Shown here: positions 1 through 64,000 of the stretch, piece after piece
Position numbering within the stretch: position 1 is the stretch's first letter
Layout: each line of letters begins with the position of its first letter
Made by a program: the position numbers and the translations under genes
The notes under the pieces: generated by a model
The model's input: the letters and a program-made list of their open reading frames with translations, nothing else
Databases searched by the model: none
What the model was told of the DNA's origin: nothing
From: Bacteroidota bacterium
GTDB lineage: Bacteria > Bacteroidota > Bacteroidia > Bacteroidales > JAAYUG01
DNA length: 64,000 nt
Direction of reading: 5' to 3'
Assembly (NCBI GenBank): GCA_029571215.1
Contig: JAKPTE010000008.1
Location: 62,001-126,000, forward strand

Positions 1-1035
1 CTCGATCTGTATTTCCGGCCCTCAGTATTATCCCTGACTCCCTATTCTTCTGCTCGTGATGATTTCCAGGGAGAGGCCTCGGTTTTTCTTGACGCCAATG
101 AAAATCCTTACAACAGTCCCTATAACCGTTACCCGGATCCGCACCACAGAAAACTAAGGAAGCGAATTGCCGAACTGAAAAATGTGCCTCCGGAATCCAT
201 TTTTCTTGGAAACGGAAGTGACGAAGCCATCGACCTGCTAATCAGGGCTACTTGCGAACCGGGTGTACATTCGGTGCTGGCAATTGATCCTACTTACGGT
301 ATGTATGCCGTTGCTGCTGCTGTGAACAATGTCAGATATACCGGGGTTCTTCTGAAAGAGGATTTTTCTCTTGACAGGGAGAAATTGCTCGGGGCGGTCA
401 CTTCACAGACCAGACTGCTGTTCCTCTGCTCTCCCAATAACCCAACAGCCAATAGTTTTGACCCGGCAGATATTGCATACCTTGTCAGAAATTTTCAAGG
501 ACAGGGACTGGTGGTACTCGATGAAGCGTATATTGATTTTTCCCGCTATCCGGGTTTTCTCGGGCGATTGCAGGATTTTGAAAACCTGGTCATCTTGCAG
601 ACTTTCTCCAAAGCATGGGGGCTTGCAGGAGTGCGACTGGGGATGGCGTTCGCAAATCCTGACATTATTAAAATACTCTATAAGATCAAGTATCCATATA
701 ATATCAATGTGCTCACCCAGGAACTTGTCATTGACTTTCTCAGCAAACCATACCTGAAAGATCAGTGGGTGGAGATGATTCTCAGCGAACGTACCATACT
801 CGCACAAAGGCTCGCCGGATTGCCATTTGTCAAAATGGTTTATCCTTCGGATGCGAATTTTCTTCTGGTACAGGTTGATGAAACGGAGAAAATATACAAC
901 TGGTTGTGCGGTCAGTCCGTTATTGTGCGCAATCGCTCCAACGTGAACCTGTGCTCCGGATGCCTGAGGATAACGGTGGGAACACCGGAAGAAAACCAAA
1001 AATTGCTGGATGCTCTATCATATTATAAAAAATAA
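1..1035 (+). CDS. hisC: Histidinol-phosphate aminotransferase, 5' end cut by window edge
   Basis: PLP-dependent class I/II aminotransferase that converts imidazole acetol-phosphate and glutamate to histidinol-phosphate in histidine synthesis. The reading frame is open from base 1, so the start lies upstream; 344 residues are visible, close to the whole protein (family about 350). Visible signatures are LDANENPYNS followed by YNRYPDP (substrate and PLP region), GNGSDEAIDLL, CSPNNPTAN, LDEAYIDFS and the PLP-lysine motif TFSKAWGLAGVRLG. The only in-frame ATG-type starts inside the window fall after the conserved N-terminus, so an internal start at 184 is rejected. It ends 3 bases before hisB, as part of one transcription unit; hisG and hisD are presumably upstream. 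Confidence 0.95.
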   Translation, partial: LDLYFRPSVLSLTPYSSARDDFQGEASVFLDANENPYNSPYNRYPDPHHRKLRKRIAELKNVPPESIFLGNGSDEAIDLLIRATCEPGVHSVLAIDPTYGMYAVAAAVNNVRYTGVLLKEDFSLDREKLLGAVTSQTRLLFLCSPNNPTANSFDPADIAYLVRNFQGQGLVVLDEAYIDFSRYPGFLGRLQDFENLVILQTFSKAWGLAGVRLGMAFANPDIIKILYKIKYPYNINVLTQELVIDFLSKPYLKDQWVEMILSERTILAQRLAGLPFVKMVYPSDANFLLVQVDETEKIYNWLCGQSVIVRNRSNVNLCSGCLRITVGTPEENQKLLDALSYYKK

Positions 1036-1038
1036 GTT

Positions 1039-2169
1039 ATGGCCGGAAAAAAAGTTCTTTTCATTGATCGTGATGGTACACTGATCGTTGAACCTCAGGA
1101 TACATTTCAGATTGATTCCCTGGAGCGTCTGGAATTTTTGCCGGGTGTATTCCGAAACCTTCATTACATACGGCATAACTGCGATTATGAACTCGTTATG
1201 GTTAGCAACCAGGATGGTCTGGGAACACCGGCATACCCGCAGGCTGCTTTTGATCTCGTGCAGAATAAACTGATTACTTATTTTACTAACGAAGGAGTTT
1301 TTTTTGATGACATTTATATTGATCCTTCCCTTCCTCATCAAAATTCACCCGGCAGGAAACCGGGTACGGCAATGCTGACGAAATATTTTGGTCCTGGCTA
1401 CAATCTCGCTGAATCGTATGTTATCGGCGATCGTCTCACAGATATTGAACTCGCGCGTAATCTGGGGGCATCCGGAATTCTTATCGGCGATGCATCTCGT
1501 TGGGAAGAGGTGCAAAAAGCTGGCCTCGGCGCATGGTGCGCTCTCATAAGTCCTGACTGGAACCGGATTGCAGAGTTTCTGATGCAGCGCAATCGCTATG
1601 CTCAGGTGAAACGGACAACCAGGGAAACCGATATTTCCGTTTCCATTAGTCTGGATGGAAAAGGTACAGGAAACATTTCCACTGGGATAGGATTTTTTGA
1701 TCATATGCTGGATCAGATTGCACGTCACTCCGGATGTGATATCAGTATCCGGGTAAAAGGAGATCTCCATGTAGATGAGCATCATACAATTGAAGATGTT
1801 GCCCTGTGCCTCGGCGAGGCGTTCCGAACTGCACTCGGCGATATGAAAGGAGTGCAACGGTATGGATTCGCCCTTCCGATGGATGAATCGCGGGCAACGG
1901 TGCTGATTGATTTTGGTGGTCGTCCCTTCTTCCGCTGGAAAGCGGTTTTCCGCAGAGAACGAATCGGAGAATTTCCTGCCGAAATGTTCCCGCACTTTTT
2001 CCGTTCTTTTGCCGATGCGGCACGTTGCAATTTGCATATTACCGCTTCGGGTGAAAACGAGCACCATAAGGCAGAAGCCATCTTTAAAGCCTTTGCCAGG
2101 GCACTGGGTATGGCTATCAGCAAAAACCCCCTAAAAAACTATTTGCCAAGCACAAAAGATAAAATCTGA
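1039..2169 (+). CDS. hisB: Bifunctional histidinol-phosphatase / imidazoleglycerol-phosphate dehydratase
   Basis: Fused enzyme for two steps of histidine synthesis. Residues about 1-165 are a HAD phosphatase: FIDRDGTLI (nucleophile Asp), VSNQDGLG, GRKPGTAML and VIGDRLTDIELA. Residues about 190-376 are the dehydratase with its two metal-binding His clusters, VDEHHTIEDVALCLGEAF and GENEHHKAEAIFKAFA. In the well-studied enterobacterial HisB the phosphatase has a Cys/His zinc site before RKP; here that loop reads DPSLPHQNSPGRKP and has no cysteine. The length (376 residues) suits the fused form. The gene follows hisC after 3 bases, and its TGA shares one base with the ATG of purU, which suggests translational coupling. 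Confidence 0.96.
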   Translation: MAGKKVLFIDRDGTLIVEPQDTFQIDSLERLEFLPGVFRNLHYIRHNCDYELVMVSNQDGLGTPAYPQAAFDLVQNKLITYFTNEGVFFDDIYIDPSLPHQNSPGRKPGTAMLTKYFGPGYNLAESYVIGDRLTDIELARNLGASGILIGDASRWEEVQKAGLGAWCALISPDWNRIAEFLMQRNRYAQVKRTTRETDISVSISLDGKGTGNISTGIGFFDHMLDQIARHSGCDISIRVKGDLHVDEHHTIEDVALCLGEAFRTALGDMKGVQRYGFALPMDESRATVLIDFGGRPFFRWKAVFRRERIGEFPAEMFPHFFRSFADAARCNLHITASGENEHHKAEAIFKAFARALGMAISKNPLKNYLPSTKDKI

Positions 2170-3050
2170 TGACTGACAATGCCATGCAAAAAAATCTGAA
2201 TACGGCAGTCTTGTTGATTCATTGCCCCGACCAGAAGGGAATTGTCGCTGCTCTTACACGTTTCATCCATGAAAACAATGGAAACATTGTTTATCTCGAT
2301 CAGCATGTGGATCATACCGACAAGGCTTTTTTTCTGCGTATAGCCTGGGATCTTGATAATTTTCTTATTCCGGATATAAAAATCGCCGACTATTTTGAAA
2401 CATTGCTGGCCGTGAAATACAATATGACCTGGCAACTCCACTTTTCCCGTCATGTTCCCCGCATGGCCATCATGGTTTCACGCCTGTCGCATTGCCTGTA
2501 TGATTTGCTTTCACGCTGGCAGGATGGCGAATGGAAAGTGGATATCCCGCTGATTATAAGTAATCACCAGGAACTCCATCATATTGCCACCCAGTTCAGT
2601 ATACCGTTTTTTAATATTCCGGTCTCCGGAAATGACAAAGAATCGGCCGAACAGAAACAGATGAAATTGCTGAAAGAGCATAATGTTGATTTTATTGTCC
2701 TTGCACGATATATGCAGGTTCTATCAGAAAATTTTATCAACGAATATCCGTTCAGAATAATTAATATTCATCATTCTTTTCTTCCTGCCTTTCCAGGAGC
2801 AAGGCCTTATCAGTCTGCATATGAGCGTGGTGTTAAAATTATCGGGGCTACCAGCCATTATGTAACCAGAGAACTTGATGCAGGACCTATTATTGAACAG
2901 GATGTGACGCGAATTACACATAAAGACAGCGTGGCCGATATCATCCGTAAAGGGCAGGATCTTGAAAAAATAGTCCTTTCGCGGGCAGTATATGCCCATA
3001 TCGAACACAAACTCCTCGTTTATAAGAACAAAACCATCGTTTTCAGTTGA
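2169..3050 (+). CDS. purU: Formyltetrahydrofolate deformylase
   Basis: Hydrolyses 10-formyl-tetrahydrofolate to formate and tetrahydrofolate in the cytoplasm. The N-terminal 80 residues form an ACT domain (IHCPDQKGIVAALTRFI). The rest is a formyltransferase-like domain: IISNHQELHHIA, FIVLARYMQVLS, then NIHHSFLPAFPGARPY with the catalytic Asn/His, and ATSHYVTRELDAGPIIEQDV with the catalytic Asp. The length of 293 residues is normal. It sits inside the histidine operon, overlapping hisB by one base and followed one base later by hisH. HisF releases AICAR, which the purine pathway formylates with 10-formyl-THF, so a folate link between the two pathways is plausible, but that is inference. Confidence 0.93.
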   Translation: MTDNAMQKNLNTAVLLIHCPDQKGIVAALTRFIHENNGNIVYLDQHVDHTDKAFFLRIAWDLDNFLIPDIKIADYFETLLAVKYNMTWQLHFSRHVPRMAIMVSRLSHCLYDLLSRWQDGEWKVDIPLIISNHQELHHIATQFSIPFFNIPVSGNDKESAEQKQMKLLKEHNVDFIVLARYMQVLSENFINEYPFRIINIHHSFLPAFPGARPYQSAYERGVKIIGATSHYVTRELDAGPIIEQDVTRITHKDSVADIIRKGQDLEKIVLSRAVYAHIEHKLLVYKNKTIVFS

Positions 3051-3051
3051 A

Positions 3052-3660
3052 ATGAAAGAAATTGCTGTTATTCGTTATAATGCAGGAAATATTCAGTCGG
3101 TTGTATATGCCCTGGAACGACTGGGAATTGAGGCAGTCGTGACGGATGATCCCGACCGGATCAGGAACGCTGACAAAGTGATATTTCCTGGGGTGGGAGA
3201 GGCTTCAACAACAATGGGCTATCTGAAACAAAAGGGACTTGACACTGTCATTTCATCCCTCACTCAGCCGGTTCTGGGTATTTGCCTTGGCCTTCAACTG
3301 ATGTGCCAATTTTCGGAAGAGGGTAATACCCAATGTTTAGGCATTTTCCATGCAAAAGTTAAAAAATTCCCCCTGTTCGCGGAAACGGAATCCATCCTTA
3401 AAGTGCCCCATATGGGATGGAACACGGTGACAAAAAACAGTATGGACAACCCTCTCCTTTACAACCTTGATACCTCTCCATTTTTCTATTTTGTCCATAG
3501 TTTTTATGCAACAACAGGACCAGATACCGCCGCAGTAACTGAATACGGAGTACCTTTCAGTTCTGTGCTCAGCAACAAAAACTTTATGGCGGTTCAGTTT
3601 CATCCTGAAAAAAGCGGATTAGCAGGCGAAGTTCTTCTTAAAAATTTTTTGAAACTATGA
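3052..3660 (+). CDS. hisH: Imidazole glycerol phosphate synthase, glutaminase subunit
   Basis: Class I glutamine amidotransferase that supplies ammonia to HisF. Motifs: FPGVGEASTTMGYL, the nucleophile region VLGICLGLQLMC (Cys), and AVQFHPEKSG with the His-Glu of the catalytic triad. The ATG at 3052 is chosen because the protein then begins MKEIAVIRYNAGNIQSV, as HisH proteins do (202 residues, family about 200). A longer in-frame reading from 2992 would lie inside purU and add 20 unrelated residues. It starts one base after the purU stop and overlaps the hisA start by 4 bases (ATGA). Confidence 0.95.
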   Translation: MKEIAVIRYNAGNIQSVVYALERLGIEAVVTDDPDRIRNADKVIFPGVGEASTTMGYLKQKGLDTVISSLTQPVLGICLGLQLMCQFSEEGNTQCLGIFHAKVKKFPLFAETESILKVPHMGWNTVTKNSMDNPLLYNLDTSPFFYFVHSFYATTGPDTAAVTEYGVPFSSVLSNKNFMAVQFHPEKSGLAGEVLLKNFLKL

Positions 3661-4388
3661 TGGAGTTGATACCGGCAATTGATATTATCGAAGGGAGATG
3701 CGTTCGACTTAAGAAAGGGGACTTCGCATCGGTAACAATATACAATGATGATCCCGCTGACCTTGTTGCATCATTTTATAAGGCCGGGCTCAGCCGAATT
3801 CATTGTGTTGATCTGGACGGTGCACGCAAACGTACTCCTGTGAACCTTGCGACTCTTACAAAAATGGTAGCATCCGCTCCTGTGAAAATTGAATGGGGTG
3901 GAGGAATTACTTCCTTAGACGATGTCCGGACAATTCTCTCAATGGGGGCAGATCGGGTTATTGTAGGTAGTGCTGCAGCTACAAATCCCGATCTTGTAAA
4001 AGAATGGCTGAACGAATTCGGATCTAAGAAAATAGTTTTCGGAACTGATATTAAAAATTACAAAATTGCGGTGCATGGCTGGCTGGATACCGTTGACAGA
4101 AATCTTGATGAATTTATTGCCTTCTGGCTGGCGGAAGGTGCCAGGTATTTCCTCTGTACCGATATATCGCGTGACGGCCTTTTGGAAGGTCCGGCGGTGG
4201 AACTGTACAAAAAGATAAAAAGGCAATTTCCTGATGCTTTTCTGATTGCAAGCGGAGGTGTGTCCTGCTATAACGATCTGATGGAACTTGAAAAGGCTGG
4301 AGCCGATGCGGCCATTGTTGGCAAAGCCTTCTATGAGGGAAAGATTACCCTGAACGAAATGCAAACATTTATTCATCATGCTGGCTAA
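3657..4388 (+). CDS. hisA: Phosphoribosylformimino-5-aminoimidazole carboxamide ribotide isomerase
   Basis: TIM-barrel isomerase that opens ProFAR to PRFAR, the fourth step of histidine synthesis. It begins with the phosphate-binding half-barrel [19 protein letters not shown], where the Asp of AID is catalytic; the second half carries FGTDIKNYK and [13 protein letters not shown] with the second catalytic Asp. [10 protein letters not shown] and ASGGVS are phosphate-binding loops. The length is 243 residues. There are two adjacent Met codons (3657 and 3660); the first overlaps the hisH stop as ATGA and is the likely start. Its 3' end overlaps hisF by 11 bases. Confidence 0.95.
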
Positions 4389-5133
4389 ACGAATTATTCC
4401 ATGCCTTGACGTGAAAGACGGTAAAACGGTTAAAGGCGTTAAGTTTGTTAATATTCAGGATGCCGGTGACCCGGTGGAACTGGGACGCCGGTATTCGGAA
4501 GAAGGTGCTGATGAACTGGTCTACCTCGACATTACCGCAAGCCATGAAGGGCGCAAACTGTTTCATGATCTGGTGCGACGTATCGCACGCCATCTGAATA
4601 TTCCGTTTACTGTAGGTGGTGGTATTTCTGAACTGGCTGATGCAGAAGCACTTCTGATGGCTGGCGCTGACAAAATATCCATAAATACTTCTGCTGTTCA
4701 GAACCCTGGTCTGATCACTTCCCTGGCCAGAAATTTCGGAACCCAGTTTGTGGTTGTGGCAATTGACGCCCGTATGGAAAACAACCAATGGATAGTATAT
4801 ACGCATGGAGGAAGGAACCGTACGCAAAAAGAACTGTTTGCCTGGGCCAGGGAGGCTCAGGAACGCGGTGCCGGGGAAATTCTTTTTACTTCCATGAACC
4901 ACGATGGCACAAAAAACGGCTATGCAATTGACGCTTTGGCTATACTCTCCAACCAGCTTTCCATTCCTGTTATAGCCTCCGGGGGAGCCGGCCGTATGGA
5001 ACATTTTTTAGAAGTTTTTACAGTTGGAAAAGCCGATGCTGCCCTTGCTGCCAGTGTTTTTCACTATGGTGAAATACCCCTTCCGGATTTGAAAAAATAC
5101 CTTGCCGATCGAAATATTCCAGTAAGATTGTAA
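4378..5133 (+). CDS. hisF: Imidazole glycerol phosphate synthase, cyclase subunit
   Basis: TIM-barrel cyclase that uses HisH-derived ammonia to turn PRFAR into imidazole glycerol phosphate and AICAR. The N-terminus [20 protein letters not shown] contains the first catalytic Asp; VVVAIDARM carries the second. Phosphate loops are [24 protein letters not shown] and IASGGAG. The loop [13 protein letters not shown] replaces the usual SMDxDGT with Asn, a small deviation. The length of 251 residues is typical. It overlaps hisA by 11 bases, the tightest coupling in the operon, and ends 11 bases before hisIE. Confidence 0.95.
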
Positions 5134-5144
5134 ATATTATACGT

Positions 5145-5738
5145 ATGCAACCTGACTTTTCCAAACTTGGCGGGCTTATTCCTGCCGTTATTCAAAGCGC
5201 TTCCAGCAAAAATGTACTGATGGTAGGTTTTATGAACAGGGAAGCGTATGAAAAAACATTATCCACCGGCCTGGTTACCTTTTTCAGCCGCTCACGAAAC
5301 AAGCTCTGGACAAAAGGAGAAGAAAGCGGCCATTTTCTCAAGGTGGTGAGCGTTCACCCCGATTGTGACAACGATACCCTCTTAATTCTTGCCGAACCAA
5401 ACGGTCCTACCTGCCACCTTGGAAATGAATCATGTTTTGCAGGGACACGTTATACTGGTATTTCTTTCCTCCTTGATCTGGAGGCAGTTATTGAATCCAG
5501 AAAACAAGAAATGCCTGAAAATTCTTATACTACCCAGCTCTTTCGGCAGGGAATAAACCGAATATCACAGAAAGTAGGGGAGGAGGCAGTGGAATTGGTA
5601 GTGGAAGCAATCGGCAATAACCGGGAAAGACTGCTGAGTGAGGCTGCTGACCTGATGTACCATTTTCTGGTGCTTCTTTCTGCAAAAAATCTAAAACTGG
5701 AGGATGTGGTTGATGTTCTTCAGAAACGCCATAGCTGA
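5145..5738 (+). CDS. hisIE: Bifunctional phosphoribosyl-AMP cyclohydrolase / phosphoribosyl-ATP pyrophosphatase
   Basis: Fusion of the second and third steps of histidine synthesis. Residues about 1-110 are HisI: VLMVGFMNREAYEKTL, LWTKGEESGHFL, the metal motif HPDCDNDTLL and GPTCHLGNESCF. Residues about 112-197 are HisE, an all-helical MazG-like pyrophosphatase with QKVGEEAVELVVEA and LLSEAADLMYHFLVLL. The length of 197 residues matches the usual fusion. It is the last gene of the operon and ends 24 bases before a convergent receiver gene; I see no hairpin terminator between them. Confidence 0.95.
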   Translation: MQPDFSKLGGLIPAVIQSASSKNVLMVGFMNREAYEKTLSTGLVTFFSRSRNKLWTKGEESGHFLKVVSVHPDCDNDTLLILAEPNGPTCHLGNESCFAGTRYTGISFLLDLEAVIESRKQEMPENSYTTQLFRQGINRISQKVGEEAVELVVEAIGNNRERLLSEAADLMYHFLVLLSAKNLKLEDVVDVLQKRHS

Positions 5739-5762
5739 AAATGGACGTTTATTCTGGTCGGT

Positions 5763-6140
5763 TTATTGGCTTTCAATTGCTTCCAGTAAGGTTTCGATGG
5801 AAAAGGGTTTGGTCAGGATATAATCCGCACCGAGTTTCCGGGCAGTGGCAAGATGATCATTTGCGCTGATGCGTCCGCCCCCTGATATGGCTATGATTCG
5901 TGGCTTTGGTTGAAGTTTTTTTGCATTCATTAAAACTTCAATACCATCAGCTTCCGGCATAATTATGTCTGTTATAATGACATCGGGAATAAACACCTGC
6001 AAGGCTTTGATGGCTTCATTTCCGTTAGCCGCCGCGAATACTGTGTAACCCTCTTCTGACAGGGCTTCCTGAATACCTTCCCTTATCAGCTTCTCATCGT
6101 CAACTACCAGAATTCGTTTCATTTTATGCAATGGTTCCAT
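5763..6140 (-). CDS. Single-domain response regulator (CheY-like receiver)
   Basis: A receiver domain only, with no output domain. It has the acidic pair VVDDEK, the phospho-acceptor Asp in VIITDIIMPEADG, a conserved Ser in AISGGGR and the switch Lys in ILTKPFS. The frame opens at 6140, directly after the stop of the kinase gene, but the family-like start is the inner ATG at 6122 (MKRILVVDDEK, 119 residues, acceptor Asp 52). It is downstream of and probably co-transcribed with the PAS histidine kinase, its likely partner. With no DNA-binding domain, it must pass the signal on through another protein. Confidence 0.9.
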   Translation of the reverse strand: MEPLHKMKRILVVDDEKLIREGIQEALSEEGYTVFAAANGNEAIKALQVFIPDVIITDIIMPEADGIEVLMNAKKLQPKPRIIAISGGGRISANDHLATARKLGADYILTKPFSIETLLEAIESQ

Positions 6141-7988
6141 TTATTCCATTATCGGTAAGAAAATCTGCAGAACGGTTCCTTCGCCCGGATGGCTTCTAAC
6201 TTGTATTTCACCGTTGTATTTCTTAACCAGATTATGTACAATGTACAACCCCAGTCCGGTTCCCAGTCCGACATCTTTTGTCGTAAAAAATGGCTCGAAA
6301 ATCCGGTTAATGTTTTTATCACTTATTCCGCAACCGGTATCTTCAACGCTCACTATGGCGTATCGGCCGGTATGCTTTGTTTGTCTGTCTTTTTCCGCTG
6401 CTCCATTCTTGCCGGAACACCGTATGGTAACAGTAAGCCGTCCCTTTCCTTCCATTGCATGAATTGCATTGGTAATCAGATTCTGGAGAATCTGATGCAC
6501 ATGGACCGGCTTCATATTGACAAGTCCACAATCGTTCAGGTCTGTTCTGAAATCAATTGTTTCCGGAATGGTGTCTTTAATCAGGTCAAGAATATTGTTC
6601 ACCGTATCCTTCAGGTTGATCTTTTCCGGATAATCTTCGGGGTAATTTGTGAAAGATACGATTTGCTGAAGCAACTGCTTTCCCCGTTCCTGAGCCAGAA
6701 GTATTTTCTCCAGGTTCTTTCGTAATTTTTCGTTTTCCCCGGCCTCTTTCAGTGCCATTTCGGTATACAACTGCATGCCCATAAGGAGGTTATTGAAATC
6801 ATGCGCAATTCCCCCTGCCAGCGTTCCAATGGCCTGAAGCTTTTCAGCCTGCTTGAGCTTTTCTTCCAGCAGATGTGTTTCGGTAATGTCTTCAATAATG
6901 CCATCATAATATATTTGACCCTCAGGGCTTTTATACACCTTTCCCCTGTCTTTGACTATAATTCGCGTTCCGTCTTTCTTTTTGAGATGAATTTCCGGCT
7001 GATAGTATTCCTCACCTGGTTCCAAAGGCTGAAGAAGTTTTTCCCTTTCATCCGGTTCGCTGTAAAAATCCTGCACCGGATGGGCAAATGCTTCCTCCGG
7101 AGAATCATACCCCAGCATGTGAATAAAAGCCGGATTAGCATATAGCAGTTTCCCTTCACGGTTGGTCCGGTAAATACCTACCGGAAGCCGGTTCGTCAAT
7201 GATCGGTATTTTTCTTCACTTTCAAGCAGTGCCTTTTCTGCCATCCGGATATGGGAAATATCAACAACAAAACCTCTGAAACCTATCGGTTTCCCACCCT
7301 GATAAATAATATCAGAATAGATAAGGACAGGAAAGGTCGAACCATCTTTTCTCTTTGCCAGATAGGCGTTACCTTTAATCTTTTCGCCCGAAAGGGTTCT
7401 TTTCATGTTTTCCTTTATACGGGGCAGTTCTTCGGGTACAAACATGTCGAAGGCATTGATTCTGTCCCCTTTTGAGTAGCCAAATACTTCAAAGGAACTC
7501 TCATTGAGAAAGAGAAAATTCCCATCCGTATCCATTTCAAAAACAGTTTCCGGCAAAAGCTGGGCAAACTCCTTGAACTGCGATGTACTTTTTTGCAATT
7601 CTTCCATCATCTGATGGTACCTTGTTGAGTCGAATCCAAGGCATGCAATTCCGTCAAATGTTCCCTTATTGTCAATTATCCACCAGAGGCAGTTCAGGTA
7701 AAGTCTGATACCGTTTTTCCCTTGTAAACCCACTTCGGTAAGATGTGTTCCCGTAGAATTCACTTCCCATTGTTTCCGCAAGGAACCCGATACCGGAACA
7801 AAATCAGTTAACCTGTATATTTTTTCATCCTGTCGGTAACCTGAAAAATTTATTCCTTGCTCATTTATGTAGGAAAGGCGAAGGAACCGGTTGAATTCAA
7901 AATAAGCAAGTGGGGAATGTTGAAACAACATCCTCAGAAAGTCCCTTTCAGAACTGGATATCCGGTATGAAACGTTCTGAAACTGCAT
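6141..7988 (-). CDS. PAS-domain sensor histidine kinase (NtrB-like core)
   Basis: A probably cytoplasmic kinase with no membrane segment visible. Residues about 15-125, 135-250 and 255-370 look like three PAS/PAC modules (for example FLNESSFEVFGYSKGD, RKDGSTFPVLIYSDIIYQGG and LLYANPAFIHMLGYDS). A coiled linker leads to the dimerisation helix with the phospho-acceptor His396 in GGIAHDFNNLL. The ATPase domain follows with an N box (QNLITNAIHAM), G1 (VEDTGCGIS), F box (IFEPFFTTK) and G2 (GLGTGLGLYIVHNLV). The GGIAHDFNN form is typical of hybrid/NtrB-type kinases. It is directly followed by the receiver gene, which starts at its stop codon. Confidence 0.93.
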   Translation of the reverse strand: MQFQNVSYRISSSERDFLRMLFQHSPLAYFEFNRFLRLSYINEQGINFSGYRQDEKIYRLTDFVPVSGSLRKQWEVNSTGTHLTEVGLQGKNGIRLYLNCLWWIIDNKGTFDGIACLGFDSTRYHQMMEELQKSTSQFKEFAQLLPETVFEMDTDGNFLFLNESSFEVFGYSKGDRINAFDMFVPEELPRIKENMKRTLSGEKIKGNAYLAKRKDGSTFPVLIYSDIIYQGGKPIGFRGFVVDISHIRMAEKALLESEEKYRSLTNRLPVGIYRTNREGKLLYANPAFIHMLGYDSPEEAFAHPVQDFYSEPDEREKLLQPLEPGEEYYQPEIHLKKKDGTRIIVKDRGKVYKSPEGQIYYDGIIEDITETHLLEEKLKQAEKLQAIGTLAGGIAHDFNNLLMGMQLYTEMALKEAGENEKLRKNLEKILLAQERGKQLLQQIVSFTNYPEDYPEKINLKDTVNNILDLIKDTIPETIDFRTDLNDCGLVNMKPVHVHQILQNLITNAIHAMEGKGRLTVTIRCSGKNGAAEKDRQTKHTGRYAIVSVEDTGCGISDKNINRIFEPFFTTKDVGLGTGLGLYIVHNLVKKYNGEIQVRSHPGEGTVLQIFLPIME

Positions 7989-8039
7989 TCACCTGATTGG
8001 CGGGATAAATATACAAAAGAGCTTTTGTTATTCAACATA

Positions 8040-8075
8040 AAAAAGCCTGCTGGTTAAACCACCAACAGGCTTTTT
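8040..8075 (-). terminator. Rho-independent terminator (can work in both directions)
   Basis: A 15-bp stem with one mismatch (AAAAAGCCTGCTGGT against ACCAACAGGCTTTTT) encloses a 6-base loop TAAACC. A run of A on one side and T on the other makes it a terminator on either strand. It lies just after the stop of the M13 peptidase gene on the minus strand and before the kinase gene, so it most likely closes the rocD-peptidase unit. Confidence 0.8.
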
Positions 8076-8095
8076 GGTATTTTTACATGAAACAT

Positions 8096-10144
8096 TTACC
8101 AGATGACGGCACGTTCTTCTTCGGACAGAAACATCGGATCTCCGGGTTTTACCTCAAAAGCCTTATAAAATTCGGGCATATTGCGCAGTGGTCCGTTTAC
8201 CCTGAATCTTCCCAAACTGTGGACATCTTCTTTTGTTCTTCGAAGTATTTCCTGTTCCCTGATATTCTGTGCCCAGACATGCGCATAACCAAGGAAGAAC
8301 CGCTGATCGGGCGTAAAACCGTCTATCTTTGCCTGGCTTTTGCCTTCATCTGTCATTTTAAAGGCTGTATAGGCGACATTAATTCCGCCCAGGTCGGCAA
8401 TATTTTCACCGAGAGTCAGTTTTCCGTTGGCATGAATTGAATCCAGCACAATAAACTGATCATACTGCTTTACCAGTACTTCCGCACGTTCATTGAAACG
8501 CTTTGCATCGTCCGGTGTCCACCATTCACGTAAATTGCCATCTTTATCAAATTTTCGTCCTTCATCATCAAAACCATGCGTCATTTCATGTCCTATGACC
8601 ATACCAATTGCTCCATAGTTTACTGCATCATCTGCAGTCATCGAAAAAAACGGTGGTTGAAGAATCCCTGCCGGGAATACAATTTCATTGTTCGAAGGAT
8701 TGTAATAGGCATTCACGGTTTGTGGCGTCATATGCCATTCCATGGGATCAACGGGCTTGTTCACCTTGGAAAGCATATAGGCCCGATTGAACCGCTCTGC
8801 TTCAATGACATTCTCAATATAACTGGTTTCACCAACCTTCAATTCCGAATAGTCGCGCCATTTATCCGGATATCCAATTTTAACTTTCATGGCAGCAAGT
8901 TTCTCGAGTGCCTTCTGTTTGGTGGTGTCACTCATCCAGGTCAGATTCTGTATGCGTTCTGCCAATGCTTTCCTCAGGTTTTCAACCAGCGTAAGCATTC
9001 TTTGTTTGGCTTCCGGAGGAAAATATTCCTTAACATATGCTTCTCCAATGGCCTCACCAAGGGCAGAACTTGCTGTGTTGAGAACCCGTTTCCAGCGTGG
9101 CTGCATTTCTTCCTTCCCTGACATGGCCTTTCCGTAAAACGCAAAATGTGCTTGCTCAAACGGCTCGCTCACATAGGGAGCTGATTCGTTCAGCACATTC
9201 CAGCAGAAATACAGTTTCCACGTTTCCACAGGAACCTTGTCAAGCAATGTTCCGGCCGCTTTAAAGAAATCAGGCTGAGCTACATTCACTTCTCCTGGAT
9301 CCTTTACCCCTATCCCTTCAAAATAACGTTTCCACGATATCTGTGGTACTTCTTTCTGCAAATCAGTCAGGGACATTTTATGGTACACATTATCCGGATC
9401 GCGCATGGCAAGACGCGGCATGGACACTTTGGCAAGCTGTGTTTCCAGATCAAAAATGGTTTGGGCAGCTTTCCTGGATTCATCCTCATTCCTGCCCGAC
9501 AGAATCAGGATTCTGGTAATATAGTCAAGATATTTTTCCCTGATTTCCTTCATGCGGGCATTGTCTTCCAGATAATAATCCCGGTCGGGCATCCCTAGTC
9601 CACCCTGCCATAGCCATGCCAGCATCCACCCGCTGTTTTTGCTGTCAGCTTCGGCAAACACGTTGAACAACGGTGTGATGGACTGGGCATGCAAACTGAT
9701 CAGAAATTCCTTCACTTCATCCCGGCTCTTTAATGCTTCAATTTGTTTTAGTACTGGCTCCAACGGCTTAATACCCGTCTGGTTGATGGTAACCGTATCC
9801 ATCCCGGTTTTTAGAAATAAACCTATTTTTCTGGCCACCGGATCGTCTGATCCTTCTGATTTCGCCATCTTTTCCGTAAGCTTCCTGAGAGCTTCCAGGT
9901 TCTCTTCCTGAAGTTTGTCAAACGTACCGTAACGACTGTATTCCGGCTTCAGAGGATTTTTCTGCATCCAGCCTCCGTTGGCATATTGATAAAAGTCAGT
10001 GCCCGGCTGTACCGAAAAATCCATATCATTCCTGTCAATGCCTGTAAATTTGTTTTGTTTCATACACGAAATGGTCACTATGCTGATATAAAGAAAAAGT
10101 ACGCCTGAACGGACTAGAAAACGTTTATGGTTTGCTTGTTTCAT
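8096..10144 (-). CDS. M13-family zinc metallopeptidase (neprilysin/PepO-like), putative lipoprotein
   Basis: A 682-residue endopeptidase of the neprilysin family. The N-terminus is a signal peptide ending near Cys27 (ISIVTISCMK), so it is probably lipid-anchored outside the cytoplasm. The N-terminal M13 domain starts with DFSVQPGTDFYQYANGGW. The peptidase domain carries NAYYNPSNNEIVFPAGILQ, the zinc motif HEMTH (His519, Glu520, His523), the third ligand region GENIADLGG (Glu), and a C-terminus with RVNGPLRNMPEFYKAF. All catalytic residues are present, so it should be active on small peptides. It lies 36 bases after rocD on the same strand and is followed by a strong terminator. Confidence 0.95.
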   Translation of the reverse strand: MKQANHKRFLVRSGVLFLYISIVTISCMKQNKFTGIDRNDMDFSVQPGTDFYQYANGGWMQKNPLKPEYSRYGTFDKLQEENLEALRKLTEKMAKSEGSDDPVARKIGLFLKTGMDTVTINQTGIKPLEPVLKQIEALKSRDEVKEFLISLHAQSITPLFNVFAEADSKNSGWMLAWLWQGGLGMPDRDYYLEDNARMKEIREKYLDYITRILILSGRNEDESRKAAQTIFDLETQLAKVSMPRLAMRDPDNVYHKMSLTDLQKEVPQISWKRYFEGIGVKDPGEVNVAQPDFFKAAGTLLDKVPVETWKLYFCWNVLNESAPYVSEPFEQAHFAFYGKAMSGKEEMQPRWKRVLNTASSALGEAIGEAYVKEYFPPEAKQRMLTLVENLRKALAERIQNLTWMSDTTKQKALEKLAAMKVKIGYPDKWRDYSELKVGETSYIENVIEAERFNRAYMLSKVNKPVDPMEWHMTPQTVNAYYNPSNNEIVFPAGILQPPFFSMTADDAVNYGAIGMVIGHEMTHGFDDEGRKFDKDGNLREWWTPDDAKRFNERAEVLVKQYDQFIVLDSIHANGKLTLGENIADLGGINVAYTAFKMTDEGKSQAKIDGFTPDQRFFLGYAHVWAQNIREQEILRRTKEDVHSLGRFRVNGPLRNMPEFYKAFEVKPGDPMFLSEEERAVIW

Positions 10145-10180
10145 ATGAAATGTATTTTATTGATCTGTAATCCATTATGA

Positions 10181-11392
10181 TCAACTGAACTGCAGGAGAG
10201 TTTTCTTGATAATGTCCAGAGCTTCCCTCAGTTGTTCCTCAGTGATTACCAGAGGAGGAGCAAAACGAATGATATGTTGATGGGTAGGTTTGGCCAGAAG
10301 GCCATTCTCTTTCAGTGCCAGACAAACATCCCACGCTTCCTTCCCGTTTTTGGGACGTATTACAATGGCATTCAGTAATCCTTTTCCCCTGACGATTTCA
10401 ACCATATCATGCCGGAACGCTTTTAATTCCTGCCGGAAAATTTCACCAAGCCGGGCTGCATTATCCGGGAGTTTTTCGTCACGAATCACTTCAAGCGCAG
10501 CAATGGCAACCTTGGCAGCAAGAGGATTCCCTCCGAAAGTGGATCCATGTTCCCCCGGTTTGATACACAACATAATATCATCGTCAGCCAGGACGGCTGA
10601 AATAGGCATAACACCGCCGCTTAGCGCCTTTCCAAGAATGAGAATGTCGGGCCGAACCCCTTCATGATCGCAGCAGAGCATCTTTCCTGTACGCCCGATT
10701 CCCGTCTGCACTTCATCGGCAATAAACAGAACGTTTTTCTTTCTGCACAATTCATAAGCCTTTTTGATATATCCTTCATCAGGTACATATACACCGGCTT
10801 CTCCCTGGATGGGTTCAACCAGAAATCCTGCTACATTCGGATTTTCAAGTGCTTTTTCAAGTGCAGGAATATTATTATAAGGTATCTTTATAAAACCCGG
10901 TGTATAGGGACCAAAACCTTTGTAGGAATCCGGGTCAGTTGACATGGAAATTACTGTGATGGTCCGGCCATGGAAATTTCCCTCACAGACAATGATCTGT
11001 GCCTCATTTTCCGGTATCCCTTTTTTTTCGTATGCCCACTTCCGGCAAAGTTTCAGGGCTGTCTCATCACCTTCTGCCCCGGTGTTCATTGGTAATACCT
11101 TATCATAACCAAAGTACCGGGTAACAAATTCTTCATATTCACCCAGTGCACTGTTATAGAAAGCCCTTGATGTAAGTGTAAGCTTTTTAGCCTGAGTAAC
11201 CAGGGCATTAATAATCTTTGGATGGCAATGTCCTTGATTTACAGCCGAGTAAGCTGAGAGAAAATCAAAATACCTCTTTCCGTCTGTGTCCCATACATAT
11301 ACGCCTTCACCCTTGTCCAGTACAACCGGCAACGGATGGTAATTATGCGCTCCGTATTTGTTCTCTCTTTCAATGTAATCCTTTGCTGTCAT
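10181..11392 (-). CDS. rocD: Ornithine--oxo-acid aminotransferase
   Basis: Class III PLP aminotransferase converting ornithine and 2-oxoglutarate to glutamate semialdehyde and glutamate. Motifs: [16 protein letters not shown] at the N-terminus, [35 protein letters not shown], and the PLP-lysine region [19 protein letters not shown]. The [13 protein letters not shown] motif binds phosphate of the neighbouring subunit. The ATG at 11392 ([10 protein letters not shown], 403 residues) is preferred; the in-frame ATG at 11419 adds nine residues with no family match. It lies upstream of the M13 peptidase gene on the same strand. Acetylornithine aminotransferase is the alternative, but the YGAHNYHP N-terminus favours RocD. 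Confidence 0.92.
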
Positions 11393-11614
11393 AGTCTTGC
11401 ATATTAATGAATGAAACATATTGTTGAAGCGTCAAATTTATATGTATTTTGTTGAATCGTAGGAAATTTTTATCATGTTTTTCATTTTTTGCCATTTTAT
11501 CTAAACACCTTACTTTCGAAAAAATATACAAACTTTGCACGCAAAAGCCAACATACAGAACCTAAACTCCTCCATTACCATACAAGAAACATAAAACAAT
11601 TTAAACTAAATACT

Positions 11615-12169
11615 ATGCCTGTCAATGATCTTATTCTCCAACGCCGCTCTGCACTGGCTTTTTCATCCGAACCTCTTGATGCCGAAACGCTGGCAAGTTT
11701 ATTCGAAGCGGCCCGTTGGGCTCCGTCATCATCAAATCTTCAACCGTGGTTATTCCTGTATGCCCAGTCCCAGCAGACTGATTTGTTTCAGGCTATACTA
11801 TCTGCACTGAACGAAGGAAACCAGATCTGGGCAAAGGACGCCTCCCTGCTGATAGTGACACTGGCCCGGACAGTTACGGAAGAAAAGAACACGCCTAATC
11901 CCTACGCATGGCACGATTGCGGACTTGCCCTACAAAACCTTCTGCTTCAGGCAACATATCTCGGTCTGGCTGCTCACCCTATGGGAGGCTTTGATCCCAA
12001 AAAACTTATTGACAATTTACATATTCCTCCTTTTTATCAGCCGGTTACGGTAAGTGCTATTGGCTGGCCAGGAAATCCCGATCAACTTCCGGAGTATCTT
12101 CATAAACGGTTATCCTCTCCTCGGACAAGAAAAGACACTGCCGATATTGTGCGAAATACCTTTTTCTGA
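11615..12169 (+). CDS. Nitroreductase-family protein
   Basis: FMN-dependent NAD(P)H oxidoreductase fold of 184 residues. The FMN site is suggested by LQRRSALAFSSEPLD, the WAPSSSNLQPWLFLYA segment and GLAAHPMGGFDPKKL; AIGWPGNPDQLPE is the usual C-terminal segment. The start at 11615 is chosen because MPVNDLILQRRS aligns with the family start, while the upstream frame to 11489 codes for 42 unrelated residues. The substrate cannot be told from sequence. It stands alone: rocD upstream is divergent and a TonB receptor follows after 222 bases. Confidence 0.88.
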   Translation: MPVNDLILQRRSALAFSSEPLDAETLASLFEAARWAPSSSNLQPWLFLYAQSQQTDLFQAILSALNEGNQIWAKDASLLIVTLARTVTEEKNTPNPYAWHDCGLALQNLLLQATYLGLAAHPMGGFDPKKLIDNLHIPPFYQPVTVSAIGWPGNPDQLPEYLHKRLSSPRTRKDTADIVRNTFF

Positions 12170-12391
12170 GCAGGTATTAAATTCTGTTGTCATTTAATAT
12201 GCCAGGCTTGCAGAATGATTACCGGGTGACTTCGCTGAAAGGAAATCGGTTGCTAAAGAAAGGTTAATTTTATTTTAACTGAGCCTTAATCAACCTTCTA
12301 TAATCCACTCAAAATTTACGATAACTTAATAATGCTTTCATGTTTGCATGAAGCATGAACAGTTACTTTGGGGTATGAAATTTATCCCCCA

Positions 12392-15286
12392 ATGAAGCAT
12401 TTTTTTAAAGTAATTGATACATTTATTATTTCCCTTTTTTATGCAACTTCAGCTTTTGCACAGAGTGGTGCTATTCAGGGTACGATTACCGATGCCAAAA
12501 CGGGAGAGTCACTTATCGGCACCAATATTGTGCTTCAGGGTACCTATACTGGAACAACATCTGACCTTGAAGGCAACTTTAAACTCGCCAATATTCCTCC
12601 TGGCACCTATAATCTTGTTGTTTCCTATATTTCCTATGACCAGCAGATTTTACGCATTACGGTTAAAAATAATGAAACAACCCGGGTGGACGTCAAACTC
12701 GAACCGGCAACCCTGGAAATAGAATCAGTCAAAGTAACTGCTGTAAGGAAGACCAATACTGAAATGGCTCTCATCAGCAGCCTGAAAGCAAGCAATGTGG
12801 TTGCCAATGGTATTTCTAACCAGCAAATTATCCGTTCACAGGATAAGGACGCATCCGAAGTGGTGCGTCGTGTACCTGGTATTACCATCCGCGATGGCCG
12901 GTTTGTGATTGTAAGGGGTCTGGTAGAGCGTTATAATGTTACCTGGCTGAACGGAATTCCGGCTCCCAGCTCGGAACCGGATATGCGATCATTTTCCTTT
13001 GACCTGATTCCTTCAAGCCAGATTGACAACATTGTAATTTACAAAACACCGGCTCCCGAACTCCCTGCCGATTTTGCCGGAGCAGCTATCCAGATCTCTT
13101 CTCTCGGCATTTCTGACAGAAATTCTGTTTCAATTGCTTATTCTGCCGGATTCATCGAAGGTACTACTTTTCGGAAATACTATTCCTACAAAGGCGGCAA
13201 ATATGACTGGCTTGGATTTGATGACGGAACCAGAGCTCTTCCTGCCGGATTTCCTTCAACAAAAGACTTTAGGGCTCTGGCCTCTAATTCCTCAGACGCG
13301 GATAAACTCAGAATACAGGAAATAGGCCGAAGCTTCAATAAAATATGGACGCCCTTTGCTTCAAGTTCCGCTCCTCTGAATCAAAACCTGAACATAGCCT
13401 TTACCCGACGTGTCCTGCTGGGTAAAAGTTCGCTTGGGCTGGTTTCGTCAGTCCTTTACAACAGGACCACCGACTCAGAACACATTCTCCGGCAAGGTTT
13501 TCAGGCTTACAACACCATCCTGGATAAATCGAATCCCTATTATATATATAACGATAACAAATTTAAGCAAACTTCCCGCATAGGGGCATTGCTGAACATG
13601 AACTTGGTTTTCGGAAATAACCAGAAGATAGAATTCAGAAATCTTGTTAACCAACAGGGAGCTTCAACTACAACCCTGCGCAGAGGTCAGAATTTTTATG
13701 GTGGTAATTACGAGAAAAACTACGAACTCGATTACCAGTCAAGGCTTACTTATACTTCGTCACTGGGCGGAAAACATACCCTCTTTAACCAGCTCACATC
13801 CTTTGACTGGAATGCCGGGTATGCATACGCTGATCAGAACAGACCTGATATACGTCGTGTTCAGACAAGCCTTTCGGGAGACCTTGACCCGAAACTGGAC
13901 CCGTTTCGTATTGGGGTTAATTTCAATGCTGACCCAAAAATGCTGGGACGTCTGTTTTTGCAGAATCATGAACATCTTAAAAATCTAAATATCAATATTT
14001 CCCAGAAAATTCCTCTGGGTAGTTTTGTCCCTGAACTGAAGGCAGGGTTTCTTTATACCGACCTGTCGAGAACGTTCACTGCCCGTAATATAGGTTTTGC
14101 CTTTGCCAATATTTTTAAGTTCAACTGGAGCATGGTACAGCTTCCTGTTGATTCCTCAGATTTTTCTCCTTCGTTTTTTGGAAAAATCAATGATTTGTTC
14201 AGCAACGAAAACATCAATCCCTTAACAGGTCTTAAGATTGATGAGTCAACCAATAAATCCGATTCCTATCAGGCCTGGAACAAAACCTATGCTACCTACA
14301 TCGGACTGGTAATTCCTCTGTTGAATAGAATCAAAATTTATTCCGGAGTACGCTACGAAAACAATGCCCAGCGTCTTTACGGGCACCTCGAAACAGGTGA
14401 CAGCATCCGGGTTAACAATGTTTTTAAGGATTTATTTCCATCAGTAAACCTGACTTTTAATGTCTCAAGCGATCTATTGCTTCGTTTTGCCTATGGAAAA
14501 ACCGTGAACCGTCCTGAATTCCGCGAAATCAGCCCATTTGCCTTCTTTGATTTTGACGAAAATGCAAGCATCTACGGTAACCCTGCCCTTAAAAACGCAT
14601 ACATCCACAATACCGACCTGCGGCTCGAATGGTATCCTTCGCAGGGAGAAATTGTATCGTTGGGTGTTTTCAATAAAAACTTCATTGATCCTATCGAAAA
14701 AAAACTGGTCAATGTCGGAAGTGGATACAATTACACTTTCCGGAATGCCAATTCAGCTTATTCCAGAGGGGTTGAACTCGATATGCGCAAATCATTCCTG
14801 TTTCTGGAAAATTCGTCCTCATTTTTCCATCTGTTGAAAGATTTTACCCTTGTTTTCAATGGCTCACTCATCCAAAGCCAGATCAACAATCCCGACCCAA
14901 ATGAACGGGATTCAGTAAGGGTGCTGCAGGGACAATCCCCCTATATTTTGAATGCAGGTTTATACTATCAGAACGATAAATCAGGCCTTTCCCTGTCAGC
15001 ATTGTACAATGTCATTGGCAAGCGAATCGATTATATCGGCGACCTCGAAACACCACATATCTGGGAAATGCCTTTCCATTCGCTCGATTTTACTTTCAGC
15101 ATAAAAACCGGACGGTTTGTTACAATCAAACTTGGTGCAAAGAATGTGCTGAATGATACTGTATTGTTCAGACAATACGAAGAGCCTGTGCTGAAAGATA
15201 CGCAGGTAAAAGTTACCCGCATCCAGGTCACCAGAAAATATGTACCTGGCCGACAGTTTTCCTGCGGAATATCATTAACCTTCTGA
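12392..15286 (+). CDS. TonB-dependent outer-membrane receptor with CarboxypepD_reg-like domain
   Basis: A 964-residue outer-membrane receptor. Residues 1-24 are a signal peptide ending ATSAFA. Residues about 26-110 are a carboxypeptidase-regulatory-like beta sandwich (GTITDAKTGESLIGTNIVLQ, PPGTYNLVVSYISY). The plug follows (SEVVRRVPGITIRDGRFVIV, VIYKTPAPELPADFAGA) and then a beta barrel with aromatic strand ends up to a final Phe. ATG 12392 is preferred to the in-frame TTG at 12368, which would put eight residues before the signal peptide. TTTG at 12342 and TTACTTTG at 12363 resemble a Bacteroidota promoter with one mismatch. It is followed by the gene of an exported T9SS cargo protein, a possible surface partner. 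Confidence 0.93.
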   Translation: MKHFFKVIDTFIISLFYATSAFAQSGAIQGTITDAKTGESLIGTNIVLQGTYTGTTSDLEGNFKLANIPPGTYNLVVSYISYDQQILRITVKNNETTRVDVKLEPATLEIESVKVTAVRKTNTEMALISSLKASNVVANGISNQQIIRSQDKDASEVVRRVPGITIRDGRFVIVRGLVERYNVTWLNGIPAPSSEPDMRSFSFDLIPSSQIDNIVIYKTPAPELPADFAGAAIQISSLGISDRNSVSIAYSAGFIEGTTFRKYYSYKGGKYDWLGFDDGTRALPAGFPSTKDFRALASNSSDADKLRIQEIGRSFNKIWTPFASSSAPLNQNLNIAFTRRVLLGKSSLGLVSSVLYNRTTDSEHILRQGFQAYNTILDKSNPYYIYNDNKFKQTSRIGALLNMNLVFGNNQKIEFRNLVNQQGASTTTLRRGQNFYGGNYEKNYELDYQSRLTYTSSLGGKHTLFNQLTSFDWNAGYAYADQNRPDIRRVQTSLSGDLDPKLDPFRIGVNFNADPKMLGRLFLQNHEHLKNLNINISQKIPLGSFVPELKAGFLYTDLSRTFTARNIGFAFANIFKFNWSMVQLPVDSSDFSPSFFGKINDLFSNENINPLTGLKIDESTNKSDSYQAWNKTYATYIGLVIPLLNRIKIYSGVRYENNAQRLYGHLETGDSIRVNNVFKDLFPSVNLTFNVSSDLLLRFAYGKTVNRPEFREISPFAFFDFDENASIYGNPALKNAYIHNTDLRLEWYPSQGEIVSLGVFNKNFIDPIEKKLVNVGSGYNYTFRNANSAYSRGVELDMRKSFLFLENSSSFFHLLKDFTLVFNGSLIQSQINNPDPNERDSVRVLQGQSPYILNAGLYYQNDKSGLSLSALYNVIGKRIDYIGDLETPHIWEMPFHSLDFTFSIKTGRFVTIKLGAKNVLNDTVLFRQYEEPVLKDTQVKVTRIQVTRKYVPGRQFSCGISLTF

Positions 15287-15602
15287 CAAAAAAGTGCGTT
15301 GATGCCTTCCGCCTGTGCCGGATTCCTGGTTGAAAAACAGAGGTCCAAGTGTGCCTGATAATATGCCGTTATGTATTGGAAGCCAAACGAAGGATTACAG
15401 GAATCACCTCGGAGCTTTATCCTCCGTTTTAGAAATGCATCTCTTGCTTCAGATTCATTTTTTGGGTTGGATTAATTTTTTGTTAGATCGTAATGAATCT
15501 AATGTTAGTTCTCCTTTTTTGTTCATGGATAAATAACCCTGCTTTAAAACTGGCATAAAGTAGCCGGAATAATTTTGACCTGTAATTTTAAACCAAATAT
15601 CT
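15287..15602. other. Intergenic region between TonB receptor and T9SS protein genes
   Basis: There is no convincing gene here. A small hairpin, CGGAG/CTCCG with a 7-base loop followed by TTTT (15410-15430), may be a weak terminator for the receptor gene. The last 60 bases hold a perfect TAnnTTTG box, listed separately. The rest is AT-rich and featureless to my reading. Confidence 0.5.
15570..15577 (+). promoter_or_regulatory. Bacteroidota-type -7 promoter box (TAATTTTG)
   Basis: An exact match to the Bacteroidota -7 consensus TAnnTTTG, 25 bases before the ATG of the T9SS cargo gene. No clear -33 TTTG is seen at the expected distance, so the call rests on the -7 box and its position. It would let this gene be transcribed apart from the TonB receptor upstream. 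Confidence 0.5.
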
Positions 15603-17183
15603 ATGAAAAGATTTGTACTTGCTTCAGTTGTGCTTTTTCTTGCACTGGCAGGAATAAGAGCTCAGACAATCAACAATGCATTTTTCGATCAGGTTTTATA
15701 CAGGGGAGCGTTTGGCTCAACTGACTGGACCCAGGGTTGGGCAAACTGGGATCCCCAGAATACCAATTATCCGGCAACAACGGTTACTGTTCCGGGAGGT
15801 GATATTTCGGCAAATACTACCTGGACAAAAAACAATGTGTACCTTCTCGATGGCTGGGTATATGTGGTGGATGGTGTTACTCTGACCATTGAGCCAGGCA
15901 CTGTGATCCGTGGCAGTAAGGCCAACAAAGGCGCACTGATAGTGGAACCGGGTGGAAAAATCATTGCCAGAGGTACTAAGGACGAACCGATTGTTTTTAC
16001 ATCCAATGAACCTGCCGGCCAACGCACCTATGGCGATTGGGGCGGATTGATTGTCTGCGGCCGTTCAATCGTAAATAAGGCCAATCCTCAGATTGAGGGA
16101 GGTCCCCGCACTATTTACGGAGGAGACATCGATGCCGACAGTTCCGGCGTTCTTTCCTTTATAAGAATCGAATTTCCCGGAATCGCTTTCCAGCCCGACA
16201 AGGAAATCAACGGATTAACCTTTGGTGCCGTGGGAAGCAAAACCCAGGTGGATCATATTCAGGTTTCTTTCAGTGGGGATGATTCTTATGAATGGTTTGG
16301 TGGCTCAGTAAATGCAAAATACCTCATCGCCTATAAGGGATGGGACGACGATTTTGATACCGATTATGGTTATCATGGGATGGTGCAGTTTGGCGTTTCC
16401 CTGCGTGATCCTCAGATTGCCGACCCGGGCTCGAAATCAAACAGCTTCGAATCGGATAACGACGGCAGTGGTTCTGCTGCCACACCATTTACCACAGCTG
16501 TATTTAGCAACATTAGCTCTTTTGGGCCTCTGGCCACCCCACAAACCCCAATCAGCGGTGATTATCTCAGATCTATGCACCTGAGAAGAAATACCAAACT
16601 TCAGATTTATAATACTGTACTGGCAGGATGGCCTACCGGTCTTTACATTGAAGGTCCCTCCATCCAGAATGCCAAAAACGATGAATTGAAGGTTTATTTC
16701 TCCGTTATGGCCGGTATGACAAATTTCTTCGGTGTAAAATCCGGAGAGGACTGGCCTACAGTCGCTGAAGAAGCCGCATGGTATTTCGATGCATCGCGTA
16801 GCAATGATACCCTCATCTCCAATTCGGAGCTTAAAATTGCTAATCCGTTTGTTCAGGACGGCACTCCTGATTTCCTCCCGCTGGCCGGTTCTCCGCTTCT
16901 CCGGGGCTCCAGCTGGGATGTGAATGCTGTCAGTAAAATCGTTGCCGGTAACAATGTTCAGATATATCCAAATCCTGCAACCGAAACTATTACTGCTTCT
17001 TCGGATGTTTCTATTAGGAGCATTACCATTGCCAATCTGCTGGGTCAGACAATCCGGCAGCAGAACATGATTAACCGGAAAGTTGTATCTGTTAATATCT
17101 CCGATCTGCCGAACGGAATTTATTTCCTCGTCACAAGAAATGAAGACAATACAACTACCGCAATAAAGTTTATGAAGAGGTAA
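15603..17183 (+). CDS. Secreted protein with type IX secretion (Por) sorting domain
   Basis: A 526-residue exported protein. Residues 1-20 are a signal peptide (VLFLALAGIRAQ). The middle has a repetitive, probably right-handed beta-helix-like fold: LTIEPGTVIRGSKANKGALI, GKIIARGTKDEPIVFTS and YGDWGGLIVCGRS, as in a common Bacteroidota surface-protein family. The last 75 residues are a type A T9SS sorting domain: VQIYPNPATETI, ITIANLLGQTI, SDLPNGIYFLV, ending in a basic tail. It would therefore cross the outer membrane through the type IX system and be surface-attached or released. It follows a TonB receptor gene and may be its partner; the ligand is unknown. Confidence 0.9.
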   Translation: MKRFVLASVVLFLALAGIRAQTINNAFFDQVLYRGAFGSTDWTQGWANWDPQNTNYPATTVTVPGGDISANTTWTKNNVYLLDGWVYVVDGVTLTIEPGTVIRGSKANKGALIVEPGGKIIARGTKDEPIVFTSNEPAGQRTYGDWGGLIVCGRSIVNKANPQIEGGPRTIYGGDIDADSSGVLSFIRIEFPGIAFQPDKEINGLTFGAVGSKTQVDHIQVSFSGDDSYEWFGGSVNAKYLIAYKGWDDDFDTDYGYHGMVQFGVSLRDPQIADPGSKSNSFESDNDGSGSAATPFTTAVFSNISSFGPLATPQTPISGDYLRSMHLRRNTKLQIYNTVLAGWPTGLYIEGPSIQNAKNDELKVYFSVMAGMTNFFGVKSGEDWPTVAEEAAWYFDASRSNDTLISNSELKIANPFVQDGTPDFLPLAGSPLLRGSSWDVNAVSKIVAGNNVQIYPNPATETITASSDVSIRSITIANLLGQTIRQQNMINRKVVSVNISDLPNGIYFLVTRNEDNTTTAIKFMKR

Positions 17184-17200
17184 TTGATTGTAAAGTTTTT

Positions 17201-17237
17201 AAAAAGAGCTGTCTCAAAAAAAGAGGCAGCTCTTTTT
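17201..17237 (+). terminator. Rho-independent terminator between convergent genes
   Basis: A 15-bp stem with one G-T wobble (AAAAAGAGCTGTCTC against GAGGCAGCTCTTTTT) closes a loop of seven A. A-run and T-run flanks make it usable on both strands. It follows the T9SS cargo gene by 17 bases; the convergent TonB receptor gene ends 160 bases further on and may also use it. Confidence 0.85.
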
Positions 17238-17397
17238 GCTTTGGCACCTGTGAGAATCAGACCCTGAATGGTGCAGCCAGGAAGCGGCAAATGATGACCA
17301 AATTAACGGAACAGTCAACAGGGAAATTTATCCTCTGCTCGCCCATAGGGATTAGCAACTTTAGCTCTCTGATATATCAAATTTTATAAAGGTTTGC

Positions 17398-19848
17398 TCA
17401 GAAATTCATTTGCAACCTGAGGTTGAACCTCCTTCCGGTAAGGTAATTGGGTACGGCAAACATCCCCGGAACGTTCTGCAGGTTTGATACAGTGCGCACC
17501 CATAAATAGGAAATGGTGTTGTTGGTTCCAAATAAATTGAAAATCTCAGCGCTCAGGTAAATGCTCCTGAATTTATTGAGAAAAGTATATGCCGGCATTT
17601 TCCCTTCTTCTTTGATTGCTTTTATGAACCCTATATCGACACGCTTGTAAGCTGGCATCCTGTATACCAAATCATAGCGGCCGGCTACCGGCGGACTGAA
17701 AGACAGGGGGCTGCCGTACAAAAAATATAGGCTGACCCTGTAACTGGGATTCTGGGGAACATAATCCTGAAAGTACAAACCAAAATTCACCAGCTGATCC
17801 GTTGGCCGGGGATAAAAACCCGGTTCAACCTTCCGGCCTTCATTATCAAAATAAAAATCATTCCTTATATCTTCCATAGTGCGCATCAGCGAAAGACTGA
17901 CCCAGCTTTCAGCATCCTTCACAAACTCTCCGTTAAGCTTCAGATCAATTCCTGTTGCATAACCTCTGGCTATATTCTGAGCCGAATAACGTACACGAAC
18001 ATTCTCAAGTTTGTATGGAATTAAATCCCATAAATATTTATAATATAGCTCTGTGGTGAATTTGAAAGGCCTTTCCCATGCCATAAAATAATAATCACTT
18101 CCGGCCAGCAGATGAAACGACCGTTGCGCTTTGATATTCCTGTTGATGGTTCCCGAGGGATCGCGCATTTCTTTATAAAAAGGAGGCTGGTCATAGATTC
18201 CTGCCGCTAACCGCCAGCGGAAATCCTTTTCCCATCTGGGATTCCATGCCAGCGAAACCCTCGGATTAGCCAGTAACTGATTGCTGAAATCATAATAAAT
18301 CCCTCGAATGCCGGCAGTAATGTATGCATCACCACCCCATAAGCCCATCGAGAAGGTGTTTTCAATATACCCTGAGGCCCGCCATGTTGAAAAATGATTC
18401 GAAGATTTTACTACATCATACAGGCGGACTTCATCTTCAGAATAGGGGAGGCTGTAACCTGCCGAATCAACCAGCTTCCATTCACTGAGCCTGTCGTGTA
18501 TGATTTCCGACTGGGTTCGTATCCCCCAGCGCAGGGTATAGCCAGGAATACCATATTTGCCCGAATGCTGCAGGGAAAAAACATGGATCATGAGCCGGTT
18601 CCGCGCATGATCCAGAAAGGTTCCCACACCTATGTTCTTGATACTGTCGCCCGTAGTTTCCGTTCCTAACCTTGTATCCAGTTCATTAATCAGATATTGC
18701 CCTTCAATATCAAAAGTTTCTCTTTCACCTGATGAATAGGCTGAAGTGCTGAAATTTATACTGACATTCTCTCCCAGTCGCTGTTTGAATGTCAGTGCCC
18801 CCATAAGGGTTGTATATTTGTCGAGCTCACTGCCATCATAGTATATTTTCAATCGGTATGCACTGAAAATGTTACCAAAATCAGTTTCCCTGGAAGCTGG
18901 AACAAAATGATAGCTGTTTATGCTCACATTGGTAAGAAGACCAATTTCAGTTCTGATGCTGGGTGACCACGTCAGGTAACTCTGAAAATCCCAAAAAGCA
19001 GGTTTGTATTCTCCTTTTGTGTCAAGACTTCCCAATAAATAATGCGTTGTTTTGTACCGAAGGCCGCCAATCCACGACAAATGCGATTTGGTTGAAATAC
19101 CTTCTAAATGGGCACTTCCCCCGAGCAGACTACCCGAAACCGAACCGCCGGCACGAATGGGCTTTTTATAGGTAACATCAAGAATGGACGACATTTTGTC
19201 TCCGTAACTGGCATCAAACCCTCCCGCCGAAAATTGCACCGATTGAATCAGGTCCGGATTAATGAAACTTAGCCCTTCCTGCTGACCACTTCGTATGAGA
19301 AAGGGTCTAAAAACCTCAATGCCATTGATATATACGAGGTTCTCATCAAAATTTCCACCTCTTACGGAGTATTGCGAACTTAATTCGTTATTGGACGACA
19401 CACCCGGCAGGGTTTTTAATATGGATTCAAAATTCCCCGAAGTGTTCGGGATCATTTGCACGGTCTTCATGTCAATACGCGTCAGATTGGCCGTTTGATT
19501 CACTGCTTGATTGATGCGTACCTCATCTATTTCCTGCAAGTTTTCCTTAAGTGCGATAATCACATTCGTCTTTCCTTGACTTTCTGCCTTTACATTTATA
19601 TTGCGAGACTCAAAACCAACAGAACTGATCTGAAGCTTCCATTCTCCTTCTCCCGGCAAACGAACCTCAAATCTCCCTGAATCATCAGCCACCGTTCCAA
19701 TACCCGTACCGGTTACCAAAACATTTGCATAGGATACCGGCTTGCCATCCTCCGTTAGAACCCGTCCCGATATTTTGTAAGCTTCCTGGGAAAAGGCCAT
19801 AAGGGATAGCCCTGCTGTAAAAAGGAATGCTATTACTTTTGCTCTCAT
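17398..19848 (-). CDS. TonB-dependent outer-membrane receptor
   Basis: An 816-residue outer-membrane receptor. A signal peptide (MRAKVIAFLFTAGLSLMAFS) is followed by a CarboxypepD_reg-like domain (ISGRVLTEDGKPVSYANVLV, DDSGRFEVRLPGEGEWKLQI), a plug with SNNELSSQYSVRGGNFDENL and SFINPDLIQSVQFSAGGFDA, and a barrel that ends in FNLRLQMNF with the usual terminal Phe. ATG 19848 is chosen because it places the signal peptide at the N-terminus; an in-frame TTG at 19866 would add MYPPKL. The gene stands alone, with no SusD-like or T9SS partner beside it, and is divergent from yjbQ. The substrate is unknown. Confidence 0.92.
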   Translation of the reverse strand: MRAKVIAFLFTAGLSLMAFSQEAYKISGRVLTEDGKPVSYANVLVTGTGIGTVADDSGRFEVRLPGEGEWKLQISSVGFESRNINVKAESQGKTNVIIALKENLQEIDEVRINQAVNQTANLTRIDMKTVQMIPNTSGNFESILKTLPGVSSNNELSSQYSVRGGNFDENLVYINGIEVFRPFLIRSGQQEGLSFINPDLIQSVQFSAGGFDASYGDKMSSILDVTYKKPIRAGGSVSGSLLGGSAHLEGISTKSHLSWIGGLRYKTTHYLLGSLDTKGEYKPAFWDFQSYLTWSPSIRTEIGLLTNVSINSYHFVPASRETDFGNIFSAYRLKIYYDGSELDKYTTLMGALTFKQRLGENVSINFSTSAYSSGERETFDIEGQYLINELDTRLGTETTGDSIKNIGVGTFLDHARNRLMIHVFSLQHSGKYGIPGYTLRWGIRTQSEIIHDRLSEWKLVDSAGYSLPYSEDEVRLYDVVKSSNHFSTWRASGYIENTFSMGLWGGDAYITAGIRGIYYDFSNQLLANPRVSLAWNPRWEKDFRWRLAAGIYDQPPFYKEMRDPSGTINRNIKAQRSFHLLAGSDYYFMAWERPFKFTTELYYKYLWDLIPYKLENVRVRYSAQNIARGYATGIDLKLNGEFVKDAESWVSLSLMRTMEDIRNDFYFDNEGRKVEPGFYPRPTDQLVNFGLYFQDYVPQNPSYRVSLYFLYGSPLSFSPPVAGRYDLVYRMPAYKRVDIGFIKAIKEEGKMPAYTFLNKFRSIYLSAEIFNLFGTNNTISYLWVRTVSNLQNVPGMFAVPNYLTGRRFNLRLQMNF

Positions 19849-19935
19849 CAGTTTGGGAGGGTACAATGTATGTAAACTACAAAAACGAACTGAAATTGCA
19901 TATATGATTTATTTTCGCAAAAAAAACACAATTCC

Positions 19936-20349
19936 ATGATTCAACAATACGAAATTCATCTGCCGGCTTTTCGAAAAGGATACCATCTGATTACTCATCT
20001 GATTACGGAAAAAATGGAAAAATTACCTGAGAAGGGGATTGTTAATCTTTTTATCAAACATACTTCGGCAGCAATTTCAATCAACGAAAATGCCGATCCC
20101 TCAGTGCGTTATGATTTCGAATCCTTTCTCAACAAGCTGGTTCCTGAGAATGATCCGGTTTACACACATACTCTCGAAGGCAGCGACGATATGCCTGCCC
20201 ATCTGAAATCTTCTTTGCTCGGTCAGTCTGTTACTATTCCTGTGCGGAATGGACGGCTTGACCTGGGTACCTGGCAGGGCATTTATCTGTGCGAATTCCG
20301 ACGTCATGCGGGCTCACGTACCATTACTGTTACTATTATCAGTGAGTAA
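19936..20349 (+). CDS. YjbQ/UPF0047-family protein
   Basis: A 137-residue protein of the YjbQ family, often annotated as secondary thiamine-phosphate synthase because of a weak activity reported for family members. Visible signatures are GIVNLFIKHTSAAISINENADP (the conserved HTSA and N-E-N-A-D-P residues), TLEGSDDMPAHLKSSLLG with conserved His, and LGTWQGIYLCEFR. Conserved His and Glu suggest a metal site. It lies 66 bases upstream of iorA on the same strand, but a promoter-like box lies between them. The cellular role is not established. Confidence 0.9.
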   Translation: MIQQYEIHLPAFRKGYHLITHLITEKMEKLPEKGIVNLFIKHTSAAISINENADPSVRYDFESFLNKLVPENDPVYTHTLEGSDDMPAHLKSSLLGQSVTIPVRNGRLDLGTWQGIYLCEFRRHAGSRTITVTIISE

Positions 20350-20388
20350 TTACAGCAGTATTTTCATCACGCTTGTTTGGTTTATTTT

Positions 20389-20396
20389 TACCTTTG
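20389..20396 (+). promoter_or_regulatory. Bacteroidota-type -7 promoter box (TACCTTTG) upstream of iorA
   Basis: An exact TAnnTTTG match, 19 bases before the iorA ATG at 20416 and after the yjbQ stop. The -33 element is not clear. It suggests that iorA-iorB can be transcribed separately from yjbQ. Confidence 0.5.
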
Positions 20397-20415
20397 GAAA
20401 AACACTATTATTTGC

Positions 20416-21996
20416 ATGGAAAAAATGTTACTACTTGGCGATGAGGCAATTGCACAGGGGGCGCTGGATGCGGGTATTTCAGGAATGTATGCATATCCCG
20501 GAACTCCTTCTACTGAAATAATGGAATATGTTCAGGCTTGTGGTTCTGGAGTGCATGCTCTCTGGTCTGCAAACGAAAAAACGGCCATGGAGGAAGCTCT
20601 TGGAATGTCGTATGCCGGAAAGAGGGCCATGGTAGCCATGAAACACGTCGGGCTCAATGTGGCAGCAGATCCGTTTATGAACGCCGCAATAACAGGTGTC
20701 AATGGAGGTCTGGTTATTGTTGCTGCAGACGATCCCTCAATGCATTCCAGCCAGAACGAACAGGATTCAAGGTACTACGGCAAATTTGCCCAGATCCCGG
20801 TTTTCGAGCCTTCTTCACAGCAGGAAGCGTATGACATGACAAGAGACGCTTTTGATTTGTCGGAAAAATACGGAGTCCCTGTTCTGATACGTATTACCAC
20901 CCGCCTTGCCCATTCCCGTTCACAGGTGGAAAGCCGTACACCGCTTCCTCAAAGATCACTCCATCTGCCCGAAGAACCTCTCCAGTTTGTTTTACTCCCG
21001 GCTCTGGCCCGTAAACGGTACAAACGCTTGCTTGCTCTTCAGAAAGAATTTATGGAATCCTCAGAACATTCTCCTTACAACCTGTCGATTCTGAAAACAG
21101 GCGGGAAGACAGGAGTCATTGCTTGCGGAACAGGCTGGAATTATCTGAATGAATGGTTTCCTGACGGTGATTATCCGGGCCCGGTCTTGAAACTATCCCA
21201 GTATCCCTTGCCCGTAAAGCAAATACAGCGGATGTTTGATCAGTCTGCATCCATTCTTGTTCTTGAAGATGGATATCCCTTGGTTGAAGAGATGCTCAAC
21301 GGAATATTCCCGGTGAATAAACATATAAAGGGACGCCTTGACGGAACTCTTCCGCGTGATGGAGAACTGACGCCCGATCTAGTGGCTTCTGCCCTTGGCT
21401 TTCCTGTTAATGAGGCTTATCATATCCCTTCTGTCGTAGTTCCCCGACCCCCTTCTTTATGCAACGGCTGCAGCCATGCCGATCTCTACCTAGCTCTTGA
21501 TGAAGTTATGAAGGAATTTGGTAAAGGAAAAGTCTTTTCCGATATCGGATGCTATACCCTCGGTGCCCTGCCTCCTTATAATGCAATTTACAGCTGTGTG
21601 GATATGGGCGCCTCCGTTACAATGGCCAAAGGAGCTGCTGATGCTGGAATGACTCCTTCGGTTTGTGTAATTGGTGATTCTACGTTTACGCACTCAGGAA
21701 TGACAGGATTGTTGGATGCAGTGATTGAGAATACTCCTGTTACCGTTATTATCTCCGATAACTCCGCAACAGCAATGACCGGAGGTCAGAAATCCCATGC
21801 AACAGACCGGTTGGTTGAAATCTGCAAAGGACTTGGTGTCAGTCCCGATCACATTGTTACTCTGGTTCCTCTCCGGAAAAACCATCAAGAGAATGTCCGG
21901 ATTCTGCGAAAAGAAATTCTTTTTGAGGGTCCGTCGGTGGTCATTTTTCAGAGGGAATGCATCCAAACTTCCGCACGCAGACACAAAAAAAACTAA
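20416..21996 (+). CDS. iorA: Indolepyruvate:ferredoxin oxidoreductase, alpha subunit
   Basis: Large subunit of the enzyme that oxidatively decarboxylates arylpyruvates (from Trp, Phe, Tyr) to aryl-acetyl-CoA with ferredoxin reduction. The N-terminal half is the pyrimidine-binding domain (GDEAIAQGALDAGISGMYAY, YPGTPSTEI, KHVGLNVAADPF). The C-terminal half is the TPP domain (CNGCSHADLY, the GDSTF...G metal-binding region and SDNSATAMTGGQ). ATG 20416 gives MEKMLLLGDEA, the family start; a TTG at 20377 is less likely. The protein stops (526 residues) soon after the TPP domain: the C-terminal two-cluster ferredoxin domain found in archaeal IorA is not visible. iorB follows after 89 bases. Confidence 0.93.
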   Translation: MEKMLLLGDEAIAQGALDAGISGMYAYPGTPSTEIMEYVQACGSGVHALWSANEKTAMEEALGMSYAGKRAMVAMKHVGLNVAADPFMNAAITGVNGGLVIVAADDPSMHSSQNEQDSRYYGKFAQIPVFEPSSQQEAYDMTRDAFDLSEKYGVPVLIRITTRLAHSRSQVESRTPLPQRSLHLPEEPLQFVLLPALARKRYKRLLALQKEFMESSEHSPYNLSILKTGGKTGVIACGTGWNYLNEWFPDGDYPGPVLKLSQYPLPVKQIQRMFDQSASILVLEDGYPLVEEMLNGIFPVNKHIKGRLDGTLPRDGELTPDLVASALGFPVNEAYHIPSVVVPRPPSLCNGCSHADLYLALDEVMKEFGKGKVFSDIGCYTLGALPPYNAIYSCVDMGASVTMAKGAADAGMTPSVCVIGDSTFTHSGMTGLLDAVIENTPVTVIISDNSATAMTGGQKSHATDRLVEICKGLGVSPDHIVTLVPLRKNHQENVRILRKEILFEGPSVVIFQRECIQTSARRHKKN

Positions 21997-22085
21997 GCGG
22001 ATTTGGTACGCAGAAGTGCAAAAACTCCTAACAAATGAAAAGCCCATTTATAGATCGATAACAATAATTCCATCAGGGAAAGCGT

Positions 22086-22664
22086 ATGAAAACCGATATT
22101 ATTCTTTGCGGAGTTGGAGGCCAGGGTATAATTTCCATTTCAGCCGTACTGGGAATTGCTGCCCTCGAAGAAAATATGCATATCAAACAATCCGAAATCC
22201 ATGGCATGAGCCAAAGAGGTGGATCGGTTCAGTCGCATGTACGAATTAGTTCCAACCCCGTTGCATCTGACCTCATACCGCTGGCTAATGCCGGACTGAT
22301 TCTCTCCGTGGAACCAATGGAAGCCCTGCGATATCTTCCATGGCTTTCTCCCGGCGGCTGGATTGTTTCCAATAACCAGCCTTTCCTTAATATACCTGAC
22401 TACCCTCCCGTTGAATCCTTGATGCAGGAATACAAGAGCCGGAAAAATGCGGTTCTGATCAATGCAGATGAAATTGCATCGCGCTGTGGTTCAGCCAAAG
22501 CCTCCAATATGGTTATGCTGGGAGCTGCCTCCCGGTTTATTCATCTGAAGCCTGAAAGCCTGATGCATGGATTAGAAAAACTCTTCGCTCAAAAGGGATC
22601 TTCTGTAATTGACCTTAATTTAAAAGCTTTTGATGCTGGCCGACAGGCTTCTGTTGCCCTTTAG
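22086..22664 (+). CDS. iorB: Indolepyruvate:ferredoxin oxidoreductase, beta subunit
   Basis: Small, gamma-type subunit (192 residues) that completes IorA. It begins MKTDIILCGVGGQGIISISA, the glycine-rich signature of the family, and continues with KQSEIHGMSQRGGSVQSHVR, the strongly conserved segment. Together with iorA it should ferment aromatic 2-oxo acids in anaerobic amino-acid breakdown. It is 89 bases downstream of iorA; the DUF4301 gene begins 25 bases after its stop and may be co-transcribed. Confidence 0.93.
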   Translation: MKTDIILCGVGGQGIISISAVLGIAALEENMHIKQSEIHGMSQRGGSVQSHVRISSNPVASDLIPLANAGLILSVEPMEALRYLPWLSPGGWIVSNNQPFLNIPDYPPVESLMQEYKSRKNAVLINADEIASRCGSAKASNMVMLGAASRFIHLKPESLMHGLEKLFAQKGSSVIDLNLKAFDAGRQASVAL

Positions 22665-22689
22665 CAGTTGAATAATTTTCTTATCGGAT

Positions 22690-24207
22690 ATGCCTATGTG
22701 GACACAGGATGACATGAAACTTCTCGAAGAAAAAGGTATCAGTAGGGAAGAAGTTGCCCGACAACTCGAATTTTTCAAAAATGGATTTCCATACGCATCC
22801 CTTGACCGGCCTGCTATGCCTGACGATGGAATCCGGGTTCTTAATGAGCAGGAACAGGAACAATTCATTCGACTGTTTGAATCATCTGCACCCCAGATCG
22901 ATTTGCTTAAATTTGTTCCTGCTTCCGGTGCCGCAACAAGAATGTTCAAAGATCTGTTTGAATGGAAAAATGCTCTATCCAGGGGAATTTTGTCATTAAG
23001 CCCTTCTGCCCGCGAATTCCTTAACAATCTTGATAAGTTCGCTTTTTATTCAGAACTGAAAAAAACACTTGTTTCTCAAGGAATAGATCTTCAGAAGAAA
23101 ATCACACCGGATCAATATCCCGTTATCCTATCTGCCTTCCTGGACCCGGAAGGAATGAACTATGGCTCCCTGCCCAAAGGCCTGATCCTTTTCCATGCTT
23201 ATCCCGGCGGTGCTAGAACGCCTCTGGAAGAGCACCTCACGGAGGCTGCCCTGTATGCAAAAGGCATCGGTAACAGATGCCGGCTTCATTTCACGGTCTC
23301 CCCCGAACACAGGGATGCTTTCGTTGCTCTGTTTATTGAAAAGAAAGCATTCTATGAGCGTCTTTATCATGTTACCTTTGAGGTGGAATTTTCTGTGCAA
23401 AAACCGTCAACCGACACCATTGCTGCGGATGCATTCAACCAACCCTTCCGTGACGCGAACGGAAAATTGGTCTTCAGGCCGGGAGGACACGGTGCCCTTC
23501 TCGATAATCTTCAGTCCTTGCAGGCAGATATGATTTTTATCAAAAATATTGATAATGTCGTACCGGATCACCTTAAAGAACCTACGGTTCATTGGAAAAA
23601 AGTTCTGGGTGGAATTCTCCTTTCACTGAAGGAGAAAGTATATTATTTTCTTGAGAACCTCAGAAAGAATCCTTCTTCGGATCTGATTGATGAAGCCTTA
23701 CTTTTTGTCGAAAAGGAATTCCATTATGCTGTTAAAAAATCCGGAAATCAGAAGGAATTTATTGATTTTCTCATCGACATACTCGACCGCCCTATCCGGG
23801 TCTGCGGAATGGTTAAAAATGAGGGAGAGCCTGGAGGAGGTCCTTTCTGGGTTCGTCAGAGTGATGGCAGTATTTCCTTGCAAATTGTTGAACTTTCCCA
23901 GGTTGACCAGAATGACCCGGACCAGTGGGCAATCGTAAAAAAATCTACCCATTTCAATCCGGTTGATCTGGTTTGTTCCTTCCGGAAGCCCGATGGCTCG
24001 AATTATGAACTACACAAATTCCGGGATCCACAGACTGGTTTCATATCAACAAAATCCAAAGACGGAAAAGAACTCAAGGCATTGGAACTTCCAGGACTCT
24101 GGAACGGATCCATGGCGGGCTGGAACACCGTGTTTGTCGATGTGCCTCTTGCAACATTCAATCCGGTAAAGACGGTTTTCGACTTTTTGCGTGATACCCA
24201 TCAGTAA
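22690..24207 (+). CDS. DUF4301-family protein
   Basis: A 505-residue protein that I place in DUF4301, a family mainly found in Bacteroidota. No signal peptide or membrane segment is visible. The segment KFVPASGAATRMFKDL resembles the glycine-rich nucleotide-binding loop (GxGTRM) of sugar nucleotidyltransferases, and YPGGARTPLEEHLTEAALYA and RPGGHGALLDNLQSL add conserved blocks, so a nucleotidyltransferase-like fold is possible. It is the last gene of the yjbQ-iorAB run. No function is established, and the link to aromatic oxo-acid metabolism is only positional. Confidence 0.8.
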   Translation: MPMWTQDDMKLLEEKGISREEVARQLEFFKNGFPYASLDRPAMPDDGIRVLNEQEQEQFIRLFESSAPQIDLLKFVPASGAATRMFKDLFEWKNALSRGILSLSPSAREFLNNLDKFAFYSELKKTLVSQGIDLQKKITPDQYPVILSAFLDPEGMNYGSLPKGLILFHAYPGGARTPLEEHLTEAALYAKGIGNRCRLHFTVSPEHRDAFVALFIEKKAFYERLYHVTFEVEFSVQKPSTDTIAADAFNQPFRDANGKLVFRPGGHGALLDNLQSLQADMIFIKNIDNVVPDHLKEPTVHWKKVLGGILLSLKEKVYYFLENLRKNPSSDLIDEALLFVEKEFHYAVKKSGNQKEFIDFLIDILDRPIRVCGMVKNEGEPGGGPFWVRQSDGSISLQIVELSQVDQNDPDQWAIVKKSTHFNPVDLVCSFRKPDGSNYELHKFRDPQTGFISTKSKDGKELKALELPGLWNGSMAGWNTVFVDVPLATFNPVKTVFDFLRDTHQ

Positions 24208-24300
24208 CCATCTGTTGAAATTTCTTTGACTTAACTTTTTTTTAACTATTAATTTTTATAAAAATAATGATACTGTAATCTTTAGGTAATTCGGGGGCAA

Positions 24301-24308
24301 TACATTTG
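24301..24308 (+). promoter_or_regulatory. Bacteroidota-type -7 promoter box (TACATTTG)
   Basis: An exact TAnnTTTG box with a TTTA element at 24281 (16-base spacing) in the -33 region. It lies 23 bases before the ATG of the small exported protein at 24332, in a very AT-rich stretch. Confidence 0.6.
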
Positions 24309-24331
24309 CATCGACTAAACGAGAATAAATT

Positions 24332-24688
24332 ATGAAAAAACGTATTGCAACCCTGATTCTGCTGGCAACAGTATACTCTGTTTCCCTGTTGGCCGGAAAT
24401 GAAACCAAAAATTCAGGTCCTGAGTCAGCTGCTTCTTCAACGCTTTCAATGGTGGTCAAAGACAAACTGACGGGTGAACCCCTGACCGGAGTTCTGATTA
24501 CCATCGGTGAAATTGGAGCAAAAGCCTACACCAATCTGGACGGCACCTGCCAAATGTATAATATCCCTGCCGGTAAATACAATATTTCAACTTCCTACGT
24601 TTCTTACAATGAAAAGATTTTGAAAGAAATTAAGGTTTCAGCAGGTGAACCCGCGAGTATTGAAATTGACTTAACACCCGCTCGGTAG
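24332..24688 (+). CDS. Small exported CarboxypepD_reg-like protein
   Basis: A 118-residue protein with a signal peptide (residues 1-22, LLATVYSVSLLAG) followed by a single beta-sandwich domain of the carboxypeptidase-regulatory type: VVKDKLTGEPLTGVLITIGE, NLDGTCQMYNIPAGKYNIST and SYVSYNEKILKEI. This is the same domain that starts TonB receptors, here on its own and without a plug or barrel. It is probably periplasmic or surface-exposed. It has its own promoter-like box and no operon partner. The function is unknown; it could be an adhesive or receptor-associated module. Confidence 0.8.
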   Translation: MKKRIATLILLATVYSVSLLAGNETKNSGPESAASSTLSMVVKDKLTGEPLTGVLITIGEIGAKAYTNLDGTCQMYNIPAGKYNISTSYVSYNEKILKEIKVSAGEPASIEIDLTPAR

Positions 24689-24800
24689 CATCTTTTTCCG
24701 CTTTTTTCCTTCTTATTTGGCCATTTGCGAAACAGGGGGATTGGGCATTGCGGGTCAATTTACCCCGAGTAAACACAGTTTTTTTACATAAATTGTAATT

Positions 24801-24955
24801 TTCTGCGCAGGATCTCTGGCTATCTTATAATCCGTGGTTTTCCGTATTTTTTCTTGCCAATGAAAGCCACAGATTTTTCTCAGATTTGAATTGTACTATT
24901 CTTTGCCTGGCCTGTGGTAATCTGTATAATCTATGGTTTATTGTATTTTTCTAAC
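24801..24955. repeat. Dispersed intergenic repeat, two diverged units
   Basis: The second unit (about 24864-24955) reads CCACAGATTTTTCTCAGA, then ends with TAATCTGTATAATCTATGG and a T-rich tail. The first unit (24801-24860) keeps only the end: TATAATCCGTGGTTTTCC plus a T-rich tail. The same layout, CGCAGATTTTTCGCAGA and later ATAATCTGTGGTTTTGGC, occurs at 45877-45966. The match is by eye; no coding potential is visible. Confidence 0.65.
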
Positions 24956-24998
24956 CACTGTTAATCCTAGATTTTTTGCATAGCATAATCCCAATTAT

Positions 24999-25022
24999 TG
25001 CATTAGAAAAATTTCTAATGCA
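24999..25022. repeat. Perfect 11-bp inverted repeat with 2-base centre
   Basis: TGCATTAGAAA, a 2-base AA centre, then TTTCTAATGCA. All 11 pairs match. It could be a protein-binding palindrome or the tip of a mobile element; TGCATTAG also occurs at the edges of the dispersed 134-bp repeat family in this window. Confidence 0.7.
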
Positions 25023-25095
25023 CTGCGATTAAGAAAAATCAACTTTTCCGGTTTGCTGGGTCTGCACCAGAAACGTGATTTTTTTATATCGGGAT

Positions 25096-25155
25096 AATCC
25101 CAAATAATCCATTGGTTCGCTCCTTCTGAGAGCTCCCAATGAATAATTTGGGATT
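25096..25155 (-). repeat. Long imperfect hairpin, possible terminator
   Basis: Arms of 20 bases (25096-25115 and 25136-25155) pair with two non-Watson-Crick positions; the left arm starts AATCCCAAATAATCC and the right arm ends AATTTGGGATT. The loop contains a further GCTC/GAGC pairing. It lies about 110 bases after the stop of the minus-strand MORN-like gene and may stop its transcription, or it may be a REP/MITE-like element. Confidence 0.6.
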
Positions 25156-25265
25156 TTTGTATTTAACGTTTAACCATTAAACAAGCGAAAAAAATTCCAC
25201 TCTCACCCAACACGAAACACGAAATAATTAGCTGGAACACGAAAAAAGGGAACCCCAGGACCTCG

Positions 25266-25739
25266 TCAATCAGATATCACCAGATAACTTTTTTGTCCTG
25301 TTATCTTCCCGTTTTCATCATACATCGTCCAGATACCGGCTTTTGACCCGTCAATATATTGCATCTCATAACGCAACACACCTTTTTCATCCCAGATATA
25401 CCACTTTCCGTTTTTTGCGTCATTGCAGTAATTGGCTTCTCCTGTCTTGGTACCATCAGCATTGTACTGAATCCATGTACCATGCATTTTTCCGGCACGA
25501 TAGGAACGGATTTCTTTGAGATTCCCGTTTTCATAATAAATCAGGGTAATACCATCCTTTAACCCATCCTTGATTTCCACTACATTTTTTGTTTTTCCGT
25601 CGGCATAACGCTCAGTATATACACCTGTATATTTTTTACCGGATGCATCGTAATACAATCCGTCTGGTGTTTCAATAATCTGGCCGGAAACTTCTATGCC
25701 CAACCATAGAGTTATTAACAGTACAATAATCTTTTTCAT
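25266..25739 (-). CDS. Exported MORN/YwqK-like repeat protein
   Basis: A 157-residue exported protein. ATG 25739 gives MKKIIVLLITLWLGIEVSG, a clear signal peptide; an upstream in-frame start at 25787 would mask it. The mature part is a run of about five short beta-hairpin repeats of the form G-x-W/T-x-x-Y-x-x-x-G: GLYYDASGKKYTGVYTERYA, DGITLIYYENGNLKEI, MHGTWIQYNADGTKTGE, NGKWYIWDEKGVLRYE and AGIWTMYDENGKITGQ. Such proteins are often labelled toxin-antitoxin YwqK family antitoxin, but no toxin gene is adjacent, so I keep the structural description. Confidence 0.85.
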   Translation of the reverse strand: MKKIIVLLITLWLGIEVSGQIIETPDGLYYDASGKKYTGVYTERYADGKTKNVVEIKDGLKDGITLIYYENGNLKEIRSYRAGKMHGTWIQYNADGTKTGEANYCNDAKNGKWYIWDEKGVLRYEMQYIDGSKAGIWTMYDENGKITGQKSYLVISD

Positions 25740-25898
25740 TTCCGAATCATTAAATGCAAAAAAAATTACCGACCCAAAAAAAGCCAATTAAAACTACTTT
25801 TTGGTTACCATAAAATTAATCAATTGTTAAGATGTATTCTTATTTTTTAATAATTATTTAATACTGTTTTTTTAACTTCGTGCTGTAAAAAGAAGTAT

Positions 25899-26600
25899 AT
25901 GAATATACAGGAACCAAGAATATTACTGGTTGATGATGAAAAAGACATCATAGAATTTCTTTCCTACAACCTCAAAAAAGAAGGTTTTCTGGTTGAAGCA
26001 GCTGCCAATGGAAAAGAAGCTATCTCAAAAGCTGTTTCCTTTAAACCACACCTGATCCTTCTTGATGTAATGATGCCCGGAATGGATGGAATGGAAGCCT
26101 GCGATGAATTGAGAAAAATTCCGGAACTTCAAAAGACACTGATTGCCTTCCTTACCGCAAGGGGTGAAGATTATTCGCAAATTGCCGGCTTTGAAGCCGG
26201 TGCCGACGATTATATTACCAAACCCGTCAAACCTAAAGTATTGCTAAGCCGCATTAAAGCTCTTCTGAAACGCTATGGCCAATCTCCCGCTGAAAATATA
26301 CCTACATCGGATGAACAGATTATCACCCATAACGATATAACCATTGATAAAAACAAATACATTGTTATTCAGAATGGTAGACAAATGGAACTTCCGAGGA
26401 AGGAGTTTGAACTGCTGAGCCTTCTTGTTTCCAAACCCGACAGAGTTTTTACACGTGACGAAATTTTTCATCAGATCTGGGGCGACGATGTCATTGTGGG
26501 TGATCGTACCATCGATGTGCACATCAGAAAACTCCGCGAAAAAATAGGAGAGGACCGTATTAAAACCATCAAGGGGGTAGGTTATAAATTTGAAGGTTGA
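25899..26600 (+). CDS. PhoB/OmpR-type response regulator, first of a tandem pair
   Basis: A 233-residue transcription factor. Residues 1-122 are a receiver with LLVDDEKDIIEFL, phospho-acceptor Asp56 in LILLDVMMPGMDG, Thr in FLTARGED and the switch Lys in YITKPVKPK. Residues about 135-233 are a winged-helix DNA-binding domain (LPRKEFELLSLLVSKPDRVF, DRTIDVHIRKLREKIG, IKTIKGVGYKFEG). No histidine kinase is adjacent, which is unusual for this type. A second, clearly paralogous regulator starts 373 bases downstream on the same strand. TAACTTCG at 25872 is a near match to the -7 box. Confidence 0.95.
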   Translation: MNIQEPRILLVDDEKDIIEFLSYNLKKEGFLVEAAANGKEAISKAVSFKPHLILLDVMMPGMDGMEACDELRKIPELQKTLIAFLTARGEDYSQIAGFEAGADDYITKPVKPKVLLSRIKALLKRYGQSPAENIPTSDEQIITHNDITIDKNKYIVIQNGRQMELPRKEFELLSLLVSKPDRVFTRDEIFHQIWGDDVIVGDRTIDVHIRKLREKIGEDRIKTIKGVGYKFEG

Positions 26601-26675
26601 TATTATCCGCTATTGCAACATTATTCATGCTTCGATAAAATATTTCAGAAAAAGGCATAATAAGAAAAAGTAAAA

Positions 26676-26809
26676 CCCGGATTTATCGATTAGGAGTATA
26701 AGGAACTAATGCATAGAGGGAAAAGATAAAGGGAAGTCTTTCGGTTTAACATCGTTGAATCGAATATTCAATTGGCCTGAAAAGTGAAAAATGCATTTCT
26801 AATACATCC
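26676..26809. repeat. Dispersed 134-bp intergenic repeat, copy A
   Basis: It aligns by eye over its full length with 31189-31322. Shared blocks are CCCGGATTTATCGATTAGGA (copy B: CCTGGATTATGCATTAGGA), AACTAATGCATA (B: AACCAATGCATA), GGTTTAACATCG (B: GGGTTAAGACCG) and an AAATGCA...CTAATACAT end (B: GAATGCA...TTAATGCAT). An internal hairpin TTGAAT/ATTCAA with a 5-base loop is at 26755-26771. Confidence 0.65.
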
Positions 26810-26820
26810 ATCAGCTTAAA

Positions 26821-26848
26821 AAAACTCTCCGGATTCTCGGAAAGTTTT
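26821..26848 (+). terminator. Possible terminator hairpin
   Basis: An 11-bp stem with one mismatch, AAAACTCTCCG against CGGAAAGTTTT, with loop GATTCT and a short T-run. It lies just after repeat copy A and 220 bases after the first regulator gene, so it may end that transcript. Confidence 0.45.
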
Positions 26849-26973
26849 ATCCCATTTTAAAATTATTCTATGGATGCTTTACCGATAATTAGTTTTAATA
26901 TTTTCGTAACTTTCAATTAATAAATATTTTATACACACGGTCTATTTTTGATTATAATATTTACTAGAGAAAA

Positions 26974-27672
26974 ATGACCGGGTATAAAATTCTTGTTGTC
27001 GATGACGAGCAGGATGTTCTGACATTTCTGGAATACAATCTCAAAAAAGAAGGTTATTTCGTATATTTGGCTTCTTCCGGCCAGCAGGCCATCGATCTTG
27101 CCACAGAAGTTCTCCCGCAGCTGATTCTTCTCGATATCATGATGCCAGGGATTGATGGTATTGAAACATGCGAAATTATTCGTGCCAATGAGAAACTAGC
27201 GAATGCAATTATATGCTTTTTAAGTGCCCGATCCGAAGACTATACGCAGATTGCTGCCTATGAGGCCGGTGCGGATGGTTATCTTATCAAACCGGTAAGG
27301 CCAAAACTATTGGTTAGTTACGTGAAAGCTTTACTGAAACGAATCGAAGAACCCCAAAAATCTACCGCAACCTCCGAAGAGAAAGTTATTCATGCCGGAC
27401 CATTGATCATTGACAGAGATCGGTATCTTGTCTTGATAAACGACACGGAAATAGTTCTGCCCAGAAAGGAATTCAACCTCCTTTGCCTACTGGCTTCAAA
27501 ACCCCAGAAGGTATTTACCCGGACAGACATCTACGATTATTTATGGGGACAGGATGTCCAAACCAGCGAAAGAACCATTGATGTATATATACGCAAACTT
27601 CGCGAGAAATTCGGTGACAGACTGATTAAAACAATTAAAGGTGTTGGTTACAAATTTGATCCAAACACGTAA
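26974..27672 (+). CDS. PhoB/OmpR-type response regulator, second of a tandem pair
   Basis: A 232-residue paralogue of the regulator at 25899. The receiver has VVDDEQDVLTFLEYNLKKEG, Asp54 in LILLDIMMPGIDG, Ser in FLSARSEDY and YLIKPVRPK; the winged helix has LPRKEFNLLCLLASKPQKVF and ERTIDVYIRKLREKFG. YNLKKEG and the DNA-recognition region are nearly the same in both copies, suggesting duplication and related target sites. No kinase is adjacent. Its stop codon abuts the stop codon of the convergent TPR gene with no base between. Confidence 0.95.
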   Translation: MTGYKILVVDDEQDVLTFLEYNLKKEGYFVYLASSGQQAIDLATEVLPQLILLDIMMPGIDGIETCEIIRANEKLANAIICFLSARSEDYTQIAAYEAGADGYLIKPVRPKLLVSYVKALLKRIEEPQKSTATSEEKVIHAGPLIIDRDRYLVLINDTEIVLPRKEFNLLCLLASKPQKVFTRTDIYDYLWGQDVQTSERTIDVYIRKLREKFGDRLIKTIKGVGYKFDPNT

Positions 27673-28995
27673 TCAGAACCGTACTCTGGTAGCTTCATTG
27701 ATCCAGCATCCCACCTGGTAAGTCTGCCCTTCCGTATATCCGTTAAAAAAAGCTGCCTCTTTGTTGGGGAAATATTTCGAGTAATCGATGATAAGTTTCT
27801 TTGCTTGTTCCGACAAACCCGGATCGACTTGTGATGCCTGTATAAATTTATCAACAGCTGCCCAGAAAACAGCCTTTTGCTCAAATTCATTGCTTCCGCA
27901 TTCTTTCGAACTGCCTGCATAAAGGTTACCAATAAGAATATAGGGCTCACCCCATTGGGGCATTAATTCAGCTGCCTTGAGTGCATGTTCCCTGGCTGAT
28001 TTGAACTGATTAAGCCTGCTTCCTTCTATAAGTGCCATCTGGTAATAATATCGCGCCTTCAATGCATCATTTTTTTCCGCTTCAATGGCTTTCTGATAGG
28101 CAGTAACGGCATCTTCAAACTTCTCTTTTCCCGTATAGTACCTTGCGAGCTGATAGGCCGATGCCGACCCTGTATCAGTTTCAGATAGCTTTTTTAGGAA
28201 CCGCTCATAAACAGGGGATTGCGTACAACGGTTTTTCTCCAGAACGGATATGGCGTTTCGAAGAAAATCCGGTTTGTTTTCGTTGGTTCCTGCTTTCTTT
28301 GTATAATAGGCGGCCAGAGACTCACATGAAACCTGAGGCCCGGCTTGAAAAATCTGAATAATACTTTCCTGCAGATTCAACAACTTTTCATCGGTCGGAT
28401 TGGAATCTAGTCGCTTATTCAAAAGATCGGTAATGGTTTCAAAATTGCTCATGTAGGTTTCTTCCGATATCTTTCCCTCTTTAAGCATCTGGCCTGAAAC
28501 CTGAGCGTATGCCAGTACAACAGGATCTTCTGACTGCTCTTTCATCAGAACAATGCTCCGTGATAATAATCGGTATGCTGTATCAATCCGGTTGGAATAC
28601 TTCAGAACATCCAAAGCTTCCCTGCCACGGACCATTCCTTCTTCGCCATATAACTGAATACGTCGTTCATAGACCAGCATCAAACTGTCAAGCTTTCTGT
28701 TTTTATCATTTTCATCCGTTGTCTTCTCCAGAAGATATTTGAAAATTCTTACACCATAGATGTAAATATTTTTACTCGCTTGAGGACAGTTTTCAAATAC
28801 GTACTTCCAGCTTTCAACAGCATAATCAATGACATTGATCTTAACAAACTGATCCACATTCGAAAGATTAGAGGCACAACGCATCCGCGAAACACTATCA
28901 CTTCCATACCTCGGATTGAGCCATGGCTGCTGCGAAAAAATCTGTTGTACTGAAAGAACAAATAAAAAGACAAGAAATAACCTTCGTAAATGCAT
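27673..28995 (-). CDS. Exported tetratricopeptide-repeat protein
   Basis: A 440-residue protein with a signal peptide (LFLVFLFVLSVQQIFSQ). The C-terminal 200 residues contain TPR-like helical pairs: ASAYQLARYYTGKEKFEDAV, AIEAEKNDALKARYYYQMAL and SAREHALKAAELMPQWGEPY followed by LIGNLYAGSSKECG. Asp/Cys-containing loops (RMRCASNL, CPQASKN) occur near the start. It is probably periplasmic or outer-membrane-associated and resembles Bacteroidota TPR proteins of unknown role. It is convergent with the second response regulator and stands alone on its strand. Confidence 0.85.
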   Translation of the reverse strand: MHLRRLFLVFLFVLSVQQIFSQQPWLNPRYGSDSVSRMRCASNLSNVDQFVKINVIDYAVESWKYVFENCPQASKNIYIYGVRIFKYLLEKTTDENDKNRKLDSLMLVYERRIQLYGEEGMVRGREALDVLKYSNRIDTAYRLLSRSIVLMKEQSEDPVVLAYAQVSGQMLKEGKISEETYMSNFETITDLLNKRLDSNPTDEKLLNLQESIIQIFQAGPQVSCESLAAYYTKKAGTNENKPDFLRNAISVLEKNRCTQSPVYERFLKKLSETDTGSASAYQLARYYTGKEKFEDAVTAYQKAIEAEKNDALKARYYYQMALIEGSRLNQFKSAREHALKAAELMPQWGEPYILIGNLYAGSSKECGSNEFEQKAVFWAAVDKFIQASQVDPGLSEQAKKLIIDYSKYFPNKEAAFFNGYTEGQTYQVGCWINEATRVRF

Positions 28996-29044
28996 TTTAG
29001 ATTTCGTTATATTTTGACAAAGATAATGATTTGGTTTTATTCAA

Positions 29045-29130
29045 CCCGGATTATGCATTGAAAACAGTACATTCGCGCCTGAGGGATTAGCTAAAGGCGA
29101 CAGCACCCCATTACCCCGGCTTTGTTGAAA
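29045..29130. repeat. Partial copy (C) of the 134-bp dispersed repeat
   Basis: It starts with CCCGGATTATGCATT, the left end shared with copies A and B, and then diverges. It contains CGCCT...AAGGCG as a small inverted repeat. The end at 29130 is approximate; only the first 15 bases match clearly. Confidence 0.4.
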
Positions 29131-29264
29131 AAAGTTTTGAAGCACTTAAAGTATTAAATCTATTGTAAATAAGATATTCTGAAAATCAGTTGATATCATT
29201 TTTTTTTATAACTTGTGCTCCGCTAAAATATTGTCCAGAAATTTATCCTAAAAAATTTAGCCCC

Positions 29265-30413
29265 ATGAAAACATTCCGGATAATTCTGGTGCTCCTGGTT
29301 CTTCTGATTCTGATTCCTTTTTCAGGTCATCTCCTGTGGCGTTTTGATCCGCAAAGGCAAATGGGCGTTATTCTGGTGGACAAATCGGTTACGGATATTT
29401 GCCGTACCAGCCACCTGCCGTTTATTTGGATTCTCAATCATTTACGGTTTACAAAAGCAGACGGCAAACCATACGATCTTGCAACCGATTATTATGGCTT
29501 TCTTCCCCTGGCTCCTGCAAACAGCCGCAACTTCGAAGTAAAGCGAATCCGCCTCGACGATATTGAAGAATTGAGCGATAGAAATGATGTTCTCTTTTAC
29601 GCCGATACGAAAGGAATTACCTATGGAGAATGGTTTATGGGATCCTCCGGCGAAAAGAAAGGTTCAACAATAAAGATAATCGGAGGTCTGAACCAGAATG
29701 ACTATTTGCTTCTCAGAAACATGTATGAGAAAAATAAAACCGTCATCGCTGAACACCAGTTCTTCTCTTCAGCTTCCGATCCGCTCGTCCTCAATAAAAC
29801 AGCAGAAATGTTCAAAATTGATTATTCATACTGGCACGGCAGGTATTTTCCTAAACTCGATACAGCAAAAAATCCTGAATTGCTGCCGGAATTTGTTGCC
29901 AGCTACACCAGACTGTATGGCCAGCCATGGCGTTTCAAAGGACCTGGTATAATTTTTATCCGCGGTAGCAGAATTGTTGTTCTGGACCAGAAGTACCTTG
30001 TGAACACGATTCCTCTGATCGTTACTCCTAAAAATAAGGCGCGGGAGTATAACCTCCCCGATACCATAGCATACCCCGGCTGGTTCGAAATCTCCGGTTC
30101 CGGCCCTGCTAATGAAATTTTTGCAGAATTTTATATTCCGGTGAACGATTCCGGTAAGGCACGGATGGAAAGAGAAATGATCCCGGTCCGCTTCCCTGCT
30201 GTAATCCATTCCCTCCAGAAACAATCCTTCTGGTATTTTACCGGTGATTTCTCAGACTGCAAAATTCCCTTCTGGACGAGGAAAATTAAAAATTGGGATA
30301 AAATTTCCTTGCTGCATTCGTCTTCCCCACAAAAAACCACTACTTTTGTATGGAATTACTATATTCCATTGGTTGAAAAAATACTGGACGATACGTATAA
30401 AAGACTGCACTAA
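29265..30413 (+). CDS. Membrane-anchored protein of unknown function
   Basis: A 382-residue protein I do not recognise. ATG 29265 gives MKTFRIILVLLVLLILIPFS, a signal anchor, so the bulk (residues about 28-382) is probably periplasmic. Visible segments are QMGVILVDKSVTDICRTSHL, DYYGFLPLAP, YADTKGITYGEWFMGS, SEYWHGRYFPKL-like SYWHGRYFPKL, and PWRFKGPGIIFIRGSRIVVL. Aromatic-rich loops suggest a carbohydrate- or envelope-related role, but this is a guess. It is followed 14 bases later by an Hpt gene and then a receiver gene, so the three are probably one operon and could form a signalling unit. Confidence 0.7.
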   Translation: MKTFRIILVLLVLLILIPFSGHLLWRFDPQRQMGVILVDKSVTDICRTSHLPFIWILNHLRFTKADGKPYDLATDYYGFLPLAPANSRNFEVKRIRLDDIEELSDRNDVLFYADTKGITYGEWFMGSSGEKKGSTIKIIGGLNQNDYLLLRNMYEKNKTVIAEHQFFSSASDPLVLNKTAEMFKIDYSYWHGRYFPKLDTAKNPELLPEFVASYTRLYGQPWRFKGPGIIFIRGSRIVVLDQKYLVNTIPLIVTPKNKAREYNLPDTIAYPGWFEISGSGPANEIFAEFYIPVNDSGKARMEREMIPVRFPAVIHSLQKQSFWYFTGDFSDCKIPFWTRKIKNWDKISLLHSSSPQKTTTFVWNYYIPLVEKILDDTYKRLH

Positions 30414-30427
30414 TCTCTGTGGGCTAT

Positions 30428-30766
30428 ATGAATTACAACCTGTCATATCTGAGAGAAATTTCAGGTGGGGATGAAATGTTTGTAAAAAATATCGTTACCG
30501 AATTTGTTACAAATGCACCCAAGTTCCTGGATCAAATTCATCTTGCTACTACCAGAGCCGACTGGCCTTTGGTGCGATCACTGGTACACCAGTTTGCTCC
30601 ACAACTTGATTTCATTGGCATGAATGAGACCCGGTTTCTCGCTGACCAGCTGGAAGATCTCTCGAAAAACACACCCGACCACCACCTGGCATCCGAACTT
30701 GCCGACCGTATTCTTGCCGATTGTAATTTGGTTATTGAGAACCTTAAAGCTGATTTTCAGATTTAA
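30428..30766 (+). CDS. Hpt (histidine phosphotransfer) domain protein
   Basis: A 112-residue, all-helical phosphotransfer protein. It starts YNLSYLREISGGDEMFVKNI, the usual Bacteroidota Hpt opening, with the phosphorylated His54 in LVRSLVHQFAPQLDFIGM, corresponding to the AHxLKxxxxxxG motif of the family; the Lys is replaced here (HQFAP). ATG 30428 is preferred over the GTG at 30419. It lies between an unknown membrane protein and a single-domain receiver, 32 bases upstream of the latter, and could relay phosphate to it. Confidence 0.85.
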   Translation: MNYNLSYLREISGGDEMFVKNIVTEFVTNAPKFLDQIHLATTRADWPLVRSLVHQFAPQLDFIGMNETRFLADQLEDLSKNTPDHHLASELADRILADCNLVIENLKADFQI

Positions 30767-30798
30767 GTTATATATTTGTATAACAATTCAGAGGGGTG

Positions 30799-31155
30799 AT
30801 GAAAATTCTTGTTTGTGAAGACGATGCAATGACACTGATGGCACTGAATCACCGGCTGCTTCAGGAAGGTTATGAGGTGGTGGCGGTTCATGACGGAGCT
30901 GAAGCAAAACAAAAACTTGCCGAGTCCCAGTTTGATCTCCTGCTTACAGACTTACATATGCCGCTTATTGATGGGCTTGAACTCATCCGTCATGTTCGTA
31001 ATGATTTGAATCTCACTATTCCCATCGTAATGCTTACCCGGATCGGGGCAGAAGATATCGTAATGAAGGCTTTTGAACTTGGGGCTGACGATTATGTGAC
31101 AAAACCATTCAGCCCCAATGAATTGTCTATCAGAATCAAACGCCTGCTGAAATAA
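30799..31155 (+). CDS. Single-domain response regulator (receiver)
   Basis: A 118-residue receiver: VCEDDAMTLMAL, phospho-acceptor Asp51 in LLLTDLHMPLIDG, Thr in VMLTRIGAED, and Lys in YVTKPFSPNEL. There is no output domain. It directly follows the Hpt gene, so the two probably exchange phosphate. ATG 30799 is chosen; an in-frame GTG lies immediately upstream at 30796 in the GAGGGGTG stretch. Confidence 0.9.
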   Translation: MKILVCEDDAMTLMALNHRLLQEGYEVVAVHDGAEAKQKLAESQFDLLLTDLHMPLIDGLELIRHVRNDLNLTIPIVMLTRIGAEDIVMKAFELGADDYVTKPFSPNELSIRIKRLLK

Positions 31156-31188
31156 AAAGCAGGGGAAACTATTTTTCCGCTTGTTTAA

Positions 31189-31322
31189 CCTGGATTATGC
31201 ATTAGGAGTGGAGCAAACCAATGCATAAAGTAAAAGCCTTGAACAATGGCATCTGGGTTAAGACCGATGAATCGAAGATTCAATCGGCTTGTAAGGTGGT
31301 GAATGCAAGGTTAATGCATACA
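31189..31322. repeat. Dispersed 134-bp intergenic repeat, copy B
   Basis: Same length and layout as copy A (26676-26809). It contains a perfect 9-bp inverted repeat, TTATGCATT (31195-31203) and AATGCATAA (31220-31228), and a hairpin CCGATGAATC, loop GAA, GATTCAATCGG (31264-31287) at the same relative place as in copy A. The copies differ in sequence inside the hairpin but keep pairing, which hints at selection on structure. It sits after a response regulator gene, as copy A does. Confidence 0.7.
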
Positions 31323-31328
31323 CCAGTT

Positions 31329-31847
31329 TTAATCTTCTTCATCGTGCGAATGCCCGCCATGCCCGTGCACATGTCCGTGCTCTAGTTCTTCCTGTGTCGC
31401 ATCCCTGATGCCTACAATCTTACCAGTAAAATACAAGTCATCACCGGCAAGCGGATGATTGAAATCCATTTTAACAGTGGTTTCATTAACATCCAGCACA
31501 ATTCCGTTCAACCGGTTTCCGTCCTGATCACGCATTGGTATGGTCTGTCCTGTCCTGACGAGTTCATAGTCTACTTCTCCGTCTACCATAAATACCTGAA
31601 GGGGAAGGTCTATGATGGCTGATTCTTCCCTTGGCCCGTATGCATCATCAGCGGGTATGGAAAAAGTAAACGATTCATTCAGCTTCTTTCCCATTAGATT
31701 TGCTTCAAAATCGGGGAGCAAACTACCCATTCCGGCAATATATACCAGCGGATTGTCATCCTTTACAATTTCAATTACTTCTCCGTCGGCAGAATTCTTC
31801 CTGAGTTCATAGGTAACGGAAACAACTTTGTTATTGGCTACTACCAT
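31329..31847 (-). CDS. slyD: FKBP-type peptidyl-prolyl isomerase, SlyD-like
   Basis: A 172-residue cytoplasmic chaperone and prolyl isomerase. The two FKBP segments flank an insert-in-flap domain: LVYIAGMGSLLPDFEANLMG and FSIPADDAYGPREESAI are FKBP motifs; VMVDGE-like FMVDGEVDYELVRTGQTI begins the flap insert, and VKMDFNHPLAGDDLYFTGKI ends the FKBP fold. The C-terminal tail is His-rich (GHVHGHGGHSHDEED), as in SlyD proteins that bind nickel and other metals. It is monocistronic, between repeat copy B and a small outer-membrane-like gene. Confidence 0.93.
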   Translation of the reverse strand: MVVANNKVVSVTYELRKNSADGEVIEIVKDDNPLVYIAGMGSLLPDFEANLMGKKLNESFTFSIPADDAYGPREESAIIDLPLQVFMVDGEVDYELVRTGQTIPMRDQDGNRLNGIVLDVNETTVKMDFNHPLAGDDLYFTGKIVGIRDATQEELEHGHVHGHGGHSHDEED

Positions 31848-31969
31848 TCGAATAAATTTTTAAGGTAAATAAAGTTGTAAAGATATGCCAATCAGGTAAA
31901 CTTTCCAAGAAAGAAATCTTAATTTAACCCTGGAATAAACGAATAATTCCGGTAAAACGCTCACAAAGC

Positions 31970-32590
31970 TCAGAAGTAAAATCCAACCCTGATGGTCGGA
32001 TTGTCATATGGAAGTTTCGGACTCTGATTCAGATTCCATAAAATCAGAATATTGAATGACGCATTCCTGCCTATAGGTTGCCGGTATCCTCCTCCTACAT
32101 AAACATTATGAAACCATTCCCTTTGATTCCCGTCAGTGTTGATCAACGTCGTCTTGTAATTGTCATCCATGTTGAGCGCTTCATATTCTGTATACCCTAT
32201 GACTCCTCCGTTACCCGGCAGACCAATCGTCTCTTTCAGATCCTTTATTGCCAGCCATGAGCCAAAAATACGACCCCCGTATATATGCGTTTCATAGGTG
32301 TTGAACCCGGTAAATCGCTCCCGGTAATATGCATAGGTTATTCCAGTTCCGGCCGACAGCCGGGGTGTAAAACGATACCCCACCAGAGGCGAAATTTCAA
32401 TGTTGGTGACCGTCCCTATCATAAGAGCAAAATTCCCTCCAAAAAAAATCTTACGGTTCGATTCCCTTTTTTCCTGCTTCTCCCGGTCATGGTCCCGGTC
32501 CCTTTCCTGTCCGAACAAGACGGAGGAAAATGATGCAATTACTATCAGCATGCAAAGAAGGATTCCTTTATATTTCGTACTTTTGGACAT
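31970..32590 (-). CDS. Small exported beta-barrel-like protein of unknown function
   Basis: A 206-residue protein with a signal peptide (MLIVIASFSSVLFGQ), then a charged stretch (RDRDHDREKQEKRESNR), then amphipathic strand-like segments that alternate Tyr/Gly and end in the aromatic C-terminus IRVGFYF: KIFFGGNFALMIG, VTNIEISPLVGYRF, SAGTGITYAYYRE, VGGGYRQPIG. It looks like an eight-stranded outer-membrane barrel such as OmpA/OmpW-type porins. It starts 34 bases from the divergent SDR gene, so both promoters share a short region. Function not recognised. Confidence 0.75.
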   Translation of the reverse strand: MSKSTKYKGILLCMLIVIASFSSVLFGQERDRDHDREKQEKRESNRKIFFGGNFALMIGTVTNIEISPLVGYRFTPRLSAGTGITYAYYRERFTGFNTYETHIYGGRIFGSWLAIKDLKETIGLPGNGGVIGYTEYEALNMDDNYKTTLINTDGNQREWFHNVYVGGGYRQPIGRNASFNILILWNLNQSPKLPYDNPTIRVGFYF

Positions 32591-32624
32591 AGATCAGGTG
32601 GTTTTAATTTAATATGCAAAAGTT

Positions 32625-33329
32625 ATGCCGGAAAAATACATCATGGTAACGGGCGCCGGCAAAGGAATTGGTTTTTCCCTAACGAAAAAATTTTTGGAAG
32701 ATCCATCCTGCACGGTTTTTGCCATTTCACGAAATGTAAAACAACTCACCGCCTTATCCGCCCGGTTTGCGAATCTTGTACCGGTAGAATATGATCTCAT
32801 GGACTGCCTGTCAGATCCTGCAGGTCTGGAGAATGAAATTGAAAAAAGAACCGGTCGGTTGGATGCTATAATTAACAATGCCGGTCTGCTTGTCAAAAAA
32901 CCTTTTTCAGGACTGTTAGCAGAAGATGCGCGTAAAATGTTCGACATCAATGTAATCGTGCCCGGCATTCTGATAAAAACTTTTCTATCTTTCCTGAAAA
33001 AATCCCCGCATCCTCATATTATCAATATTGGAAGCATGGGTGGTGTACAGGGCAGTGCCAAATTCCCGGGTCTTCATTATTACAGTGCGTCCAAGGGGGC
33101 TTTGGCCATACTGACAGAATGCCTTGCCGAAGAATTAAAACCTGATAAAATATCTGTCAATTGCCTTGCCCTGGGTTCTGTTCAGACTGAAATGCTGAAG
33201 GAAGCATTTCCCGGTTATCAGGCTCCCCTCACGGCCGATGAAATAGCACCTTTTATTGTTGAATTTGCTCTGAATGGTCACCGTTTTTTCAATGGGAAAA
33301 TCATTCCTGTATCCTGTTCAGTACCTTAA
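32625..33329 (+). CDS. SDR-family oxidoreductase
   Basis: A 234-residue short-chain dehydrogenase/reductase. The NAD(P)-binding motif is MVTGAGKGIGFSLTKKF, followed by NNAG in DAIINNAGLLV and the catalytic pattern S...YxxxK in NIGSMGG...HYYSASKGALA. A C-terminal substrate loop (LALGSVQTEMLKEAFPG) is present. The substrate is not apparent. It converges with the buk gene, and the two stop ends overlap by 4 bases. Confidence 0.92.
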   Translation: MPEKYIMVTGAGKGIGFSLTKKFLEDPSCTVFAISRNVKQLTALSARFANLVPVEYDLMDCLSDPAGLENEIEKRTGRLDAIINNAGLLVKKPFSGLLAEDARKMFDINVIVPGILIKTFLSFLKKSPHPHIINIGSMGGVQGSAKFPGLHYYSASKGALAILTECLAEELKPDKISVNCLALGSVQTEMLKEAFPGYQAPLTADEIAPFIVEFALNGHRFFNGKIIPVSCSVP

Positions 33330-34441
33330 CCCTCCGTGAATGGATCGGTTTGGATCATATTGGACTCATTGTATTCCATGCATTCCAGTTCTCCGCGCAG
33401 CACACGAAGCCCATTCATTGCCAGGGCATGCATTTCGTCTTCTCCCGGATAAATTACCACTGGTGCAATAAAGGAAACCATCTTTTTTATGTACTCAACA
33501 AGAGCAGTGTTATGTGCCAGACCTCCTGTCAGAATGATGGCATCAACTTCACCATGTAATACCGCAGCCATCGCCCCAATGTATTTAGCAATCTGGTAGG
33601 CCATAGCGTCCTGAATTTTCTTCGCCTTCATGTCACCGTCCGCTGCCAGTAATTCAATCTCGTAGGCATTGTTGGTACCAAACCATGCCATAAGTCCTCC
33701 CTGCCCGGTAATCATTTCCCTGATCTCGTCATAACTATATTTCCCACTGAAACAAAGCTTGACAAGCTGCCCGGCAGGAATAGTGCCCGACCTTTCGGGC
33801 GACATGGGACCTTCTCCGTCCAGCGCCTGATTCACATCAATAACCCGACCCTGCCGGTGAGCTCCTATGGAAATTCCCCCTCCCAGATGGGCAATTATCA
33901 GGTTCATTTCCTCATACTGATGATTGACCAGCCGGGCATATGCGCGCCCAACTGCCTTGTGATTCAAAGCATGAAAAATAGATTGCCGTTTGAACAATGG
34001 ATGGCCACTGATTCTGGCTACATCCTCCATCTCATCCACAACTACCGGGTCGGCAATATAGGCTTTGGCATTCGGAAGCGACCTGGCAATGTCATCGGCA
34101 ATCAACCCGCCCAGATTGCTGGCATGTTCACCCATTACCCCTTTGCGGAGGTCTTCCTTTAACCGCTCATTGACTGCATATACTCCCGAACGGATGGGAT
34201 GCAACAAACCTCCTCTTCCGACTACTGCTTCAATCATCGACAGATCAATTTCAGCATGTTGCAGCTCTCTCAGGATCGCTTCCTTCCTGTACTCATATTG
34301 TTCGCTTATGTGCTTGAATTTCCTCAATTCTTCCGGCGGATGCCGGATATTTTTCAGAAAAATAACCCTGTTGTTCAGGTACACGGCAATTTTGGTCGAT
34401 GTCGAGCCAGGATTGATGGCCAGAATCTTTTTGTCAGGCAT
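33326..34441 (-). CDS. buk: Butyrate kinase
   Basis: A 371-residue acetate/propionate kinase-superfamily enzyme that makes ATP from butyryl-phosphate. The ATP/acyl-phosphate site is ILAINPGSTSTKIAVYLNN, and GRGGLLHPIRSGVYAVN, YIADPVVVDEMEDVARISGH, NLIIAHLGGGISIGAH and IILTGGLAHN mark the superfamily. The N-terminal DPVVVDE segment separates Buk from AckA. It is the last gene of the five-gene fermentation operon, 21 bases after ptb, and overlaps a convergent gene by 4 bases at its 3' end. Confidence 0.94.
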   Translation of the reverse strand: MPDKKILAINPGSTSTKIAVYLNNRVIFLKNIRHPPEELRKFKHISEQYEYRKEAILRELQHAEIDLSMIEAVVGRGGLLHPIRSGVYAVNERLKEDLRKGVMGEHASNLGGLIADDIARSLPNAKAYIADPVVVDEMEDVARISGHPLFKRQSIFHALNHKAVGRAYARLVNHQYEEMNLIIAHLGGGISIGAHRQGRVIDVNQALDGEGPMSPERSGTIPAGQLVKLCFSGKYSYDEIREMITGQGGLMAWFGTNNAYEIELLAADGDMKAKKIQDAMAYQIAKYIGAMAAVLHGEVDAIILTGGLAHNTALVEYIKKMVSFIAPVVIYPGEDEMHALAMNGLRVLRGELECMEYNESNMIQTDPFTEG

Positions 34442-34462
34442 GGTACATCAGTTTAATTGAAA

Positions 34463-35368
34463 CTATTCCAGAGCCGCTGCCAGAGCAATCGACAAAAGTT
34501 TACTTTTTTCCGAATCAGACCGCGAGGTAAGCACTACCGGAACCCTTGCGCCGGTGATGATGGCGGCCGAAACAGCTCCTGCAAAAAATATCAACGATTT
34601 ATACAATATATTCGCTGCATCCAGGTCAGGTGCAATCAGAATATCAGCATTCCCTGCAACGGAACTTTCTATATGCTTATGCCTGGCTGCTTCAGCCGAT
34701 ATGGCATTATCCATGGCCAGTGGACCATCGATGATACACCCGGAAATCTGATTCCTGACCTGCATCACTGTGAGCATTGCTGCATGAACCGTCGATTCTA
34801 TTCTGGGATTGACAGTCTCTATAGGACCCAATACCGCTACCAGCGGACTCTCAACTCCCAGCCTGTGGAATACTTTGACCGCGTTCCGGATGATTTCTGC
34901 CTTTTCTTCAACAGTGGGCTGAATGGTTATGGCCGCATCCGACAACCCCAGCAGTTTATGATACGATGGTATCTCAAACAAAGTAACATGGCTCAGCATG
35001 TTCGATTCCCTGATACCGGTTTCTTTATGCAAAACCGCCTTCAGAAGAACAGCCGTAGGGAGGTATCCTTTCATAAGAATCTCTCCCTCGCCTTCCCTGA
35101 TTAACTTAACTGAGCGCAACGCAGATGCTGTGGCATCGGGTTCATGAACAATTTCCCAGTCACTGGCATTGCATCCCAATTGTCCGAGTATCTCTTTGAT
35201 CTTTACTGAATCCCCCACCAGGACCGGGGAAACAATCTTTTCATTCTTTGCCTCCGAAACAGCCTTCAGAACAGACTTATCCTCGGCTGCGGCAACAACA
35301 ATCCTCCGTTGCACCCTCGAACGGGCAACATGCAATAATTGCGATAGGGGTTTCTCTAAATATTGCAT
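34463..35368 (-). CDS. ptb: Phosphate butyryltransferase
   Basis: A 301-residue enzyme that exchanges CoA of butyryl-CoA for phosphate. It has the Pta/Ptb-family features RRIVVAAAEDKSVLKAVSEA, ILMKGYLPTAVLLKAVL, DAAITIQPTVEEKAEIIRNA, VAVLGPIETVNPRIEST and DILIAPDLDAANILYKSLIF followed by GARVPVVLTSRSDS. Its position between ackA and buk, and the Buk next to it, favour a butyryl- rather than an acetyl-specific enzyme. ATG 35368 gives MQYLEKPLSQLL. It lies 26 bases after ackA and 21 before buk. Confidence 0.94.
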   Translation of the reverse strand: MQYLEKPLSQLLHVARSRVQRRIVVAAAEDKSVLKAVSEAKNEKIVSPVLVGDSVKIKEILGQLGCNASDWEIVHEPDATASALRSVKLIREGEGEILMKGYLPTAVLLKAVLHKETGIRESNMLSHVTLFEIPSYHKLLGLSDAAITIQPTVEEKAEIIRNAVKVFHRLGVESPLVAVLGPIETVNPRIESTVHAAMLTVMQVRNQISGCIIDGPLAMDNAISAEAARHKHIESSVAGNADILIAPDLDAANILYKSLIFFAGAVSAAIITGARVPVVLTSRSDSEKSKLLSIALAAALE

Positions 35369-35394
35369 ACAGGGGGTTTATAGAAAATTCCTGA

Positions 35395-36600
35395 CTACTT
35401 TCCGCCAGAAACGATCATCTGCGTATCCTGCGCTATTACCAGCTCTTCATTGGTTGGAATCACCACAACCTTTACTCGTGAATCCTCGGTACTGATTACA
35501 GCTTCCTTCCCTCTTAACCCTTTATTTCTGGCAGGATCAAGGTAAATGCCCAGATATTCCATGTTTTTACAGATTTCCTCCCTTGATTCCCACCCGTTCT
35601 CGCCAATTCCACCGGTAAATACAAGAATATTCAGCCCGTTCATTGCAGCGGTATAGGCTCCAATGTACTTTCTTACCCTGTAATGGTACATATCCAGTGC
35701 CAGCTTAGCGCGCTCGTTTCCTTTTTCCGCTGCTTCCTCCACTTCCCGCATATCGGATGAAATTCCTGATACGCCCAGCACACCGCTGTGCTTGTTGATA
35801 AGTGTACTGACAGCTTTGTACCCTATATCTTCCTTATCCATGATATAAGTAATGATTCCCAGGTCAAGATCACCAGCCCTGGTTCCCATGATAAGTCCTT
35901 CCACCGGAGTAAGTCCCATCGAGGTGTCGACCGACTGTCCATGCAAAACAGCTGTCATGGAAGCCCCGTTCCCCAGATGACAGGTAATTATCTTCTGCTG
36001 TTCGATATTTACTCCGAGAAACTGACAGGCACGCCTTGATACATACCTGTGGCTTGTCCCATGAAATCCGTACCGCCTTATCCCATATTTTTCATACAAC
36101 GAGTAAGGTATAGCGTACATATAGGCATGCTTTGGCATGGTCTGATGAAATGCGGTGTCAAATACACCCACCTGGGGTACGGATGGCAGCAGGGATTGCA
36201 TGGCATAAATACCTTTAAGGTTCGGTGGATTATGCAGTGGTGCAATATCCACACACCTTTCCAATTCCTGAATGACTTCCTCTGTTATCAGTACGCTCGA
36301 CTTGAATTTTTCTTTGCCATGCACAACACGGTGTCCAACAGCATCAATTTCGTTAAGATTTTTAAGGCAACCGTGCTTTTTACTGGTCAGAACTCCCAGC
36401 ACATATTCAATTCCAGTCTGATGATCAAGTATTTCTCCTTCAAACATTACTTTTTGCCCATTCTCCTTTTCCAGTTTCAGAAAAGATCCTTTCAATCCAA
36501 TTTTTTCAACAATTCCTCGGGAAAGAACCGATTCTGTGGTCATTTCAAATAACTGAAACTTGATAGAAGAACTGCCGCAATTCAAAACAAGTATTTTCAT
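35395..36600 (-). CDS. ackA: Acetate kinase
   Basis: A 401-residue enzyme converting acetyl-phosphate and ADP to acetate and ATP. The nucleotide- and substrate-binding motifs are MKILVLNCGSSSIKFQLFEM, VFDTAFHQTMPKHAYMYAI, RYGFHGTSHRYVS, ITCHLGNGASMTAVLHGQSV, and FTGGIGENGWESREE. It is the middle gene of the operon, 12 bases after the dehydrogenase gene, and closes the acetate branch started by pta. Confidence 0.96.
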   Translation of the reverse strand: MKILVLNCGSSSIKFQLFEMTTESVLSRGIVEKIGLKGSFLKLEKENGQKVMFEGEILDHQTGIEYVLGVLTSKKHGCLKNLNEIDAVGHRVVHGKEKFKSSVLITEEVIQELERCVDIAPLHNPPNLKGIYAMQSLLPSVPQVGVFDTAFHQTMPKHAYMYAIPYSLYEKYGIRRYGFHGTSHRYVSRRACQFLGVNIEQQKIITCHLGNGASMTAVLHGQSVDTSMGLTPVEGLIMGTRAGDLDLGIITYIMDKEDIGYKAVSTLINKHSGVLGVSGISSDMREVEEAAEKGNERAKLALDMYHYRVRKYIGAYTAAMNGLNILVFTGGIGENGWESREEICKNMEYLGIYLDPARNKGLRGKEAVISTEDSRVKVVVIPTNEELVIAQDTQMIVSGGK

Positions 36601-36612
36601 AAACCTTTTGTA

Positions 36613-37581
36613 TTATGCACCAACAATAGTTTGGGTAATTTTCCTCCCTGTTTCATCATACGTATAAAATCCCTTCCTGGTCTTGGTCCCGAGCTGATTG
36701 GCCCGAACCATCCTTTTTAGAAGCGGGGAGGGTTTATACCGCATATCCCCAAATTCTTTATAAAGGTTGTCCATCCACCGTTCTACCTTATCAAGTCCTG
36801 CCCGGTCGGCCATTTCAAAGGGACCATAGGCCAAACCTAGTCCGTCGCGCATTACAAGATCAATATCTTCCTTGCGGGCAACGCCTTCCATAAGCATTTC
36901 ACAGGCTTCATTAAACATCACGGAAAAAATCCGGATGCTCACCAGACCGGGTGATTCTTCCACCGGAACTACCGTTTTCCCGATCAGTTTTACAAACTTA
37001 CAGGCAGCCTGATAAACTTCTTCCGAAGTGTACAATCCCTTGACCACTTCAACAACGCGGGCATCTTTTGCCGTGGTCAGTACATGCAGGCTTACGCACC
37101 GATGCTTATGTTCCAGCTCGGAAGCAAGTTCCGTGATGATGGTGGTTGTTGAATTGGTGGCAATGATGCAATTCGGATCAACATGCCGCTCAATATTTTT
37201 AAAAACACCTTTGCGTATTTCCGTTGTGAGTTCACTCGACCTGGACAGAATAGCCTCAATTACCAGGTCACAACCGCTGAGGTCTTCATACTTCAGTGTA
37301 CCGTGGATCCGCGACATGATGATACGCTTGTCACCGGGGGTCATTCCCCAGTGCTCAATCTGCCGGTCAAGCTCACGCTCGATTTCCCGGAGCGCCAACG
37401 CTATTTTTTCCTCGCTCACCTCCACAAAAATGACTTCCATCCCGCTTGCACTGACCAGCCGGGCAAGGTTCCTGCCAACTGATCCGCATCCTACGATGCC
37501 TATTTTCGAAAAAAGGCTCTGTGTTCTTACTTTTTTGCTCAAACCGTATTGTTCAATCGGTTCTACAAGAATTTCTGACAT
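36613..37581 (-). CDS. 3-hydroxyacyl-CoA dehydrogenase-family protein (divergent)
   Basis: A 322-residue member of the HADH family, expected to interconvert 3-hydroxybutyryl-CoA and acetoacetyl-CoA with NAD. The Rossmann motif is IGIVGCGSVGRNLARLVSASG, with DLVIEAILSR and IIATNSTTTIITELAS following. The catalytic His166 and Glu178 appear in SLHVLTTAKDARVVEVVKG; in typical enzymes the His is followed by FFNP, which is replaced here by VLTT. The C-terminal helical domain (RDGLGLAYGPFEMADRAGLD and GTKTRKGFYTYDE) is normal. It lies inside the pta-ackA-ptb-buk operon, supporting a role in butyrate formation. The substrate is inferred from context. Confidence 0.85.
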   Translation of the reverse strand: MSEILVEPIEQYGLSKKVRTQSLFSKIGIVGCGSVGRNLARLVSASGMEVIFVEVSEEKIALALREIERELDRQIEHWGMTPGDKRIIMSRIHGTLKYEDLSGCDLVIEAILSRSSELTTEIRKGVFKNIERHVDPNCIIATNSTTTIITELASELEHKHRCVSLHVLTTAKDARVVEVVKGLYTSEEVYQAACKFVKLIGKTVVPVEESPGLVSIRIFSVMFNEACEMLMEGVARKEDIDLVMRDGLGLAYGPFEMADRAGLDKVERWMDNLYKEFGDMRYKPSPLLKRMVRANQLGTKTRKGFYTYDETGRKITQTIVGA

Positions 37582-37608
37582 GTTTTCCTGTTTAAGATTT
37601 GTACCATT

Positions 37609-38610
37609 TTATAAACCGGCTGCCTGATTGGCAGTTATCGCTATCACATTTACAATGTCACTTACAGAACATCCTCTCGACAAATCATTAATGGGAGCTG
37701 CCATACCCTGTAGCACAGGACCAACTGCTTCGGCATGCGCCATGCGCTGCACCAGCTTGTATGCAATGTTTCCCGATTGAAGATCGGGGAAAATTAAAAC
37801 ATTCGCTTTCCCTGCTATAGGCGATCCCGGCGCTTTGCTCCGGCCAACCGACTCAATAATAGCAGCGTCAGCCTGTAACTCACCGTCAATCTGCAGATTG
37901 GGATCCATCTCCCTCGCAATACGCGTTGCTTCAACTACCTTGTCAACCAACTCGTGTTTTGCACTTCCTTTGGTGGAAAAACTTAGCATGGCAACCCGCG
38001 GTTCAAATCCGGCAAGTGCACGGGTCGTCCGGGCTGTGGTTACAGCAATTTCAGCAAGCTCTCTGTCTGTCGGATTCGGATGAACCGCACAATCGGCAAA
38101 TACCATTAGGCCATTCTCTCCAAACTTCGTATCGGGCAGAATCATCAGGAACGCCCCCGATACAACACTAATGCCAGGCAAGGTTTTTACATACTGAAAA
38201 GCCGGACGCAATACATCCCCTGTGGCATTCATGGCTCCGGCAACTTCCCCGTCTGCATCTCCCGATTTGATGATCAGTGTGCCCAGATACAACGGATCTT
38301 CAATCAGTTTTGCGGCCTCTTCCCTCGTTAAGCCCTTGTTCTTCCGAAGCTCTACCATTAGATCAATATAGGCGTCTTTCTTCGGATGATTCAGGGGATC
38401 AACAATCTGTGCCTTACTGATATGTGTAAGCCCCAGTTCATTCGCTTTGGCATGCACCTTTGCCGGATTACCTATCAGAATTACTTGCGCAATCCCTTCC
38501 TTGATCACTTCGTCAGCGGCTTTTAACGTACGTTCTTCCAGCCCTTCCGGCAAAACAATCCGTTTTCCCAATTGTTTTGCTCTTGCTGTTATTTTTTCAA
38601 GTAAATCCAT
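37609..38610 (-). CDS. pta: Phosphate acetyltransferase
   Basis: A 333-residue short-form Pta that forms acetyl-phosphate from acetyl-CoA. Motifs: KRIVLPEGLEERTLKAADEV, EVAGAMNATGDVLRPAFQYV, VVSGAFLMILPDT, ALAGFEPRVAMLSFSTKGSA, DGELQADAAI and VLIFPDLQSGNIAYKLVQRM. It lacks the extra N-terminal domains of long enterobacterial Pta. It is the first gene of the minus-strand operon. TACCTTTA on the minus strand (38655-38648) is a 7/8 match to the -7 promoter box. Confidence 0.95.
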   Translation of the reverse strand: MDLLEKITARAKQLGKRIVLPEGLEERTLKAADEVIKEGIAQVILIGNPAKVHAKANELGLTHISKAQIVDPLNHPKKDAYIDLMVELRKNKGLTREEAAKLIEDPLYLGTLIIKSGDADGEVAGAMNATGDVLRPAFQYVKTLPGISVVSGAFLMILPDTKFGENGLMVFADCAVHPNPTDRELAEIAVTTARTTRALAGFEPRVAMLSFSTKGSAKHELVDKVVEATRIAREMDPNLQIDGELQADAAIIESVGRSKAPGSPIAGKANVLIFPDLQSGNIAYKLVQRMAHAEAVGPVLQGMAAPINDLSRGCSVSDIVNVIAITANQAAGL

Positions 38611-38838
38611 TGTTTATCAGTATTTTATAATTTGAATTTTGAAAGCCTAAAGGTATACAATTTAAACCATCCTGCGAAGAATTTCCATCTGATTTATATC
38701 ATCTTTTAACAGTATTTGATTTATGCCGCAAACGAAACACAAAATGTTTTACCGAACAAACTACTGCACCCTTCCAAAACGAATGAATCAAACGATACGA
38801 AAAACGGGATACAGAACACTAAAGCAAAAAAGACTTGT

Positions 38839-38846
38839 TATATTTG
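38839..38846 (+). promoter_or_regulatory. Bacteroidota-type -7 promoter box (TATATTTG)
   Basis: An exact TAnnTTTG box 32 bases before the ATG of the FAD/Fe-S oxidoreductase. It lies in the 268-base region shared with the divergent pta operon. No clear -33 TTTG is present. Confidence 0.5.
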
Positions 38847-38878
38847 TGCCCTATAACATATTTTAAGAACATTTTGCT

Positions 38879-41809
38879 ATGCCGGATTTTCCTATTGATG
38901 CATTGAAAAAAGAGATAGAAGGCGAGATATATACCAGCGAGCCTTTTTTGCTGATGTATGCTACGGATGCATCGGCATATAAAGAAAAACCGAATGCTGT
39001 TATCCGTCCAAAAAACAGAAACGATATAGAAAAAATTATCCGCTTTGCCCGTCAGCATAAACTTCCCATTATCCCCCGTGCCGCAGGAACTTCTCTGGCT
39101 GGTCAGGTGGTAGGGAAGGGACTGGTTGTAGATATTTCGCGTCATCTGAACAGAATTATTGAAATCAATGCAGAAGAACGCTGGGTACGTGTTGAACCGG
39201 GGGTTGTACTCGATGAACTCAACGAGGTGCTAAAACCATACGGACTGTTTTTTGCTCCCGAAACCTCCACTTCCAACCGCTGCATGATAGGAGGGATGGT
39301 GGGTAACAACGCCTGTGGTGCTCACAGCCTGATTTACGGAAGTACCCGCGACCATCTCCTGGCTGTGAAGGGTTTTCTCAGTGACGGCAACGAAGTAGAA
39401 TTCCGACAGCTTTCTCCGGAAGAAATGGAACAGAAATGCCTTCTGAACACACGGGAAGGGGAAGTGTACAGAAAAATTCGTACCATCCTTTCCGATCCCG
39501 AAAACCGGAGCAATATCCTGAAGGAATACCCTGATCCATCTTTGAAACGCCGCAATACTGGATACGCCATCGATATTCTCCTTCGCCAGCAACCGTTTAG
39601 TCCGGAAGGGTCTCCTTTGAATCTTGCCTCACTGATTGCAGGTTCCGAGGGTACATTAATGTTCCTTACTGAAATTACTTTACACCTTGAACCTCTTCCG
39701 CCTCCGGTCACTGGCCTCGTTGCAGTTCATTGCCATACACTCGAAGAAGCCTTGCAGGCTAACCTGATGGCTTTGAGCTATTCTCCGGGATCTATCGAAC
39801 TGATGGATAAAATTATTATTGACTGCACCAGGGAAAACATCGAACAAAGAAAAAACCGTTTCTTTATACAGGGAGAACCGGGTGCTATTATTATTGCTGA
39901 GTTTGCAAGAAATTCCCTTGCCGAAATTGAGGAGATCCGCGATAAGATGGAAAGGGAAATGGGCGCCGCCGGTCTTGGATATTATTTTCCGCTTATTACC
40001 GGTCCCGATATCAAAAGGGTTTGGGCTCTCCGGAAAGCGGGGCTGGGTTTGCTTTCCAACATACCGGGTGATGCAAAACCGGTGGCTGTGATCGAAGATA
40101 CCGCAGTGGCACCTGAAAAACTTCCCAACTATATTGCAGAATTTAAGGAAATGCTCCAGAGACTGGGGCTGAACTGCGTGTACTATGCTCATGTGGCTAC
40201 CGGAGAACTACACCTGCGGCCTGTATTGAATCTTAAGGATCCAAATCACGTCAGGCTCTTCAGAACAGTAGCCACCGAAACGGCCAAACTGGTAAAGAAA
40301 TACAATGGGTCCCTGAGCGGAGAACATGGCGACGGGAGGTTGAGGGGAGAGTTTATCCCTCTGATGGTAGGTGAAAAAAACTATGCGCTTCTGAAGGAAA
40401 TCAAAAAAACCTTCGACCCGGAAGGAATTCTGAATCCCGGAAAAATTACCGATACTCCTCCTATGGATACTTCCCTGCGGTATGAACCCGGTGTGTATCC
40501 AGATGAGCCTGAAACTATTCTCGATTTCTCCTCCACCATGGGTTATATCAGGATGGCCGAAAACTGCAACGGTTCAGCCGACTGCCGCAAATCGGCTAAA
40601 ATCGGAGGGACCATGTGTCCAAGCTACATGGCTACCATGGATGAAAATACTACTACCCGGGCACGGGCTAACATTCTCCGCGAATTCATTTCACGTCCCA
40701 ACCAGAAGAATCCATTCGACCACAGGGAAATCTATGACATCCTCGATCTCTGCCTCTCCTGCAAGGGATGCAAGTCAGAGTGCCCTTCCAATGTCGATAT
40801 GGCAAAACTGAAAGCCGAATTTCTGCAGCATTATTACGACAGCCATGGGATTCCCCTGAGGGCCCGGCTGATTGCCTATATTACCTGGTTTAATAAACTA
40901 GGATCTGCTGTCCCTGCTTTGTACAACAAAATCATCTCCAGCAAACTTGTTGCCCATACGTTTATGAAATGGGTGGGCTTTACTGTCCACCGTACTTTCC
41001 CGAAGATTTACAAAACAACCCTCCGCCGGTGGGCTAAAAGAAATTTGCCGGAACTTACTTCCTCCCTGCCCGCACAGGCTCCTGTTGTAAACCTTTTTGT
41101 TGATGAGTTTACCAACTATAATGATGTGGAAATCGGCATCAAGGCTATTAAACTCCTTACCCGCCTGGGATACCGGGTTCAGCTGCCTCCCCATGGCGAA
41201 AGTGCCCGCACATATATCTCGAAAGGACTCCTGCGCCGGGCAAGAAAAATCGCTTATAAAAACCTGAACCTCCTGCGGGATTATGTATCGGAGGAACGTC
41301 CGCTGCTGGGTATTGAGCCTTCTGCTATTCTTGGTTTCCGGGATGAATACCCCGACCTTATGCGGGGAGAGATGAAAGAACTGGCCAGAAGAATAGCTTC
41401 CTGCTCCTTCATGATCGATGAGTTTCTGGCAAAAGAAATGGACAGGGGGAAAATAACGAAAGAACAGTTTACTACAAAAGCACGAACCATCAAATTGCAC
41501 GGCCATTGCCAGCAAAAGGCTGTGGCTTCAACCAATCCGACAAAAAAGGTACTATCATTTCCCGAAAATTACACGGTGACAGAAATCCCCTCCGGATGTT
41601 GCGGCATGGCAGGTTCTTTTGGGTATGAAAAGGAGCATTACGAATTGTCCATGAAGGTGGGAGAACTGGTGCTGTTCCCTGCCATCCGGAATACTCCGGA
41701 GGATGTTATTATTGCGGCACCGGGAACAAGTTGCCGGCACCAGATTGAAGACGGGACGGGGCGAAAAGGCCTCCACCCGGTTGAAATTCTCTATGATGCT
41801 TTGGTCTGA
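38879..41809 (+). CDS. FAD-binding and Fe-S 2-hydroxyacid oxidoreductase (D-lactate/glycolate/2-hydroxyglutarate type)
   Basis: A 976-residue, single-chain equivalent of the GlcD-GlcF/YdiJ group. Residues about 20-200 bind FAD in the PCMH/VAO fold (RAAGTSLAGQVVGKGLVVDI, MIGGMVGNNACGAHSLIYGS); residues to about 530 are the FAD-oxidase C-terminal domain (GSLSGEHGDGRLRGEFIPLM). A ferredoxin-like module follows with ENCNGSADCRKSAKIGGTMCP and CLSCKGCKSECPSNVDM, enough Cys for two [4Fe-4S] clusters. The end has LHGHCQQKA and one CCG-type motif (SGCCGMAGSFGYE). It probably oxidises a D-2-hydroxyacid and feeds a membrane electron carrier. The exact substrate cannot be read from sequence. It is convergent with, and overlaps by 19 bases, the symporter gene. 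Confidence 0.9.
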   Translation: MPDFPIDALKKEIEGEIYTSEPFLLMYATDASAYKEKPNAVIRPKNRNDIEKIIRFARQHKLPIIPRAAGTSLAGQVVGKGLVVDISRHLNRIIEINAEERWVRVEPGVVLDELNEVLKPYGLFFAPETSTSNRCMIGGMVGNNACGAHSLIYGSTRDHLLAVKGFLSDGNEVEFRQLSPEEMEQKCLLNTREGEVYRKIRTILSDPENRSNILKEYPDPSLKRRNTGYAIDILLRQQPFSPEGSPLNLASLIAGSEGTLMFLTEITLHLEPLPPPVTGLVAVHCHTLEEALQANLMALSYSPGSIELMDKIIIDCTRENIEQRKNRFFIQGEPGAIIIAEFARNSLAEIEEIRDKMEREMGAAGLGYYFPLITGPDIKRVWALRKAGLGLLSNIPGDAKPVAVIEDTAVAPEKLPNYIAEFKEMLQRLGLNCVYYAHVATGELHLRPVLNLKDPNHVRLFRTVATETAKLVKKYNGSLSGEHGDGRLRGEFIPLMVGEKNYALLKEIKKTFDPEGILNPGKITDTPPMDTSLRYEPGVYPDEPETILDFSSTMGYIRMAENCNGSADCRKSAKIGGTMCPSYMATMDENTTTRARANILREFISRPNQKNPFDHREIYDILDLCLSCKGCKSECPSNVDMAKLKAEFLQHYYDSHGIPLRARLIAYITWFNKLGSAVPALYNKIISSKLVAHTFMKWVGFTVHRTFPKIYKTTLRRWAKRNLPELTSSLPAQAPVVNLFVDEFTNYNDVEIGIKAIKLLTRLGYRVQLPPHGESARTYISKGLLRRARKIAYKNLNLLRDYVSEERPLLGIEPSAILGFRDEYPDLMRGEMKELARRIASCSFMIDEFLAKEMDRGKITKEQFTTKARTIKLHGHCQQKAVASTNPTKKVLSFPENYTVTEIPSGCCGMAGSFGYEKEHYELSMKVGELVLFPAIRNTPEDVIIAAPGTSCRHQIEDGTGRKGLHPVEILYDALV

Positions 41810-43056
41810 GAAGTATTGCCGGAATTCCGGAAAGATACCATCAGGTCTTCTCCTTCTGATTTAGCAACTACAACGGCTCCGCATGTATCACCCAGTACAT
41901 TGACCAGGGTGCGGAACATATCCAGTGGTCTGTCCACTGTTAGAACAAGGGCAATTCCTTCCACCGGAAGCCCCATGGCTGTAAGCACTATGGTCATGGT
42001 AACCAGTCCTGCCATCGGTATACCGGCTGCACCAACTGCGGCCAGCAAGGCTACAAGCACTCCGGTAATCTGTTTGTCAACGGGTAAATGAATTCCGTAC
42101 ACCTGGGCAATAAACAATGCGGCAACGATCTCATACAGGGCTGTTCCGTTCATGTTAATAGTGGCTCCCAGAGGCAGGGTAAATCCTGCTATCCGTTGCG
42201 ATACTCCACATCCGTTCTGAACGGTGGAAAGGGTCAGCGGCAGGGTGGCATTCGAGGACGATGTGCTGAAGGCGGTAATTAAAACAGGCAACATGGCTTT
42301 GTAATGCCGGATGGGGTGAATGCCCGATGCTGTGAGGATGACCGGCAAGGAAACTATACTATGAATGCTCAGACCGGCAATGACAACCAGCATGTAATGG
42401 CCAAGACTTACTGCCAGCCCTGCAGGATTCTCCTGAAGAGCAACCTGACGGGCCACTATGCCAAAGATTCCAAAAGGTGCAAACCGAATAATGAACATCG
42501 TAATTTTCATCATTACAGCCGAAGATGCATCGAAAAACTGTGTCAGCATCTGCCGCTGGTTTTCTGGTAGCCGGGTTATGAAAAATCCCAGAAGAACGGC
42601 AAACACAATAATCTGAAGTGTGTCGGATGCAGTAAGTGCCGAGAAGATATTGTCAGGAATAATATGGATCAGCAGATCTCTGATGGACTTTCCTTCATAG
42701 GCCGGGGTTCCTTTTTCCGATAGGTCCTGCAGCAAAAGCTCGGCTCCCTGACCGGGCTTCATGAGGTTTACCAGAAAAAGTCCCGTCACTGCGGCAAGAA
42801 GGGTTGTCAACAGGTAGAATCCAAGAGTTTTTGCTCCTATCCTACCAAGATTTGTGGTATTTCCGTTGTTGGCTATGCCGGAGGTAATGGTAAAGAAAAT
42901 CAAGGGAACAACAATCATTTTTAACGCCCTCAAAAACAATTCCCCCATCCAGTCAACCCACGATGAATAGGATGCAAAAAACAATCCGAAAAGAACACCT
43001 AGAACAAGTGCTATCAGAATCTGCCAGTGAAATGCAATTTTCCGTTTTATGAACAT
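41791..43056 (-). CDS. Dicarboxylate/amino acid:cation symporter (DAACS family)
   Basis: A 421-residue inner-membrane secondary transporter of the GltP/DctA type. It has about eight membrane segments plus two re-entrant loops, and the signatures FSTSSSNATLPLTLSTVQ (substrate-binding serine-rich hairpin), LPLGATINMNGTALYEIVAA and GIPMAGLVTMTIVLTAMGLP. It imports glutamate, aspartate or C4-dicarboxylates with protons or sodium. The 3' ends of this gene and the FAD oxidoreductase overlap by 19 bases, convergently. It lies downstream of the glycosyltransferase-like gene (31-base gap), with which it may be co-transcribed. Confidence 0.93.
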   Translation of the reverse strand: MFIKRKIAFHWQILIALVLGVLFGLFFASYSSWVDWMGELFLRALKMIVVPLIFFTITSGIANNGNTTNLGRIGAKTLGFYLLTTLLAAVTGLFLVNLMKPGQGAELLLQDLSEKGTPAYEGKSIRDLLIHIIPDNIFSALTASDTLQIIVFAVLLGFFITRLPENQRQMLTQFFDASSAVMMKITMFIIRFAPFGIFGIVARQVALQENPAGLAVSLGHYMLVVIAGLSIHSIVSLPVILTASGIHPIRHYKAMLPVLITAFSTSSSNATLPLTLSTVQNGCGVSQRIAGFTLPLGATINMNGTALYEIVAALFIAQVYGIHLPVDKQITGVLVALLAAVGAAGIPMAGLVTMTIVLTAMGLPVEGIALVLTVDRPLDMFRTLVNVLGDTCGAVVVAKSEGEDLMVSFRNSGNTSQTKAS

Positions 43057-43086
43057 GCTGTTGTTTAAAAAAGTTACCTGTAAAAT

Positions 43087-44691
43087 TTAATCTAATGGAT
43101 AGGATAAATTTTGTAAATCAAACAAAATAAGGTTATTATATTCAGAAAGCTTATACCGGCAATAGGGTGCAACGGTTGTGTCTTTTAGTAATTCCCTGTC
43201 GTTAATAATCAAATATCGGGCACCAAGATCCCGGCAATGTTCTATCCATTTTCCGTACGACTGTGGAGGGTTTCTCCTTCGCCCAAAATCGGTGAATCCC
43301 TTTTGATCCATCAGATACAGCGTAATGTTGATGCTTTGATCCGGAATGCTGATAATACAATCGGTCCGTTGGATGCCCTGGTTTCTAAGCCAGGGTTCGG
43401 CCGATTCATAGGCCTTGTAATAGGTTGCATAGTGCCAGTGATACCAGTTGTATACATCAATTTCTTGCTTCGGTAGCAGTGTGTATAATCCGGGAAAATG
43501 CTGGTGGAGGTTGTAGCGTAACCTGATTTTTGAAGCGGTGTAGTAGCTGAGGAACAGAAAAAACGCAACGGCTGCAGTGTAAATGTACCATTGCAAAACA
43601 ACATGCTTCCTGGTCCGCACTGTCCTTTCGGCAAATGTGAGGAAGGTTACGGGAACAAATATTAATAAGTCGGTCAGATAGTAGTCATGCACATCAAATG
43701 CTTTGTAAAAGAAAAGCATATAGAGCACTACTCCGATAAAAGTGGCAATGTTCAGTAATACCAGTATCCGGTTGCAGGATTTGAAATGCATCAGGTTAAA
43801 GGCAAATGCCAGAAGAATGAAATAAAGAAAGAAAGGATGAAAATATACGGGAAGCAGATTATGGAGAAGCCTCTGCCAGTGAGCGTGGATGGCAGCTTTG
43901 TCCATATCCCAGATAGGATACAGACCCTGAAGAAAAATAAATCCACGGGTTTTATGGATTGTATTATACTGTACCGCATATCTGTACCACATAAGGTTGA
44001 TTCCCAATACAACCATGATAGCCAGTACTATGAGAAGCCATTTTCGCACCGGTAGTTTTTTCAGTCCGAAGATTCCAAAAACAGCGGCCAAATAAACAGC
44101 AGAAAAAGCACAAAACAAGAGCAGGGAACTGATTTTCAGTAATCCTGCCAGGGTAAAAATTACTGTTGCAATGACCAAATGCAATGGCCGGTCACCGGAT
44201 AGGTATTTCCATACAAAATAACCTCCTGCCAGGGCCAGAGAAAAGGCAGGTGCATTCATTAAAAAGTTGGCTCCGTAATACACCAGCAGGGGGGAGGCAA
44301 ACAACAGAAGTCCTGTCAGCAGACCAACATAGCGGTTACCTGTTATTCCGGCCGTCATGCGGTACAACAAAAAGAGACCAGTTATAACGATCAGCAGGTT
44401 GAAAACCCGGAAGATGAATTCTTTCGGGCCGGTTAGTTTCCATAGATGACCAATCAGATAATAAATCACCGGGAATTCACTAACGACTTTTCCTTCACCA
44501 TAAGTTGTATTATGAATTTCAGGTTGCGCAAAAGGAAGGTCTTCCAGGGTATAATTCAGGGTAATAGACAGACAATCGGTTTGTCGCCATTGATGAATAG
44601 AATAGGGGCGCATAGGAAGGATCCGGTGAAGCCCATACAGAAAACCCATCAGCACAATAACCACCAGAAAGAGAAAATCGGTTCTTCGCAT
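43087..44691 (-). CDS. Glycosyltransferase family 39-like membrane protein
   Basis: A 534-residue polytopic membrane protein with about ten hydrophobic segments. The N-terminal loop has SIHQWRQTDCLSITLNYTLE after the first membrane segment, in the place of the acidic catalytic loop of GT39/ArnT enzymes, and EFPVIYYLIGHLWKL follows. The rest alternates membrane helices, ending in a soluble tail. It probably transfers a sugar from a polyprenyl-phosphate donor to an envelope acceptor, but acceptor and sugar are unknown. A minus-strand TATCTTTG box (44719-44726) lies 28 bases upstream of the ATG. The symporter gene follows on the same strand. Confidence 0.82.
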   Translation of the reverse strand: MRRTDFLFLVVIVLMGFLYGLHRILPMRPYSIHQWRQTDCLSITLNYTLEDLPFAQPEIHNTTYGEGKVVSEFPVIYYLIGHLWKLTGPKEFIFRVFNLLIVITGLFLLYRMTAGITGNRYVGLLTGLLLFASPLLVYYGANFLMNAPAFSLALAGGYFVWKYLSGDRPLHLVIATVIFTLAGLLKISSLLLFCAFSAVYLAAVFGIFGLKKLPVRKWLLIVLAIMVVLGINLMWYRYAVQYNTIHKTRGFIFLQGLYPIWDMDKAAIHAHWQRLLHNLLPVYFHPFFLYFILLAFAFNLMHFKSCNRILVLLNIATFIGVVLYMLFFYKAFDVHDYYLTDLLIFVPVTFLTFAERTVRTRKHVVLQWYIYTAAVAFFLFLSYYTASKIRLRYNLHQHFPGLYTLLPKQEIDVYNWYHWHYATYYKAYESAEPWLRNQGIQRTDCIISIPDQSINITLYLMDQKGFTDFGRRRNPPQSYGKWIEHCRDLGARYLIINDRELLKDTTVAPYCRYKLSEYNNLILFDLQNLSYPLD

Positions 44692-44718
44692 GTATCAATG
44701 ATAAGTTTTTCGGCTGAA

Positions 44719-44726
44719 CAAAGATA
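44719..44726 (-). promoter_or_regulatory. Minus-strand -7 promoter box (TATCTTTG)
   Basis: An exact TAnnTTTG match read on the minus strand, 28 bases upstream of the ATG of the GT39-like gene. A -33 element is not clear. Confidence 0.5.
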
Positions 44727-44793
44727 TATGTTTGTCCTTTTAGCGGGTAAATTCCTTTACAAAAAGGGAAAATAAAAGCGTTTTTTCGATATA

Positions 44794-44807
44794 TTTACAT
44801 ATGTAAA
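44794..44807. promoter_or_regulatory. Operator-like palindrome TTTACATATGTAAA
   Basis: A perfect 14-bp palindrome of the form TTTAC-N4-GTAAA, about 100 bases upstream of the GT39-like gene. The same arms recur at 45149 and 46144, so it is probably a binding site for one regulator, best candidate the XRE protein encoded at 45237. Confidence 0.55.
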
Positions 44808-45148
44808 CAGAGTTATTAAATTAATATAAAACATTAATAACCATATAAGTAAATATTTTTTTTGAATTAATAGTTTAAATATTTTATGTCAAAATAGACT
44901 TCTGATAGAAACTTAGAAGTAGATTTGGATTTTATTCTATTGCTAACCAGATGAATACAAAATTTATTATTAGTAATACTTTAATTTGACTGATAAAAGA
45001 TTTACCATAATGTATAAATAACAAATATCCTTAGATAAAAGTCGGGATTATCATTATGTAAGGAAAATTCAAATGAGTCTGAAACAGCAAAATCAGAAGT
45101 ATTTCATTTTCTGCTTTTTGCACAAAAACATGATCATGTTATAAGATA

Positions 45149-45162
45149 TTTACATAAGTAAA
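45149..45162. promoter_or_regulatory. Operator-like palindrome TTTACATAAGTAAA
   Basis: TTTAC-N4-GTAAA with perfect 5-bp arms, 74 bases upstream of the XRE regulator ATG and upstream of its promoter-like box. Consistent with autoregulation. Confidence 0.55.
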
Positions 45163-45205
45163 CGATAAATCGAACAGATTTGTATACTTGTAACCGTTGA
45201 AATAT

Positions 45206-45219
45206 ATTACATTTGTAAT
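45206..45219 (+). promoter_or_regulatory. Promoter box TACATTTG inside palindrome ATTACATTTGTAAT
   Basis: The exact -7 box TACATTTG (45208-45215) lies within a palindrome ATTAC-N4-GTAAT, with TTG at 45188-45190 in the -33 position. It is 17 bases upstream of the XRE ATG, so a protein bound here would block its promoter. Confidence 0.6.
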
Positions 45220-45236
45220 CGAAATATGTTTTTCTT

Positions 45237-45671
45237 ATGAAAGACCGTCTGCTGGCTTTAATGAAGGCGGAATCACTTACTCCGTCTCAATTTGCCGATG
45301 AACTTGCCATTCAGCGATCGGCAGTCTCCCACCTGGTTTCGGGCCGCAATTTGCCAAGTTATGATGTGCTGGTGAAAATTCTGAATCGATTCCCAGAAAT
45401 TAATCCGGAATGGTTGCTTCTGGGAAAGGGAGAAATGTATAAAGAGCCCAAGACGGGAAGTCTGTTTGACCAACCTGAGCATCCGTCAGAAACCGGTTCG
45501 GTCAGAGCGGAACCTGATGCAATGCAGGAATTGCATTCTTCCGATCCGGAAAATTACGGTTCCAAGACATCTTCAGGTGCTCAGAAAAATCCAGGGATAA
45601 AGGAAATCCTTCTGTTGTTTTCCGATAATACCTTCCAGCGCTTCATACCTCAGCAGGAAAAGTTGCCGTAA
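45237..45671 (+). CDS. XRE-family helix-turn-helix transcriptional regulator
   Basis: A 144-residue DNA-binding protein. Residues 1-65 are a Cro/CI-type HTH: RLLALMKAESLTPSQFADEL, the recognition helix region QRSAVSHLVSGRNLPSYDVL and NPEWLLLGKGEMY. The remaining 80 residues are a low-complexity, acidic/serine-rich linker with a short hydrophobic end (IKEILLLFSDNTFQRFI), which may be a dimerisation or ligand region. Palindromes with TTTAC-N4-GTAAA arms surround its promoter and that of pyrD downstream. The ligand and targets are unknown. It is separated from pyrD by a 551-base gap. Confidence 0.9.
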   Translation: MKDRLLALMKAESLTPSQFADELAIQRSAVSHLVSGRNLPSYDVLVKILNRFPEINPEWLLLGKGEMYKEPKTGSLFDQPEHPSETGSVRAEPDAMQELHSSDPENYGSKTSSGAQKNPGIKEILLLFSDNTFQRFIPQQEKLP

Positions 45672-45748
45672 ACTGCTTTTGGTTTTCTGCTTTTCATTGA
45701 GCCAGCGTTGTCGCAGAAGATTATGTTACAATGGGTTTATGGTGTGCG

Positions 45749-45830
45749 AATGTAAGGAATCAATGCACGAGTGATTAGTACGGATGCCATCGCTCAATAC
45801 CTTATCTTTTTCTGCGATTCTAATGCATTA
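45749..45830. repeat. Possible diverged copy (D) of the 134-bp repeat
   Basis: It shares AATGTAAGGAATCAATGCAC with the AGTATAAGGAACTAATGCAT block of copy A and a TCTAATGCAT end. The middle aligns poorly, so it is a weak call. Confidence 0.35.
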
Positions 45831-45876
45831 TACGGGTCTTTATCCGTGACATTTTACAGTTTTTTTAAACACATAT

Positions 45877-45966
45877 GACCGCAGATTTTTCGCAGAAATG
45901 TTTGTATTGATCTGTGTTCAATTGTTGGCAATCTTTATAATCTGTGGTTTTGGCTATTTCTTTTTT
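45877..45966. repeat. Dispersed intergenic repeat, second locus
   Basis: It starts ACCGCAGATTTTTCGCAGA, has a middle GATCTGTG segment and ends ATAATCTGTGGTTTTGGC plus a T-rich tail, matching the layout at 24801-24955. The copies are about 21 kb apart in unrelated intergenic gaps. Confidence 0.65.
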
Positions 45967-46143
45967 CCATGTAAAGGCTCTAATTTTCTACCAATGACCA
46001 TAATATCGTTTGGCTGAACATTTCCCTTCACCCCATAACCCACGCCTTACAAACAATAGGAAATCCATAACAATTACTTTGAACAAGAGACATTGATTCC
46101 CTTAAGGAATTAAAATCCCGAATTATAAGATTCTTTTTTTAAA

Positions 46144-46157
46144 TTTACAATAGTAAA
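46144..46157. promoter_or_regulatory. Operator-like palindrome TTTACAATAGTAAA upstream of pyrD
   Basis: TTTAC-N4-GTAAA with perfect 5-bp arms; one more A-T pair extends it on each side. It overlaps the expected -33 region of the promoter whose -7 box is at 46168. Confidence 0.55.
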
Positions 46158-46167
46158 TCTAAGTAAA

Positions 46168-46175
46168 TACATTTG
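46168..46175 (+). promoter_or_regulatory. Bacteroidota-type -7 promoter box (TACATTTG) upstream of pyrD
   Basis: An exact TAnnTTTG match, 47 bases before the pyrD ATG. It is followed by TAAAC, so the local sequence ATACATTTGTAAAC is close to the palindrome at 45206. A TTTA at 46144-46147 could be the -33 element (20-base spacing). Confidence 0.6.
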
Positions 46176-46222
46176 TAAACCTTAACAAATGCTTTTTTCT
46201 TTTTAGATTTGCTTAAAAATTT

Positions 46223-47260
46223 ATGTACAGGTTCTTTATCCGTCCTCTTCTCTTTCTCATCGATCCGGAACGAATCCATCACTGGTTGATTTCGGGAGTG
46301 CGTTTAGCTTTTAAAATTCCGGGCAAGAAATCGGTTGTCGCTCTTTTATGCAAACCTCGTGCTGTTAAACTGGAAAAAGAGGTATTTGGCCTGCGTTTTG
46401 AAAATCCTGTGGGATTCGCAGCCGGTTTCGATAAGAATGCTCTGGTTTACAACGAATTTGCTGCTTTCGGTTTTTCATTCATTGAAATAGGGACAGTTAC
46501 GCCTAAACCCCAACCAGGTAATCCTCAACCGCGCTTGTTTCGCATTCCTGCTGATCAGGGACTAATTAACCGGATGGGGTTCAATAATGATGGCGCCGAG
46601 GCTGTCCGCCAGCGTTTACTGCGGAAGAAACCTGATATTATTATTGGCGCTAATATCGGAAAGAATACTTCTACTCCCAATCATCGGGCAGCGGAGGACT
46701 ATGATTTTGTTTTCAGAACATTATACGACGCAGCCGACTATTTTGTGGTCAATGTGAGCTGTCCTAATATCAGGGATCTGTCGGAATTGCAGGATAAGGA
46801 TATGTTGCGGGAAATTCTTCTCAGGCTTACTGAAACCCGCAGGAACATGCCGGTACGGAAACCTTTGCTCCTGAAAATCTCTCCCGACCTTAGTTTCCGG
46901 CAAATTGACGAGACGCTTGCTATTGTCGATGAAACGGGTCTGGATGGCATTGTGGCTACCAATACAACCCTTAGCCGGGAAAACCTGGTGACGCCACGGG
47001 AAAAACTTGATGCTATCGGACAGGGGGGATTAAGCGGGGCTCCACTTACCCGTCGTTCCACCGAATTGATTCGTTATATAGCTGATAAAACGGATCATAA
47101 ATTGCCGATCATTGGAACTGGTGGAATTATGACTCCGGAGGATGCCATTGAAAAACTGCAGGCAGGTGCTTCTCTGATTCAGGTGTATACGGGTTTTATC
47201 TATCAGGGTCCTTTGTTTGTTCGTTCCATTCTCAAAGCCTTGATGAAAGAGCTGCCCTGA
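46223..47260 (+). CDS. pyrD: Dihydroorotate dehydrogenase (quinone), class 2
   Basis: A 345-residue membrane-associated flavoprotein of pyrimidine synthesis that oxidises dihydroorotate to orotate with quinone. The N-terminal hydrophobic helix (MYRFFIRPLLFLIDPERIHH) is typical of class 2. FMN and substrate motifs are NPVGFAAGFDKNALVYNEFA, GFSFIEIGTVTPKPQPGNPQ, PRLFRIPADQGLINRMGFNN, VVNVSCPNIRDLSELQ (with the catalytic Ser replaced or shifted), ISPDLSFRQI, GIVATNTTLSRENL and IIGTGGIMTPEDAIEKLQAG. It has its own promoter-like region with a palindrome of the XRE type. Confidence 0.94.
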   Translation: MYRFFIRPLLFLIDPERIHHWLISGVRLAFKIPGKKSVVALLCKPRAVKLEKEVFGLRFENPVGFAAGFDKNALVYNEFAAFGFSFIEIGTVTPKPQPGNPQPRLFRIPADQGLINRMGFNNDGAEAVRQRLLRKKPDIIIGANIGKNTSTPNHRAAEDYDFVFRTLYDAADYFVVNVSCPNIRDLSELQDKDMLREILLRLTETRRNMPVRKPLLLKISPDLSFRQIDETLAIVDETGLDGIVATNTTLSRENLVTPREKLDAIGQGGLSGAPLTRRSTELIRYIADKTDHKLPIIGTGGIMTPEDAIEKLQAGASLIQVYTGFIYQGPLFVRSILKALMKELP

Positions 47261-47371
47261 CCTCTTTTGAAATATCTTTCCGCACTTGTTTTCCTCCGGA
47301 AGTTTTATTACTTTTATACAATCATGTAAGGGTGCTGCTGCAGGGATTGAAAACCTTTAAATCCTTTTGCT

Positions 47372-48355
47372 ATGAAAACCCGTATCTTTTTCGGGATGGC
47401 TATTGCCTCCCTGTTTCTCCTGGTTCTTTTTTCAGGGTGTTCTTCCAAAAGACAGGTGGGACTTTTGATGGACAGCTTCGCCCAGGAACGTTGGGCAAAA
47501 GACAAACAAATTTTTGAAAAACGCATCAAGGAACTCAGTGGTCAGCTGCTGTTTGATACGGCCAATGGAAATCCCGACAGGCAGTTTGAACAGGCCAGAA
47601 AATTTCTGGAATCAGGTGTGGATGTACTTGTTATCGTTCCTGTTGATCAGTACCAGGCTGGCAAAATCGTAAAACTGGCCCATAAACATGGGGTTCCCGT
47701 TATTTCGTATGACCGCCTCATCAGGAATTGCGACCTCGACTTCTATATTTCGTTTGATAATTTGGAAATCGGCCAACTGCAGGCCGAATATTTGACCAGG
47801 GTCTGCCCGAAAGGCAAATATGCTATTATTAGTGGTCCTACGTCCGATCATAATTCTATGATGATTAAAACCGGCCAGCTCAATGTTCTTGGTCCGTATA
47901 TCGACAGGGGTGATATCAGGGTTGTTTTCGACAAGTTTGTCTCCCGCTGGGATAAGGGAGAAGGCTACAGGCTGATGAAGGAATGCCTGAAACAAAATCC
48001 CGATATCAATGCTGTGCTGGTGGCTAATGATGATCTGGCAACCGGGGTGGTGAATGCGCTCGAAGAAAAAAACCTGGCAGGGAAGGTCTGGGTTTCGGGG
48101 CAGGATGCTGACCGGCTTGCCTGCGAACGAATTATGGCCGGAAAACAGGTCATGACAGTTTATAAACCGATTGAAAACCTTGCAACCAGTGCTGCCGAAC
48201 TTGCCATGAAGGTTGCACAGAAATCCCCTGTTCCGTCTCTCAATATGAGCATCAATAACGGTACGTACATGGTTCCTGCTTTGTTGCTACAGCCTAATGT
48301 GGTGAACAAGGAAACCATCAAACTGACCATCGTACCGGATAGTACCATCAAATAA
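47372..48355 (+). CDS. XylF-like periplasmic sugar-binding lipoprotein
   Basis: A 327-residue periplasmic-binding-protein-fold protein of the xylose/ribose type. The N-terminus FLLVLFSGCSSK has a lipobox, so it is anchored to a membrane. Substrate-fold features: KRQVGLLMDSFAQERWAKDK, GVDVLVIVPVDQYQAGKIVK, VPVISYDRLI, YISFDNLEIGQLQAEYL and KVWVSGQDADRLACERIMAG, with TVYKPIENLATSAAELAM late in the chain. No ABC permease or ATPase gene is nearby, so it may serve a distant transporter or act as a sensor ligand-binding protein. It lies between pyrD and mnmE. Confidence 0.88.
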   Translation: MKTRIFFGMAIASLFLLVLFSGCSSKRQVGLLMDSFAQERWAKDKQIFEKRIKELSGQLLFDTANGNPDRQFEQARKFLESGVDVLVIVPVDQYQAGKIVKLAHKHGVPVISYDRLIRNCDLDFYISFDNLEIGQLQAEYLTRVCPKGKYAIISGPTSDHNSMMIKTGQLNVLGPYIDRGDIRVVFDKFVSRWDKGEGYRLMKECLKQNPDINAVLVANDDLATGVVNALEEKNLAGKVWVSGQDADRLACERIMAGKQVMTVYKPIENLATSAAELAMKVAQKSPVPSLNMSINNGTYMVPALLLQPNVVNKETIKLTIVPDSTIK

Positions 48356-48382
48356 TTCCTTACGGGTTACCTGGCCGCTTTT

Positions 48383-49771
48383 TTACTTTCCTATACAGAA
48401 ATTTTTGAAAATATTCCCCAGGATTTCATCGGTGGTGATTTCACCGGTAATTTCTGCCAGATAATGCATGGCCTCACGAATATCCTGGGCAACCAGATCA
48501 GTTGGTATGTCTTCCTTCAATCCCGTCTTTGCTCTTTCCAATGCCTGTCTTGCTTTATCAAGCGCTTCAAAATGCCGGAGGTTGGTAACCATTACATCCT
48601 GCTCACCGGCCAATGATTGTGCCTTGCTGACAAGTTCCTTCCTTAGCAGGTCAAGATTGTTCTGTTTTTTTGCTGAAATAGGGATAACTGTTCCTGCCTT
48701 GAGTTGTTCGAGTTCGGCCACTTTCTGCTGCAGATATTCTTCCTGAACCTTGTCGGCTTTATTGGCCACCAGAATCATCTGCTGTTCTTTCTCCAGATGC
48801 AGAGCTTTTATTTCTTGGGGTATTTCGCTGGTGGCTTCTGTCAGATCGATTACCAGCAGAATGATCCGGGCTGTCCGGAGCTTTTCCCTTGTTTTTCTGA
48901 TTCCTATAGCCTCAATTTCATCCTTCGAATGCCGCAGGCCTGCTGTGTCAATAATTCGGAACAAATACCCTTCGATGTGCAGGGTGTCTTCAATGGTATC
49001 CCTTGTTGTTCCTGGAATTTCAGAAACTATTGCTCTGTCTTCATTGAGCAGGGTGTTTAAAAGTGTCGACTTGCCAACATTGGGCAAACCGGCAATAACA
49101 ACCGGAATACCATTTTTTATAGCCTGTCCGCTTGCGAACGACCGGGCCATGGTATCTATTTTTTTCGTCAGTCGTTCAAGAAGCTCCGTAAGTTGTGAAC
49201 GATCGGCAAACTCCACATCCTCCTCACTGAAATCAAGTTCCAGTTCAAGCAGGGAAACAAAGTGCAACATTTCCTGCCTCAGGGCGGCAATCTCCGATGA
49301 AAAACCACCCCGCATCTGGTACATAGCCAAACGATGGGATGCACCGGAAGAGGAAGCTATCAGATCGGCAACTGCTTCTGCCTGCGATAAATCCATTTTA
49401 CCGTTCAGAAAAGCCCGCTGGGTAAATTCACCCGGCCTGGCCAGCCTCACTCCGCTGGCAATCAGTAATTGAAGCAGGCGCTGCTGAATGTAAACCGACC
49501 CGTGGCAGAAAATTTCCACCATATCTTCTCCAGTGTAGGAATGCGGAGCGACATATCGACAAACCATGCCATCGTCCAGAATGGACTCTTTGTCCTTTAT
49601 CCATACCCGAATCATCCTTCCGGGAGCAATATCTGCGAGCTGTTTTCCGGATTTTTGCAGGAAACAAATCTGACTGACCGCGTTGAGTGTTTTCGGGCCG
49701 CTTACGCGCACTATGGCTATAGCTCCCTGTCCCGGGGGACTTCCAATGGCACATATGGTATCTTCCTGCAT
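48383..49771 (-). CDS. mnmE: tRNA uridine-5-carboxymethylaminomethyl modification GTPase
   Basis: A GTPase that, with MnmG, modifies the wobble uridine of several tRNAs. The formyl-folate-binding domain starts MQEDTICAIGSPPGQGAIAI. The G domain has the P-loop GLPNVGKSTLLNTLL, a switch II DTAGLR, and ANKAD in MILVANKADKV; the C-terminus LGNIFKNFCIGK has the catalytic-type FCIGK end. ATG 49771 makes MQEDTICAIG line up with family starts (462 residues); in-frame ATGs at 49786 and 49813 add up to 14 residues. It lies downstream of a convergent sugar-binding gene. Confidence 0.94.
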   Translation of the reverse strand: MQEDTICAIGSPPGQGAIAIVRVSGPKTLNAVSQICFLQKSGKQLADIAPGRMIRVWIKDKESILDDGMVCRYVAPHSYTGEDMVEIFCHGSVYIQQRLLQLLIASGVRLARPGEFTQRAFLNGKMDLSQAEAVADLIASSSGASHRLAMYQMRGGFSSEIAALRQEMLHFVSLLELELDFSEEDVEFADRSQLTELLERLTKKIDTMARSFASGQAIKNGIPVVIAGLPNVGKSTLLNTLLNEDRAIVSEIPGTTRDTIEDTLHIEGYLFRIIDTAGLRHSKDEIEAIGIRKTREKLRTARIILLVIDLTEATSEIPQEIKALHLEKEQQMILVANKADKVQEEYLQQKVAELEQLKAGTVIPISAKKQNNLDLLRKELVSKAQSLAGEQDVMVTNLRHFEALDKARQALERAKTGLKEDIPTDLVAQDIREAMHYLAEITGEITTDEILGNIFKNFCIGK

Positions 49772-49976
49772 GGATGAACGTTTCATTGAAAAAACAAAGA
49801 TAGGGCAAATCAATGGGTTTCCCTATATCTGAGTTATTGCATCAGGAGTTGTTTTCTTCCCTCATTATAAACAGATTTCAAAATGATCCTCCCTTTCAAA
49901 CTGCTCATTCTGTGTCCGATAAAAAAATATATGTATCTTTCGCAAATAATGACCAAAAACTACTGTTTCGTCACTT

Positions 49977-50999
49977 ATGAAAAAGTATTTCTTGCCTCTT
50001 TTACTGGGATTTACCTCGTGTTCGACAATGAATGTGACCCTTACTGTGCTCGAACCGGCTCAAATCAATGTACCACGCGAGATCCACTCTCTGGTCATCG
50101 TCAACCGCAGTCTTCCGGCCAAAGAAGAAAAGGTAAAAAATGTTCTGGAAGGAGTATTGACAGGAGAAGGACTTTTTGCCGACAGGGCCGGATCATTCGA
50201 ATGTGTGCGGGGAGTGGCTGACGGACTGGTCAGCTCGCCCAGATTCTCCATAATCGTTCCGCCCGAAAAAGAACTGAAAGGAACTGGTACACGGCAGTTT
50301 CCTGAACCACTTGACTGGAATACAGTGGAGAGAATCTGCCGTCAGAATCAGGCTGATGCCCTTCTGGCACTCGAAGTTTTCGATTCAAACAATCTGTATT
50401 CCGACCGGAAAGAACAACGTACCCGAAAGGAAAATGACAAAGAAATCAAATATGATGTGACTGTAACCCACGTACGGTCCAATATTGAATCGGGCTGGCG
50501 AATTTACGATCCTGCCGGTAAAAGGATTATCGACGAAAGCATTTTTACCGATTACCGGGAATGGGAAGCCGAGGGACGAACCCATAAAGAAGCCCTGGTA
50601 AACCTTCCTCCGCAGAACGAGATTGTAAAACAGACCGGGTATTTTGCCGGAACGCAGTACGCCCGAAGAATTTCTCCTTCCTGGATCCGCACCGGCAGGG
50701 AAATGTACAAAAAAGGAAACGATGATTTTAAGTATGCAAAACGACTTGCTCAGACCAATCGCTGGGTAGAAGCCGCTAATGAATGGCACAAATATACCGA
50801 AGACCCTGATCCCAAACTGGCAGGCCGTGCCTGCTACAACATGGCGTTGGCAGCTGAAATAGCAGGCAACCTGCAGGAAGCCGTTGAATGGGCTGAAGAA
50901 GCCTATGTGCGTTATAACAATAAAAAAGCCAGAGAATATAGCTACATCCTTAAAAATCGTCTTTTCCGCCAGCAAAAGCTCGAGGAACAGATGGGAGAA
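49977..50999 (+). CDS. DUF6340-family lipoprotein
   Basis: A 341-residue protein (the stop is at 51000-51002) with a lipoprotein-type signal (MKKYFLPLLLGFTSCSTM). I place it in DUF6340, a Bacteroidota family. Features are VNRSLPAKEEKVKNVLEGVL, the conserved segment NQADALLALEVFDSNN, and a C-terminal TPR-like part (WVEAANEWHKYTEDPDPKLA, ACYNMALAAEIAGNLQEAVE). It is probably an envelope protein of unknown role, possibly in metal or envelope-stress responses, but no function is established. It converges with the spermidine-synthase-like membrane gene. Confidence 0.8.
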
Positions 51000-51020
51000 T
51001 AGTCTGGCACGAGTTCCGGC

Positions 51021-53522
51021 TTACCGTGCTCTTAGCCTTTTCTTTCCTGAGAGTTCTGACCGGAGGAGACCTGCCAGCAGAATGCTCCCCAACACCAGAC
51101 CGGAAACCTGCAATCCATAGACCGGAAAAACGAAAATTGTAATCAAAATAAGAACAACTGCAGAACCCGTGAGATCAGCTGCATAAAGGGTTCCCGCTGC
51201 ATGGGCGGGTGTTTTTTCTGCTATTACGGCAAAAAGAAACCCGGGTATGGTGGCCGTTGCAAACAGGAATACCGACAAAATTATGTATCCCGGAATTTCA
51301 GCAATGTCGCTGTGCTGAAGAATCCCCAGAACAAATGGTATAATGGCACAGAGAAGAAGGAAAAATACGGTGACTGTAACAGTTGCCGTCCTGGTTTTTA
51401 AGAACGGAAAACGGTTTCCTGCCCAGGCTCCTGCAGCCATTCCTGCCATGTATACCCCGATCAACAGCCCGGTGGTCTGATAGGCAGAACCATATAATAT
51501 CTGGGCTCCGAGAATAAATAGAAACTCAAGTGCTGATCCGGCTCCTCCCGCTGCCAACATAAGTGAATTTCCTGCTTTATACAAAGCAAAAGCTATGATT
51601 CCGGCCACAAGAAAGAATAGTACAATGCTGTAATAGGGAAACCGATACTGGCTTAACCAGAAACGGATGTGCAGGAAAGTTCCAGCAGGCCGGAAAGCAA
51701 AATTTCCCGGAGCATCACTGACCAGGGTCTTCTCAACTTCGTGGATCCGCGATAAAAGTAATGTTGAATCTATATAGTATTGATTCACATAATTATTATT
51801 AATATTCAGTAATTCAATTCGTTCCGGAATATTGTAATTCAGAACGGAATCCCGGGCCATCAGGTAAAGTTTTTCGCCAGGAATGAGCAGTACGTGAGTA
51901 AAATATCTTTTCAGCGTATTTACCACGGAAGAATTGATCTCCCTGCTTTCAGGATTCAGATAATTGAACGAGGTAGGCATTGACCAGCAGGAAACTCCCC
52001 CAGGTACCAAATGGTTTTTCACCGTTCCTGTGAATTCGGCCGAAAACAGACGGTTCTCCTGCAAGGTGCCCATTCCGGGTGACTGGATAAGGATAGCATT
52101 ATATTTTGTACGGGTATTCCGCAGCATGTGAACCGGATCCACCGCATGAAAGCTGATACTAAAGGGCTGTTCTGATGGAAGGCTTTCACGTAAAACATTG
52201 ACCCAGAATGGATTGATATCCGTGTAGTCAATATGTCTGATCCGGTATTTTGCCAGCTCGGGTAGCATACCCTGCAGGTCGCCGGAAATCATCAGAACTG
52301 TGTCCCATCGGTTGACTTGCACCAGGGGATAATGAACAGCTTCTTCACAGTCAACGATGTTGTTTCCCGAGGCAAGCAGGCTTCCGTTGCTGAAGGTGTT
52401 TTTCTGTCCGGCCTGCTCTGTCAGAATAAACCGTCCGTAAGGGGTTTCTCGAAATAAAATAATTTTTTGTCCCGGATACTGCCATCGCGCCAACCTGGTT
52501 TCTGTCTTCATCCCAAATAATAACGCCAGCAGGGAAAAAAGCAGATACATAAACCACACAGCCCGGTACATCCTAATTTTTTCCGGTGGTGCGGTTTTCC
52601 TGCACAGCCATAGTACGAGGATTCCCGGTAAGAATAGAACTGACAAGGTATTCAGTACGTGACTTAATAGAAAAGCATACATTAGTCCGGCCGTCAAAGC
52701 TCCCATGGTTTCCCAGGCATAAACCTGCGATGCTTTGACGCGATTATTCTTAGATAAGTTATTGATTATCTGAGTAAAAGTTATTCCAGATAAAAAACAA
52801 AAGGGAAATAACAGGCCTGACATGAACAGAAGGGAACCAATAAGTCCGGGCATTGTGCCGGGAGGAAACATCAAAACTCTGAAATAATAACTCGCCGGAT
52901 AGAATATTGGCGGAAGAACGGAAAGCAGGGCAAAAGCAGCTGAAAGGGGAGCAGTTTGTGTCAGTCCGGAAAATTTCCTTCCTGCTGCTGCACCCAATCC
53001 TGTGATCAACATCCACACAAACAATACACAACCGATAATGAGCTCATTCCCGCTGAAAAGATTGAGAAACTGGCGGAGAAAAACCAGCTGAACCTGCAGT
53101 GTGAGGTACCCGAGCAGAAAGGAAAAAGCCTTGACCTCAGGATCCGAAAGTTCCTGACGAACAGTTTGTTTGTCCTTCTCCGGCATGGGAATCTTCCCGT
53201 TACTGTTTTTGGCGAAGATTTTCAGGTAATACTTTAGATGCCAGCTCAGGTGAAAAGCGGCTACCACTGCCATACCAATGCCGAAATGCACATGCCAGCG
53301 AAGGGCTGTTTTTATCCATGTCCATTCCAGACGGTAATTCAGATTGAGGACCAGCAAAATTCCGAGTATCCCAGTTACAAGAAACGTGAAAAGCAGGATG
53401 GTATTCCAAATTTTCCGGTGGACCGGCAGGGAGAGTACTTTCATCCTGACCAGCATCAGTGTCAGAAAATAACCGGTCAGGCACATCGCCGCGATAGGCA
53501 GAAGACTGTATGGATTCTTCAT
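51021..53522 (-). CDS. Membrane protein with degenerate spermidine-synthase-like domain
   Basis: An 833-residue polytopic membrane protein. Residues about 1-100 contain four helix-like segments with closely spaced His residues (His77, His79, His91, His95 in RWHVHFGIGMAVVAAFHLSW), a pattern that could bind haem. Residues about 130-350 and 640-830 are further membrane helices; between them lies a Rossmann-like domain resembling spermidine synthase. In that domain the glycine motif is SGDLQGMLPEL instead of GGGDG, the acidic residue is Asp in TDINPFWVNVLRES, and the catalytic DxxDP-type segment is QSPGMGTLQEN, so it probably lacks aminopropyltransferase activity. It follows the Memo-AMMECR1 gene on the same strand after 19 bases and is likely co-transcribed. 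Confidence 0.78.
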   Translation of the reverse strand: MKNPYSLLPIAAMCLTGYFLTLMLVRMKVLSLPVHRKIWNTILLFTFLVTGILGILLVLNLNYRLEWTWIKTALRWHVHFGIGMAVVAAFHLSWHLKYYLKIFAKNSNGKIPMPEKDKQTVRQELSDPEVKAFSFLLGYLTLQVQLVFLRQFLNLFSGNELIIGCVLFVWMLITGLGAAAGRKFSGLTQTAPLSAAFALLSVLPPIFYPASYYFRVLMFPPGTMPGLIGSLLFMSGLLFPFCFLSGITFTQIINNLSKNNRVKASQVYAWETMGALTAGLMYAFLLSHVLNTLSVLFLPGILVLWLCRKTAPPEKIRMYRAVWFMYLLFSLLALLFGMKTETRLARWQYPGQKIILFRETPYGRFILTEQAGQKNTFSNGSLLASGNNIVDCEEAVHYPLVQVNRWDTVLMISGDLQGMLPELAKYRIRHIDYTDINPFWVNVLRESLPSEQPFSISFHAVDPVHMLRNTRTKYNAILIQSPGMGTLQENRLFSAEFTGTVKNHLVPGGVSCWSMPTSFNYLNPESREINSSVVNTLKRYFTHVLLIPGEKLYLMARDSVLNYNIPERIELLNINNNYVNQYYIDSTLLLSRIHEVEKTLVSDAPGNFAFRPAGTFLHIRFWLSQYRFPYYSIVLFFLVAGIIAFALYKAGNSLMLAAGGAGSALEFLFILGAQILYGSAYQTTGLLIGVYMAGMAAGAWAGNRFPFLKTRTATVTVTVFFLLLCAIIPFVLGILQHSDIAEIPGYIILSVFLFATATIPGFLFAVIAEKTPAHAAGTLYAADLTGSAVVLILITIFVFPVYGLQVSGLVLGSILLAGLLRSELSGKKRLRAR

Positions 53523-53541
53523 CGGCCTCTCAGCGGTTTTT

Positions 53542-55125
53542 TCAATGAAAATCTTTTTCTTCTATAATAAGTGCCTGATAGGTGTAGAGTTCGGCATCCT
53601 TCCAGCCGTTCCAACCGATCCCTGCCTTATCGCGCGCACAATGCCCTAAAAATTCCTCCAGAGTCCAGTTGGTCTCCCTGGCAACCTGGGGGAGAAAAGT
53701 ACCGGATGCGGACCCTTTACGAATGTAAATACCATCAATCCCCAGCCGTATTTCTTCCGGAGAATGGATTCGTTGGAGGGGTGTCAGGACGGATATCTCT
53801 ATGTCTATCTCTTTTAGTTCATTTCTGTCAACCGGATCAAACCTGTAGTCATGCACGGCTGCTGCAATGGTCATTTCCTGAACTATCTTCCAGAGCGGTT
53901 CGGTAGGATCAAATCGTCCGATACATCCTCTCAATTCCCCTTTTTTTCGCAAGGTAACAAAAGCACCGCAGGGGGTTTCCAGGGCAGGGGTGAGGAGGTT
54001 CTGCTCAACCGGAGGTGTTTTACCGTTGCGTATATAATTCTCCAGGGTATTTCGTGCAATGGAAATAAGGGCTTTTTTTTCCTGCACAGAAAGGGAAAAT
54101 TCATCCCTTTTGCTTTCCCTGGTGGTCTGTTTTTCTTTGGAGGTCCCGGCTTTTGTGGTTACGGCGATGGCATAATAACCTACCACTCTATCCCTCTCAC
54201 CGTAAGGAGAGTCGCCGGAATTTCTGTACTGTATTTTGTGGTATTCAATGCCGGGTATGTCTTCGGTCATGTATAACAGGGTGAGAACCGAAGTCCATCC
54301 GCAGATGCAGGTTACCAGACCGGGTATTCCCTTTGCTTCCGTTTTTCGGATGGTATTCAGAAAATTCTCCGGCGAATTGGTACAAATGGCATCGGCGGTG
54401 AGGGCATCTGCTCTTACAGCATCTTCATATCCGGGATAATGAGAGAAATCGGTAGAAATAACAAACAAATTTTCCGGAACCATGTATGGTTTTAAAACCT
54501 GGGCAATTTTCTTGCATACCGATGCGCGCTGGGTTCCGATTACGATGGGAACAATGGTGAGCTTATTCCCGTATATTTCTTGCAGGAAAGGCAGCTGAAC
54601 TTCCAGGCTGTGTTCATCTATCTGAGCATCTGTTCTGTCGGTAAAAACTCCTGACGGGTCATTTATCAGTTTTCTGGCCAGTTCCAGGTCAACCGGAATT
54701 GTTCCCAGGGGCATTTCATAGTTCCCTCGGGTATAAACCGAAGCTCCGTCAAAACTGAACCTATGACTTGAACCGATGACAAAAACATTCCGGTATACTT
54801 TTCCGGGATCAAGCTGATGGAACGCTGATGCAGCAACACCTCCCGAAAATACGTAACCGGCGTGAGGAGAGATCACTGCCTGAATATTCCCTGATACTTT
54901 TCGTGGTTCCGCTGATGCAAAAAGGTCCGACAGGGTTGATGCAAGTTCCTTTGCAGAACCCGGATAAAAACTACCGGCAACGGCCGGCCTGCGGTTGACC
55001 AGGCTATCATTAGCCCGTTCATTTCCCGGTATGCTCATAGGCTGCTTGGGATTGGATGTGGAACAATAAAATACAAGGGGAACAAGCGAAAATACCAGCA
55101 ATCTCGAAACGTACCTGAGATTCAT
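53542..55125 (-). CDS. Memo-AMMECR1 fusion (AmmeMemoRadiSam proteins B and A), with N-terminal signal
   Basis: A 527-residue fusion. Residues about 45-325 are a Memo domain (RRPAVAGSFYPGSAKELAST). Its metal-binding residues are all present: His88 in SPHAGYVFSG, His121 in GSSHRFS, His229 in STDFSHYPG and Cys275 in CICGWTS. Residues about 345-527 are an AMMECR1 domain with GELRGCIGRFDPTEPLW and WNGWKDAELYTYQAL. Starting at ATG 55125 the chain begins with a hydrophobic segment (LLVFSLVPLVFYCSTS), so the protein appears exported or anchored; the lipobox is poor (Tyr at -1). The in-frame start at 55236 is unlikely. The radical-SAM partner of the AmmeMemoRadiSam set is not in this window. The gene leads a two-gene unit with the SpeE-like membrane gene. 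Confidence 0.85.
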   Translation of the reverse strand: MNLRYVSRLLVFSLVPLVFYCSTSNPKQPMSIPGNERANDSLVNRRPAVAGSFYPGSAKELASTLSDLFASAEPRKVSGNIQAVISPHAGYVFSGGVAASAFHQLDPGKVYRNVFVIGSSHRFSFDGASVYTRGNYEMPLGTIPVDLELARKLINDPSGVFTDRTDAQIDEHSLEVQLPFLQEIYGNKLTIVPIVIGTQRASVCKKIAQVLKPYMVPENLFVISTDFSHYPGYEDAVRADALTADAICTNSPENFLNTIRKTEAKGIPGLVTCICGWTSVLTLLYMTEDIPGIEYHKIQYRNSGDSPYGERDRVVGYYAIAVTTKAGTSKEKQTTRESKRDEFSLSVQEKKALISIARNTLENYIRNGKTPPVEQNLLTPALETPCGAFVTLRKKGELRGCIGRFDPTEPLWKIVQEMTIAAAVHDYRFDPVDRNELKEIDIEISVLTPLQRIHSPEEIRLGIDGIYIRKGSASGTFLPQVARETNWTLEEFLGHCARDKAGIGWNGWKDAELYTYQALIIEEKDFH

Positions 55126-55249
55126 GGCGGTTATTTTTCTCAAAGTTACAAAAAAAGACCGCGAATTGTTCCTGAAAAATACAGGGCGAAACCACACCGG
55201 CTCCGCCCTGCACTTTCTATAATACCCCAATCTCAACCCGTCGGATTAT

Positions 55250-55591
55250 CTATTCTTTTTTCCCTCCCAGCATAAGGAATTCATTTACCTGAACTTCGGT
55301 AACATACTTTTTATTTCCTCCTTTATCCTCATAATTCCTGTGGATCAGCTTTCCCTCAATGGCAATTTCCGAGCCTTTTTTCAGGTATTTTTCGGCTGTC
55401 CTGGCCGTGGTTCCCCAGGCTACCAGATTGTGCCACTGCGTTTCCTTTACTTTCTTACCATCTGCGTCTGTATAATTTTCATTGGTTGCCAGCGAAAACC
55501 TGGCCAGGGTTTTACCCCCGTTGAGCTGCTTGATTTCCGGATCTGATCCTAACCGTCCGATCAGATATACCCGGTTCCGTAAACTGTTCAT
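55250..55591 (-). CDS. ssb: Single-stranded DNA-binding protein (short)
   Basis: A 113-residue OB-fold SSB. Starting at ATG 55591, NRVYLIGRLGSDPEIKQLNG is the classic start, followed by FSLATNENYTD, TQWHNLVAWGTTARTAEKYL and GSEIAIEGKLIHRNYEDKGG. The acidic C-terminal tail with a terminal Phe, which recruits repair proteins in longer SSBs, is absent: it ends FLMLGGKKE. It may be a secondary SSB; a full-length copy may be elsewhere. The in-frame start at 55642 adds 17 residues and is less likely. Confidence 0.92.
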   Translation of the reverse strand: MNSLRNRVYLIGRLGSDPEIKQLNGGKTLARFSLATNENYTDADGKKVKETQWHNLVAWGTTARTAEKYLKKGSEIAIEGKLIHRNYEDKGGNKKYVTEVQVNEFLMLGGKKE

Positions 55592-55747
55592 TGTTTTGTT
55601 GGTTTTAGGGATTAGACAATCACCGGTAATATTTCCATACATCCCGGCACATTTTAATCCCTGAATACGAAATTTTCTCGCAATTTTTTTTCGTTTTAAA
55701 CGATTATAAACGAATAAATATTACATTAGCAATAAATTATAAAAAGT

Positions 55748-56125
55748 ATGAAGATGGATCGTTTCTGCCTTGACTGTGGGAGCAAAGTCACAGGAAGAGC
55801 TGACAGAAAGTTCTGTTCCGATGCCTGTCGCATTAATTACCATAATTCGCTCCGAAAAAAGGACGAATTTCTTGTTAACCTGATCAATAAACAGTTAAAA
55901 CGCAACCGCACCATTCTCGAAAAACACTACCGGGCAAACCGGTTTTATATGCCTATACATCAACTCCATCTGGAAGGTTTCAGGGAAAAATATCACACCC
56001 ACACGACAACCAATGGTATGGATACGGTTCATTTTTTTTACGAATACGGCATCACCTTTGAGAATGCGAGCATGGTGCATATCTGGAAGGAGGAATTTCA
56101 GAAAGAAAATAAGCAACAAGCGTAA
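55748..56125 (+). CDS. Small zinc-ribbon protein, DUF2116-like
   Basis: A 125-residue protein whose N-terminus has four Cys in the order CLDC...KFCSDAC (CxxC and CxxxC), a zinc ribbon, followed by RINYHNSLRKKDE, the common sequence around a zinc finger of this kind. The rest (residues 45-125) is helical and basic, with HLEGFREKYHTHTTTNG. No known catalytic motif is seen. It is short, cytoplasmic, and next to ssb and rlmN; a role with nucleic acids is possible but only inferred. ATG 55748 is 22 bases from an AT-rich promoter-like stretch. Confidence 0.75.
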   Translation: MKMDRFCLDCGSKVTGRADRKFCSDACRINYHNSLRKKDEFLVNLINKQLKRNRTILEKHYRANRFYMPIHQLHLEGFREKYHTHTTTNGMDTVHFFYEYGITFENASMVHIWKEEFQKENKQQA

Positions 56126-56169
56126 GCAGTCATTTGTTGTCAATGTTAATGAAACTGCCGGCCGATCGA

Positions 56170-57201
56170 TCAGGCAGGTTTGCGCTTTATCAGTTCGCGG
56201 GTACTGAGTAGTCCGCATGCTGCTGCAATATCCTGCCCGCGCGAGGCACGCACGGTGGTATAAATCCCTTTGCCGGTGAGCGCATCCCGGAAACGGAGAA
56301 TGGCTTCTTCATCCGGACTTTCTAGAGAAACACCCGGAATGCTGTGAAAACGAATCAGGTTAATCCGGCAACGTAAACCGTTTAACAAACGGGCCAGTTC
56401 CTTTACATGCGCCGGCGTATCATTCAGTCCGCGGAACAGAATATATTCAAACGATATTCTCCGTTGCCGGTTCAGCTTGTATTTTTTTAATTCATTAATT
56501 ACTTCCCTGATCGGGTATGCCTTCTGAATGGGCATGAGTTTTATCCTTTCCTCGTCAAACGGAGTATGGAGGCTTATGGCCAGATGGGCTTCCGTTCGCT
56601 CGAGAAATTCGTGGAGCTTCGGAAGAATACCTATGGTAGAGACCGTAATCCTGCGAGGACTCATTCCGAATCCCCAGGGAGAAGTAAAAGCAACAAGACT
56701 CCGCAATACTTCTTCCAGATTGTCGAGCGGTTCACCCATTCCCATGTATACAATGTTGGTCACCTTTTGGCGTTCGGGCAGGCTGTACCATTGGTTTAAG
56801 ATTTCCGCAGTCGAAAGGTTTCCCTGAAATCCCTGCTTCCCGGTCATGCAGAATAGACAGCCCATCCGGCAACCTGCCTGGGAGGAAAGACATAAAGTAC
56901 TGCGTTCATTTTCAGGAATATAGGCTGTTTCAACATAATGATCTTCTGCAGCAGTATATAGGTATTTCTTTGTACCATCAACAGAAACCTGAACGTTCAG
57001 AGGAGGCTGTGCACCAATTTCATACAAAGCAAGAAGTTCCTTTCTTGTTTTTGCCGGCAAATTGGTCATATCCTCAATGGAAGTGACTTTCTTGCGATAA
57101 ATCCAGTCAGTCATCTGCTGGGCAGCGAAATGCGGCAAACCAAACCGGCCAGCTATTTCGGCCAGTTCATCCGGTGTTTTTCCAAGTAGTTTTTCGGGCA
57201 T
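56170..57201 (-). CDS. rlmN: Dual-specificity 23S rRNA/tRNA (adenine-C2) methyltransferase, radical SAM
   Basis: A 343-residue radical-SAM enzyme that methylates A2503 of 23S rRNA and A37 of some tRNAs. The cluster motif CxxxCxxC is CRMGCLFCMTGKQGFQGNLS; NIVYMGMGEPLDNLEEVLRS binds SAM, RRITVSTIGILPKLHEFLER and ISFEYILFRGLNDTPAHVKE follow. The C-terminal RASRGQDIAAACG carries the methyl-accepting/resolving Cys. It is monocistronic; the convergent zinc-ribbon gene ends 44 bases away. Confidence 0.96.
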   Translation of the reverse strand: MPEKLLGKTPDELAEIAGRFGLPHFAAQQMTDWIYRKKVTSIEDMTNLPAKTRKELLALYEIGAQPPLNVQVSVDGTKKYLYTAAEDHYVETAYIPENERSTLCLSSQAGCRMGCLFCMTGKQGFQGNLSTAEILNQWYSLPERQKVTNIVYMGMGEPLDNLEEVLRSLVAFTSPWGFGMSPRRITVSTIGILPKLHEFLERTEAHLAISLHTPFDEERIKLMPIQKAYPIREVINELKKYKLNRQRRISFEYILFRGLNDTPAHVKELARLLNGLRCRINLIRFHSIPGVSLESPDEEAILRFRDALTGKGIYTTVRASRGQDIAAACGLLSTRELIKRKPA

Positions 57202-57377
57202 TGGCAGTATAGTTGGATATTCATCTGGCGGTGCAAAGATATTTCGATTCTGTCATTATTTCTATGAAAGTGAACCAAATTACTAATACGGAAAATCATC
57301 GAAGAACGAAGAAACCGTTTAAAATCCGTTCACGGAAATCAGAAAAAAATTGTAACTTAACGCAAAATTTCTGAGGT

Positions 57378-58268
57378 ATGGCCGAGACAGTTCAGGCGCG
57401 GATCCGTTTTCTCGTACCGGTTGACTATTCGGTAGTTTCAAAGCAGGCATCGCTCTATGCTTTGAACCTGGCTGCCCAGCTAAATGCTGAAGTGCATTTT
57501 CTGCATGTTTATTATTCTCCTGCTATTGATGCTCTTGAAATTACCGGATCCAGTTTTACCCAACCGCAAGTGCAGACGGAAGTAATTGAAGAAATGAGCA
57601 AAACGGAAGAAAAGATGATGGAGAATTTTGTTGCTGAGGTTCTCCAGGAAGCCGGTAATGAGAATATTCCGGTCAAAAAGCTTGTTCTGCCGGGGATCCC
57701 GGAAGATGAGATCACCGATTATGCTCAGGAAAATGAATATGACCTTGTTGTGATGGGTACCCGGGGCAAGAATGCCCAAAAAGTCGCAATCTTCGGCAGT
57801 GTCACCATTTCGGTCATGGATCGTATCCGGATTCCCCTTCTTGTTATTCCGGAAAACTTTCTTCCCATGCACAGGGAAATACCCAACAACTTACTATTTG
57901 TTACGACCTTTGAAAAACGCGACCCTCATACCCTGGAACGCCTGATGCGTTTCCTGACGCCTGTTTCCAACCTAAGAATTTTTCTGGGACATATTCAAGC
58001 AGAAGAATCGGATGAATGGGACAATATCAGGCTAAACGGCCTTGCTGATCTGATTCGTACAAAATACAACCGCCCCGATGTGGAGGTTTGCCGTTTTCAG
58101 GAAAAGGACCTGTTGAAAGAACTTGATGAGTACATTTCCCGGAACAAAATCAATGCGATAGCCATGACATCACAGCGCCGAAGCCTCATAGCCAAGCTGT
58201 TTACGTCTGATTTTACGAGGAAAATCTTGTACCATTCAACGGTGCCTCTGCTGATTTTCCATTCCTGA
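57378..58268 (+). CDS. Universal stress protein, two tandem UspA-like domains
   Basis: A 296-residue USP. Residues about 8-155 are a full UspA domain with the ATP-binding motif GTRGKNAQKVAIFGS (G-x-x-G-9x-G-S) and IPLLVIPE. Residues about 165-296 are a second, degenerate domain (NLLFVTTFEKRDPHTLERLM, TSQRRSLIAKLFTSDFTRKI, VPLLIFH) in which the ATP motif is not conserved. Cytoplasmic; role in stress or energy shortage by family. It is monocistronic, convergent with the DedA-like gene. Confidence 0.9.
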   Translation: MAETVQARIRFLVPVDYSVVSKQASLYALNLAAQLNAEVHFLHVYYSPAIDALEITGSSFTQPQVQTEVIEEMSKTEEKMMENFVAEVLQEAGNENIPVKKLVLPGIPEDEITDYAQENEYDLVVMGTRGKNAQKVAIFGSVTISVMDRIRIPLLVIPENFLPMHREIPNNLLFVTTFEKRDPHTLERLMRFLTPVSNLRIFLGHIQAEESDEWDNIRLNGLADLIRTKYNRPDVEVCRFQEKDLLKELDEYISRNKINAIAMTSQRRSLIAKLFTSDFTRKILYHSTVPLLIFHS

Positions 58269-58292
58269 TGCAGTGGGCCAACTGTTGCACAA

Positions 58293-58871
58293 TTACATTA
58301 CATTGGCCTGCCAGATAACCGGTGCATAGGCTGCAAAACGTAAAATACGAAACAAACTGTAAAGAAAAAACTTTGCGGGAGGGTAATTGACCGACCCTAC
58401 CAGCATGCAGGTGCCTGAATAGGGGAGAGGTGTCAACGACGCCACTATAATCAGCAAGGGACCATACCGGTGAAGCTTCTCATCCAGGCCTTTCCAGAGA
58501 CGCCGGAAAAGAAAATCATACAGTTTGGTTCCGTACAGGTACTTTCCAAGGAAATAGGCCATCATTCCGGCAAAAAAGGAAATCACTGTCAGAAAAAAAA
58601 CGGTCAGAATAAATTCCTGTGCGTTACCGTTCCGTAAACCCCAGATCATGAAAATTTCAGGTGGGATCAGGCCAAAAATTTGTTCGGAGGCATAAAACAA
58701 AAGATACATCAGAGCAGGGCTGTTGACCAGTGGCTCTATCCATGCAAGATAATGTTTGTCCACCAGCTTTTTTATCAGGACGAAAGCAACAACAATGACT
58801 CCCAGCCATGCCAGACCACGCAGCAGATTGATCACTAGAAAACGGGTTTTATCACGCCGGAATAGACTCAT
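58293..58871 (-). CDS. DedA/VTT-family membrane protein
   Basis: A 192-residue inner-membrane protein. A first membrane helix (LRGLAWLGVIVVAFVLIK) is followed by the VTT/DedA core: LMYLLFYASEQIFGLIPPEIF, FFAGMMAYFLGKYLYG and IIVASLTPLPYSGTCMLVGSV, the last being the conserved re-entrant segment (usually FxPxxR/G-type). Relatives flip or transport undecaprenyl-phosphate and other lipids, or keep membrane potential; the exact role here is unknown. Its start is 84 bases from the tRNA pair. Confidence 0.83.
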   Translation of the reverse strand: MSLFRRDKTRFLVINLLRGLAWLGVIVVAFVLIKKLVDKHYLAWIEPLVNSPALMYLLFYASEQIFGLIPPEIFMIWGLRNGNAQEFILTVFFLTVISFFAGMMAYFLGKYLYGTKLYDFLFRRLWKGLDEKLHRYGPLLIIVASLTPLPYSGTCMLVGSVNYPPAKFFLYSLFRILRFAAYAPVIWQANVM

Positions 58872-58931
58872 AAAGGCAGGTTCAGAAAAGAGAAATTCAT
58901 CCTCCCGTCAAATATAAAAAAAGAATTTTTA

Positions 58932-58939
58932 TATCTTTG
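58932..58939 (+). promoter_or_regulatory. Bacteroidota-type -7 promoter box (TATCTTTG) for the tRNA pair
   Basis: An exact TAnnTTTG box 15 bases before tRNA-Thr, so transcription of both tRNAs would start about at the first tRNA base minus a few. The upstream AT-rich stretch lacks a clear -33 TTTG. Confidence 0.6.
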
Positions 58940-58954
58940 TGCGCCGGAATTTGT

Positions 58955-59028
58955 GCCTCTTTAGCTCAGCTGGTTAGAGCGGCGGTTTCGTAAACCGCAG
59001 GTCGGGGGTTCAAATCCCCTGAGAGGCT
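58955..59028 (+). tRNA. tRNA-Thr (anticodon CGT)
   Basis: A 74-base cloverleaf. Acceptor stem GCCTCTT/GAGAGGC, D-stem GCTC/GAGC, anticodon stem GCGGT/ACCGC with loop TTCGTAA (anticodon CGT, reading ACG), T-arm GGGGG/CCCCT with loop TTCAAAT, discriminator T. CCA is not encoded. It starts a two-tRNA cluster. Confidence 0.95.
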
Positions 59029-59034
59029 CTGAAC

Positions 59035-59107
59035 GCGGGAGTAGCTCAGTTGGTAGAGCATCAGCTTCCCAAGCTGAGGGTCGCGGGTCCGAGTCCCGTT
59101 TCCCGCT
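59035..59107 (+). tRNA. tRNA-Gly (anticodon CCC)
   Basis: A 73-base cloverleaf. Acceptor GCGGGAG/TTCCCGC, D-stem GCTC/GAGC, anticodon stem TCAGC/GCTGA with loop TTCCCAA (anticodon CCC, reading GGG), T-stem GCGGG/CCCGT. The T-loop reads TCCGAGT, so position 55, normally T (pseudouridine), is C at 59089. Follows tRNA-Thr after 6 bases. Confidence 0.93.
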
Positions 59108-59116
59108 CATTAAAAC

Positions 59117-59150
59117 AAAGGACGTACGGTGAAAACTGTACGCCCTTTTT
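59117..59150 (+). terminator. Rho-independent terminator of the tRNA pair
   Basis: A stem AAAGGACGTACGGT against ACTGTACGCCCTTT (one mismatch, one wobble) with tetraloop GAAA and a following T-run. It lies 9 bases after tRNA-Gly; the convergent decarboxylase gene ends 19 bases further on. Confidence 0.8.
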
Positions 59151-59168
59151 CTTTTGTCAACAGGCAGG

Positions 59169-60602
59169 CTAAGCAGTCAACTGCTTTGCAATGCTTCGGA
59201 TGACCTCCCAGGCTTCCTCAACATGCCTTTGTTCGGTGTAGGTTTGTCCGACGACCAGCCGGAGGGTGTACCTGCCTTTCAGTTTGGTATGCGATAAATA
59301 GATTTTCCCTGTTTTATTAATCTCCTGGAGCAGCCGTTCATTAATCCGGTTCAGTTCATCCTCATCTCCGGCTGTCGTTGAATGTAGCCTGAAGCAAACC
59401 AGGTTCATGGTGCGCGGTGCCAGAATTTCAAAGCAGGGATCATTCCGCAACATGTTTTCAAACCATGCAGCCATGGAAATATGCTCCCGCAGACGTTGCT
59501 GAAGCCCTTCCAAACCATAATAGCGCAAAACAAACCAGAGCTTCAGCGCCCGGAACCTTCGTCCCAGCGGAATCCCCCAATCACTGTAATCATTTACCTT
59601 TCCCTGAACCCGTGTTCGTAAATACTCTGGTAAGATAGCAAAGGTATTGACAAGAGCAGCCCTGTCCTTGACATAATAAGCTGAACAATCAAAATTGGTA
59701 AAAAGCCATTTATGCGGGTTGAATACGATGCTATCGGCTTTTTCCATGCCATGGATCATCCAGCGATATTCGGGCAGAATCAGCGCAGAACCAGCCATGG
59801 CTGCATCCACATGAAGCCAGATATTTTCCTTACTGCATATATCCGCAACTTCGGGCAGGGGATCGATGGCTGTCGACCCTGTTGTCCCCAGGGCGACAAC
59901 AACACAAAGAGGTGTATATCCCATGGTGCGGTCCTTTACTATGGCTTCCTTCAATGCGGCCGGATCAAGTCGGTATGCCTCATCCACCGGCAATTTAACC
60001 AGATTTTCCCTTCCGATCCCGGCTATCTTTACGGCTTTTTCAACAGAAGAATGGGCTTCTTCGGAACAATATACCCTGTAAACAGGCTTACCCGAAAACC
60101 CCGATGCATTGATGTTCCAGCTCGAATATTTTTCCCGTGCGGTCAGAATGGCACATAAGGTAGAGGATGAAGCACTGTCCTGAATGACGCCTTCAAAGAA
60201 GGAGGGAAGCCCTGCAAGGTTCCGGAGCCATTCCATCATGCGTTGCTCCAGTTCTGCGGCTGCGGGTGAAGTTTCCCATTTCATGCACTGGGCACCAATA
60301 GCAGCAGTCAGCATTTCGCCCAAAAGGGAAGGAAGACTCGAATTGGCAGGAAAATAGGCAAAAAACTTTGGGCTTTGCCAGTGCGTAATTCCCGGTAGAA
60401 TCATCCTGTCAAAATCCTGCAGTATCTGCTCCAGTGATTCTCCCTGAAGAGGAGCCTCTGAAGGCAGCTGTTTCAGGAGATCTCCCGGTTCAACCTGCGA
60501 CCTGACAGGATATTCCTCAATGTGTTCATAGTAATCCGCTATCCGATCAACAATCCTGTAACCCCAGGAGCGGATCTCGTCCGAAAGTTGTTTTTTTTTC
60601 AT
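59169..60602 (-). CDS. Group II PLP decarboxylase, aromatic-L-amino-acid decarboxylase type
   Basis: A 477-residue cytoplasmic decarboxylase that closely follows the plant/animal aromatic amino-acid decarboxylase pattern. Motifs: THWQSPKFFAYFPANSS, EEAHSSVEKAVKIAG (PLP-stacking His), VALGTTGSTAIDPLPEV, WLHVDAAMAGSA and the PLP lysine in FNPHKWLFTNFDCSAYYVKD (Lys298). The mobile-loop DYSDWGIPLGRRFRALKLWF keeps the Tyr that favours decarboxylation over aldehyde formation. It would turn Tyr, Trp, Phe or DOPA into amines. Its ATG overlaps the stop of the FG-GAP protein gene upstream by 4 bases (ATGA). Confidence 0.9.
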   Translation of the reverse strand: MKKKQLSDEIRSWGYRIVDRIADYYEHIEEYPVRSQVEPGDLLKQLPSEAPLQGESLEQILQDFDRMILPGITHWQSPKFFAYFPANSSLPSLLGEMLTAAIGAQCMKWETSPAAAELEQRMMEWLRNLAGLPSFFEGVIQDSASSSTLCAILTAREKYSSWNINASGFSGKPVYRVYCSEEAHSSVEKAVKIAGIGRENLVKLPVDEAYRLDPAALKEAIVKDRTMGYTPLCVVVALGTTGSTAIDPLPEVADICSKENIWLHVDAAMAGSALILPEYRWMIHGMEKADSIVFNPHKWLFTNFDCSAYYVKDRAALVNTFAILPEYLRTRVQGKVNDYSDWGIPLGRRFRALKLWFVLRYYGLEGLQQRLREHISMAAWFENMLRNDPCFEILAPRTMNLVCFRLHSTTAGDEDELNRINERLLQEINKTGKIYLSHTKLKGRYTLRLVVGQTYTEQRHVEEAWEVIRSIAKQLTA

Positions 60603-61735
60603 TTATTCTGCTTTAATTCCGTCAGCATGTTTCTCAAATAATAATTATTAGCACCATGCCATGGCTTTCCAACGATATCGATGTCGCCATCACCGTCTAC
60701 ATCACCTGCCCGTGCGTCAAATGATTCCTGATCAACCAGTATTTCGTGCTTTTTCCATTGTTTGCCCATTCCGTCAAGATTCTCATAAATGAAGGAACGT
60801 TTGTGAAAATCTTTAGTACGAGTGCTTCCTCCGACAAAAATATCCGGATCGCCGTCGTTGTCAAAATCTGCAACAGCCAGCGATTGAATTTCCTGCTGTG
60901 TCGAAAGGTCAACATTATTTACATACCAGGTATTACCCCTTTTATCCATCTTGGCACTCCAGATAACTTTGCTGTCAGGCACATACGATTCAGCCTGTAC
61001 AATATCGGCATCTCCGTCCTTATCCATATCAATTACCCAGGCTTTGGAAGAATTCGGGAAGGTGAGATCCCTGACAACCATTTTCAGACTCAGATGGGGA
61101 ATCCACCGGGAACCGTTGTTCTGGTTTTCAAACCATATGTTGGTGCGCACAATATCAATGTCACCGTCCTCATCGATATCTCCGCAGCCAAAAGGACCGA
61201 TCCCGCTCCGCACTCCGTCGCCAATCCGGGTTCCTTTCCAGGCTTTTGTAGGAGCTGCGGAAAAATCGTACCAGTAAATACCTTTGGTGTCGTTCATCAT
61301 CACTACTTCGGGTTTTCCGTCATTGTTGATATCGGCGCTTATACATTCGTGCGCGGGTATAGCTTTGCTGGAAAATTTAGTCCACATTTTGCCCGGATCT
61401 CCGGGATTCTTATACCAGGTTCCACCTGAAACCTGATCCACAAACCCATCCCCGTCGACATCCAGCGCTATGCCACCTGTCTCGGTCGCTGGAGCCAGTC
61501 CAAGTATATGCTTTATCCAATGATCGGCTCCCTGGTATTCAAACCACCAGATGGTATCAGCAGTACCAACGATCCAGTCCAGATCCCCATCCTTATCCAC
61601 ATCAACCAGGGAAGTTTGTCCTGAAAGTTCATCGGTGGAACCAATAACCGAATACCGAAATTCAGGAAATTGACAAAATACTGAATATGAATTAATTATA
61701 ATATTTAATATAATGTAATAAATTAATTTTTTCAT
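60599..61735 (-). CDS. Exported FG-GAP/VCBS-repeat beta-propeller-like protein
   Basis: A 378-residue protein. ATG 61735 gives [21 protein letters not shown], a signal peptide; the in-frame start at 61786 would hide it. The chain then carries about seven FG-GAP/VCBS-type calcium-binding motifs: [80 protein letters not shown] and [14 protein letters not shown]. Such repeats build a beta-propeller that binds proteins or polysaccharides outside the cell. It starts a minus-strand pair with the decarboxylase, whose ATG overlaps its stop. Confidence 0.9.
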
Positions 61736-61857
61736 GGTACTATTTGTTGGTTTGTTTTTTGAAACGGGACGATTACACCTGTACAAGTTTAGAAAAAATT
61801 CTGTTTGCTCATATCAAATCATGTAAGATGATTCATTATCTTGCTAAAAAAAGTACT

Positions 61858-63048
61858 ATGGCAAACGTAGCAATGCTTGGCACCGGATTTATCGGTGATT
61901 TTTACACGTATTCACTGCATGGAAAAAGAAACCGTGATCGGGTAGTGGCTGTATGGTCAAGGGATGAGGAACGGGGAAAAGCTTTTGCCCGCAAACACGG
62001 GATTCCCAAATGGACCACCAGTATGGAAAAAGCAATAGGGGATTCTTCTGTTGACCTTGTGGTCATCGCATTGCCAAACCATCTGCACAAGGAGGCTGTG
62101 CTTCAGTCAGTCCGTGCCGGCAAAGGGGTTCTATGCACCAAACCCCTTGGTCGCAATGCCAATGAAGCCCTGATTATGCTGGAAGCCGTTGAGAAAGCTG
62201 GCGTTTTTCACGGTTATCTGGAAGATCTTGTTTATACCCCCAAAACGCTGAAAGCTCTTGATGCCGTTAAGAATGGTGCGGTAGGTAAGGTTATATGGGC
62301 CCGTTCTCGTGAAACACATCCTGGACCTCACAGCGACTGGTTCTGGACAAAGGAAATATCAGGCGGAGGTGTGCTTCTCGATATGGGATGCCATTGCATT
62401 GAAATAGCCAGAAACTATATTGGCAAAGACATTCGCCCCGTGGAAGTGCTTTGCTGGGCCGATACACTGGTTAAGCCCATTGAAGCTGAAGACAATGCGC
62501 TGGGTTATGTGCGTTATGAGAACGGTGCCGTCGGACAGTTCGAGGTCAGCTGGTCGTTCCGGGGCGGTATGGACCTCCGCGATGAAGTCATGGGTACCGA
62601 GGGAACCATCTGGGTAAACAACTTCCTGCGTACCGGCTTCGAAATCTTTACCGCTGCCGGAAAACAAGGCTATGTGGCCGAAAAAGCCGAATCGGAAAAA
62701 GGATGGATTTTCCCTGTGGGTGACGAAGTAGTTGAACTGGGTTATACCGACATGTTCCATGATATGTTTACAGCCTGGGAAGGAAATTTTTCCTGCCGGG
62801 AAACATTTTACGACGGCTATGTGGTCAATGAAATTATGGATGCCTGCTATCGGTCAGCACAGAGTAAGAAATGGGAACCAGTGACCCTGCATTCCTGGCG
62901 CGGAAAGGAAAAGGCTGAACCCATTCTATCCCTTGAAGAATACGACGCAAACTATTGGCTGATTAAAAAGGAAACAATGCCGGACGGTTCTAAAAAACTC
63001 ATACTGAAAGAGAAAAAATCCGGAACCATTGTTCAAAAGATTGTCTAA
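61858..63048 (+). CDS. Gfo/Idh/MocA-family oxidoreductase
   Basis: A 396-residue NAD(P)-dependent sugar oxidoreductase-type protein. The Rossmann part begins [20 protein letters not shown], followed by [39 protein letters not shown] (EKP-type motif, here TKP) and [16 protein letters not shown]. The C-terminal domain has [20 protein letters not shown], the metal/substrate region with the catalytic His, and later [11 protein letters not shown]. The catalytic Lys is in CTKPLG. ATG 61858 is chosen, since the longer frame from 61744 adds 38 unrelated residues. The substrate is unknown. Confidence 0.9.
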
Positions 63049-63264
63049 TTTTTTTCTGAAGAATTCCACTTAATATACGTTTTTGCAGAACCTTTATCCA
63101 TGCGTTTAGGTGCCACCAATACACCATGAAAATCCATTTACAAACTCTTAAATTTTTGTCCTATAATTAATATTATGTTAAATATAATAAAGAATTTTTG
63201 GAAATGAAATAGTGTTCCTCTCCTCGTTGCGTTTTTTCAGAATGGATTTGCTGGTTTATCAAAA

Positions 63265-63296
63265 AAAAAGCGGTCCGATTGATCAGACCGCTTTTT
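63265..63296 (-). terminator. Rho-independent terminator of the TPR gene
   Basis: An 11-bp stem AAAAAGCGGTC/GACCGCTTTTT with a 10-base loop. On the minus strand it is followed by a T-run (nine A on the plus strand at 63261-63269). It lies 17 bases after the stop of the TPR gene. Confidence 0.85.
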
Positions 63297-63312
63297 CTTG
63301 ATAGATAAATTT

Positions 63313-64000
63313 TTACATATTTTTAAGCTGTTCTCTTACTTTTTCATATTTATCCATCATCTTCAGCTTGTAATAAACGGGCTGCAGAGTTTCGAGGATG
63401 CTTCGGTCGTTCGGTTGCAGCTCAAGGGCTTTTTCGAGGTAAGGAACACATTTTTCCAGCTCTTTTAAAGCAACTTCTTCCTTTTTGGCTGCTTCTGTTG
63501 GGTCTTTTTCAAATGATGCATCATCAAGCATTTTTTTAGCCTGGGTATAATACAATACACCGAAATTGAAAATGGCATCATAATAAGAAGGATCTATTTC
63601 CAGGGCTTTTTGGTATGCAGCCTTGGCTTCCTCTATTTTGCCCAGTTTATCATATAACGTACCCTCAGCAAAGTAGAATGTTTTATTACTGGGATCCTGC
63701 TGTTTGGCTATGGCGAGGTAATCAAGGGCAGCCTGGGAATCTCCTTTCTTCAGATAGCTGTTAATCAGAGCAATGACAATACGATTGTTATCACGGAAAC
63801 GCTGGAAACCTTCTTTTAGTACTTCAATGGCTTTGTCTTCCTGTCCTGTTTCAGCATATGAATTTGCCAGAAGTTCGTACAACAAAGGTTCATTATAGTT
63901 CAGGGCCTTGGCCTGTTCAAAGTAAACAATGGCATTGTCAGGCCTGCCGGCTTTTCTTGCAGCAACACCAGCGTAATACATAATAGCCGTATCCTTTACA
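63313..64000 (-). CDS. Tetratricopeptide-repeat protein, start cut by window edge
   Basis: The frame stays open to base 64000, so the start is outside; about 229 residues are visible. They form TPR helix pairs of 34 residues: MYYAGVAARKAGRPDNAIVY, LLYELLANSYAETGQEDKAI, AALDYLAIAKQQDPSNKTFY, LGKIEEAKAAYQKALEIDPS and LEKALELQPNDRSILETLQP. It resembles Bacteroidota TPR proteins that act as protein-interaction scaffolds. Location and function cannot be told from this part. A terminator follows the stop. Confidence 0.85.
   Translation of the reverse strand, partial: VKDTAIMYYAGVAARKAGRPDNAIVYFEQAKALNYNEPLLYELLANSYAETGQEDKAIEVLKEGFQRFRDNNRIVIALINSYLKKGDSQAALDYLAIAKQQDPSNKTFYFAEGTLYDKLGKIEEAKAAYQKALEIDPSYYDAIFNFGVLYYTQAKKMLDDASFEKDPTEAAKKEEVALKELEKCVPYLEKALELQPNDRSILETLQPVYYKLKMMDKYEKVREQLKNM

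Follow-up and report, generated by a model that had tools for sequence, protein, structure and literature searches.

What would a fusion of Memo and AMMECR1 do with a predicted export signal and a polytopic membrane protein encoded directly beside it? Conservation of both domains extends from archaea to humans, in whom AMMECR1 and MEMO1 are disease-linked, and to our knowledge the biochemical function of neither is known; the components of the AmmeMemoRadiSam system, in which the two occur with the radical-SAM protein AmrS, are usually assumed to be cytoplasmic. The question arises from the window, the whole stretch of 64,000 nucleotides of Bacteroidota DNA that was analysed, in which an initial annotation had placed such a gene pair, correctly, at positions 51021-55125, and had tentatively read it as an envelope-located metal or redox version of the system lacking a local radical-SAM enzyme. 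Export and a membrane partner are supported here, the absence of a radical-SAM enzyme is not, and the observations are better explained if all of the system, AmrS included, were exported. We consider it probable that the window supplies two components of a three-part extracytoplasmic AmmeMemoRadiSam system, namely the fusion and the membrane protein here termed MEMB. The argument draws on features read from sequence (the domains present, recurrent linkage, Tat-type signals confined to MEMB-linked AmrS and intact radical-SAM cysteines), and the export and topology of the components are predictions from sequence and structural models.

The fusion (P0001; 527 residues; 53542..55125, minus strand, ATG start) carries both domains in one chain, as first annotated: Memo at residues 47-319 (54169..54987, minus strand; PF01875, E 4e-53) and AMMECR1 at residues 355-519 (53569..54063, minus strand; PF01871, E 3e-52). 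The protein scores 232.4 bits with TIGR04336 (Memo, protein B; cut-off 26) and 168.6 bits with TIGR04335 (AMMECR1, protein A; cut-off 99). H88, H121, D226, H229 and C275 are invariant in all 49 aligned sequences. The metal ligands of human MEMO1 are H49, H81 and C244, with H192 close and non-coordinating (PMC11081632); H88 and H121 align with H49 and H81, and the invariant C275 is taken as the equivalent of C244, giving a metal site of H88, H121 and C275. His229, which had also been listed among the metal residues, is thus as strictly conserved as the others but aligns with the non-coordinating H192. The AMMECR1 motif LRGCIG (residues 398-403) is retained, as proposed, with L, R, G, C and the final G invariant in the alignment and the I position varying among I, L and V.

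The hydrophobic N-terminus of the fusion, MNLRYVSRLLVFSLVPLVFYC (residues 1-21, ending in LVFYC; 55063..55125, minus strand), resembles a lipoprotein signal, in which the Tyr preceding the Cys is atypical. Orthologues bear lipoprotein-type or Sec-type signals at the same position, and a signal is present in MEMB-linked fusions with intact N-termini, which supports the export initially suggested for this segment. A promoter and terminator scan of the region yielded nothing beyond chance level.

The gene for MEMB (833 residues; 51021..53522, minus strand) starts, as had been noted, 19 bases beyond the fusion stop codon. Its AlphaFold model (pLDDT 82.7, pTM 0.80), combined with the positive-inside rule, which holds in 21/21 MEMB sequences, predicts a domain in the periplasm flanked by membrane helices in a (3+)7+7 arrangement. 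On the minus strand, residues 127-348 (52479..53144) form the first seven core helices and residues 630-832 (51027..51635) the last seven; the domain between them (residues 353-624; 51651..52466) is predicted to lie on the same side of the membrane as the fusion and Tat-signal-bearing AmrS (Tat-AmrS). It matches spermidine synthase 1UIR both by sequence and by fold, and MEMB exceeds the cut-off of PF01564 (27.9 bits against 22.9); with PRK03612, the polyamine aminopropyltransferase equivalog, it scores 83 bits against a cut-off of 472. Among 22 MEMB sequences the catalytic Asp site (position 480) is N in 18, and Q in that of the window, and the Asp site of GGGDGG (position 417) is variable; most relatives retain the acids of the nucleoside site, and MEMB of the window's genus has lost further consensus residues of the domain (N475, Q480, M484). 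An N-terminal extension of three helices (residues 1-104; 53211..53522, minus strand), found in a subset of MEMB only, conserves H35, H77, H91 and H95. A match to DUF4405 that recurs in several members (at best 15.6 bits, gathering cut-off 26.7) weakly hints that the extension is DUF4405/cytochrome-b-like. No description of a MEMB-type protein was found in the literature searched.

The pairing is not peculiar to this genome. In a genome of the same genus (G001) the two genes occur in the same order with 80% DNA identity, and MEMB recurs beside an exported fusion in Bacteroidota, where the initial annotation had proposed looking, and beyond that phylum in Ignavibacteria and Acidobacteriota, amounting to about 22 loci in a first search plus many from Acidobacteriota. 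This recurrence supports the suggestion that the membrane protein is the partner of the fusion. AmrS adjoins MEMB in most relatives; in Prolixibacter denitrificans DSM 27267 (L028) the gene order is fusion-MEMB-Tat-AmrS.

The supposed lack of a radical-SAM enzyme proved wrong: contig C27 of the window's own genome encodes an AmrS (TIGR04337, 292 bits against a cut-off of 220) without a signal, and relatives add a Tat-AmrS with MEMB. A search of the window's own genome for Tat-AmrS found none in an assembly that is 76% complete and does not contain that region; G001 possesses, besides the fusion-MEMB pair, a Tat-AmrS (NRREFLR) at another locus, and the gene of the window's species probably lies in the stretch missing from the assembly. 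TatC is present in 20/21 genomes, that of the window included.

The signal was counted in non-redundant AmrS tied to MEMB and having a readable N-terminus (n=63) and in other AmrS (n=93). A Tat-type signal (RR or KR followed by a hydrophobic run) occurs in 63/63 of the former and 0/93 of the latter, a split that is not phylogenetically independent. Departures from the automatic Tat rule are over-long ORFs with a true start downstream (L080, L184, L049, L051); in L055, L304, L316 and L014 the motif is present and was missed by one or other automatic rule, and in L075, L077 and L081 MEMB is located elsewhere in the genome. Acidobacteriota show the canonical RR, many Bacteroidota signals are KR, and KR motifs are not enriched at other N-termini in the same loci. 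Tat-signal models of Pfam and NCBIfam were the best or commonest matches of the AmrS N-termini, with only some members matching. On the AmrS tree, changes of Tat label and MEMB label coincide in 4/4 independent pairs on supported branches; about five changes occur in all, and the pairs are too few for significance (sign test, p 0.125). In L020 MEMB and the AmrS signal have been lost together with synteny retained. The CxxxCxxC motif is kept in 63/63 MEMB-linked AmrS and a Y-x-Y-x-E-P type motif in 61/63. Ten Tat-AmrS of one subclade have an N-terminal insert with CxxCH, counted in that insert only (a C-terminal zinc-ribbon-like Cys cluster of AmrS also yields the pattern). The insert is as would be expected of a c-type heme, a group whose attachment takes place only on the outer side of the membrane; it could also bind zinc.

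We propose that the fusion would be exported by the Sec or lipoprotein route, and that AmrS would fold in the cytoplasm and be exported by the Tat pathway. The least certain part of the proposal is the role of MEMB, which we hypothesize to be the handling of SAM or electrons: its soluble domain may bind SAM or its products, and the protein may transport, deliver or clear the SAM cofactor; in the subset typified by the window, electrons would arrive through the His-rich bundle of N-terminal helices. A radical reaction on a substrate in the envelope would be initiated by AmrS and completed with the metal-binding Memo-AMMECR1 protein. The fully specified version, with Tat-AmrS using SAM provided on the periplasmic side by a dedicated 14-helix MEMB that has a spermidine-synthase-like nucleoside site, drawing electrons through built-in heme modules and acting with the fusion on an envelope substrate, is a possibility that we place somewhat short of probable.

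Other readings account for part of these observations. An ordinary exported protein might simply stand beside an unrelated membrane protein, as the separation of the two genes in at least two Bacteroidota genomes (L009, L013) would allow; where MEMB is apart from the fusion, however, it remains with Tat-AmrS, and the recurrent linkage described above refutes chance adjacency, leaving this reading scarcely credible. The spermidine-synthase fold and profile match, with the nucleoside-site acids kept in most relatives, might alternatively mark MEMB as an active aminopropyltransferase acting on an envelope target, with the fusion as an accessory protein. This is disfavoured by the active-site residues, given the replaced catalytic Asp and the varying GGGDGG position, and by a score far under the polyamine aminopropyltransferase cut-off; it also leaves the linkage to Tat-AmrS unexplained, and we judge it very unlikely.

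Closer to the initial annotation is the idea of an envelope redox or metal device in which Tat-AmrS, no longer a radical-SAM enzyme, serves as an iron-sulfur electron carrier. The metal-binding Memo domain, the possible heme motif of one AmrS subclade and the His-rich bundle of some MEMB would suit it, but the near-universal retention of both AmrS motifs would not, and a simple electron carrier would have no need of the nucleoside-binding fold that MEMB keeps; we find it distinctly unlikely. Radical-SAM enzymes require SAM and a low-potential reductant, both known from the cytoplasm, a requirement more easily reconciled with an AmrS N-terminus that is a Tat-like but untranslocated membrane anchor, holding AmrS at the cytoplasmic face with only the fusion outside. 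The many KR signals also favour such an anchor, as do gut Bacteroidales in which a cytoplasmic AmrS accompanies an exported fusion and MEMB is missing, so that the parts of the system need not always share one compartment. Set against it are the canonical RR motifs of Acidobacteriota, the N-termini that match Tat-signal models, the CxxCH insert, and the restriction of the signal to AmrS accompanied by MEMB, whose soluble domain is predicted to be outside; we consider the anchor unlikely.

Against export of the whole system, the reading we prefer, counts that no SAM pool outside the cytoplasm is known; so do the many KR signals of Bacteroidota, the gut Bacteroidales just described, the further residues lost from the MEMB domain in the window's genus and the failure to find Tat-AmrS in the window's incomplete assembly. 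Radical-SAM enzymes are not known to work outside the cytoplasm. If AmrS does work outside the membrane, the view of radical-SAM chemistry as confined to the reducing cytoplasm would be broken, and export of SAM and of strong reducing power would be implied. In the papers searched, which did not include the dioxygenase/Memo superfamily survey of Burroughs et al. 2019, no radical-SAM enzyme was described as exported. Shifted to another compartment and joined by a third, dedicated membrane partner, the system offers new handles on the function of Memo and AMMECR1, the primary function of MEMO1 being termed unknown (PMC11081632), and the claim is directly testable in the culture-collection strain P. 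denitrificans DSM 27267.

Compared with known systems, the locus and its relatives share with the AmmeMemoRadiSam system (TIGR04335, TIGR04336, TIGR04337) all three families above curated cut-offs, together with the metal site, LRGCIG and CxxxCxxC. They differ in that Memo and AMMECR1 are fused and predicted to be exported, that AmrS of relatives bears a Tat signal and that a membrane protein is tightly tied to the system; on these predicted export signals, the location is not the cytoplasmic one usually assumed. A cytoplasmic version persists alongside in several MEMB genomes as a second AmrS, which in G079 and G299 adjoins separate AMMECR1 and Memo genes. Human MEMO1 (PDB 7KQ8, iron bound) has the same Memo fold and corresponding metal residues, whereas the bacterial protein is joined to AMMECR1, predicted to be exported and set in an operon context. 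MEMB resembles the DUF4405 and prokaryotic cytochrome b561-type heme domains in the His-rich three-helix N-terminus of its subset, with matches below threshold and heme binding putative. With spermidine synthase (PF01564, PDB 1UIR; membrane-fused in PRK03612) it shares the soluble-domain fold and fused membrane helices, but its domain is set between two seven-helix bundles, predicted to be outside, and has lost the catalytic Asp, with a score far under the equivalog cut-off.

The initial annotation's gene pair was recovered as described: an exported 527-residue Memo-AMMECR1 fusion (53542-55125, minus strand) and MEMB, its 833-residue polytopic membrane protein neighbour (51021-53522, minus strand). 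The fusion passes both curated cut-offs, for AmmeMemoRadiSam proteins A and B. Its AMMECR1 motif and all four Memo metal residues named in that annotation are conserved throughout 49 aligned sequences, but H229 is probably no ligand, because in human MEMO1 H192 does not coordinate, whereas H49, H81 and C244 bind iron or copper (PMC11081632). The predicted export of the fusion is supported by orthologues, whose N-termini bear lipoprotein-type (..GC, ..SC or ..NC, then a polar stretch) or Sec-type signals before the first conserved Memo residues. These extend to MEMB-linked fusions with an intact N-terminus: an automatic rule detected signals in 37 of 40. Of the remaining three, two are truncated entries, and one scored as borderline although its signal is clear by eye. 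Lipoprotein processing of the window fusion is likely but not certain, since a Tyr, atypical for a lipobox, precedes the signal Cys. Convergent with MEMB lies a gene (49977-51002) for a DUF6340 protein with a lipoprotein-like start and TPR-like repeats, an order repeated in the same-genus genome G001.

The proposal that the pair lacks a radical-SAM partner did not hold. The window genome encodes one AmrS, the radical-SAM enzyme of AmmeMemoRadiSam, above the cut-off (on another contig, without signal), and in relatives AmrS adjoins MEMB, the arrangement being fusion-MEMB-AmrS, fusion-AmrS-MEMB or divergent. These MEMB-adjacent enzymes begin with SKREFLR, SRREFL, NRREFLR, MDRRDFLK or similar, then a short hydrophobic run. 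Such a Tat-type signal occurs in 63 of 63 MEMB-linked AmrS vs 0 of 93 unlinked (non-redundant, hand-corrected for over-long ORFs, motifs missed by rules and MEMB elsewhere in the genome); three of the linked set are not beside MEMB but share a genome with it, and cases with the gene cut or not found (G000, L024, G137, L297, L305, L321) fall outside the counts. AmrS was not found in the stretch fetched around nine Acidobacteriota MEMB loci. On the AmrS tree, signal and MEMB switch jointly in all of the independent pairs (4 of 4), a number too small for significance. At locus L020 both were jointly lost with gene order unchanged: no MEMB lies between AmrS and the fusion gene (L020:8687-9911), and AmrS lacks the signal, a natural joint loss. 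Elsewhere, three tandem AmrS with Tat-type signals adjoin MEMB (G040 contig C75; L067, L069, L075), and L052 carries an apparent remnant, in which a 111-residue MEMB fragment comes after the AMMECR1 half of a fusion, in a genome (G355) whose sole AmrS is cytoplasmic.

G001 (95% complete) shares the window's gene order around the pair at 80% DNA identity, and carries a Tat-AmrS on contig C162 near kdsA- and rarA-like genes. In the window genome, where TatC is present, this 10.5-kb stretch had no DNA match and its RarA no detectable orthologue; given the locus identity, the likeliest explanation is that the 76%-complete assembly misses the region.

The AlphaFold model of MEMB (pLDDT 82.7, pTM 0.80) comprises three N-terminal helices, seven helices, a soluble domain (353-624) and seven further helices. 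Lys and Arg concentrate on predicted inside loops (mean 19.1 inside vs 4.0 outside, with inside exceeding outside in 21 of 21 relatives), which puts the soluble domain, by prediction, outside the membrane. Profile (E 3e-29) and fold comparisons both match this Spermine_synth domain to 1UIR, an aminopropyltransferase from T. thermophilus. At positions whose roles we take to be those of spermidine synthase, Asn replaces the first catalytic Asp in most relatives and Gln replaces it in the window, the GGGDGG Asp is variable, and nucleoside-site acids are conserved in most. The three-helix part, restricted to a subset, retains four His and resembles DUF4405 weakly.

Ten Tat-AmrS (L171, L173, L312, L314, L316, L317, L319, L320, L323, L325) carry a CxxCH insert after the signal and ahead of the first Cys cluster, possibly a c-type heme site on the enzyme; attachment of c-type heme takes place exclusively outside the membrane. 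Zinc binding by the same insert retains some plausibility. A DUF362 protein often adjoins AmrS in Acidobacteriota and has a Tat signal in at least two loci (L299, L302). Across 16 loci (L296, L298-L304, L306-L309, L311, L315, L324, L330) it is found beside or close to Tat-AmrS and MEMB; a DUF6599 protein is often nearby.

From co-occurrence and fold, AmrS would carry out SAM chemistry outside, MEMB would supply or handle SAM or SAM products, and heme modules would provide electrons. Gut Bacteroidales, with exported fusion, cytoplasmic AmrS and no MEMB, show, as judged from predicted signals, that the parts need not occupy the same compartment and that MEMB is retained only where AmrS is exported, which would fit a role of MEMB in serving AmrS and not the fusion. 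At gut Bacteroides and Prevotella loci (L026-L054), cytoplasmic AmrS directly follows a lipoprotein-type Memo-AMMECR1 gene; MEMB was not found in the genomes searched for these loci.

In a phylum-wide draw, 7 of 296 genomes have a full-length MEMB, and MEMB matches in 65 of 247 from the phylum of an Acidobacteriota member. Several MEMB genomes also encode a cytoplasmic AmrS, which in G079 and G299 is accompanied by AMMECR1 and Memo as separate genes; alongside such a cytoplasmic enzyme, the exported system is therefore a parallel copy rather than a replacement.
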